From a virus, in IMG/VR virus record IMGVR_UViG_3300034272_001996, positions 1-32,557 of that record: DNA of 32,557 nt. One strand, given 5' to 3'. Both the position numbers and the translations under genes were made by a program. Each line of letters starts with the position of its first letter. Position 1 is the first letter of the stretch. Positions 1-32,557 of the stretch are shown here, one piece after another. The notes below the pieces were generated by a model that saw only the letters and a list, made by a program, of their open reading frames with translations, ran no database searches and had not been told where the DNA came from.

Positions 1-148
1 AATTAATGAAAGAGTAGATAAATATGATGAATGCGTATTAGTAATTTCTCATAGGAAAGAAAGTATTAAAGAGGCAACAGGTGATGTTATTTTCTTGGAG
101 AAAAAAGATGGGATTACTAAACGAATAAATTATAACCCATTTTTGTAA
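1..148 (+). CDS. 46: gp46-like recombination endonuclease subunit, C-terminal end only
   Basis: The window opens inside an ORF (codons from base 2) whose last 48 residues are visible. They contain LVISHRKE, which looks like the H-loop region of SMC/Rad50-type ABC ATPases, then a strand-rich tail reading VIFLEKKDGIT. That arrangement is what ends T4 gp46 and SbcC/Rad50 proteins. In the family, gp46 pairs with the nuclease gp47 to process double-strand ends for recombination-dependent replication. The catalytic Walker A and coiled-coil parts lie upstream of the window, so the call rests on a short tail. The stop is followed after one base by the next start codon, which suggests one transcript. 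Another ABC ATPase with the same C-terminal layout cannot be excluded. Confidence 0.6.
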   Translation, partial: INERVDKYDECVLVISHRKESIKEATGDVIFLEKKDGITKRINYNPFL

Positions 149-149
149 T

Positions 150-566
150 ATGGCATATAAAGTTTATAGTGATAGATTTATAAGAGCATGGCAAAGCGGT
201 ATTTATAGGCATATAAGAGAAAAAAATAGATTATATTATAATTTAAATGATACGGATTTTGATAGACATTATATAACAGAATTATTTAATAAACAAAATG
301 GGAAATGTTATTGGTTTGGTATAGATCTTATTCCATCTAGAACACCTAGACATCCATATCAACCATCAATTGATAGATTAGATAATGATAAAGGATATTA
401 TAAATCAAATATAGTATTATGTAGTTTAATGGCTAATATGGCTAGAAATACTTTAGTAGAAGATGAATGGAAAGAGCTTATAAAAGATTTTAAACATCAA
501 ATAATTTATAATCATAAATTAACCATCAATAAATTTGATGGTGATCAAATGTTGCTTTTATTATAA
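150..566 (+). CDS. HNH/His-Me-finger-like endonuclease ORF
   Basis: 138 residues. The middle shows a nuclease-like layout: QNGKCYWFGIDL (about residues 49-60), then QPSIDRLDNDKGYYKSNIVL (about 71-90), then a conserved-looking asparagine in MANMARN. 'pSiDRiD..KGY...Ni.l' is a known variant of the HNH region in small phage nucleases, where the usual DHI is DRI/DRL. A paired zinc-binding CxxC is missing; only single cysteines are seen. No Shine-Dalgarno and no own promoter; the start lies one base after the gp46-like stop, so it is probably co-transcribed. It could be a free-standing homing-type nuclease next to a recombination gene, or a domesticated repair nuclease. Fold assignment is moderate; biological role is inference. 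Confidence 0.5.
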   Translation: MAYKVYSDRFIRAWQSGIYRHIREKNRLYYNLNDTDFDRHYITELFNKQNGKCYWFGIDLIPSRTPRHPYQPSIDRLDNDKGYYKSNIVLCSLMANMARNTLVEDEWKELIKDFKHQIIYNHKLTINKFDGDQMLLLL

Positions 567-573
567 AAAACTA

Positions 574-601
574 ATGACTTTTTCTAAGTATTAGATATAT
601 A
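574..601 (+). promoter_or_regulatory. Class I promoter, glycosyltransferase 608
   Basis: ATGACT (574-579), 16 bp, TATATA (596-601), 6 nt to ATG. The weakest match of the class. Confidence 0.45.
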
Positions 602-607
602 ATTTAT

Positions 608-1807
608 ATGTTCAATTCTTTTGTACCACCAAAACCATTTCAAATGGTTAATCCTATAAATGTTGGTAATATTCAACAACAACAACCAGAACAACCAAGT
701 GAAGTCGCATTACCAAGAGTAATTCAATTTGGTGCAGACTTGAGTGGTTGTGGATTATATAGGATGGGTTGGGTAAGTCATTTATTAAATTATCAAGGAA
801 AAATGATGGTAACTGATACTACAGTCATGGTATTAGATCCAAGGTGGTATGTTAATGTTAAAGCAGTTAGATTACAAAGACAAGCAACTTCTGCACAAAA
901 AGAATTCGTTAAATTTTTAAAACAAGTACAACAGGAACATAAATTTAAAATTATTTATGAAGTAGATGATGTTGTCTTTAGAGAAGATATTCCAGATTAT
1001 AATAAATTTAAAACTGCATTTACTTCTGATGAAATTAGAAATAATGTAGTTGATATCATTAATATGTGTGATGAAGTTAGTGTCACATGTAATTTCATGA
1101 GAGAATTATATCAAACTAGAACTGGAAAAAAGGAAATAACAGTTATACCTAATTTCCCTGCAAAATGGTGGATAGGAAATTATTTCAATCCAGATAGAAT
1201 AAATGCATTATATGATAAAAATAAACAAAAACCTCGTTTGCTTTATGCGGGTAGTGGTGCTCACTTTGATGTTGAAAATAGAGTCGGTCAAAAAGATGAT
1301 TTTGAACATGTTGTTAAAGCCATAATTGATAGCAGACATAAGTATCAGTGGGTGTTTATGGGTGCATTCCCACCACCATTAAGACCTTATGTAGAACGAG
1401 GTGAAATAGAATTTCACCCTTGGCAACGTCTATATGATTACCCACAAAAAATTTATGATTTGGGAGTTCAAATGATGGTTGCTCCATTGCAAGACAATTC
1501 ATTTAATCGTTCGAAGAGTGATTTAAAGTACATAGAAGCATGTGCTTATGGATTACCAGTAGCATGTCAAGATATGTGTACATATGAAGATGCTGAAATT
1601 AAATTTAAAACTGGAGAAGAAATGCTCTCCAAAATAGATCATGAATTAAAGAGAGCAGGGCATTATAAAAATAGTTCATATAAGCGTAGGAAAGTTGCGG
1701 AAGATAGATTTTTGGAACATGAAAGAAATTTAAATTGTTATGAAGAATTATTTTTGACTCCTTTTGGTCATCCTTCAAGAACAAATTTAAAGCGTTACAA
1801 TCCTTGA
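608..1807 (+). CDS. Glycosyltransferase (GT-B, group 1-like)
   Basis: 399 residues. After a Pro/Gln-rich N-terminus (about 1-35), the body reads as a two-domain GT-B enzyme: FGADLSGCGLYRMGW early, YEVDDVVF near residue 120, EVSVTCNFMRE then VIPNFP at the domain junction, PRLLYAGSGAHFD starting the second Rossmann domain, and SDLKYIEACAYGLPVACQD near residue 300, the classic E-containing nucleotide-sugar binding stretch. It would transfer a sugar from a nucleotide donor; target (phage DNA, host surface or virion protein) cannot be seen. A class I promoter variant (ATGACT, 16 bp, TATATA) ends 6 nt before the ATG. The stop TGA lies within the -35 of the polymerase promoter. Confidence 0.75.
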   Translation: MFNSFVPPKPFQMVNPINVGNIQQQQPEQPSEVALPRVIQFGADLSGCGLYRMGWVSHLLNYQGKMMVTDTTVMVLDPRWYVNVKAVRLQRQATSAQKEFVKFLKQVQQEHKFKIIYEVDDVVFREDIPDYNKFKTAFTSDEIRNNVVDIINMCDEVSVTCNFMRELYQTRTGKKEITVIPNFPAKWWIGNYFNPDRINALYDKNKQKPRLLYAGSGAHFDVENRVGQKDDFEHVVKAIIDSRHKYQWVFMGAFPPPLRPYVERGEIEFHPWQRLYDYPQKIYDLGVQMMVAPLQDNSFNRSKSDLKYIEACAYGLPVACQDMCTYEDAEIKFKTGEEMLSKIDHELKRAGHYKNSSYKRRKVAEDRFLEHERNLNCYEELFLTPFGHPSRTNLKRYNP

Positions 1808-1832
1808 TAAAGTAAAAATTCTATGTTATCAT
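1804..1832 (+). promoter_or_regulatory. Class I promoter, gp43
   Basis: TTGATA (1804-1809), 17 bp, TATCAT (1827-1832) with TGT before it, 6 nt to ATG. The preceding stop TGA is inside the -35. Confidence 0.7.
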
Positions 1833-1838
1833 TCTGAA

Positions 1839-4400
1839 ATGATAGGTTATAGAAATGCGGTTTATAATTATAAAGAGAAAGCTGTTGAATTATATACTTG
1901 GTCAGAAGATGGGGATAGGATAGTTACAACTATTCCATGTTACCCTTATTTTTATTACGAAGATAATAGTGGAGATGAAGTTAGTATTTTTGATACCAAC
2001 TTAAAAAAGAGAGCATTTAATACAATTTTTGATAAGAATAAATTTATCAAAGAACGTGGGTTAAAGCGATTGTTTGATAATTACAATCCTACCCAACAAA
2101 CACTTATTGATTTATATTGGAATCATAATGATACTGATGACTTTTCTAAATTTCCTTTAAAACTTTTATTAGTAGATATTGAAGCTGTTGGGGAAAATGG
2201 ATTTTCAAGTCCAAGCGATCCAAATGATGAAATCAATGTAATTACTGTATATGATTCATTGAAAAAGAAATTTTTTGTTTGGGGTACAGGTCCATATAAT
2301 CCAAAAGATTTTGATGTAAACTATGTGTATTGTGGATCTGAATATATATTATTGCGTAAATTTGTAGATTATATAGCAAGCGAATATCCAGACATTTTAT
2401 CAGGATGGAATAGTGATAGATATGATATACCATATATAGTCAATAGAATTGAACGTGTTTTAAGTAAAGAGGATGCTGATATGTTATCTCCACATAAAAG
2501 ACGTTACACAAAAATGATTGCTAATAAATTTGGTAGTACCGATATCGTACACCGAATTGATGGTATATCATGTGTAGATTATATGGACATTTATAAGAAG
2601 TTTTGTCCTATTAACAGAGAGTCTTATAAATTGGATTATATCGGACAAGTTGAACTAGATGAGAATAAAGTTGATTATGGTGATCAAAGTTTGTTTGAAT
2701 TAATGAATAATGATTGGGAAACATTTGTAGATTATAATATTCAAGATGTTCGAATGTTAGTAAAACTTGAAGAAAAACTACAATACATACAATTGTTAAG
2801 AATGTTATCCTATACAGGATGTACAACATTTGAATCTGCATTAGGGACTGTTAGTGTGGTAACAGGAGCTGCTGCAATTGAAGCTAGAAAAAAGAACCAA
2901 CGGTTATGCACTTTTGTAGTTGATGAAGAAGGAATTGAAAAATTTCAAGGTGGGTTTGTGGCACAACCTGTTGCTGGGCATCATACATCTATTGTTAGCT
3001 TTGATGCAAATTCATTGTATCCTAATACGATGATTACACTAAATGCTTCACCAGAAACTAAAGTAGGTAAAATTATCCATGCTGATAAAAATAAAATTTC
3101 TATTAGAAATGTTGATGGTATAGTAGTAGATTTTAATTTGATAGAATTTAAAAAATATATTGTCAAAGAAAAGCTTACTTTATCAAAAGCTAAAGTTTTA
3201 TTTTCGCAAAAAAAGCGAGGGATTTTAGCTGATTTGGTTGATCAATTTTATAAAAAGCGTGTTAAAACTCGTTCAGAAATAAGGATAATTAAATTGGGTT
3301 TAGATAATTTAATTGGAGAGGATAAAGAAAAAGCTAAAATAAAAATTGAACAATTAGATACTAAACAGCAATCTATTAAAATTTTTATTAATAGTGTATA
3401 TGGTGCATGTGGTAATGAATATTGTCCTATTGCAGATAGAGATATTGCTGAATCAATTACATTGACAGGACAAGCAGTTATTAAGGAATCTAGAGAAATA
3501 TTTAAACAATTTGTTAAACAAGAAACTGGAAATACAGATGTTAAATTTTTGGAAAAGGGATTAATTGCTGGTGATACTGATAGTATGTATGTATCAATTG
3601 ATCAATTAGTAAAAAGGTTTTCGGATGGGGAAAAAATAACTAAAGAGTCTTATGATATAACTAATAAGCTACAGAATTATTTAAATAATCAAATAAAAGT
3701 ATGGGCAGAAAAAAATTTAAATACATTAGATTGTAGATTTGAATTTAAACGAGAATATATGTGTGATGCTGGTATTTTTCTGGAAAAGAAAAGATACGTA
3801 TTGCATTATTTAGATAAAGAAAATAAACCAGAAACGGGTTGGAAATATACAGGTATTGAAGTTGTAAGTACTACAATGCCAAAGTCAATCAAACCATATG
3901 TTAAGAAAATAATCCAAAATGTAGTACTAACAAAATCCGAACAACTAACAGATAAAATTTTTAAAGAGGCTTATGATATTTTTTTGAAGATGGAAGTAAA
4001 TGAAATATCTATTGTAAAAGGAATTAAAAATTTAGAAAAGTATGAATCTTTATGTAAAGGATATCATACTTCAAAGGGTATGCCATGTCATGTAAAAGCT
4101 GCATATTTTTATAATTTATTACTAGATGAATTGGGTTTAGATAAAAAATACGAAAAAATTACTAGTGGTGATAAACTGAAATATTTTTATTTGGAACAAC
4201 CTAATATGTATAATGTAGATGCTATAGGATATAAAACAAGATACCCAGAAGAATTTAAAGAATTTTTTAAACCAGATATGTATTTGATGTTTGAGAAGGA
4301 TATGTATAAATGCGTTGAACGATTTTATAAAGTTATGAATTGGACTCCAAGAAAACCTAATGAACAAATGATGTGTACATTAGATGAACTTTTCTCTTGA
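1839..4400 (+). CDS. 43: Family B DNA polymerase with 3'-5' exonuclease (gp43-like)
   Basis: 853 residues, close to T4 gp43 (898). Exonuclease motifs are intact: LLLVDIEAVG (D113/E115), GWNSDRYDIPY (Exo II) and VDYNIQDVRM (Exo III). Polymerase motifs are also intact: SFDANSLYPN with D389 (motif A), KIFINSVYGACGN from K514 (motif B), and GDTDSMYV with D579/D581 (motif C); EKKRYVLHY is the KxRY-type motif. It is the replicative polymerase acting with the gp45 clamp. The ATG at 1839 is chosen because the class I -10 hexamer TATCAT ends exactly 6 nt upstream and the nearer upstream ATG runs into a stop. No Shine-Dalgarno. No inteins or frame breaks were seen. Confidence 0.97.
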   Translation: MIGYRNAVYNYKEKAVELYTWSEDGDRIVTTIPCYPYFYYEDNSGDEVSIFDTNLKKRAFNTIFDKNKFIKERGLKRLFDNYNPTQQTLIDLYWNHNDTDDFSKFPLKLLLVDIEAVGENGFSSPSDPNDEINVITVYDSLKKKFFVWGTGPYNPKDFDVNYVYCGSEYILLRKFVDYIASEYPDILSGWNSDRYDIPYIVNRIERVLSKEDADMLSPHKRRYTKMIANKFGSTDIVHRIDGISCVDYMDIYKKFCPINRESYKLDYIGQVELDENKVDYGDQSLFELMNNDWETFVDYNIQDVRMLVKLEEKLQYIQLLRMLSYTGCTTFESALGTVSVVTGAAAIEARKKNQRLCTFVVDEEGIEKFQGGFVAQPVAGHHTSIVSFDANSLYPNTMITLNASPETKVGKIIHADKNKISIRNVDGIVVDFNLIEFKKYIVKEKLTLSKAKVLFSQKKRGILADLVDQFYKKRVKTRSEIRIIKLGLDNLIGEDKEKAKIKIEQLDTKQQSIKIFINSVYGACGNEYCPIADRDIAESITLTGQAVIKESREIFKQFVKQETGNTDVKFLEKGLIAGDTDSMYVSIDQLVKRFSDGEKITKESYDITNKLQNYLNNQIKVWAEKNLNTLDCRFEFKREYMCDAGIFLEKKRYVLHYLDKENKPETGWKYTGIEVVSTTMPKSIKPYVKKIIQNVVLTKSEQLTDKIFKEAYDIFLKMEVNEISIVKGIKNLEKYESLCKGYHTSKGMPCHVKAAYFYNLLLDELGLDKKYEKITSGDKLKYFYLEQPNMYNVDAIGYKTRYPEEFKEFFKPDMYLMFEKDMYKCVERFYKVMNWTPRKPNEQMMCTLDELFS

Positions 4401-4424
4401 TTATTTGAAATATAATGATAAAAT
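4397..4424 (+). promoter_or_regulatory. Class I promoter, gene 4436
   Basis: TTGATT (4397-4402), 16 bp, extended TGATAAAAT with hexamer 4419-4424; 11 nt to ATG. The polymerase stop TGA is inside the -35. Confidence 0.75.
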
Positions 4425-4435
4425 AATAACGAAAT

Positions 4436-4783
4436 ATGAAACTAGTTACATTTATTGATTCAATCGGTAGAACTATTCTCGGTGTTAATGATCAGATTAC
4501 GGATACGACCTTAAAGGTAAAGAATCCTGCCATGATTAATGTTGCACAAGCCCAGAATGGTCAATTACAAGTGCAATTAATTCCTCTATTCTTTTCTGAG
4601 TTTATCGCAGATGCTAAGAGGAGTGAAGGTAGTGTTTGGTCATTTAATTTGAGCCAGATTACTATTGCTGATGTAGAAGTTGATGCTCGACTTACTGAGC
4701 AATATATTAGGATTTCTACTCCACAATTGGCATCTCAATCTCCAGTAGCAGATGAACCAGTAATTAAGTTGTTTGACGAATAA
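4436..4783 (+). CDS. Small conserved-looking phage protein, unknown function
   Basis: 115 residues, beta-rich, starting MKLVTFIDSIGRTILG and ending in an acidic tail. I do not recognise a named family; the short beta-strand pattern (IGRTILG, LQVQLIPLFF, SVWSFNLSQI) would fit a small barrel, but that is a guess. It sits alone between the polymerase and uvsX, with its own class I promoter and a strong terminator directly after it, so it is a single-gene unit. Codon use is less AT-biased than that of neighbours (for example AAG and GAG are frequent), as in gp32, suggesting high expression. The -10 box is 11 nt from the ATG rather than 6, one of two exceptions in its promoter class. Confidence 0.75.
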   Translation: MKLVTFIDSIGRTILGVNDQITDTTLKVKNPAMINVAQAQNGQLQVQLIPLFFSEFIADAKRSEGSVWSFNLSQITIADVEVDARLTEQYIRISTPQLASQSPVADEPVIKLFDE

Positions 4784-4806
4784 AAATTATTTAAAAAGTA
4801 TTCGAT

Positions 4807-4838
4807 AAAAACCTCTGAAAGAAATTTCAGAGGTTTTT
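4807..4838 (+). terminator. Intrinsic terminator after the 4436-4783 gene
   Basis: A perfect 14-bp stem (arms 4807-4820 and 4825-4838, core CCTCTGAAA/TTTCAGAGG) closes a GAAA tetraloop and runs into a T tract. It isolates the small gene from uvsX, whose promoter begins 2 bases later at 4841. Confidence 0.93.
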
Positions 4839-4840
4839 TA

Positions 4841-4868
4841 TTGCTTTGTATAGATTTTATGATACCAT
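4841..4868 (+). promoter_or_regulatory. Class I promoter, uvsX
   Basis: TTGCTT (4841-4846), 16 bp, TGA then TACCAT (4863-4868), 6 nt to ATG; directly after a terminator. Confidence 0.75.
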
Positions 4869-4874
4869 ATAATC

Positions 4875-5981
4875 ATGGATAAAGAAATTTTAAAAGCAAT
4901 GGAAGTTTTGGAAGAAGGTAATCCTTTTGTATCTTTTCTTAAGGATTCTACATTGTCTAGAGTAGATAAGTGGATTAGTACGGGAAGCTATGTATTAGAT
5001 GCAATTATTAGTGGTAAAATTCGTGGAGGTGGAATTCCTAATGGAAGATTGACGATGTTTTACGGTGAAAGTATGACTTTTAAATCTTCTATTATCCAAA
5101 AGATTTTGGCTAATGCTCAAAAAGAAGGGCTAACAGCAGTTATTTTTGATTCTGAAAACGCTATTGATCCAGAAGGTGCAGAACGATTGGGTTTGGATAC
5201 TTCTAAAATAAAATACGTTCCAATTTTTAATGTGGAACAATGTCGTAATAGTGTATTTAAATTTTTAAATGTTGTCAAAGAAAAGGGATTGGAAGGTAAA
5301 TTCATTATTGCTATTGATTCTTTGGGTAATTTAGAAAGTGCAATCGAAACGTCAAGAATGGAAAAGGATTCGGTATCTGTAGACATGGGTACTAGGGCTA
5401 GAGCAATTAAATCTTTATTGCGTACATGTACTCAATTGTCAGCAATTACAAAAACCCCAATTATTATCACTAATCATCTATATGATAATCCCGGTGATTT
5501 ACATCCCACTTTGGTTAAGAATATGCCCGGTGGAAAGGCTTGCGTATATCTACCATCAGTATCAGTTCAATTTACAAGAAAACCTGTAAAAGAAGATGCG
5601 ATAAAATCAGAAACATCAGGTGTAGCAGTAGGGCAAAGAAACTATGTAGGTATTATTGTAAGAGCATTGACTGCTAAAAATAGGTTTATTAAACAGTACT
5701 TGGAAAGTGAACTATATATTTCGTTTTCTACTGGAGCGGATAAGTATCATGGATTATTGGATTTAGCAGTAGGACTTAATGTGATTCAGCAATCAGGTGC
5801 TACATACTCTTTTAATGGTGAAAAACTTGGATACGCAAAGTCTTTTATTAGTAATTCTGATTTTTGGGAAAAAACTATTATTCCATTAATTGATGAAAAA
5901 ATTAAAATTGAATGGAGTCTTTCAGGAAAGCAAATTAAAGAATTAAATCAAATGGAAGCGGAAGTAGATAATGAAGAATAA
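4875..5981 (+). CDS. uvsX: UvsX RecA-like recombinase
   Basis: 368 residues (T4 UvsX about 390). The P-loop reads GESMTFKSS (about 64-72), a phage-type Walker A with TFKS instead of the bacterial GKT, and Walker B reads FIIAIDSLGNLES (about 143-155); the DSLGNL stretch is characteristic of UvsX. NHLYDNPG and NMPGGKACVYLPSVSVQF follow as the DNA-binding loop and polymerisation region. It should form filaments on single-stranded DNA and drive strand invasion, in concert with gp32 and gp46/47. Class I promoter TTGCTT-16-TACCAT ends exactly 6 nt before the ATG; no Shine-Dalgarno. The last 11 bases overlap the next start, suggesting coupling. Confidence 0.96.
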   Translation: MDKEILKAMEVLEEGNPFVSFLKDSTLSRVDKWISTGSYVLDAIISGKIRGGGIPNGRLTMFYGESMTFKSSIIQKILANAQKEGLTAVIFDSENAIDPEGAERLGLDTSKIKYVPIFNVEQCRNSVFKFLNVVKEKGLEGKFIIAIDSLGNLESAIETSRMEKDSVSVDMGTRARAIKSLLRTCTQLSAITKTPIIITNHLYDNPGDLHPTLVKNMPGGKACVYLPSVSVQFTRKPVKEDAIKSETSGVAVGQRNYVGIIVRALTAKNRFIKQYLESELYISFSTGADKYHGLLDLAVGLNVIQQSGATYSFNGEKLGYAKSFISNSDFWEKTIIPLIDEKIKIEWSLSGKQIKELNQMEAEVDNEE

Positions 5982-6210
5982 ATTTATGAATACAATAGAT
6001 AGTATAACAAACCTATTATTTACTGAGTTTTCTAAACTTGGTAAGCCAGTAGTAGTAACTGTAGATAATAATGTTCTATTAATTAAAGTTAATAATGCAG
6101 ATACTAGAATTTTAAATTGGGAAAGTATGTCTCCTAATTCTATCTTAGAAACTGCTAAGAGTTTAATTTTAAAAGAAAATTATAAAGGGAATGTTCTTTT
6201 GCATGGTTAA
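5971..6210 (+). CDS. Small ORF coupled to uvsX, unknown function
   Basis: 79 residues, no recognised domain; alternating hydrophobic stretches (PVVVTVDNNVLLIKV) suggest a small alpha/beta protein. Its ATG overlaps the uvsX 3' end by 11 nt, a layout typical of translational coupling; a second in-frame ATG at 5986 just after the uvsX stop is an alternative start. It is convergent with the following leftward gene, with only three bases between them. Function is not inferable beyond sharing the uvsX transcript. Confidence 0.65.
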   Translation: MKNKFMNTIDSITNLLFTEFSKLGKPVVVTVDNNVLLIKVNNADTRILNWESMSPNSILETAKSLILKENYKGNVLLHG

Positions 6211-6213
6211 AAA

Positions 6214-6951
6214 TTAATAACCATATCTTTCTTCTATTCTAAACTTATGTTGTTTAGATTTAAAATAATTTTCTTGTAATAGTTTATTAACTGCTTTAGG
6301 AGAAAGTTTAACACTTTCTTTCTTGATAATTTGGTTCATTTTTGGCTCGTCTTGAGGTCTTTGTTCCTTGTTACAAGCACATGAACTTTTCTTTTTCTTT
6401 TCTTCTGCATCTTCAGAAGGTAAAGATATTTCAAAATCCATTTCTCCAGAAGGAGAAATGTCTGAAGTATTAGAACCTACAGAAGCTAATTCTGATTCTG
6501 TGTCATCTGATGATTCTAATTCATTAGATGAATAATCATCATATGATGAATCATTACTAGGAGTTTCAAAATCTTCAATATCTTCCAATGATTCTGGAGA
6601 ATCTGAATCAATTTCCGATTGATTTAAAGAAGATTGTGATGAAGAATTTGGTGTTTCTTGTCTAGATGATGCGATAGAATCTTTCAATTTAGGACTAAAT
6701 TTATTACTAGTAACTTCTGGATTACTAGCAATCCTAATGATATCTTCATCTGTTATATCATTAATATCTACATCATTTCCTTTTTCTTTTCGTAAAAAAT
6801 CTGCAATTTTTCCAACAGTATAAGTTGGTGAATTGCCTAAAGATGTTCTTTGGAATAGATTAGTAATTCTTTGTTTTAGGTCATCAGAATGTAATCTTCC
6901 TTCATTTATAATAGATCTATTAGCCCAACCGGGACGATTTAATATACTCAT
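6214..6951 (-). CDS. Acidic Ser/Glu-rich late protein, possibly virion or prohead component
   Basis: 245 residues from the chosen start. The N-terminal 100 residues look folded (LNRPGWANRSIINEGRL, then a helical DDLKQRITNLF). About residues 100-190 are low-complexity Ser/Asp/Glu, then EEKKKKSSCACN, and a basic C-terminus. A late box (AATAAATA on this strand) ends 6 nt before the ATG at 6951 but directly abuts the upstream ATG at 6957, so 6951 is preferred. Late control and the acidic linker would suit a head-core or structural protein, but this is inference. Its promoter overlaps the -35 of the divergent gene at 6998. Confidence 0.65.
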   Translation of the reverse strand: MSILNRPGWANRSIINEGRLHSDDLKQRITNLFQRTSLGNSPTYTVGKIADFLRKEKGNDVDINDITDEDIIRIASNPEVTSNKFSPKLKDSIASSRQETPNSSSQSSLNQSEIDSDSPESLEDIEDFETPSNDSSYDDYSSNELESSDDTESELASVGSNTSDISPSGEMDFEISLPSEDAEEKKKKSSCACNKEQRPQDEPKMNQIIKKESVKLSPKAVNKLLQENYFKSKQHKFRIEERYGY

Positions 6952-6957
6952 ATTCAT

Positions 6958-6965
6958 TATTTATT
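6958..6965 (-). promoter_or_regulatory. Late promoter box, gene 6951
   Basis: AATAAATA on this strand, 6 nt to ATG 6951. Confidence 0.6.
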
Positions 6966-6991
6966 GATTTTTATTCAATTTATGATAAAAT
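6964..6991 (+). promoter_or_regulatory. Class I promoter, glycosyltransferase 6998
   Basis: TTGATT (6964-6969), 16 bp, TGA then TAAAAT (6986-6991), 6 nt to ATG. The -35 overlaps the late box of the leftward gene. Confidence 0.8.
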
Positions 6992-6997
6992 TATTTT

Positions 6998-7687
6998 ATG
7001 TCACATAAAGTAGCAATTGTCTCTTGTACGAGAAAACTAAAAGAAGAAGCAAATAAATTACCAATTTATAGATCATATAAAGATGGATTAGAATTACATA
7101 ATTGTATATTAGATATTACTTGGGAAAATTTAGATGGTATGCCCACTGTTTATAACAGAAAAATACAGGAATATAAGAATACTGATGTAGAATTTTTGGT
7201 ATGTGTACATGATGATGTATATATTGATGACCTTAAATTATATGAAAAACTTAAAATGGCTAATACTAAATTAGGTTATAATATAATTGGATTAGCTGGA
7301 GGTCTTAATCCAAGATTAACAAATCCAGCTTTATGGCACATCATGACTGATAAACTACAACAACGAGGTGAAGTAGCACATCCTGCTGGTGATAATAATC
7401 AAACTATGACAACCGCTTTTGGACCTACACCTAGTAGAGTAGCTATAATTGATGGGTTATTTATGGCAATTCATCTTCCTTCTGTTACTAAAACAGATTG
7501 GAAATTTAATGAAAATTATATGTTTCATCATTATGATATTTCTAGTTGTATTGATGCTAATAGAAAAAATTTAAGAATTGGCGTATATCCTATACATGTT
7601 ATACATAGTTCTCCCGGTTTATTATCATTACATGATAAAATGTGGTCTGATAGTAATGAAAAGTTTTTAAAAGAATATCATCAATAG
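6998..7687 (+). CDS. GT-A-like glycosyltransferase (family 2-type)
   Basis: 229 residues. The N-terminus VAIVSCTRK starts a Rossmann-like strand; FLVCVHDDVYIDD (about residues 66-78) is a DxD-type metal/nucleotide-sugar site; GLAGG, PALWH and an acidic/histidine stretch MFHHYDIS follow, all at spacing normal for small phage GT-A enzymes. It would transfer a sugar from a nucleotide donor; the acceptor is unknown. It is the second glycosyltransferase here, of a different fold from the one at 608. A class I promoter with the best consensus (TTGATT-16-TAAAAT) ends 6 nt before the ATG. Both glycosyltransferases share the promoter class of replication genes, which hints at DNA or host-surface modification during infection rather than virion decoration. 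Confidence 0.7.
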   Translation: MSHKVAIVSCTRKLKEEANKLPIYRSYKDGLELHNCILDITWENLDGMPTVYNRKIQEYKNTDVEFLVCVHDDVYIDDLKLYEKLKMANTKLGYNIIGLAGGLNPRLTNPALWHIMTDKLQQRGEVAHPAGDNNQTMTTAFGPTPSRVAIIDGLFMAIHLPSVTKTDWKFNENYMFHHYDISSCIDANRKNLRIGVYPIHVIHSSPGLLSLHDKMWSDSNEKFLKEYHQ

Positions 7688-7704
7688 CTTTTTAGAAAAT
7701 CATG

Positions 7705-7712
7705 TATAAATT
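7705..7712 (+). promoter_or_regulatory. Late promoter box, gene 7718
   Basis: TATAAATT, 5 nt to ATG. Confidence 0.65.
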
Positions 7713-7717
7713 TATAT

Positions 7718-8083
7718 ATGATGGAATTGTATTTGAATAAAGATGAAAACGATCATAACTTTTTATGTTTTTGTAGTTTGATGTGTATTATAAATGGCAA
7801 AAAATTAAATTTGCCAAATATTTTTTTGTTAGTTTTAAAAAATGATAATTATAAAGCTTTATTAAAATACTTACTTACAATAGATAATGACTATGATCTT
7901 TTTAAATTTTTTATAGATTTTGATTCTTCTATATCTAAAAGTAAATACATTTCTAAATATCTAAATTCAACACAAGGTTCTAAAATTAAAAAAAATGTTT
8001 ACGGATTTACAAAAGAAAATTTACAACGTGTTTCTAAAAGAATCAAGAAGCGCAAAGGGGTTGCCGTATCGAAAAAGAGTTGA
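7718..8083 (+). CDS. Small ORF upstream of gp32, unknown; partly overlaps next ORF
   Basis: 121 residues, Phe/Leu/Lys rich, ending in a very basic stretch (SKRIKKRKGVAVSKKS). No family recognised. In T4 the genes in front of 32 are 33 (late transcription co-activator) and 59 (helicase loader); position suggests one of these roles but the sequence does not show it. A late box TATAAATT ends exactly 5 nt before the ATG, unlike gp32 which has a class I promoter. The last 89 nt overlap the next ORF in the +1 frame, starting at an A8 run (7988-7995). Confidence 0.55.
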   Translation: MMELYLNKDENDHNFLCFCSLMCIINGKKLNLPNIFLLVLKNDNYKALLKYLLTIDNDYDLFKFFIDFDSSISKSKYISKYLNSTQGSKIKKNVYGFTKENLQRVSKRIKKRKGVAVSKKS

Positions 8084-8291
8084 TTTTACAAAACTAAATA
8101 ATACAAATTCTTTATGTTTGCAAAAATTAAGCTTGTTTTTCGAAAAGCATTCTGATATAAATATCAACGAGTTTTTCAAATCTGCATATTTTGTCTATCC
8201 AAATGACAATTATATAAATTTGAAATTTTTCACTACGCTGAAAGCTATCAAGGCGTATAAAATCTACAAAAGTTCACCAAATAATTCTTGA
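7995..8291 (+). CDS. Small ORF upstream of gp32, conserved-looking, unknown function
   Basis: 98 residues: LQKKIYNVFLKESRSAKG, a basic LPYRKRVDF, then NEFFKSAYFVYP and a C-terminal LKAIKAYKIYK. The pattern resembles a small unnamed protein found near replication genes in marine T4-like phages, but I cannot name it. Its ATG is formed from the last A of an A8 run inside the previous ORF, so it is either translated by coupling or joined to the upstream ORF by slippage (loss of one A gives one continuous frame of about 190 residues). Its TGA stop forms part of the gp32 promoter -35. Confidence 0.65.
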   Translation: MFTDLQKKIYNVFLKESRSAKGLPYRKRVDFTKLNNTNSLCLQKLSLFFEKHSDININEFFKSAYFVYPNDNYINLKFFTTLKAIKAYKIYKSSPNNS

Positions 8292-8316
8292 TTTGTTTGA
8301 ATTCTTGTGATAGCAT
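8288..8316 (+). promoter_or_regulatory. Class I promoter, gp32
   Basis: TTGATT (8288-8293), 17 bp, TGA then TAGCAT (8311-8316). The preceding stop TGA is inside the -35. 48 nt to the ATG. Confidence 0.7.
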
Positions 8317-8364
8317 TAAAACCTAAATTAAATCAATATTAACTAAATTAACTTATTATAAATT
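8317..8364 (+). promoter_or_regulatory. A/T-only-like gp32 leader with direct repeats
   Basis: This 48-base stretch between the class I -10 (TAGCAT, 8311-8316) and the gp32 ATG has only a few G/C bases and carries two CTAAATTAA direct repeats (8323 and 8343). Most other lead genes here have no leader. T4 gp32 represses its own translation by binding an unstructured leader; that this leader does the same is inference. Confidence 0.4.
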
Positions 8365-9210
8365 ATGTTTACTTCAACAATGTTCCAATCAATTAAAGAA
8401 GCTCTTGCAAAGAGCGATTCATCAACATCAAATCCTTTGTATAAGGAAATCCTTAAGTTTAAGGCTGGCAATACATATGTGTTGCGTTTGCTTCCAAACC
8501 TAAAGGATCTTAGTAAGACATTCTACCATTTCTATACACATGGTTGGAATAGTTTTGCAACAGGACAATACGTTTCAGCTTTGAGTTTGCAAACTATTGG
8601 TCAACCTGATCCAATCGGTAGAGAGCGTTATCGTCTTTCTAAGTTTGGTACTGAAGAGGAAAAGGAAAAGGCAAAACTTGTTAAGTGGCAGGAACAATGG
8701 TATGTTAATGTTCTTGTTGTGGAAGATCCAGTTAATCCTGAGAATAATGGAAAGGTTAAGATTCTACGTTTTGGTACAAAATTAAACAAGAAGATTACAT
8801 CGGCAATTAGCGGAGATGATGCGGATGAATTTGGTCCAAAGGTTTTTGATCTTTCTGCAAATGGTGTAAACTTTAAGTTGAAGGTAGAAACACAAGGTGA
8901 ATATGTATCTTATGACAGTAGCAGATTTACTTCACCTTTTGACTTGAAGCTTTCTAAGGAAAAGCAACAAGAAATCTATGATAGTGTTTTTGATCTTGAG
9001 GCAATTAATCCGTTAAAAACAGAATCTGAATTGGTTGATATGTGGAATACACATTTCTTGTGTGCTTCGAAAGCACAAGAAGAATCTGATGAAGTACCAG
9101 TACAAAAGATGTCTTCTTCAGTATCTTCCAAATCTTCAGCAGTAGATGAAGATGATTCTGATATTTCAGATGAAATGATTGCTGAAATTTTGAAATCACA
9201 AACCGCTTAA
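8365..9210 (+). CDS. 32: gp32-like single-stranded DNA-binding protein
   Basis: 281 residues (T4 gp32 is 301). The OB-fold core is recognisable: ILKFKAGNTYVLRLLPN near residue 30, the aromatic-rich FYHFYTHGWNS, then WYVNVLVVEDP, and a C-terminal acidic tail (DEDDSDISDEMI) that in T4 recruits other replication proteins. The N-terminal 20 residues supply the cooperativity arm. The T4 zinc site (His-Cys-Cys-Cys) is absent: the only cysteine is near the C-terminus. Codon use is richer in AAG, GAG and TTG than in neighbouring genes, consistent with high expression. The start may be 8365 or the in-frame ATG at 8380. The promoter is 48 bases away, leaving a real leader. A terminator follows directly. 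Confidence 0.92.
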   Translation: MFTSTMFQSIKEALAKSDSSTSNPLYKEILKFKAGNTYVLRLLPNLKDLSKTFYHFYTHGWNSFATGQYVSALSLQTIGQPDPIGRERYRLSKFGTEEEKEKAKLVKWQEQWYVNVLVVEDPVNPENNGKVKILRFGTKLNKKITSAISGDDADEFGPKVFDLSANGVNFKLKVETQGEYVSYDSSRFTSPFDLKLSKEKQQEIYDSVFDLEAINPLKTESELVDMWNTHFLCASKAQEESDEVPVQKMSSSVSSKSSAVDEDDSDISDEMIAEILKSQTA

Positions 9211-9227
9211 TTAAGCTTTAATTTTAT

Positions 9228-9262
9228 AAAAAACTCCAAGACTAGACATCTTGGAGTTTTTT
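9228..9262 (+). terminator. Intrinsic terminator after gp32
   Basis: A 13-bp stem (arm 9228-9240 with ACTCCAAG; arm 9250-9262 with CTTGGAGT) encloses a 9-base loop and merges into a T tract. Just upstream, the gp32 stop lies in a 12-bp palindrome GCTTAATTAAGC (9205-9216). Confidence 0.92.
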
Positions 9263-9275
9263 TGTATATATTAAT

Positions 9276-9731
9276 ATGAATGATGATCCAAATTATCTTA
9301 ATGATATTTCTCCACAAGAACTTCACCAAACATTAGTAGGTTTTTTGGGTCAAACGTATAGCGAAATATCTAGATATGATAGTAATATTGTATCACCAAA
9401 TGCTTTTTTAGCTCCTAAGAAAAATGAATTTCAAGCAGTAGCACAAAAAGTTATGAATGAAGTTAGGGATACAGTTATTCCCCAACAACAAATTGAACAA
9501 CCAATACAAAACATACCTGCTCAAACTAAAATATTTTTAGATACAGGAGTTCGTGTTCCCCCTCCACCAAATGATCCAAGTCAAATGGAATTTACGTTTG
9601 ATAATAGTATAACTGCAATTACTATTAATAATAAGCTGGAAGATATAGAGAAAAAAATTAAAAAGCTGGACAATATGCTATCAAAAATGCTATTATTATT
9701 GGAAGGCGATGAAACTAAAAATTCTGAATAA
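9276..9731 (+). CDS. Unknown protein between gp32 and gp45, C-terminal coiled coil
   Basis: 151 residues. N-terminal acidic helix (YLNDISPQELHQTLVGFL), a Gln/Pro-rich middle (about residues 65-105), a short hydrophobic strand FTFDNSITAITI, then a heptad-like coiled coil LEDIEKKIKKLDNMLSKMLLLLEG. No family recognised. Its 3' end overlaps the gp45 start by 23 nt, so clamp translation may be coupled to it. Lying between the SSB and clamp genes it could be a clamp- or transcription-associated factor, but nothing in the sequence proves this. Upstream, TGTATATA ends 5 nt before the ATG, a weak match to the late box. Confidence 0.65.
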   Translation: MNDDPNYLNDISPQELHQTLVGFLGQTYSEISRYDSNIVSPNAFLAPKKNEFQAVAQKVMNEVRDTVIPQQQIEQPIQNIPAQTKIFLDTGVRVPPPPNDPSQMEFTFDNSITAITINNKLEDIEKKIKKLDNMLSKMLLLLEGDETKNSE

Positions 9732-10449
9732 ATCAAATTTCGTACAAAAGTTTTTAAATCCAATTTCTAGGATTAATGATTTGTGTACACTAACGATAGA
9801 AAACAATTCTATCTATAATATTAATAGAACATCTGATAACAATTTTAGTTTATATTCTATAACAGATGATATCGAGTTAATTGATTATGAAGAAAAACGA
9901 TCTTTAAGTTTTTCTGATGTTAAAAAATTTATTAAAATTATCGATTGTATAAATCAAGATACATTCGAATTAACTGTTAATGCTAATAATATTGAATATA
10001 AATCATCTACAATGAAATTTAAGTTTCATTTGATTAATGATAATATAGTAAAATCTGCTAATTTTAATATTGATAAGATTAATTCTATGGAATATGATAT
10101 ACAATTTAAATTATCATTGCCTATTTTCAATTCTTTAATGAAAAGCAGTACTTTTATTACAAATACTAATAAAATCTATCTTAGTATAGAAGATGGTAAT
10201 GTAATCGGAGAGTTAAACGATAAAACTAAATTTAATGTAGATACATATACTTGCAAATTAGCAGATAGTTTTATTGGAAATGTAAGTGAATTTTGTTTAC
10301 CTTTTAATTTTGATGTATTTCGTAACATTTCATTTTTAAAAACCAATGAAATTGATATTAAATTAAATACTAAAAAAGGAGTTATTGCATTTGATGTTAT
10401 GGATGATAAGTATAAATTGAAATACATTTCAATTGCTCATGTTTCATAA
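9709..10449 (+). CDS. 45: gp45-like sliding clamp
   Basis: 246 residues (T4 gp45 is 228). Begins MKLKILNKSNFVQKFLNPIS like the T4 clamp helix, followed by alternating beta-strands and two repeats of the clamp fold: LSFSDVKKFIKIIDCI near residue 65 and, in the second half, FNSLMKSSTFI with LSIEDGNVIGELN. Sequence similarity to T4 is low, as is usual in this family, so the call rests on length, fold pattern and neighbourhood with gp32. It would trimerise on DNA as processivity factor for gp43 and, in T4, as late-transcription activator, which fits the T4-type late boxes seen here. GGAAGG at 9701 sits only 2 nt from the ATG. Clamp loader genes 44/62 are not in the window. Confidence 0.78.
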   Translation: MKLKILNKSNFVQKFLNPISRINDLCTLTIENNSIYNINRTSDNNFSLYSITDDIELIDYEEKRSLSFSDVKKFIKIIDCINQDTFELTVNANNIEYKSSTMKFKFHLINDNIVKSANFNIDKINSMEYDIQFKLSLPIFNSLMKSSTFITNTNKIYLSIEDGNVIGELNDKTKFNVDTYTCKLADSFIGNVSEFCLPFNFDVFRNISFLKTNEIDIKLNTKKGVIAFDVMDDKYKLKYISIAHVS

Positions 10450-10451
10450 TT

Positions 10452-10814
10452 ATGAATTTAAACAAAAGACAACAAAATAAGATAAAAACACCGGGATATT
10501 TCATTAAGCGATTGCGAGATTGTAAATATGGTGTTTTGCGTGTATTTCAACAATATGGTATACATGATAATCGAAGATGGACAGTACTAATTGATCCGGG
10601 GGGTACATCTATTTTTGTTACATGTTATAATAACAAAAATTTTAATAATGAAATTATGTTTGAGTTTAATGACGGAGGGAACTTTTTTCCAAAAAATTTT
10701 TCAATCAACACAGAATCTATAGAAGTTATAGTTCAACTTTTAGTAGATAAAGGTGTTCCTACAATAAACGAAAACAATTTTTTCTTTAAAAATAAAGAAT
10801 TGGATGGAAAATAA
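10452..10814 (+). CDS. Conserved-looking phage protein, unknown function
   Basis: 120 residues with a striking run of motifs: TPGYFIKRLRDCKYGVLRVF, RWTVLIDPGGTSIFVTCY and MFEFNDGGNFFPKNF. I recall similar proteins in T4-like phages without assigned function. Mixed alpha/beta with an N-terminal basic helix. It starts 2 nt after the gp45 stop and overlaps the next gene by 11 nt, so it belongs to the clamp transcript and is likely a replication or transcription accessory factor (inference). Confidence 0.75.
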   Translation: MNLNKRQQNKIKTPGYFIKRLRDCKYGVLRVFQQYGIHDNRRWTVLIDPGGTSIFVTCYNNKNFNNEIMFEFNDGGNFFPKNFSINTESIEVIVQLLVDKGVPTINENNFFFKNKELDGK

Positions 10815-11136
10815 AGATGATCACCCTAAACCTCCGAAAAGAAAAAAATCGGAACCAAAAAAACTTGTAGCAAGTTTTACTGCTGATCAAATACAAAAAA
10901 TGTTGAAGGAAGCATTGTTGAAAAATGCCTCTGAAAGATTGAAACAATCTGATTTAGAAATTGAAGCAATGATTGCAACAATGGAAGAATTTTTAAGATC
11001 ATTTATTGTTATTGGTTACAATTTAAATAACCAACCAATAGTTATTACCAATGCTAAATCACAATTAGATGCTGATGCATTATATACTTCATTAGCTAGA
11101 TTATTTATATCCATGAATCATCATAATGGATTATGA
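10804..11136 (+). CDS. Small unknown protein in the gp45 operon
   Basis: 110 residues. The first 20 are a Lys/Pro-rich disordered tail; residues 25-60 are helical (TADQIQKMLKEALLKNASERL), followed by SFIVIGYNLNNQPIVI and a C-terminal helix with DADALYTSLARLF. No named family. The start overlaps the previous gene by 11 nt and the stop overlaps the next start as ATGA, a tightly coupled cluster. The basic tail could bind nucleic acid, which is inference. Confidence 0.7.
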   Translation: MENKDDHPKPPKRKKSEPKKLVASFTADQIQKMLKEALLKNASERLKQSDLEIEAMIATMEEFLRSFIVIGYNLNNQPIVITNAKSQLDADALYTSLARLFISMNHHNGL

Positions 11137-11411
11137 TAAATTTATTTAAAACCAAAACTCATCCCATCATAGGATATTCATATGCTGTAACTACAGGAAC
11201 ATATGTAGGAGAAATTTTAGTTTTTATAGAAGAAACCGAAGAAGATTTAAAATTTATATCTATACCTAAAAATATAAATCGTACCATACCAAAAGAAAAA
11301 TTTGCATTAGGATTAAATCAAAAAATTGTAGAGATTGTGGAGCAAATGCCTAAATCTGTATTTAAGTTATTAAAAAAACAATTTGAATTTAATACTAAAA
11401 TTAATAAATAG
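11133..11411 (+). CDS. Small unknown protein in the gp45 operon
   Basis: 92 residues. Begins MINLFKTKTHPIIGYSYAVTTG, then a strand GEILVFIEE and a C-terminal helix rich in Lys. No recognised domain. ATGA overlap with the preceding stop means termination-reinitiation is the likely start mechanism, since no Shine-Dalgarno is present. Its final codons contain the late box of the next gene. Confidence 0.65.
   Translation: MINLFKTKTHPIIGYSYAVTTGTYVGEILVFIEETEEDLKFISIPKNINRTIPKEKFALGLNQKIVEIVEQMPKSVFKLLKKQFEFNTKINK
11403..11410 (+). promoter_or_regulatory. Late promoter box, gene 11416
   Basis: AATAAATA, 5 nt to ATG; overlaps the end of the previous gene. Confidence 0.55.
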
Positions 11412-11415
11412 TACT

Positions 11416-11619
11416 ATGGATATAGTACGTGCAATTAAAGTTCCTTCACCAATTAGTGGTCAAATGGTAGAACCTCGCCTCACAGAAAGACAATATGGTG
11501 ACAAAATTTATGTGGAAGCGGTTTGGGTAGATCCAGCTTCAGGTGCTTTTATTAGAAAAGGTGTAGTCCGTATATTGGATGCCACATCTAGAGAAGATAT
11601 AACAAATCAATGCCATTAA
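11416..11619 (+). CDS. Small beta-rich phage protein, unknown function
   Basis: 67 residues from ATG 11416: VPSPISGQMVEPRLTERQYG, then YVEAVWVDPASGAFIRKGVV. Beta-strand rich; similar short unnamed proteins exist in T4-like phages. An upstream in-frame start (11383) would add 11 residues and overlap the previous gene, but the late box AATAAATA ends exactly 5 nt before 11416, which favours this one. That gives a late-promoter gene inside an otherwise replication-type cluster. Confidence 0.65.
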   Translation: MDIVRAIKVPSPISGQMVEPRLTERQYGDKIYVEAVWVDPASGAFIRKGVVRILDATSREDITNQCH

Positions 11620-11622
11620 TGC

Positions 11623-11650
11623 TTGATTTGATCTAGAATTTTGATACAAT
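11623..11650 (+). promoter_or_regulatory. Class I promoter, gp61
   Basis: TTGATT (11623-11628), 16 bp, TGA then TACAAT (11645-11650), 6 nt to ATG. Confidence 0.8.
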
Positions 11651-11656
11651 CTGGGC

Positions 11657-12655
11657 ATGTCCTTCGAATTGCCAGAAGATTATATAGTAGAAAAATTTTT
11701 TAGATTTGTAGGTGCTCCTGAAAAAAATAAATTTAATAATACATATCAGGGTTCATGCCCTATCTGTAGAGAAGGTTCTTCTTGGTTAAGAAAAAGAAGA
11801 TTTTATTATATACCTAAAAATAAAAGGTGTTATTGTCATAATTGTGGTTATAATAAAAATACTCTTAAATGGGTAATGGATGTTACTAATTTAACATTCA
11901 AAGAAATCAAAGATGAAGTTTCGGATAGTGCAATAGAAATTTTACCATTTGAAGAAGAAGCTAAGAAAACTTTTGTTGTAGAATCTTTACCTAAAGATTG
12001 TATTAATTTATCGGATTCTTTACAATTAGAATATTTTAAAGATAATAAAGTAGTAAAGAAGGCAATAGATCTACTTAAAAATCGTTTATTGAATAAAGCT
12101 ATAAACGCTCCAAAAGCCTTTTACTTATCATTGACTGATAAAGTACACAAAAATCGATTAATCATACCATTTTTTGATGAGAATGGAAAAATATGTTATT
12201 ATCAATCTAGAACAATATTAGATTCTGATAATCTATATAAGCCTAGGTATATATCAAAAATTGGTGGAGATAAAACTATATTTAATATAGATAAAGTAGA
12301 GCAAAATTCTGAATATATATTTGTATTTGAAGGACCAATTAATTCATGCTTTGTGAAAAATGGTGTAGCTATTGGTGGTATTCAAGAAAATTCATATCAA
12401 TTATATACTACTTTACAGCAGCAACAAATTAATAAATTTCCATTTCATAAGAAAGTATGGGTATTGGATTCTCAATGGAAAGATAAAGCAGCTTTAAATA
12501 AAACTAAAAAGCTTTTAGAATTAAAAGAACATGTGTTTATTTGGCCCAAACAATTAGGTCAGATTTGTAAAGATTTTAATGATATAGCTATAAAAATAAA
12601 GTCTGGAGAAATATCCCCAGACTTTATTTTAAAACACACTAATAAAGGAAAATAA
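11657..12655 (+). CDS. 61: DNA primase (gp61-like, DnaG-type)
   Basis: 332 residues (T4 gp61 is 342). The N-terminal zinc-binding domain shows CPIC (34-37) and CHNC (60-63) with an extra Cys at 58. The TOPRIM domain has VFEGPINSCF with E225 as the catalytic glutamate and, about 45 residues later, VWVLDSQWKD with the metal-binding aspartates. It would synthesise pentamer-type RNA primers with the gp41 helicase, which is not in the window. The class I promoter TTGATT-16-TACAAT ends 6 nt before the ATG; there is no Shine-Dalgarno. A perfect inverted repeat with T-rich ends is embedded in the last 21 codons and probably acts as a terminator. Confidence 0.93.
   Translation: MSFELPEDYIVEKFFRFVGAPEKNKFNNTYQGSCPICREGSSWLRKRRFYYIPKNKRCYCHNCGYNKNTLKWVMDVTNLTFKEIKDEVSDSAIEILPFEEEAKKTFVVESLPKDCINLSDSLQLEYFKDNKVVKKAIDLLKNRLLNKAINAPKAFYLSLTDKVHKNRLIIPFFDENGKICYYQSRTILDSDNLYKPRYISKIGGDKTIFNIDKVEQNSEYIFVFEGPINSCFVKNGVAIGGIQENSYQLYTTLQQQQINKFPFHKKVWVLDSQWKDKAALNKTKKLLELKEHVFIWPKQLGQICKDFNDIAIKIKSGEISPDFILKHTNKGK
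12593..12630. terminator. Bidirectional terminator-like inverted repeat inside gp61 3' end
   Basis: Perfect 14-bp arms (12593-12606, core AAAGTCTGG; 12617-12630, core CCAGACTTT) separated by 10 bases, with a T-rich side on either strand. It lies within the primase codons for KIKSGEISPDFIL and immediately beyond the end of the convergent gene at 12658, so it could end transcription from both sides. Confidence 0.75.
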
Positions 12656-12657
12656 TA

Positions 12658-13074
12658 TTATACACCCTTGTATTTTGCATCTGAAGCAGATGCGAGATAA
12701 CCCTTTAACATTTCACAAAGGGATGTAACTTCCATAGAAACTCTGGCGATTTTTTTGGTTTCTGCTACACGAATTTTATCGAAAAGTGTATCAGCCACAC
12801 AGTTTTTTAATTTAGATTGCATAGATTCTGGTTGTACACCATTCAAAAAATCTGAGAAATCTTCTAGTTTGGTAATCCATCCTTCTAAAGATGTAACCAT
12901 TTGGGTTTGCATCTTAGTAACTGCTTCCATATGATCAGCAGCAGCACCAGCATCTACGTCAAAATCTGCTGGATTAGTGCCTTTATCTAAAGTTTGTACC
13001 ATAGCATCAGCATCAGAAACTTGAGGTTGTTCTCTTAAAACATGAACAAATGCCTTTTGAAATAAATTACTCAT
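12658..13074 (-). CDS. Late protein of unknown function, probably structural
   Basis: 138 residues, mostly helical: MSNLFQKAFVHVLREQP, a disordered Asp/Ala-rich stretch (about 20-50), then long amphipathic helices (MVTSLEGWITKLEDFSDFL; TLFDKIRVAETKKIARV; LCEMLKGYL). No named family. Base composition and codon choice are clearly less AT-rich than flanking genes, like gp32 and the acidic gene at 23200, suggesting an abundant protein. The late box CTAAATA ends 5 nt before the ATG. It is convergent with the primase (2 nt gap) and divergent from 13109. Abundance plus late control suggest a virion component, which is inference. Confidence 0.7.
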   Translation of the reverse strand: MSNLFQKAFVHVLREQPQVSDADAMVQTLDKGTNPADFDVDAGAAADHMEAVTKMQTQMVTSLEGWITKLEDFSDFLNGVQPESMQSKLKNCVADTLFDKIRVAETKKIARVSMEVTSLCEMLKGYLASASDAKYKGV

Positions 13075-13079
13075 GTGAT

Positions 13080-13102
13080 TATTTAGTCAAAAATAGTAAA
13101 TA
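13080..13102. promoter_or_regulatory. Divergent late promoter pair, 13074 (-) and 13109 (+)
   Basis: CTAAATA on the minus strand (13080-13086) and TAAATA on the plus strand (13097-13102), in an inverted repeat ATTATTTA...TAAATAAT. Distances to ATG/GTG are 5 and 6 nt. Confidence 0.75.
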
Positions 13103-13108
13103 ATTACA

Positions 13109-13456
13109 GTGAAAAAGAAAAATTTGAGAGAAGATGTAATGAGTAATGCCAATAGACAAATTTATGGTATGTCTAATGATGAACCATTTGTTCAAATTGC
13201 TATTCCTGTTCAACAACAAATAGGCCAAGTTGGTGGAGTACAATATCCATTTGAAATTGGAATGTTTAAACAACAAATATTTGAAATATTTGAAAAAGTT
13301 ATGGTTTTAAGAAATCAGTTTGATGCTGCTTTAAATAACCCATCTGTAAGCGATTCAGAACGAATTGCATTAGAAAAATCAGTTAAAAGATTAGATAAAA
13401 TTAATTCTAAATTAATAGAAGTTCCAGATTTTTTAAGTATATTTGAAGTTGATTAA
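13109..13456 (+). CDS. Unknown small late protein, GTG start likely
   Basis: 115 residues from GTG 13109, or 105 from ATG 13139. The late box TAAATA ends 6 nt before the GTG, which supports the longer form; a purine run (GAGAGAAG) before the ATG is the rival signal. The protein has IAIPVQQQIGQVGGVQYPF, then a helix MFKQQIFEIFEKVMVLRNQF and an acidic end. No recognised domain. Its last codons supply the -35 of the next promoter. Divergent late partner of 12658-13074. Confidence 0.6.
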   Translation: MKKKNLREDVMSNANRQIYGMSNDEPFVQIAIPVQQQIGQVGGVQYPFEIGMFKQQIFEIFEKVMVLRNQFDAALNNPSVSDSERIALEKSVKRLDKINSKLIEVPDFLSIFEVD

Positions 13457-13476
13457 TTAATTAATTATGTTAAAAT
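13449..13476 (+). promoter_or_regulatory. Class I promoter, gene 13483
   Basis: TTGATT (13449-13454), 16 bp, TGT then TAAAAT (13471-13476), 6 nt to ATG. The preceding stop TAA begins on the last T of the -35. Confidence 0.78.
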
Positions 13477-13482
13477 ATATCT

Positions 13483-13905
13483 ATGTGGTTTAATTTATTA
13501 AAACCTTTGGGTATATTATTTGTAATAAGTGGTTCTATATCACTTGTATTTTCCGAAAACTCTTTAACTTTTATAAAGTTATTTCTATTTTCTTCTATTA
13601 TACAAATAATTCTTTATGATATTTATAAACGAATTTTAAGTATATATGCAGAAAGAATTAAAAACGAACGAATAAAAGAATTCTCTAAGCAAGGTATGGA
13701 AGTTAAATGTCCTTGTTACTTAGAGAAGAAAATGTTCATTCCTATAACATTAAATACCGAAAATTATTATAAATGTTTAGAATGTAAAAAAGATGTTTCG
13801 GTAGAAGTAACTACAAAAACATTTTTAAAAACCGAAATAATGGATTTAGATAATGCGGAATTAGCTATATCCGAAGTATACAAAAAATTACAAGAAAAAC
13901 CTTAA
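13483..13905 (+). CDS. Membrane protein with zinc ribbon, unknown function
   Basis: 140 residues. Two hydrophobic segments (about residues 5-24 and 29-46) suggest two membrane spans with short polar ends; then a charged helix (IYAERIKNERIKEF), and a zinc-ribbon-like pair CPC (about 76-78) and CLEC (about 97-100). The soluble part should face the cytoplasm if the N-terminus is cytoplasmic. Small proteins of this kind occur in T4-like phages without a known role. Class I promoter TTGATT-16-TAAAAT ends 6 nt before the ATG, so it is expressed with replication genes; two further ORFs follow on the same strand with 1 nt or ATGA spacing. Confidence 0.7.
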   Translation: MWFNLLKPLGILFVISGSISLVFSENSLTFIKLFLFSSIIQIILYDIYKRILSIYAERIKNERIKEFSKQGMEVKCPCYLEKKMFIPITLNTENYYKCLECKKDVSVEVTTKTFLKTEIMDLDNAELAISEVYKKLQEKP

Positions 13906-13906
13906 T

Positions 13907-14308
13907 ATGGAATTACAAATTTCTTCAAAAGAATTATTAAATGCTGTAGAAGTACCATCTTCAATAACAGATTCAAAAAATATTATCGAACAATATAATG
14001 ATATTTCAAATCAAGTGAGAAATGCTTTATTGTGTAAGGATAAAAATTTATTTAAACCTTACGATATGGGATCAATTTATAAATGCAAATCAGATTCTGG
14101 AAATGATGCTTTTAGAAACATTTTACAATTATTAAGAGATTTTTATATTTTAAAATATAAAAACAACAATGTCAAAGATTTGACATCGAGGAAAATATTT
14201 GATACAATGCTTTCAAGTTTAGAGTGTTTAATGGTTAATGATATTGATGTTTCGACAAATGAAATTAATGCTCTGCTTCTTGGTTTTTTAACTAAAAATT
14301 TTTTATGA
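13907..14308 (+). CDS. Unknown protein, second gene of the 13483 operon
   Basis: 133 residues, mixed helical, starting MELQISSKELLNAVEVPSS, with a YDMGSIYKCKSD stretch in the middle and a C-terminal helical region ending LLGFLTKNFL. No domain recognised. It begins one base after the previous stop and overlaps the next start as ATGA, so it is translated from the class I transcript beginning at 13483. Confidence 0.65.
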   Translation: MELQISSKELLNAVEVPSSITDSKNIIEQYNDISNQVRNALLCKDKNLFKPYDMGSIYKCKSDSGNDAFRNILQLLRDFYILKYKNNNVKDLTSRKIFDTMLSSLECLMVNDIDVSTNEINALLLGFLTKNFL

Positions 14309-14607
14309 TTAATAAGATATCTGTAACGACAAAATCTAATAAAAAGCATATTATGAATATTGAAACATATGCTAGATGGCTATGTTTATTAGAATCAATG
14401 CACTATATTTCTGAAAATGCTAAGAAAAATAAAGTAAATTTAGAAAAATCTTCAAAATGGATTAAACCTTTAGCTATTCAAAAATATGTAAAAGAAAGAT
14501 TTCCTAGTATGCTTCATGATTTTAAAACAGAAGAAAACTTATATCTAGATTCAAGTTTATTTAAACATATTGCTGACCACCATCAATCCCATAAAATTCA
14601 CCATTAA
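14305..14607 (+). CDS. Unknown basic protein, end of the 13483 operon
   Basis: 100 residues, Lys-rich and helical (NIETYARWLCLLESMHYIS), ending in a His-rich tail (IADHHQSHKIHH). That tail is encoded antisense to the last 15 codons of the convergent fibre gene: the two coding regions overlap by 47 nt, and the tail may simply be a by-product of the fibre's conserved end. A TAATAGCTATTA palindrome (14605-14616) lies at its stop. No domain recognised. Confidence 0.6.
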   Translation: MINKISVTTKSNKKHIMNIETYARWLCLLESMHYISENAKKNKVNLEKSSKWIKPLAIQKYVKERFPSMLHDFKTEENLYLDSSLFKHIADHHQSHKIHH

Positions 14608-17029
14608 TAGCTATTATGGTTACTACATCAGATGTATTAATTACATTTGTAAATGATGGCTTTTCATCTCCTTGAGAAGCCCATAATACATTTTTACTAT
14701 TAATATTCCAATTAATAGTTGAGTTATTTGTTTTTTGATTTAAAAAGAATGTAAAATAATAAACTTTATTTGGATTTATGTTTTGGATAGTAAATCCATT
14801 AATTGATGAAGTTACATTTATTTGAAAAACCGTACATGCACTAGCATTTAATGTTAATGTACTTGATGAAGTTAATAATTTATAACCTTGTGCATGTCTT
14901 TTAAATGATGTTTTATTGATAGCTGTATCTTTTAATTTGGTATAGTTATCCGCATCTGCAATTTTTTCAGCATATTGTTTAGTAGCAATTTCCTTAGAAG
15001 TATTCGGGTCAGAAAATGCTGATAAGTAATTAGTTATTTTTACATTTCCTGCTATAGGAACACTTAAATTTGGTTTAAATGTATCATCTATAGATTTTTT
15101 TGTTACTATATGATTAGCTGAAATTGCACTTAATACAGTTAAGTTTCCCGGTGTTATAGTTCCACCGGTATAACGTAAAAATTTCTTTGCTTCTTTTTCT
15201 AATAAATCAGCATATGATTTTGGTATTATAATTGTAGGATCTTCACCTAATTTAATAGGTGAAGTAATATTTGGTACTGTTAAATTTATAGGACCAGTAA
15301 TTACAGCATCTTGATTTTTTGGTAATAATGTACTTAATGAAGAATTTATAGTATCTACTGCCTGTTTATGTAAAATTTGTTTAGAAGCAGTTGGATAACT
15401 ATTTATATATAATTTACCAGTAATAGTTTCATTACCACTTAAATGTACATAATTTGTATTTGCATTATTTGCTAAACTATCTACATATTGTTTATTTGCT
15501 ATTTCTTGATCAGCATTAGGATCATTTTCAATTATTAATTCTCCGGGTAATACAATAGGAGCATCTTTGGTAATAAAAATAGTTGGAGGTTTAAGTATTT
15601 CATCTACATATGCTTTATTTGCTATTTCAACTCTTGTATTTGGTATTAACACTCCTAATGGTCCAGTTAATTTTCCTCCTTCTATACGTAAACTATTAAT
15701 TATAATATCATAAGCCGTATCTATATATTGTTTATCTGCAATAAGTTTTGGATTTTGTAATTGATAGTTTAATGGTTGGACCGATAATTCTCCACCTTTT
15801 CTATTAATAACACTAAGAGCACCGCCAGTTGTTTGTATATAATTTCCTGTATTATTTCGAGTATCAGCATATAGTAAAGTAGCTACTTGATTACTAAGTG
15901 TTGGTTCTACTAATACTGATAAAGTACCAGTAATGGTATCATAACCACTTATTTTTACATAAGTACTGCTTAAGTAATTAGCAATATTATCTACGTATTC
16001 TTTTATAACAATATGATTAGCTGATATAGGATAAAATGCGGATAAAGCACCTGTCATTAAATCTCCAGTTATTTTTACAAACTTATCATGATTTATTGTT
16101 AAATCTACATAATATTTATTTGCTATTTCTGATGAAACATTTGGAGTTAATACGCTTATGGGATTAGTAAATAAAAATCCTCCACCAACACTTAAATAAT
16201 TTGTTTTGGTAATAGTATTAGCTTTTATTACATAATCACGATCTGCTATATAATTTAAACTATTACTTGATAATGAAGGAATAATTATAGAACCAGTTAA
16301 TTCACCACCGCTGAGTAAAAGAAAATCTTTGGAATTATTATTTTGATCCGCATATTTTTTAGTTACTATATGTGAATTATCTATAGGTTCTATTACTGAT
16401 ACATGGTTAGTAATAGAATCAAATCCTGATAAATGTACATAATTACTTAATTCATTAAATAAAGTATCTACATATTGTTTGGTTGATGTATGATACAAGT
16501 CAGTTGGATTTGAATGTAAACATAAAGAACCAGTCATAGTGGAACCATTTCTACTTACATAATTATTTGGATTTATTAAACTATTATTGATTTCGATAAT
16601 ATGATCATCTACATATTTTTTATTAATTAAATCGTAGCTATCTATTGGTGAAATAACACTTAAATTATTAATCAAATTATATCTTAAATTAATATAGTTA
16701 TTAAAATCTGTATTTTCAAAAACAGATAATGTTGAATTTAATACAAGAGGCCCAGTTATTTTTTCATTAATGTTATAAAGTAATCCATTTTTATCTAATT
16801 TTGATGATAAAGATATTTCTATATTAGTAACATTATTTTCTAAAGTATTAATATTGAACGGAAATGTTGTATTTATAAATGATTTTATTTGATCTATATA
16901 ATTAGAAAATGTAATTTTTCTTGTAACATAAGATCCACTGCTATTATCAAATATATCTACAATAGCATAATCGTTATTATTAATTGTGGAAGATTCTGAT
17001 AAATCATTTATAAAATCAAAATTACTCAT
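14561..17029 (-). CDS. Tail fibre/adhesin paralogue B, 14 degenerate repeats
   Basis: 822 residues. N-terminal ~100 residues (NDLSESSTINNNDYAIVDI ... KLDKNGLL ... GPLVLNSTLSVFE) match the N-terminus of the next gene upstream. The body is about 14 repeats of 35-45 residues of the type 'G..LTGPLSVL.P....IANKxYVD', typical of phage long tail fibres, many decayed (KKYAD, KQAVD, KKSID). The C-terminal tip ends WAS...GEFYGIDGGQQYV, similar to the paralogue's tip. Such proteins trimerise and bind host surface; the chaperone and receptor are unknown. It starts 2 nt after the paralogue's stop without its own late box, so it is read from the promoter at 19509. Confidence 0.85.
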   Translation of the reverse strand: MSNFDFINDLSESSTINNNDYAIVDIFDNSSGSYVTRKITFSNYIDQIKSFINTTFPFNINTLENNVTNIEISLSSKLDKNGLLYNINEKITGPLVLNSTLSVFENTDFNNYINLRYNLINNLSVISPIDSYDLINKKYVDDHIIEINNSLINPNNYVSRNGSTMTGSLCLHSNPTDLYHTSTKQYVDTLFNELSNYVHLSGFDSITNHVSVIEPIDNSHIVTKKYADQNNNSKDFLLLSGGELTGSIIIPSLSSNSLNYIADRDYVIKANTITKTNYLSVGGGFLFTNPISVLTPNVSSEIANKYYVDLTINHDKFVKITGDLMTGALSAFYPISANHIVIKEYVDNIANYLSSTYVKISGYDTITGTLSVLVEPTLSNQVATLLYADTRNNTGNYIQTTGGALSVINRKGGELSVQPLNYQLQNPKLIADKQYIDTAYDIIINSLRIEGGKLTGPLGVLIPNTRVEIANKAYVDEILKPPTIFITKDAPIVLPGELIIENDPNADQEIANKQYVDSLANNANTNYVHLSGNETITGKLYINSYPTASKQILHKQAVDTINSSLSTLLPKNQDAVITGPINLTVPNITSPIKLGEDPTIIIPKSYADLLEKEAKKFLRYTGGTITPGNLTVLSAISANHIVTKKSIDDTFKPNLSVPIAGNVKITNYLSAFSDPNTSKEIATKQYAEKIADADNYTKLKDTAINKTSFKRHAQGYKLLTSSSTLTLNASACTVFQINVTSSINGFTIQNINPNKVYYFTFFLNQKTNNSTINWNINSKNVLWASQGDEKPSFTNVINTSDVVTIIAINGEFYGIDGGQQYV

Positions 17030-17031
17030 AA

Positions 17032-19503
17032 TTATGCAAAAGTTTGACCTGAACTAAATCCATACCATTTAGCAGTGCTAAGAGCTGAACCTATACAAGT
17101 TAATGTTATTATATCTACAGCATTTTGTAATTTACTAACAATAGGAGGATTAAATCCAGAAGCCCATGCAACATTTGTGGTTGTTGAATTTATTGTTGTT
17201 GCCCATGTTATATTATAAAATGCAGCGGTAGTACCCATTTGTTTTATAAAAAATGTTATATTATGTATAAATCCAGATCCAAATGTACCTATTAAATTAA
17301 TTCCAGTAATATTTGCTTTTAAATTAATAAAATATGTATTTGAAAATTTAGAAGTACCAAGATTTGATCCAAAATCTATAGTTAATGGTCCATTAGTATT
17401 AAAATCAACTGTTTGTACTTCTTCGCAATAAGCTGATAAAACTACTAATCCATCCATTTGTCCACCACTTAAAGGTAAATATTTTCCACTTGGATTTATA
17501 GTAGTGTCTACATATAATTTATTAGCTGCTTCGCTAGGTGAAGTAGGAGAGTTAACTGATAACGGACCAGTCATACTACCACCACTTATTGGTAAATAAT
17601 TTCCAATTATAGCAGTTGATTTGGTATCTACATATGCTTTATTAGCTGCATGAGAATCTGAAGTAGGATTTGATACATTCAAATAACCAGTCATAGTACC
17701 ACCACTTAAAGGTACATAACCTGTGATAGTTGGTATTCTATCATCTACATATTTTTTGTTTATAACTTCATTATCATTTGTAGGTGGAGTTGGTCTATCT
17801 AAATAAATAACTTTAGTAATAGTAACACCACCCGACAAAGGTACATATTCTGAAGGCTTTATTAAAAGATCTATATATCCTTTATTAGCAGCTTGATTAC
17901 TTGGATCAGAACTAACTAATTCTTGTATATATAAAGGACCAGTCATAGTACCACCTGCTAATGGTAAGAATGTATTTGGTGGAAATTTATCATCTACATA
18001 TTTTTTTGTAGCAGCTTCTTTATTTTGTGTTGGTGTAAGTACAGTTAATGGACCTGTTATAGTTCCCCCAGATAAAGTTAAAAATGATGATGTTGGTATT
18101 ACTTTAGAATCTACATATGCTTTATTTGCTGCATGATCAGATAATGTAGGAGTTAATACAGATAAAGGACCAGTTAATGAACGATTACCAGAAATAGGTA
18201 CATAATGACCAGTAAATGCTAAGTTAAAATAATAATCTACATATTCTTTATTTGCTGCATGTTCTTTGTTTATTGGATCTAATACAGATAATGGTCCCGT
18301 CATAGTTCCACCGCTAAGAGGAAGATATGACGCACCAACAATATATTTGCTATCTATATATTTTTTATTAACTACTTGATTTAATGGACTTGATGGAGTA
18401 ATGTCTATGACATATAAAGGACCATCAACAGCTCCACCTGACAATGGTAAATAAAATTTTCCAATTAATTCTTTTTTATCATCTACATATTGTTTGTTAA
18501 CTGCTTCTGGATTTGCACTAGGAGATAAAACTGATAAATAACCAGTCATAGATCCCCCAGATAATGGTAAAAATGACGAAATAGATAATACTTTAGAATC
18601 TACATATTCTTTATTTGCAGCATGATCACATAATGTAGGAGTTAATACAGATAAAGGACCAGTAATTGAAACATTGCCTGAAATAGGTACAAAATTTGTT
18701 ATAGTTACGGGAGATACTAAACTATCTACATATTTTTTTGTAGCAGGATGATTACCAGCAGTTGGTTCTAATACTGATAATGGTCCAGTTAAAGTTCCAC
18801 CAGATAAAGGTAAAAATGGACCTTTTACAATTCTATCATCTACATATTTTTTATTAGCTGCTTCTACATCAGTATTAGGAGAAATGACAGATAAGGGTCC
18901 AGTTACAGAACCACCAGATAAATGCAAATAAATATTATTTGGGTATTTGTCATCTACATATTTTTTTGTTGCAGCATGATAATTTTCAGTTGGTGTATTA
19001 TTGGGTAATGTTAAAAACCCTGTCATAGTATCACCACTTTTTAAAATTAAACCTGAAGCATTTGGTATATTTAAAGTATTATATTTATCATCTATATACT
19101 TTTTATTAGCACCATCAAAATCTGATTCTGGAGTTGCTACATTTATAATTTTATTCCTATGTAAATTTATGCTTTTAGTAAAATGGGCTACATCAAAAAC
19201 TGATAATGTAGAATTAATACTTAACGGACCAACCATTTTTTCATTTGATGAAAAATTCAAACCAGTTTTATCTAATTTATTTGCTACGGTTTGTGTTATA
19301 TTTGTTATATTGGTTTGTATTGTATTGAATGTATTTTGTATTTCATTATTAATATTAGTCGATAATAATCTTACTAATGTATTATAAGATACTTTTTTAG
19401 TATAATATTGTCCAGTATTAGTATCTACAACATCAAAAACAGTATAATCATTACTAGTAATAATTGTAGATTCATTTAATCTATAAATAAAAGAATCAGC
19501 CAT
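17032..19503 (-). CDS. Tail fibre/adhesin paralogue A, 14 well-kept repeats
   Basis: 823 residues, one more than its downstream paralogue. Fourteen repeats built on 'YLPLSGGTMTGPLSVL.P....AANKKYVD', the classic phage fibre repeat, run from about residue 100 to 720. The N-terminal domain (FIYRLNESTIITSNDYTVFD, coiled NTIQTNITNITQTVANKLDK) probably attaches to the virion; the C-terminal ~100 residues, ending KWYGFSSGQTFA, form a probable receptor-binding tip. Repeats are far more alike than those of the paralogue, at DNA level too, so repeat number could change by recombination. The late box AATAAATA ends 5 nt before the ATG. Confidence 0.88.
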   Translation of the reverse strand: MADSFIYRLNESTIITSNDYTVFDVVDTNTGQYYTKKVSYNTLVRLLSTNINNEIQNTFNTIQTNITNITQTVANKLDKTGLNFSSNEKMVGPLSINSTLSVFDVAHFTKSINLHRNKIINVATPESDFDGANKKYIDDKYNTLNIPNASGLILKSGDTMTGFLTLPNNTPTENYHAATKKYVDDKYPNNIYLHLSGGSVTGPLSVISPNTDVEAANKKYVDDRIVKGPFLPLSGGTLTGPLSVLEPTAGNHPATKKYVDSLVSPVTITNFVPISGNVSITGPLSVLTPTLCDHAANKEYVDSKVLSISSFLPLSGGSMTGYLSVLSPSANPEAVNKQYVDDKKELIGKFYLPLSGGAVDGPLYVIDITPSSPLNQVVNKKYIDSKYIVGASYLPLSGGTMTGPLSVLDPINKEHAANKEYVDYYFNLAFTGHYVPISGNRSLTGPLSVLTPTLSDHAANKAYVDSKVIPTSSFLTLSGGTITGPLTVLTPTQNKEAATKKYVDDKFPPNTFLPLAGGTMTGPLYIQELVSSDPSNQAANKGYIDLLIKPSEYVPLSGGVTITKVIYLDRPTPPTNDNEVINKKYVDDRIPTITGYVPLSGGTMTGYLNVSNPTSDSHAANKAYVDTKSTAIIGNYLPISGGSMTGPLSVNSPTSPSEAANKLYVDTTINPSGKYLPLSGGQMDGLVVLSAYCEEVQTVDFNTNGPLTIDFGSNLGTSKFSNTYFINLKANITGINLIGTFGSGFIHNITFFIKQMGTTAAFYNITWATTINSTTTNVAWASGFNPPIVSKLQNAVDIITLTCIGSALSTAKWYGFSSGQTFA

Positions 19504-19508
19504 ATTTT

Positions 19509-19516
19509 TATTTATT
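19509..19516 (-). promoter_or_regulatory. Late promoter box, fibre gene 19503
   Basis: AATAAATA on this strand, 5 nt to ATG. Confidence 0.65.
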
Positions 19517-19519
19517 CAT

Positions 19520-20227
19520 TTAGGTCTTATGCAATAAGAAACCAGTATTTGTTGGGTCTGGTATTCCAATTCCTATATAAGAACTTGAAGGAGATTGTAA
19601 AGTATAATAAGTTTCTATAGCAGGAACTATTATTGGTTTTTGTGATATTGTAGTAGTTGGTATGTAATCAATTCCTTGATATTGTATGGCCTTTAACTTA
19701 AATGTTATTTTATTACCATTTGCGGTTAATGGTGATGAATATGAAAATCCAATTTTATAAAAATCATCAATTTTAGGACTTAAATTTAATGCAAATTCTC
19801 CTACAGATACATATTCATCTGTAGTTTTATCTTTAATTGAAATTATTAAAGTTTGTCCAATATTAGTAAAATTACAACGTATTGTATTATATATTACAGT
19901 ATTTTTTACCAATGGTGATAAACTTGAAGGAAGATTAAATGATGTTAGTACATTAAATCCTGTACCTTTAATTATTTTAACAGTATTATCACTAAAAAAT
20001 AATACACCTAATACAGCTCCACTTACACCATTTGTTGAATTATAATCAGTATATCCTAATCCAGAATAAGGTCCACCCCCAGATAATATATGATTATTAA
20101 ATAAAAATGTAGAAAATCCTCCAGTAGCAGTATTTGATCCAGTAATTGCATATTGAAATGACCATGTAATATCAAAATTTGCATTATAATTCTGTTTTAT
20201 ATAAAAATTAGAAGTAGAATCAGCCAT
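19520..20227 (-). CDS. Lectin-like (jelly-roll) structural protein
   Basis: 235 residues. The pattern 'FSTFLFNN..LSGGGPYSGLGY ... GVSGAVLGVLFF ... IYNTIRCNFTNIGQTLIISIKDK ... DFYKIGFSYSSPLTANGNKITF' is like the L-type lectin/concanavalin fold found in phage virion proteins, including the antiparallel strands and the KIGFSYSSP turn. It probably binds glycans on the host or decorates the virion. The last ~45 residues (PTTTISQKPIIVP...) look like a separate linker or tail. The late box TTAAATA ends 6 nt before the ATG and shares an inverted repeat with the divergent gene at 20257. Confidence 0.65.
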   Translation of the reverse strand: MADSTSNFYIKQNYNANFDITWSFQYAITGSNTATGGFSTFLFNNHILSGGGPYSGLGYTDYNSTNGVSGAVLGVLFFSDNTVKIIKGTGFNVLTSFNLPSSLSPLVKNTVIYNTIRCNFTNIGQTLIISIKDKTTDEYVSVGEFALNLSPKIDDFYKIGFSYSSPLTANGNKITFKLKAIQYQGIDYIPTTTISQKPIIVPAIETYYTLQSPSSSYIGIGIPDPTNTGFLLHKT

Positions 20228-20230
20228 CGT

Positions 20231-20254
20231 AAGTATTTAATGGACTAAATACTT
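20231..20254. promoter_or_regulatory. Divergent late promoter pair, 20227 (-) and 20257 (+)
   Basis: A perfect 9-bp inverted repeat AAGTATTTA/TAAATACTT with a 6-base spacer holds a TAAATA box on each strand (6 nt and 5 nt to the start codons). Confidence 0.8.
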
Positions 20255-20256
20255 TA

Positions 20257-21741
20257 ATGGCAGGAAATGCACGTTTTCATAATAAACTTCACAGAAAGGA
20301 TCATCATACTAATCCTACTGAAGGATTTCCTGATAGCGGAACTGATCCAATAGCTTCACCGCAAGAACCATTCCAAGGAGATTTTGTAATTAATGGTACA
20401 CTTAGTTGTACTGGTTTCCAAGTAGCTTCTGCTGATTTTTCTGGAGATGTAAAATGTGAAAACCTTACAGTAAGAGATACAACATTATGTAATTTTATAT
20501 CTGGAGATGATACGGAAACTATTATTAGTGATGGTGCATTAACAGGTTTTGGAGATTTTACTATGACGATGGATTTTCGTCAAGGTATATATGCGAAAAC
20601 TCCTAAATTTAATATAACTGGTATATTATCATGTGACCAAAGTGCAAATATAGGAACTAATCTTCAAGTTAATGGAAATTCTACAATTAATGGAAATTTA
20701 TTAATTAATGGAGATTTATCTATATTAGGAGATTCTTGTATTATTAATACTACAGTAGCTACTACTAGTTCATTATCAGTTTATAATACTGGAAATTCTT
20801 CTGCTTTAACTATATCACAAATTAATACAACATATCCTATTGCAATATTTAAAAATAATACAACTAGTATATTAGAAATAAGTTCTAATGGTATAAATGT
20901 AACAGGAAATGGTATATTTACTGGAAGTGTAAATGCAGTTAATATTAATATATTACAATCTGCATCTTCTAAATGGGATTCTTCATATAATAATTTAACA
21001 GCACAAAGTGCTAATTGGAATAATACATTTAATTCTGTAAACATTACTAGTGCTAATTGGAATAATACATTTACTTCTGTAAAAAATGCTAGTGCTGACT
21101 GGAATAATACATTTAATTCTGTAAACTATGCTAGTGCTAATTGGAATAATACATTTACTTCAGTAACTTCTAATAGTTCTAATTGGAATAACGTATTTAC
21201 TTCTGTAAAAGACACTAGTGCTAACTGGAATAACGTATTTACTTCTGTAAAAGACACTAGTGCTAATTGGAATAATGTATATACTTCAGTAAAAGATACT
21301 AGTGCTAATTGGAATAATGTATATACTACAGTTAGAGATAATAGTGCAGGGGATTGGCTTAGTGGAAATTCTACTATAAATTTTGTTGCTAGTACAGGTA
21401 CATTTACTCATCAACTTTCCACAAAATCAATTAAAATACATAATGCTATGTATGCTGCGATATTATCGGCTACATTAACTGGTACAATATCATTAACTAT
21501 TGATTCTGGAACATATTTATTTATAAATTGTAATGGTATAGCTAGAGATTTAGAATTACCTGCTGTCAATTCAGAACATAAAGGATTAATGTATATGATA
21601 AAAAATACATCACCTACTAATGTAGATTTACACGTACATTATAATGGTGGGTTAGCTCAACCAGCAATAGTAAGTATTTCTTATGGTACATATAAGAGAA
21701 TATTTGCTAGTGGAGTAACAAATAATTGGTTAGTAATGTAA
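20257..21741 (+). CDS. Tail fibre-like virion protein with 14-residue W-N repeats
   Basis: 494 residues. The N-terminus (MAGNARFHNKLHRKDHHTNP ... PDSGTDPIASP) resembles an attachment region of structural proteins in marine T4-like phages. Residues 40-230 are beta-strand rich with INGNLLINGDLSILGDS-like turns typical of beta-helical fibres. Residues about 237-362 are nine 14-residue repeats (SANWNNxFTSVKDT), then a C-terminal ~115-residue domain (LELPAVNSEHKGLMYMIKN) that is probably the tip. The late box CTAAATA ends 5 nt before the ATG. The Trp-Asn spacing suggests a repeating shaft or coiled fibril. Confidence 0.8.
   Translation: MAGNARFHNKLHRKDHHTNPTEGFPDSGTDPIASPQEPFQGDFVINGTLSCTGFQVASADFSGDVKCENLTVRDTTLCNFISGDDTETIISDGALTGFGDFTMTMDFRQGIYAKTPKFNITGILSCDQSANIGTNLQVNGNSTINGNLLINGDLSILGDSCIINTTVATTSSLSVYNTGNSSALTISQINTTYPIAIFKNNTTSILEISSNGINVTGNGIFTGSVNAVNINILQSASSKWDSSYNNLTAQSANWNNTFNSVNITSANWNNTFTSVKNASADWNNTFNSVNYASANWNNTFTSVTSNSSNWNNVFTSVKDTSANWNNVFTSVKDTSANWNNVYTSVKDTSANWNNVYTTVRDNSAGDWLSGNSTINFVASTGTFTHQLSTKSIKIHNAMYAAILSATLTGTISLTIDSGTYLFINCNGIARDLELPAVNSEHKGLMYMIKNTSPTNVDLHVHYNGGLAQPAIVSISYGTYKRIFASGVTNNWLVM
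20965..21342 (+). repeat. Nine tandem 42-bp coding repeats
   Basis: Nine in-frame units of 42 bp encode SxNWNNxFTSVxxx. The first is degenerate (SSKWDSSYNNLTAQ); the last four are nearly identical in DNA, which indicates recent expansion at the 3' side. Confidence 0.9.
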
Positions 21742-21743
21742 TT

Positions 21744-22052
21744 ATGTTTATAAAAAATGGTAGCTTTAAAAAATATAAGCATATAATATCATATGTGCCT
21801 GTAGTAATTACACGACAACCATTAAGTGGTGTTGCTACAGTAGGTAGTACTTTTGTATTTTATATCAATGTAAAAGGAAGTGCGCCTATAACTTATCAAT
21901 GGTATAGGAGTAATTTTCCTATAAGTAATGCGAAAACAAATACGTTGACATTAAATTTAGTTCAACTTAGTTCTAATAATACTTATTATTGTAAAGTAGG
22001 AAATAACAAATATACAATAGATAGTAATACAGTTAGATTATCTGTAATTTAA
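21744..22052 (+). CDS. Ig-like domain protein, probable virion decoration
   Basis: 102 residues from ATG 21744 (an upstream TTG at 21726 lies inside the previous gene and is rejected). After ~20 basic residues, an Ig-like (I-set) pattern is clear: ITRQPLSGVATVGSTFVF, ITYQWYR, NTLTLNLVQLSSNNTYYCKV and NTVRLSVI. The YxC before the last strand is the conserved Ig position; the partner cysteine of the disulphide is replaced, as is common in phage Ig domains. Such domains give weak binding to host glycans or stabilise virions. It starts 2 nt after the fibre stop and its stop overlaps that of the convergent gene by 4 nt. Confidence 0.75.
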   Translation: MFIKNGSFKKYKHIISYVPVVITRQPLSGVATVGSTFVFYINVKGSAPITYQWYRSNFPISNAKTNTLTLNLVQLSSNNTYYCKVGNNKYTIDSNTVRLSVI

Positions 22053-22810
22053 TTTAAATCATAAGTGCCATACATAGATGTGTCATTTACACTCATATCT
22101 AGTATATGTTTTACACTTTCTGTATCAGCAGATTCAGTATAAGATTTTGGTGCTGATGATAATTCTCCAACAATATTACTACTTAATTTTCCGTAAAACG
22201 TATCATCAGTAATCTGATCATTAACAGTTTCTTGTGGTAGATTTGGTTGCCAACTATAAGCTAATCGTTTAGCAGTTATTTTCCATGAATAATGTCCACC
22301 TAATGGATTTAAATTATCTCCAACATCTTGATCTCTTCTTTGTGTAATTTCAAAATAATTCCCACTTCTACCATTAATTCTATCATTACCATATTCTACC
22401 ATTTGTATGACATCACCTGATTTTGGTTCTATGTCTTGCTGTAAAGTAGAATATATATTATCACCAGACATAGCTTTTACAAATAAACCATATGTAATAT
22501 ATCCAGTTAATTCATCATCAGCATTAAATCCCCAATTACTTACAGTTAAATTTGATTCATTTAATGAAGATATTAACATTTTAACTAATTTAGGACCATG
22601 AAATCTAGCAGTAGGTTGTTCACCATAAATCGAATCGGCAGATAATAAAGTTGTGGTATTAATCCAATAATTAATTTTTTGTCCATTAATATTAACTATT
22701 TCATCAGCAGCATTAGCTATTACTTTTATGTCTGGTTGTAATCTTGTTTTATCATACAATTCATAACATAAACTACCATTTCCAGCACCAGAATAATAAC
22801 AATCTTGCAT
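22049..22810 (-). CDS. 14: Neck protein, gp14-like
   Basis: 253 residues (T4 gp14 is 256). Recognisable stretches: KINYWINTTTLLSADSIYGE, RFHGPKLVKMLI, NWGFNADDELTGYITYGLFV, SGDVIQMVEYGNDR, NYFEITQRRDQDVGDNLNPLGG and SWKITAKRLAYSWQPN. Order and length fit the T4 neck protein that joins head and tail, although similarity is at the motif level. It begins one nt after the preceding gene's stop and has no late box, so it is read from the promoter at 23135. Neck gene upstream of the terminase matches T4 block logic, but here the strand is reversed relative to gp17. Confidence 0.7.
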   Translation of the reverse strand: MQDCYYSGAGNGSLCYELYDKTRLQPDIKVIANAADEIVNINGQKINYWINTTTLLSADSIYGEQPTARFHGPKLVKMLISSLNESNLTVSNWGFNADDELTGYITYGLFVKAMSGDNIYSTLQQDIEPKSGDVIQMVEYGNDRINGRSGNYFEITQRRDQDVGDNLNPLGGHYSWKITAKRLAYSWQPNLPQETVNDQITDDTFYGKLSSNIVGELSSAPKSYTESADTESVKHILDMSVNDTSMYGTYDLN

Positions 22811-22811
22811 A

Positions 22812-23129
22812 TTATAAATTAATTATTGTTAAAGTGTTTCCTAATCTTTTAACTGCTTGTTTAGAATTTGATAATCTTTTATATCCATTATTAGGTATAT
22901 CATTTAAGTTAATACCATATTTCATTAATTTTGGATTATTTGCAGCAATAGGACCAATTGGTAAAGGATCTTTATGGTTTGGATCTCCTTTTTTATGTCT
23001 ATTAGCAATTTGATTTGCTTTTTCAATATTATCTCCTTTTCTATTCATTTTATGTCCTCTATCAATAGCTCTTCTTCTATGATGAGGATTAGTTATTTCT
23101 AAGAGATAAAATTCTTTAAAAGAAATCAT
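22812..23129 (-). CDS. Small basic late protein, unknown function
   Basis: 105 residues from ATG 23129 (the upstream TTG at 23144 is rejected because the late box CTAAATA ends 5 nt before 23129 and overlaps it). It starts MISFKEFYLLEI, an N-terminus of the type common to many structural proteins of marine T4-like phages, then HHRRRAIDRGHKMNRKGDN, a strongly basic stretch. It may bind nucleic acid or be a head-associated protein; there is no catalytic motif. It leads the operon with gp14. Confidence 0.65.
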   Translation of the reverse strand: MISFKEFYLLEITNPHHRRRAIDRGHKMNRKGDNIEKANQIANRHKKGDPNHKDPLPIGPIAANNPKLMKYGINLNDIPNNGYKRLSNSKQAVKRLGNTLTIINL

Positions 23130-23134
23130 ATTAG

Positions 23135-23141
23135 TATTTAG
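23135..23141 (-). promoter_or_regulatory. Late promoter box, gene 23129
   Basis: CTAAATA on this strand, 5 nt to ATG. Confidence 0.75.
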
Positions 23142-23148
23142 CAAAAAT

Positions 23149-23174
23149 AAAAGGGACTCGTATGAGTCCCTTTT
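23149..23174 (-). terminator. Intrinsic terminator after the 23200-23814 gene
   Basis: An 11-bp stem (23149-23159 / 23164-23174, core GGGACTC/GAGTCCC) with a 4-base loop, followed leftward by a T-rich run. It ends the acidic protein gene just before the late promoter of the 23129 gene. Confidence 0.9.
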
Positions 23175-23199
23175 AAAATTTTTAATTATTATGAATTAA

Positions 23200-23814
23200 T
23201 TAAGGATGAAAAACTGACTTGCTAGGACCACTTGGTGTGGAAGCTCTAGCTCCAGAAACTTTCATCGACTTACCATCATCATAAGTGGTTTTTGCTGGCA
23301 TATATTGAGCAGTACCAGCAGTTTGTGAAGTTTGCTGTGCTTTTCCACCACCAGTAGCATTAGCTGCTAATGCACCAGAAACCTTTTGATTCTTGCTTTG
23401 AAGAGATTCACCCTTATTATTGAAAGGCTTATATTGAGATTGAGGAGCTTCTAACTTAACTTCTTCAGAATCTTCATCTTCCTTTTCCTTTTCCTTTTCG
23501 TCTTCTTCGTCGCAATCTTCAGCATCTTCTGATCCCCATTCATTATCTTCCGATTCTGGAGCTTCACCAGCACCTTCTTCAGCACCAGCTTCTGCTTCCA
23601 TTTCACCACCACCTAATTGTGCTCCTAAGAGATCATACAACTTTTGTGCAGTATCTTTATCCATAGTAAGGGTAACTTCATCACCACCTTCTCCTCCACC
23701 CATTGCTTCTAGATCGCCCATACCTTCTGCATCACCACCACCGAATTGGGCATCATCGGTTCCGTCTTGCATTACTTCTTCGAATAACTTTTCAAATAGA
23801 GATTTATTGCTCAT
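23200..23814 (-). CDS. Acidic virion/prohead-core-like protein
   Basis: 204 residues. N-terminal helix (MSNKSLFEKLFEEVMQD), Gly/Asp-rich (FGGGDAEGMGD), a helix TMDKDTAQKLYDLLGAQL, then a long Glu/Asp/Lys run (about 95-120), and a Ser/Thr/Gly-rich tail ending GPSKSVFHP. It resembles internal head or core proteins of T4-like phages, but no name can be fixed. Base composition is clearly richer in G+C than neighbours, suggesting high expression. The perfect T4 late box TATAAATA ends 5 nt before the ATG; its terminator is the cleanest on the minus strand. Confidence 0.65.
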   Translation of the reverse strand: MSNKSLFEKLFEEVMQDGTDDAQFGGGDAEGMGDLEAMGGGEGGDEVTLTMDKDTAQKLYDLLGAQLGGGEMEAEAGAEEGAGEAPESEDNEWGSEDAEDCDEEDEKEKEKEDEDSEEVKLEAPQSQYKPFNNKGESLQSKNQKVSGALAANATGGGKAQQTSQTAGTAQYMPAKTTYDDGKSMKVSGARASTPSGPSKSVFHP

Positions 23815-23819
23815 ATTTC

Positions 23820-23827
23820 TATTTATA
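23820..23827 (-). promoter_or_regulatory. Late promoter box, gene 23814
   Basis: TATAAATA on this strand, identical to the T4 late consensus, 5 nt to ATG. Confidence 0.85.
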
Positions 23828-23878
23828 CTCGATTATGCATTTTTTTTGAATAAAATAAAAAAAATTTTTTAATTGTAT

Positions 23879-23885
23879 CTAAGTA
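23879..23885 (+). promoter_or_regulatory. Late promoter box variant, terminase
   Basis: CTAAGTA, 5 nt to ATG 23891. Shared with 30149. Confidence 0.6.
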
Positions 23886-23890
23886 CTTAT

Positions 23891-25588
23891 ATGTCAAGAA
23901 AGCCCAAAAAAGAAATTTACATGAATAATCCTGCACTTCCAACAGTGGAAGCGCAATTTGAATGGACTCCGCACATGGTGTCTGAATTAAAGAAGTGTAA
24001 AGAAAATATATTATACTTTGCTGAAAAATATTTTTATATTGTTTCTACAGATGAAGGAAGACAAACTATTAAATTACATTCATTTCAAAAAAAAGCATTA
24101 AGAATGATTCGTGATAATCGTTTTAGTTTATTATTGTTTAGTAGACAGGTAGGTAAATCTACTATTTCTACGATATTTTTATTGTGGGTTGCAATTTTTC
24201 AAGACGATCAAAGATTATTACTTGTTGCAAACAAAGAAAATACAGCAAAAGAAATATTTAGAAGAGTAAGATTTGCATATGAAAATTTACCTAATTGGCT
24301 TAAAGCTCCTGTAAATTATTATGGATTAGAATCAATGGAGTTATCAAATGGTTCGCGTATAGGTATTACTACTACAACTGGTACTGCTGGTCGTGGTTCA
24401 TCGGCTAATTTATTATTTGTTGATGAAGCAGATTGGATAGAACCTAATATGTTAAATGAGTTTTGGGCATCTGTATATCCAATTATTTCTTCATCTAAAA
24501 AGTCAAAAATAATTATGGCATCTACACCAAGAGATACTTCAGGATTATTTTATAAACTTTATGATGGATCATTAAAAGGTAAAAATGATTGGGCGCATAT
24601 GAAAGTATTGTGGCATGAAGTTCCCGGTAGAGATGAAAAGTGGAAACGAGAAACGATGGGATCTTTAGCAGATGAAAGCATGTGGCAAAGAGAATTTGAA
24701 TGCGAATTTGATCAAGTAGGAGAGTCCGCAATTGATGAATTATTGTTTGATGACATGAAAAGATATACATTTGAACCAATGTATGTATTTGATGATGGTA
24801 GATATTTATTATGGGAAAAACCTAATGATGAAAGAATTTATGTTGCTGGTGTAGATATAGCTGAAGGTGTAGGAAAAGATTATACGGTAATACAAATTTT
24901 AGATATCACAGATCCAAAAAAAATAAAGCAAGTAGCAACATATGCTAATAATAAAATATCTCCATCAGAATTTACCGTTAAATTAAAAGAAATATTAGAA
25001 CATTGGGGTAATCCATTAGCAATGATAGAAAGAAATGGTTGTGGTGGTCAAGTAATAGATAATTTAAAAAGAGAATATAATTATGAAAATATTGTAAATT
25101 GGGGTGTTAATAAAGTAGTAACGAGAACAACAAATCAATATGGTATTATTGCACATACAAATACTAAAGGTCTTGCGGTGACTAATCAACGATATTTTAT
25201 TACTAGTGCTAAATGTGTACAAATAAATGATATTAATACAGTTTTAGAATTAAAAGATTTTGTTAGACATAAAAATGGTGGATGGGGAGCAAAACATGGT
25301 TCAAACGACGATAGAGTTACATCATTAATGTGGGCTTTAATGATTTTACACGAAGAAATTGCTCCATCATTTTTTGATATTGTTGAAAAAGATTTAAATA
25401 ATAAACCATCTATAATAAAATCTATAGATTATGGTATAAAATATTTTATAAATCCTACATCTATATACACTAATGAAAGAAATAAAGAAGGTTTTGATGT
25501 ATTGCCTTGTGTGATGGGTGGATCACAACATTCGGATCAACCAGAATTAGAAGATTTAATGATGCAAGGTTGGAAGCCTTATCAATAA
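23891..25588 (+). CDS. 17: Large terminase subunit (gp17-like)
   Basis: 565 residues from ATG 23891 (T4 gp17 is 610). ATPase domain: Walker A SRQVGKST (about 84-91), Walker B LLFVDEADWIE (about 174-184) with the catalytic Glu. Nuclease domain of RNase H fold: D322 in VAGVDIAEG, E380 in AMIERNGCG, and D473/D474 in SNDDRVTS, matching the T4 triad. It cuts and pumps concatemeric DNA into proheads. A TTG at 23873 upstream is rejected because the late box variant CTAAGTA ends 5 nt before 23891. The small subunit gp16 is not in the window. Confidence 0.96.
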   Translation: MSRKPKKEIYMNNPALPTVEAQFEWTPHMVSELKKCKENILYFAEKYFYIVSTDEGRQTIKLHSFQKKALRMIRDNRFSLLLFSRQVGKSTISTIFLLWVAIFQDDQRLLLVANKENTAKEIFRRVRFAYENLPNWLKAPVNYYGLESMELSNGSRIGITTTTGTAGRGSSANLLFVDEADWIEPNMLNEFWASVYPIISSSKKSKIIMASTPRDTSGLFYKLYDGSLKGKNDWAHMKVLWHEVPGRDEKWKRETMGSLADESMWQREFECEFDQVGESAIDELLFDDMKRYTFEPMYVFDDGRYLLWEKPNDERIYVAGVDIAEGVGKDYTVIQILDITDPKKIKQVATYANNKISPSEFTVKLKEILEHWGNPLAMIERNGCGGQVIDNLKREYNYENIVNWGVNKVVTRTTNQYGIIAHTNTKGLAVTNQRYFITSAKCVQINDINTVLELKDFVRHKNGGWGAKHGSNDDRVTSLMWALMILHEEIAPSFFDIVEKDLNNKPSIIKSIDYGIKYFINPTSIYTNERNKEGFDVLPCVMGGSQHSDQPELEDLMMQGWKPYQ

Positions 25589-25591
25589 ATA
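25584..25591 (+). promoter_or_regulatory. Late promoter box, gene 25597
   Basis: AATAAATA, 5 nt to ATG; its first bases overlap the terminase stop. Confidence 0.65.
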
Positions 25592-25596
25592 TAAAT

Positions 25597-26172
25597 ATGG
25601 CAAATCATTTTGATCAGTCGATTTTAAATAAATCGAGAAAAGATAAATTTACATTAACTTTAGTTTTACCTAAAGTATTAATTCCATACAACAAAAAACA
25701 AAATAGATTAAATGCTAATGTAGATTTAGATACTTTACAATTTTCAATTTTCGGGACTGTAGTACCAAAAAATATTATACCATCGGAAGAAATTAGATAT
25801 GCTGGTAGTACTGTATATGTTTCTTCTCATAATAAACCATCATATGATCCAGTTAGTATAAATTTTACAATTGATAATCAATTCAATAATTATTGGGTAA
25901 TTCATAAATGGTTAGATTTAATGAGAAATGAAAAATCTGGTATATATGAAGAAGAATTAACAGAAAAGGATCATGGATTGGGTCAATATAGTACGGATTT
26001 CATTATAACAGGACGAGACGAATATCATAATGATGTTATTCAATGGACTTATAAATCAGCATTTCCTACAACTTTAGGCGAAATAAATTATAATCATAGA
26101 GATGCAGGAGAAATAGAAAGTAGTTTTGAATTTGTTTTTAGAAGAATTGAAACAAAATTATTAGAAGTATAA
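25597..26172 (+). CDS. Tail tube-like protein (gp19 family-like)
   Basis: 191 residues from ATG 25597. An upstream extension into the terminase frame is rejected: AATAAATA ends 5 nt before 25597. The pattern 'YDPVSINFTIDNQFNNYWVIHKWLDLM ... YSTDFIITGRDEYHNDVIQWTYKSAFPTTLGEINYNHRDAGEIESSFEFVFRR' is what tail-tube-type proteins show: paired strands, an aromatic helix and a terminal strand. It lies between terminase and sheath, where T4 has no such gene; it could be a tube terminator or a second tube subunit. Fold assignment moderate, role inferred. Confidence 0.6.
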   Translation: MANHFDQSILNKSRKDKFTLTLVLPKVLIPYNKKQNRLNANVDLDTLQFSIFGTVVPKNIIPSEEIRYAGSTVYVSSHNKPSYDPVSINFTIDNQFNNYWVIHKWLDLMRNEKSGIYEEELTEKDHGLGQYSTDFIITGRDEYHNDVIQWTYKSAFPTTLGEINYNHRDAGEIESSFEFVFRRIETKLLEV

Positions 26173-26191
26173 AAAAATAGCATAAAAATAA

Positions 26192-26198
26192 CTAAATA
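26192..26198 (+). promoter_or_regulatory. Late promoter box, sheath
   Basis: CTAAATA, 5 nt to ATG. Confidence 0.75.
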
Positions 26199-26203
26199 TC
26201 ATT

Positions 26204-28846
26204 ATGGCAAGAAGCATACAATCTCCCGGTGTAGAAATCATCGAAAAAGACTTATCATTATCACCAGTATTACCTACGGGTACTAATATTTTCATGACTG
26301 GTTTTGCTCCAAAAGGTCCAACAGATGAAGTTTTACGAATAACCTCAGTAGAAGAATTTGAACAAGTATATGGTATTCCTACTAATGCATCAGAAAGATA
26401 TTTCTATTATGGTGCAAGTCAAATATTAGGTAGTTCTACTGGAAATCTTTATGTAAGTAGAATGCCTTACGGATTATCTGGTGGTGAAGGATATGGTTCT
26501 ACGTATGGAGCATTAGTTTATCCTGTAGTTGCAGTAAAAGAAACTTCAACTGTAGTATATAGAAATGTAACTACAATATCTAGTGATTATTTTCAAGATA
26601 CTGGAATCTTAGATAAATTAGCAGAAGATGCAGATTTAGATTTAAGAACTATAGAATTTAGCACCAGTGGTTTATCAGCATATGATAAATTTTCTGTTGC
26701 ACAATTTGCTAAAATAGAAGCTGCATTTACTGAGTATTATGTATCAAATCAAAGTTCCCCATCATTAAGTGCATTTGCAGCAAAAACTTTAGCACAAATA
26801 AATAATTTCTTATCAGGATATGATACAGAAGTTTCACAAAATCTTAATGAAACTCAATGCACATATGTTTTGGGTGCTCCTAAATTTTTTGAATTAACTA
26901 CACAACAATATTATGGTGTATTAGATGGATCAGCATTTTCTAATTCTAATTCAACATGGGCTACATCATCTAAAGCTACGGCAAATATACTTTCTCCTGC
27001 GGATTTTGGTTATGCTGGATTAGTTGTAGTTAATAAAATACAATCTACTATTAACAATAGATGGGAAGGACATTATATTGGTATTTCTGATAATACAAGT
27101 TTAGAACCTAATAGTGATTATAATGCTGTAAGAAAAATATATACAAATAATGATACAGCTACTGGTGTTGGTTTGACACAAAGTCAAATGACTGAAATAC
27201 CTTCAGTTAAATTAAGTTTCCCATTATCAGCTACTACAGACTCAGGTAATAATAGAAGTTCAAGTAGTATATCTGAAGCATTAGAAAAAGTTTCGTATTC
27301 ATTCCCTGATGTAGCTACATCAAAATTTGATGATACAGTATCTTTTGCATTATTTAAATTACGCACCAGCCCATACAATCCAGATCCTACTAAATTGGAC
27401 TTTGCATTTGAAGAAGCAAAAACAGGATCTATAGATTATTATCGTCAAGTTAATAATCAAAATGGTGGTATAGCTCAATCATTCTTCTTGGAGAATATTA
27501 TTAGCAATTCACCTAATATGGTAGTATTTATTAATGAAAATATTAGTAATAAAAATACTGGTCCAGCAATAGATGAAACAACAGGAGCACCTAAAAAGAA
27601 AATTCGTATATTATCTAAAAATTTAGAAAATACTTTAATTTCTACATTAGAATCAAATTATTCTAAATTTGGAGTACACTTAAATGATATTCCTGTTATT
27701 AGTAATTACATAGGATATTCTGATGCTTTATTTCCATTAGGAAGTTATTCATCATTTACTACAAGTGGTAAAAAATTAGGATCAGTAACTTATAAATTAG
27801 ATCGTACTCTCCGTAAAATAGAAAATGATGAACAATTTGCATTAGATTTAGTAGTTGAAGCAGGATTAGGTACTATATATGCAACTGCTAAAGCAAATAA
27901 AACTGATTACTATGATGATACACAAGTATCAGCAGGATTACAAGAAGGATTAAAAGCATTAATTAGTAATGATACTGCAAGAACTGCTGATGATGATCAT
28001 AACATTAGAGATAATTATGCTGCAATTTTTGGTATATTTGATAATTTCTGTTCTAAACTTCGTAAAGATTGTATGTTTATTGCAGATCCTGTACGACAAG
28101 TTTTTGTAACTGGAACTAATAATTTAACATTATCTGATCCTAGTAAATCATTTGGTCAATATATATACAATCCATTAAAGCATTTGTATGAAACCGCAAA
28201 TTCTAGTTATTGTGCAACCTATGGTAACTGGGTAAAAATTAATGATAAATTCAGTGGTTCTAATATTTGGGTTCCTTTCTCTCCATTTGCTGCTGCAACA
28301 ATGGCAGAAGTTGATAGAAACTTTGAGCCTTGGTTTGCTCCTGCTGGATTCACTCGCGGGGTAGTTAGTTCACTAGCATTAGCATTAGCAATTACACCAA
28401 AACAAAAAGAACGTGACATGTTATATGGCATTTCTGTAAATCCTGTTGCATTCTTCCCAAATGAAGGATTCAATATATTCGGTCAAAAAACTTTGTTACG
28501 TCAACCAAGTGCATTTGATAGAATTAACGTAAGACGATTATTCTTGTACTTAGAAAAAGCTACTAAGAGAACTGTTAAGTTCTTCGTATTTGAACCAAAT
28601 ACATTGTTTACAAGAAATAGAGTGCTTACTACATTAACTCCAATTTTTGATAGAGCAAAAAATACACAGGGATTATATGATTATCAATTAGTTTGTGATA
28701 AGAGAAATAATACTCCTGCGGTAATAGATCAAAATGAATTAGTTGTAGATATCTATCTAAAACCAGTACGTACCGCAGAATTTATTCTTGTGAATTTTTA
28801 TGCAACATCTACTGGCGCAAATTTCACCGAGTTTACTGGTCAATAA
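26204..28846 (+). CDS. 18: Contractile tail sheath protein (gp18-like)
   Basis: 880 residues, about 220 longer than T4 gp18. The N-terminus (MARSIQSPGVEIIEKDLS) and the C-terminal third (FAPAGFTRGVV, NPVAFFPNEGFNIFGQKTL, INVRRLFLYLEKATKRT, FEPNTLFTRNRV) are the conserved sheath core that makes the extended and contracted lattice. Residues roughly 120-500 are variable and would form surface-exposed protrusion domains; the extra length lies there. The late box CTAAATA ends 5 nt before the ATG. Confidence 0.95.
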   Translation: MARSIQSPGVEIIEKDLSLSPVLPTGTNIFMTGFAPKGPTDEVLRITSVEEFEQVYGIPTNASERYFYYGASQILGSSTGNLYVSRMPYGLSGGEGYGSTYGALVYPVVAVKETSTVVYRNVTTISSDYFQDTGILDKLAEDADLDLRTIEFSTSGLSAYDKFSVAQFAKIEAAFTEYYVSNQSSPSLSAFAAKTLAQINNFLSGYDTEVSQNLNETQCTYVLGAPKFFELTTQQYYGVLDGSAFSNSNSTWATSSKATANILSPADFGYAGLVVVNKIQSTINNRWEGHYIGISDNTSLEPNSDYNAVRKIYTNNDTATGVGLTQSQMTEIPSVKLSFPLSATTDSGNNRSSSSISEALEKVSYSFPDVATSKFDDTVSFALFKLRTSPYNPDPTKLDFAFEEAKTGSIDYYRQVNNQNGGIAQSFFLENIISNSPNMVVFINENISNKNTGPAIDETTGAPKKKIRILSKNLENTLISTLESNYSKFGVHLNDIPVISNYIGYSDALFPLGSYSSFTTSGKKLGSVTYKLDRTLRKIENDEQFALDLVVEAGLGTIYATAKANKTDYYDDTQVSAGLQEGLKALISNDTARTADDDHNIRDNYAAIFGIFDNFCSKLRKDCMFIADPVRQVFVTGTNNLTLSDPSKSFGQYIYNPLKHLYETANSSYCATYGNWVKINDKFSGSNIWVPFSPFAAATMAEVDRNFEPWFAPAGFTRGVVSSLALALAITPKQKERDMLYGISVNPVAFFPNEGFNIFGQKTLLRQPSAFDRINVRRLFLYLEKATKRTVKFFVFEPNTLFTRNRVLTTLTPIFDRAKNTQGLYDYQLVCDKRNNTPAVIDQNELVVDIYLKPVRTAEFILVNFYATSTGANFTEFTGQ

Positions 28847-28863
28847 CATAAATAATAATATAT

Positions 28864-29451
28864 ATGGATACAAATCAAACAATTAATCAATTTTTTAATA
28901 GAGCAATAATCTCTGATTTTTCTAGAGATTATCTACTAAGAGTAGTGTCAATTAATTTTGACGGTCCCGGTGGAGCGGTTTTAAATGAAAATGATTTACT
29001 TTATGCGAAGACTGCAAAATTACCCGGTCGTGATATTGTAAATCAAGCTGTTAAATATGCAGGTCAAACATTTAATATTCCCGGTTCTGTTGAATATCCC
29101 GGTTCAGATAATTACGAATTAGAATTTTACTGCCCAGAACAATCTACAATCAGAGAAAGATTAATGAATGAGTCTCATAGACAATTCGGTAATTTCTTTG
29201 GTATTCAAGGTAGTGGTGGTGGTGGTGGATCTATTGCAAGTGCATTTTCTAAAATTTCTTTAATTCAATTAAATAAAAATTTAGAAGAAGTTGCTCAATA
29301 TGATTTGATGGGAGCAAATATCAGAAAAGTAGGAGAAATGGCTTATAAAATTGCAGAAGGTAATGGGGAAGTAATGACTTTTACTGTTGGGATTGCCTAT
29401 CATTTCTTTTATCGTAGATTAGTTAATGGTGTTGTTCCAAATAATACTTAA
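28864..29451 (+). CDS. 19: Tail tube protein (gp19-like)
   Basis: 195 residues (T4 gp19 is 163). SDFSRDYLLRVVSINFDG, YAKTAKLPGRDIVNQAVKYAG, FNIPGSVEYPGSDNYELEFYC and a C-terminal beta-rich half give the tube fold, with a Gly-rich insert (GSGGGGGS) near residue 120. It forms the hollow inner tube within the sheath. It follows the sheath gene directly, as in T4. Upstream, TAAATA lies 9 nt from the ATG, so it may be read through from the sheath transcript. Pro-Gly pairs are frequent and all use CCC. Confidence 0.8.
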   Translation: MDTNQTINQFFNRAIISDFSRDYLLRVVSINFDGPGGAVLNENDLLYAKTAKLPGRDIVNQAVKYAGQTFNIPGSVEYPGSDNYELEFYCPEQSTIRERLMNESHRQFGNFFGIQGSGGGGGSIASAFSKISLIQLNKNLEEVAQYDLMGANIRKVGEMAYKIAEGNGEVMTFTVGIAYHFFYRRLVNGVVPNNT

Positions 29452-29454
29452 TAA

Positions 29455-30135
29455 ATGGCTGATGTAATAGCAAAAAGTTTAGTTAATAACTTTTTCGAAT
29501 TATTGGGTGAATGGAATTATAATTTTCCATTAACAACTCAATGGGCAGTTGCTATACAACCAGATGCTGGAAATAATTTATTTAGTATAATACGTAAATA
29601 TACAGAGTTGGATGTATATAATTTTTATATACCAGAATCTATACAACAATCATTATTAAATGAAAAATCAAATCCTAAAACTGATGAATTAGGATTATAT
29701 TTTGCACAACAAGTCACAATACCAAAAGAATCATTTTCACCAAAAAGTGAAGGGGTTGATAATATGGGTGGGTATATAAAAGGTATTGTAGGTGGTGATA
29801 GATTAGGATTGGATGCTAAATTGCTTGGAATTGATTTTTTAGAAACTAATATAGATTTTGGTTCTGGATTAATTAGACCTTGGATAATTGCTGCTTCATA
29901 CAAAGGAATGATAAATTTAGGATCAAGTAATTCTATAAAATGTGAAATAACAATAAGAGAATTTACAGGTAGTTCAAAAAATAATATTAAACCATTACGC
30001 AAATATCATAAATTTAAAGGTTGCGTACCAATTGATATAAATGAAAAAGTTTTAAAATATGATACAGAATCACTTCGTATTGATACTGTAAATTGGATAT
30101 TTGATGAATATACATATGAAATAAAAACTTCATAG
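29455..30135 (+). CDS. Second tube-like or baseplate tube protein
   Basis: 226 residues, starting 3 nt after gp19. FELLGEWNYNFPLTTQWAVAI, YFAQQVTIPKESFSPK, IDFLETNIDFGSGLIRPWIIAASYKGM and a C-terminal W-containing strand suggest a tube-related fold, longer than gp19. In T4, gp48 and gp54 cap the tube at the baseplate; this is a plausible role, but I cannot choose between cap, initiator and accessory tube protein. No late box of its own. Confidence 0.6.
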   Translation: MADVIAKSLVNNFFELLGEWNYNFPLTTQWAVAIQPDAGNNLFSIIRKYTELDVYNFYIPESIQQSLLNEKSNPKTDELGLYFAQQVTIPKESFSPKSEGVDNMGGYIKGIVGGDRLGLDAKLLGIDFLETNIDFGSGLIRPWIIAASYKGMINLGSSNSIKCEITIREFTGSSKNNIKPLRKYHKFKGCVPIDINEKVLKYDTESLRIDTVNWIFDEYTYEIKTS

Positions 30136-30136
30136 A

Positions 30137-30143
30137 CTAAGTA
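30137..30143 (+). promoter_or_regulatory. Late promoter box variant, gene 30149
   Basis: CTAAGTA, 5 nt to ATG. Confidence 0.6.
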
Positions 30144-30148
30144 CTTCT

Positions 30149-31042
30149 ATGAAGTTCACTTCAAAAATGTTACTTCCTATACAAAAAGTAGAAGTAAGAT
30201 ATAGTAATATTACAAATGAACATTATTGGCAAATATTAAAATTTAATGTCAACAAAGATGATGAAGGACTTAATAGTTATTTTGAATGGCTATTACAAGA
30301 GTTAATAGTAGATAAAAATCTAGTAGAAACTTTAACTAATGTTGAAAAATTTTTAATTTTATTAGATATAAGATCCGTTAGTTTAGGAGATAAAATTCAA
30401 ATGAATGGGAATAAAAATTCTTCATTAGAAATATTTTTATCATTTATCAAGGATAATATAATTAATAAATTAAATGATTTAGAATTAACAAAAATATCTA
30501 ATATAGAAAAACAAAAAATTACATTTTGTATACCAAAATCAATGATAATTGATAATATTGATAAAATTTATAAAGAAATTATTGACAAAATTGAAATAGA
30601 AGATCACTTATTAAAGTTTTTTAACTTGACAGAAATTGACAAAAATGATATAATTAGTATTTTACCTGCAAAATTCTCAGCAGAGATGCTAGATTTTGTG
30701 ACTTATATACAAGATATTTTTAGTAAAATTAATATTATTAGTGGAAATGAAAAGTTTGGTATACAAAATATACCTTTAAATGTTTTTGATAGTACTCTTT
30801 TTATATTTTTAAAAACTATTTTTGGTGATGATTTAGTGAGTTTTTATGAAACAGAATTTAATATGATATATAAAATGAAATTTACACATGAACATTATTT
30901 AAAAATGTCTCCAAATGAGTGTAAATTATACGTAAATTTCTTTAATGAAGAAATGAAAAGGCAGGAAGAAGCGCAATCTAAGCAAACAAGCCCCGCAATG
31001 CCTACATTACCATCAATGCCGTCAATTCCTAAGATGAAATAA
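30149..31042 (+). CDS. Probable baseplate/tail assembly protein, unnamed
   Basis: 297 residues. Alpha-helical, Lys/Ile rich: YFEWLLQELIVDK, LLDIRSVSLGD and NMIYKMKFTHEHYLKMSPNECKLY, then a Pro-rich end (MPTLPSMPSIPKMK). Position between tube proteins and the gp26-type gene suggests a hub component or assembly catalyst such as T4 gp51, but similarity was not demonstrable. The late box variant CTAAGTA ends 5 nt before the ATG. Confidence 0.55.
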   Translation: MKFTSKMLLPIQKVEVRYSNITNEHYWQILKFNVNKDDEGLNSYFEWLLQELIVDKNLVETLTNVEKFLILLDIRSVSLGDKIQMNGNKNSSLEIFLSFIKDNIINKLNDLELTKISNIEKQKITFCIPKSMIIDNIDKIYKEIIDKIEIEDHLLKFFNLTEIDKNDIISILPAKFSAEMLDFVTYIQDIFSKINIISGNEKFGIQNIPLNVFDSTLFIFLKTIFGDDLVSFYETEFNMIYKMKFTHEHYLKMSPNECKLYVNFFNEEMKRQEEAQSKQTSPAMPTLPSMPSIPKMK

Positions 31043-31063
31043 GTTGCATTTTTATACTTCAAG

Positions 31064-31071
31064 TATAAATT
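31064..31071 (+). promoter_or_regulatory. Late promoter box, gene 31077
   Basis: TATAAATT, 5 nt to ATG. Confidence 0.7.
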
Positions 31072-31076
31072 ATAGT

Positions 31077-31826
31077 ATGAGCGTAGGTAATATTCTGTCA
31101 AAATTAAAAGAATTTAATAATTCTAATCTTGTTTCTGTATACATTCCTTCAGCTAAACGAGAATTATCATTTAGACCGTTATCAGTTAAACAACAAAAGG
31201 ATCTAATCAAGAGTGGTTTGGATGGAATATTGGCGGGTATTACAATTAGTAATACAATTAATAATATAATTTTAGAAAATTGTACAGAAAAGTATAAGTT
31301 TTTAGTTACTGATAAGATTCCTATTATTTTAGCATTAAGAAGACAATCATTTGGAAGCATTTTTACTGTTAAAGAAGAAGAAAAGGAAATAGTTTTTAAT
31401 TTAGATGAAATTTTGAAGAATGATTTAAAATATTCTACAGATGAAACAGCTTGGGAAATTCAATTTAACGGTGAAGAGTTTTCCGTATTTTCGGAAATTG
31501 TATCTTTAGAAGATGATATTAAGATAAACGAATTTCAATTAGATAAACTTAAAAAACTTAAAGATGAGCAATTAAGTGAAACGGTAGGATCTTTGTTTAT
31601 ATATGAAATATTAAAGTTTGTTTCTAAAATTGAGATGGGCAAAGATGTATTAGAATTAAATACACTGCCAATTAAAGATCGTTTAAATGTTATAGAGAAT
31701 GTTCCTGCAACAATAAACAATAATGTCTTACAATATGTACAATTATTTAGAAAAGAAGAATCTGATTATATTACGGTAAATGGAAATGTATTACCGATTG
31801 ATGCTAGATTATTCTCTAAGGAATAA
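31077..31826 (+). CDS. Baseplate hub protein, gp26-type (T4 baseplate family)
   Basis: 249 residues from ATG 31077; the upstream TTG at 31044 is rejected by the late box TATAAATT that ends 5 nt before 31077. SVYIPSAKRELSFRPLSVKQQKDLIKSG at the N-terminus is the 'PS.kr.i.FR.lt.kQqK.l' pattern of the T4 baseplate protein family that includes gp26. In T4 this family acts in building the central hub. In this position, directly before a repeat-rich long ORF, it could play a tail-assembly chaperone role. Confidence 0.65.
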   Translation: MSVGNILSKLKEFNNSNLVSVYIPSAKRELSFRPLSVKQQKDLIKSGLDGILAGITISNTINNIILENCTEKYKFLVTDKIPIILALRRQSFGSIFTVKEEEKEIVFNLDEILKNDLKYSTDETAWEIQFNGEEFSVFSEIVSLEDDIKINEFQLDKLKKLKDEQLSETVGSLFIYEILKFVSKIEMGKDVLELNTLPIKDRLNVIENVPATINNNVLQYVQLFRKEESDYITVNGNVLPIDARLFSKE

Positions 31827-31831
31827 TAGTA

Positions 31832-31839
31832 GATAAATA
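31832..31839 (+). promoter_or_regulatory. Late promoter box, gene 31845
   Basis: GATAAATA, 5 nt to GTG. Confidence 0.7.
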
Positions 31840-31844
31840 TTTAT

Positions 31845-32557
31845 GTGAGTGATAAAGAATCAATAGCAAAATTAGAACGTATATTAAAGCAATTAGAAAA
31901 GATTGCAGAAAATACTGGAATAGCTGTTGGTACAAAAGGTTCTAAAGGAGAATCTAAAAAAAGATCTTCATTATCTGAAGAGGATAGAGTACGTACTGAA
32001 AAAATTGCAACAATTTATAAAAGAGTACTTGGTTTGGGCTTTAATCAAGTAGTAGCGGATAAAACCGCAGAAAGATTTAGAGTAATGTTAAAAATTAGTC
32101 CGAATTATTATATTAATACGGAACGATATTTACAATCAATTAAAACAAATATAGAAGAATTTAAAAGTATATTTAATTTAACTACTTTACAAAATTCTTT
32201 TATAGCTTTCGATCAAAAATTACAAGAAATAATAACAAAATTGGATTATTCTAATTTATTAAATGCTTTAAATGATATTAAAAATGGATTATCATCATCT
32301 GTTAATTATACAGGAGTATTAACAAATGTACAAAATTTATTAAACGATATAAATGTTAAATTAAGTTCTTCTATAAATTATACTCCAATTTTAACTAATA
32401 TGCAGTCTATATTATTGGATATAAAAGGAATTTTAGGTTCTTCTATAAATTACACTCCAATTTTAACTAATTTAGAAACATTATTAACAGATATTAAATC
32501 AAATTTAAGATCTTCTCCTGATTATACATCAACTTTAACTAGTTTGCAAACTTTATT
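31845..32557 (+). CDS. Start of a long repeat-containing tail protein (tape-measure-like?), partial
   Basis: 237 residues are visible, open to the window end. The start is GTG 31845: the late box GATAAATA ends exactly 5 nt before it and the ATG two bases earlier hits a stop at once. N-terminal helix (ESIAKLERILKQLEKIAEN), a basic stretch KGSKGESKKR, then helices and, from 32292, 24-residue repeats (SSSINYTPILTNMQSILLDI). Long helical repeats after tail genes fit a tape measure or hub-rod protein, but no family motif is visible. The missing C-terminus limits the call. Confidence 0.6.
   Translation, partial: MSDKESIAKLERILKQLEKIAENTGIAVGTKGSKGESKKRSSLSEEDRVRTEKIATIYKRVLGLGFNQVVADKTAERFRVMLKISPNYYINTERYLQSIKTNIEEFKSIFNLTTLQNSFIAFDQKLQEIITKLDYSNLLNALNDIKNGLSSSVNYTGVLTNVQNLLNDINVKLSSSINYTPILTNMQSILLDIKGILGSSINYTPILTNLETLLTDIKSNLRSSPDYTSTLTSLQTL
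32292..32557 (+). repeat. Tandem 72-bp coding repeats (24 residues)
   Basis: Units begin at 32292, 32364, 32436 and 32508 (the last cut by the window end) and encode xSSxNYTxxLTNxQxLLxDIKxxL. A degenerate unit precedes them (KLDYSNLLNALNDIKNGL). Period 72 bp keeps the reading frame. Confidence 0.88.

Follow-up and report, generated by a model that had tools for sequence, protein, structure and literature searches.

A second repeat-built tail fibre in the adhesin slot of a T4-like phage fragment

The window, i.e., the whole stretch of DNA that was analysed, is an entire virus record from IMG/VR, 32,557 bases long, and encodes two tandem tail fibres, here called A and B. Fibre A occupies the slot (slot A) in which 12 relatives have an adhesin-like gene. 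On balance we lean towards the reading that a second fibre replaced a tip-adhesin gene, turning a fibre-plus-adhesin system into a two-fibre system with two receptor-binding arms.

The window and the order of the fibre locus

The window represents part of a T4-like myovirus genome and encodes a T4-type terminase (best matches 33–37% identity), sheath and head-closure families, and gp32 and RecA/UvsX-type genes. The large terminase copy of the window (23873–25588) is uninterrupted; in relatives of this gene (L146:16322–19057, L121:1–1851 and L125:17093–18826) it is interrupted by intein/homing-endonuclease sequence (Intein_splicing, LAGLIDADG_3, Hom_end). A glycosyltransferase-like gene (6998–7687; PF13712, E = 3.7e-12), 81% identical in L118, lies near the replication genes. 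The occurrence of the late-promoter motif TATAAATA was not above chance.

The fibre locus contains the following genes:
14305–14607, plus strand: convergent flanking gene, which marks the edge of the slot and was used to find relatives
14561–17029, minus strand: fibre A, 822 aa, with the same layout as fibre B and varied repeats
17032–19503, minus strand: fibre B, 823 aa, with an N-terminal domain, 14 alike repeats and an all-beta tip; translated first
19520–20227, minus strand: gene upstream of fibre B, 235 aa, which adjoins the fibre in relatives

Relatives were found via the sheath, the flanking gene and the upstream gene. Their order is the same as in the window, running from the flanking gene through slot A and the fibre to the upstream gene, and it continues with divergent genes at 20257–21741 and 21726–22052 (window coordinates). 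Searches of Pfam, PHROGs and solved structures gave no match for the 235-aa upstream gene. Its homologue in L116 (9109–10893) carries an inserted NHL beta-propeller, and across the relatives such propellers were present in three different genes of the fibre locus. In the divergent plus-strand pair at 20257–22052, the first gene codes for a fibre-like protein built on SANWNNxFxSVKD repeats and the next for a small protein with an Ig domain; the two may form a second pair of fibre and adhesin.

Two intact fibre genes of common layout

The first-pass annotation had described tandem fibre genes of 822 and 823 residues with a common layout, and this description held: both are intact open reading frames with 14 repeats each, with 2 nt lying between the fibre B stop codon and the fibre A start codon (ATG). 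The two proteins aligned over residues 6–822 and 5–823 with 32% identity (E = 4e-88), and they share their repeat array far beyond chance. Each array follows the pattern SGGxMTGxL...NKxYVD. The repeats matched chains of phage hyaluronidases as well as PHROG families of tail fibres; PHROG tail-fibre matches were obtained with fibre B. Fibre B is the counterpart of the single fibre of the relatives. Pfam hits to NDNF and Topo_VI_alpha were discarded as chance or repeat artefacts, a search with fibre B returned mostly unrelated phages (e.g., L008) that have only the anchor motif in common with it, and a literature search with the repeat string gave no hits.

Slot A in relatives holds adhesin-like genes with a common hook

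In most relatives the fibre is single and has about 2 to 7 repeats. In 12 of them (L115, L116, L117, L118, L119, L128, L131, L135, L138, L141, L144 and L209) slot A holds a gene that is unrelated to the fibres. All but one of these genes share an N-terminal hook, MPIGNALAVIxS or a variant of it; the 11 start with M-x-[I/V/L]-G, eight of them with MP[I/V/L]G. The bodies that follow the hook are unrelated to each other and consist of NHL propellers, Ig, He_PIG or cadherin-like domains. The slot-A gene of L118 matched the Pfam GP38 adhesin (PF05268, E = 3.8e-8). Fibre A, the slot-A gene of the window, had no match to the PF05268 model, and a search for the hook across the window found none encoded.

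In T2-type phages gp38 sits at the tip of gp37 and binds it via the gp38 N-terminus (PMC12892980). By analogy, that genes with unrelated bodies have a short start in common suggests a shared docking partner, and the slot-A adhesin of the relatives probably docks on the fibre tip. A fibre may also occur without an adhesin: in L130 the fibre adjoins the flanking gene, has an ordinary tip and is not accompanied by an adhesin, although its contig ends inside the flanking gene.

Base domains and tips of the two fibres are related

The terminal domains are located as follows:
19120–19503, minus strand: N-terminal base domain of fibre B (residues 1–128), with 40–50% identity to the only or the first fibre in relatives
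16646–17029, minus strand: N-terminal base domain of fibre A (residues 1–128), 39–41% identical to that of fibre B
17035–17421, minus strand: C-terminal tip of fibre B, predicted all-beta domain
14564–14884, minus strand: C-terminal tip of fibre A, predicted all-beta domain, pLDDT mostly above 90

The base domain of fibre A was about as close to that of fibre B as to that of any other fibre. A tree of these domains did not separate one old duplication from independent ones, and the AU test rejected none of them.

The A and B tips are homologous, at only 23–27% identity, and are members of a single family in which positions with W, P, D, G and Q are invariant; the fibre A tip was 27% identical to that of fibre B and 33% to the tip of an L126 gene. 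When the two tips were predicted separately, both had the phage spike 9ny6_C as their top solved-structure match (E ∼6e-4 each), with low overall TM-scores of the models against it. PHROG 9017 (tail fiber protein) was matched by 13 of the 15 tips, fibre A at 8.5e-5, and the window tips fall into a known fibre/spike family by these matches. Since the base domains are ∼40% identical and the tips share a family and a fold match, the termini of the two genes are related rather than of separate structure, in line with the duplication that had been proposed for them. The L126 homologue of the fibre-like protein at 20257–22052 also carries a C-terminal tip of the same family as that of fibre A.

The repeat arrays pair only at their first two units

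The arrays and two matching blocks within fibre B are located as follows:
17506–19218, minus strand: repeat array of fibre B, 14 units (SGGTMTGPLSVL...NKxYVD)
14966–16735, minus strand: repeat array of fibre A, 14 varied units
17986–18206, minus strand: block in fibre B, units 9–10, 81% DNA identity to 18475–18695 over 221 nt
18475–18695, minus strand: partner copy in fibre B, units 5–6

The repeat units of both fibres are 38–49 aa long and end in an NKxYVD-like anchor. Mean unit-unit scores were 70.7 within B and 30.4 within A, which bears out the earlier observation of a uniform array beside a varied one. Repeats 1 and 2 of A had repeats 1 and 2 of B as their best matches. For units 3–14, identity between A and B was 35.3% at the same position and 35.1% at different positions (permutation P = 0.35), whereas positional pairing was detected in all runs of simulated duplicates at similar divergence; as unit lengths stay fixed in these simulations and replacements are BLOSUM-like, their power may be overstated.

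The shared base domain, the pairing of repeats 1–2 and the common tip family support the view that A and B are paralogous tandem fibres. The proposal of the first-pass annotation, a whole-gene duplication followed by divergence, thus stands as far as paralogy is concerned; the orthologous pairing of repeats that it would entail was found at units 1–2 and was absent from units 3–14. Because duplication was always detected in the simulations, the arrays have therefore turned over, or one of them has been replaced or recombined, since any common origin.

Uniformity of array B and looser constraint on array A

It had been suggested that gene conversion keeps the repeats of B alike. At shared residues of the B repeats, the fraction of identical codons was 0.637, compared with 0.615 under synonymous shuffling (P = 0.10). 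Synonymous codons close to random argue that B has not been freshly homogenised, and gene conversion was not borne out except in the one 221-nt block of units 9–10 and 5–6, which is an apparent block duplication or conversion. As the B repeats are alike as proteins but scrambled at synonymous sites, the uniformity of the array is better read as the outcome of protein-level selection, apart from that one putative two-unit block duplication. The alternative, that concerted evolution (gene conversion or unit duplication) and not selection made B uniform, draws on the 81% DNA identity of the block and on recent unit duplicates in other fibres, e.g., units 5–6 of L138 and units 2 and 4 of L117, but it does not fit synonymous codons that are near random across the array, and we consider it improbable.

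Nonsynonymous divergence between repeats was 0.474 in A and 0.361 in B of the window, and 0.450 in A and 0.339 in B of L132, the only other genome with two fibres among those compared. The higher values in A of both genomes indicate that the slot-A fibre is the looser one in the window and in L132. Synonymous sites were near saturation everywhere; dating by synonymous change was abandoned and no dN/dS is claimed. The A repeats had also been described as decayed. They are indeed more varied, but the gene is intact over 822 codons, a pair of its odd units is found again in L132, and array A is better described as being under looser constraint than as decaying. At shared residues of the varied slot-A arrays (window A and L132 A), codon identity was somewhat above random (P = 0.002); the uniform slot-B arrays did not have this excess.

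L132 carries the second pair of fibres

Fibre B of L132 (584 aa) was 48% identical to fibre B of the window over 490 columns. Its fibre A (937 aa) consists of the N-terminal domain, an inserted NHL propeller, 8 repeats and the tip, and the propeller was closest (38%) to the one that L116 has in its slot-A gene. The best matches of window fibre A units 3 and 4 were two neighbouring units of L132 fibre A, 5 and 6; unit 4 scored 87 against unit 6, and at most 49 against the other units of fibre B and of both L132 fibres. This match of consecutive units suggests a common ancestry for the slot-A fibres of the two genomes. In unit-chain tests on the gene pairs of the two paired genomes, only the internal units of L132 A and B looked collinear (P = 0.004, ∼30 tests).

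The repeat numbers of B and A were 14 and 14 in the window and 9 and 8 in L132, in a range of about 2 to 14 across genomes. That, once a second fibre had taken over the adhesin slot, they are held equal within a paired genome, because both arms need to arrive at the host together or have to co-assemble, is a doubtful proposition.

How the second fibre may have arisen

In the relatives, one repeat-built and probably trimeric fibre is followed by a separate adhesin that probably docks on its tip. In the window phage a second fibre, paralogous to B through the N-terminal domain and the first repeats, would have taken the place of the adhesin gene. As both fibres have the same type of base domain, trimers of A and B would probably attach by it to the same kind of baseplate site. 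The repeats would form a stalk of matched length, and with fibres of equal length both beta tips could reach and contact the host. The phage would then show two binding arms instead of a fibre plus adhesin, with the stalk of B remaining constrained and that of A evolving more freely. We infer the trimers, the common attachment site, adhesin docking and the two receptors from sequence. The first-pass annotation had raised two receptor specificities as a possibility, and the adhesin-slot context makes them more plausible. Against this reading of the locus speak the occurrence of the paired state in two genomes only and the unpaired internal repeats; the window being a fragment, an adhesin may also lie elsewhere in the genome.

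Fibre A may alternatively be a xenologue that recombined into slot A from another phage of the clade with its own array and tip. For this speak a tip that is no closer to that of B than to others such as that of the L126 gene, the presence of tips, propellers and Ig domains in different genes of the fibre locus, and the lack of pairing between the internal arrays of A and B. However, no closer relative or donor of fibre A was found in the IMG/VR search, and its N-terminal domain is about as near to B as to any other fibre; we regard this origin as possible, though not probable. If the complete fibre gene with its array had simply been duplicated in tandem and A had then decayed under relaxed selection, this would explain the equal length, equal repeat number and collinear alignment of the two genes as well as the higher nonsynonymous divergence within A. 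Such an origin is at odds with the lack of pairing in units 3–14, which simulated duplicates always retained (with power that may be overstated), and with the open frame of A and the recurrence of its odd units in L132, and appears unlikely. The replacement of a tip-adhesin gene by a second fibre remains the reading that we prefer.

Comparison with known systems and implications

As in the T-even gp37/gp38 system (T2/S16 type), the relatives have a fibre gene and then a separate adhesin gene, with a hook-like N-terminus and one GP38 Pfam match; unlike that system, the fibres here are repeat-built with another N-terminal domain and tip, and the window has a second fibre instead of the adhesin gene. 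Streptococcal phage hyaluronidases (HylP-type) are similar in their LSGGTMTGPL-type repeats, which matched solved chains and the PHROG hyaluronidase family, but only the repeat segment aligned, the window array has 14 units, and the catalytic lyase domain of HylP was not found in the window fibres. Among annotated phages, those of Streptomyces, Klebsiella and Synechococcus have repeat tail fibres that were about 25–37% identical over the repeats, but no record covered 80% of the window protein. Ackermannviridae have branched tailspike complexes with several receptor-binding proteins per particle and modular exchange (PMC11414711). More than one binding protein and modular exchange would be common to the window phage, judging from its genes, whereas the window has two full-length paralogues of equal length in place of a branched complex. 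Repeat fibres and adhesin swapping are thus already known, and the unusual point, in two genomes only, is a length-matched paralogue that replaces the adhesin slot.

The hook offers a testable docking rule by which adhesins could be predicted even though their bodies share no sequence. Within one clade, the locus presents a series of changes, from one fibre with exchangeable, hook-sharing tip adhesins to a second fibre in the adhesin slot, which extends in L132 to an adhesin-type propeller fused into the second fibre. The paired fibres suggest one way in which phages could acquire another host-binding arm.
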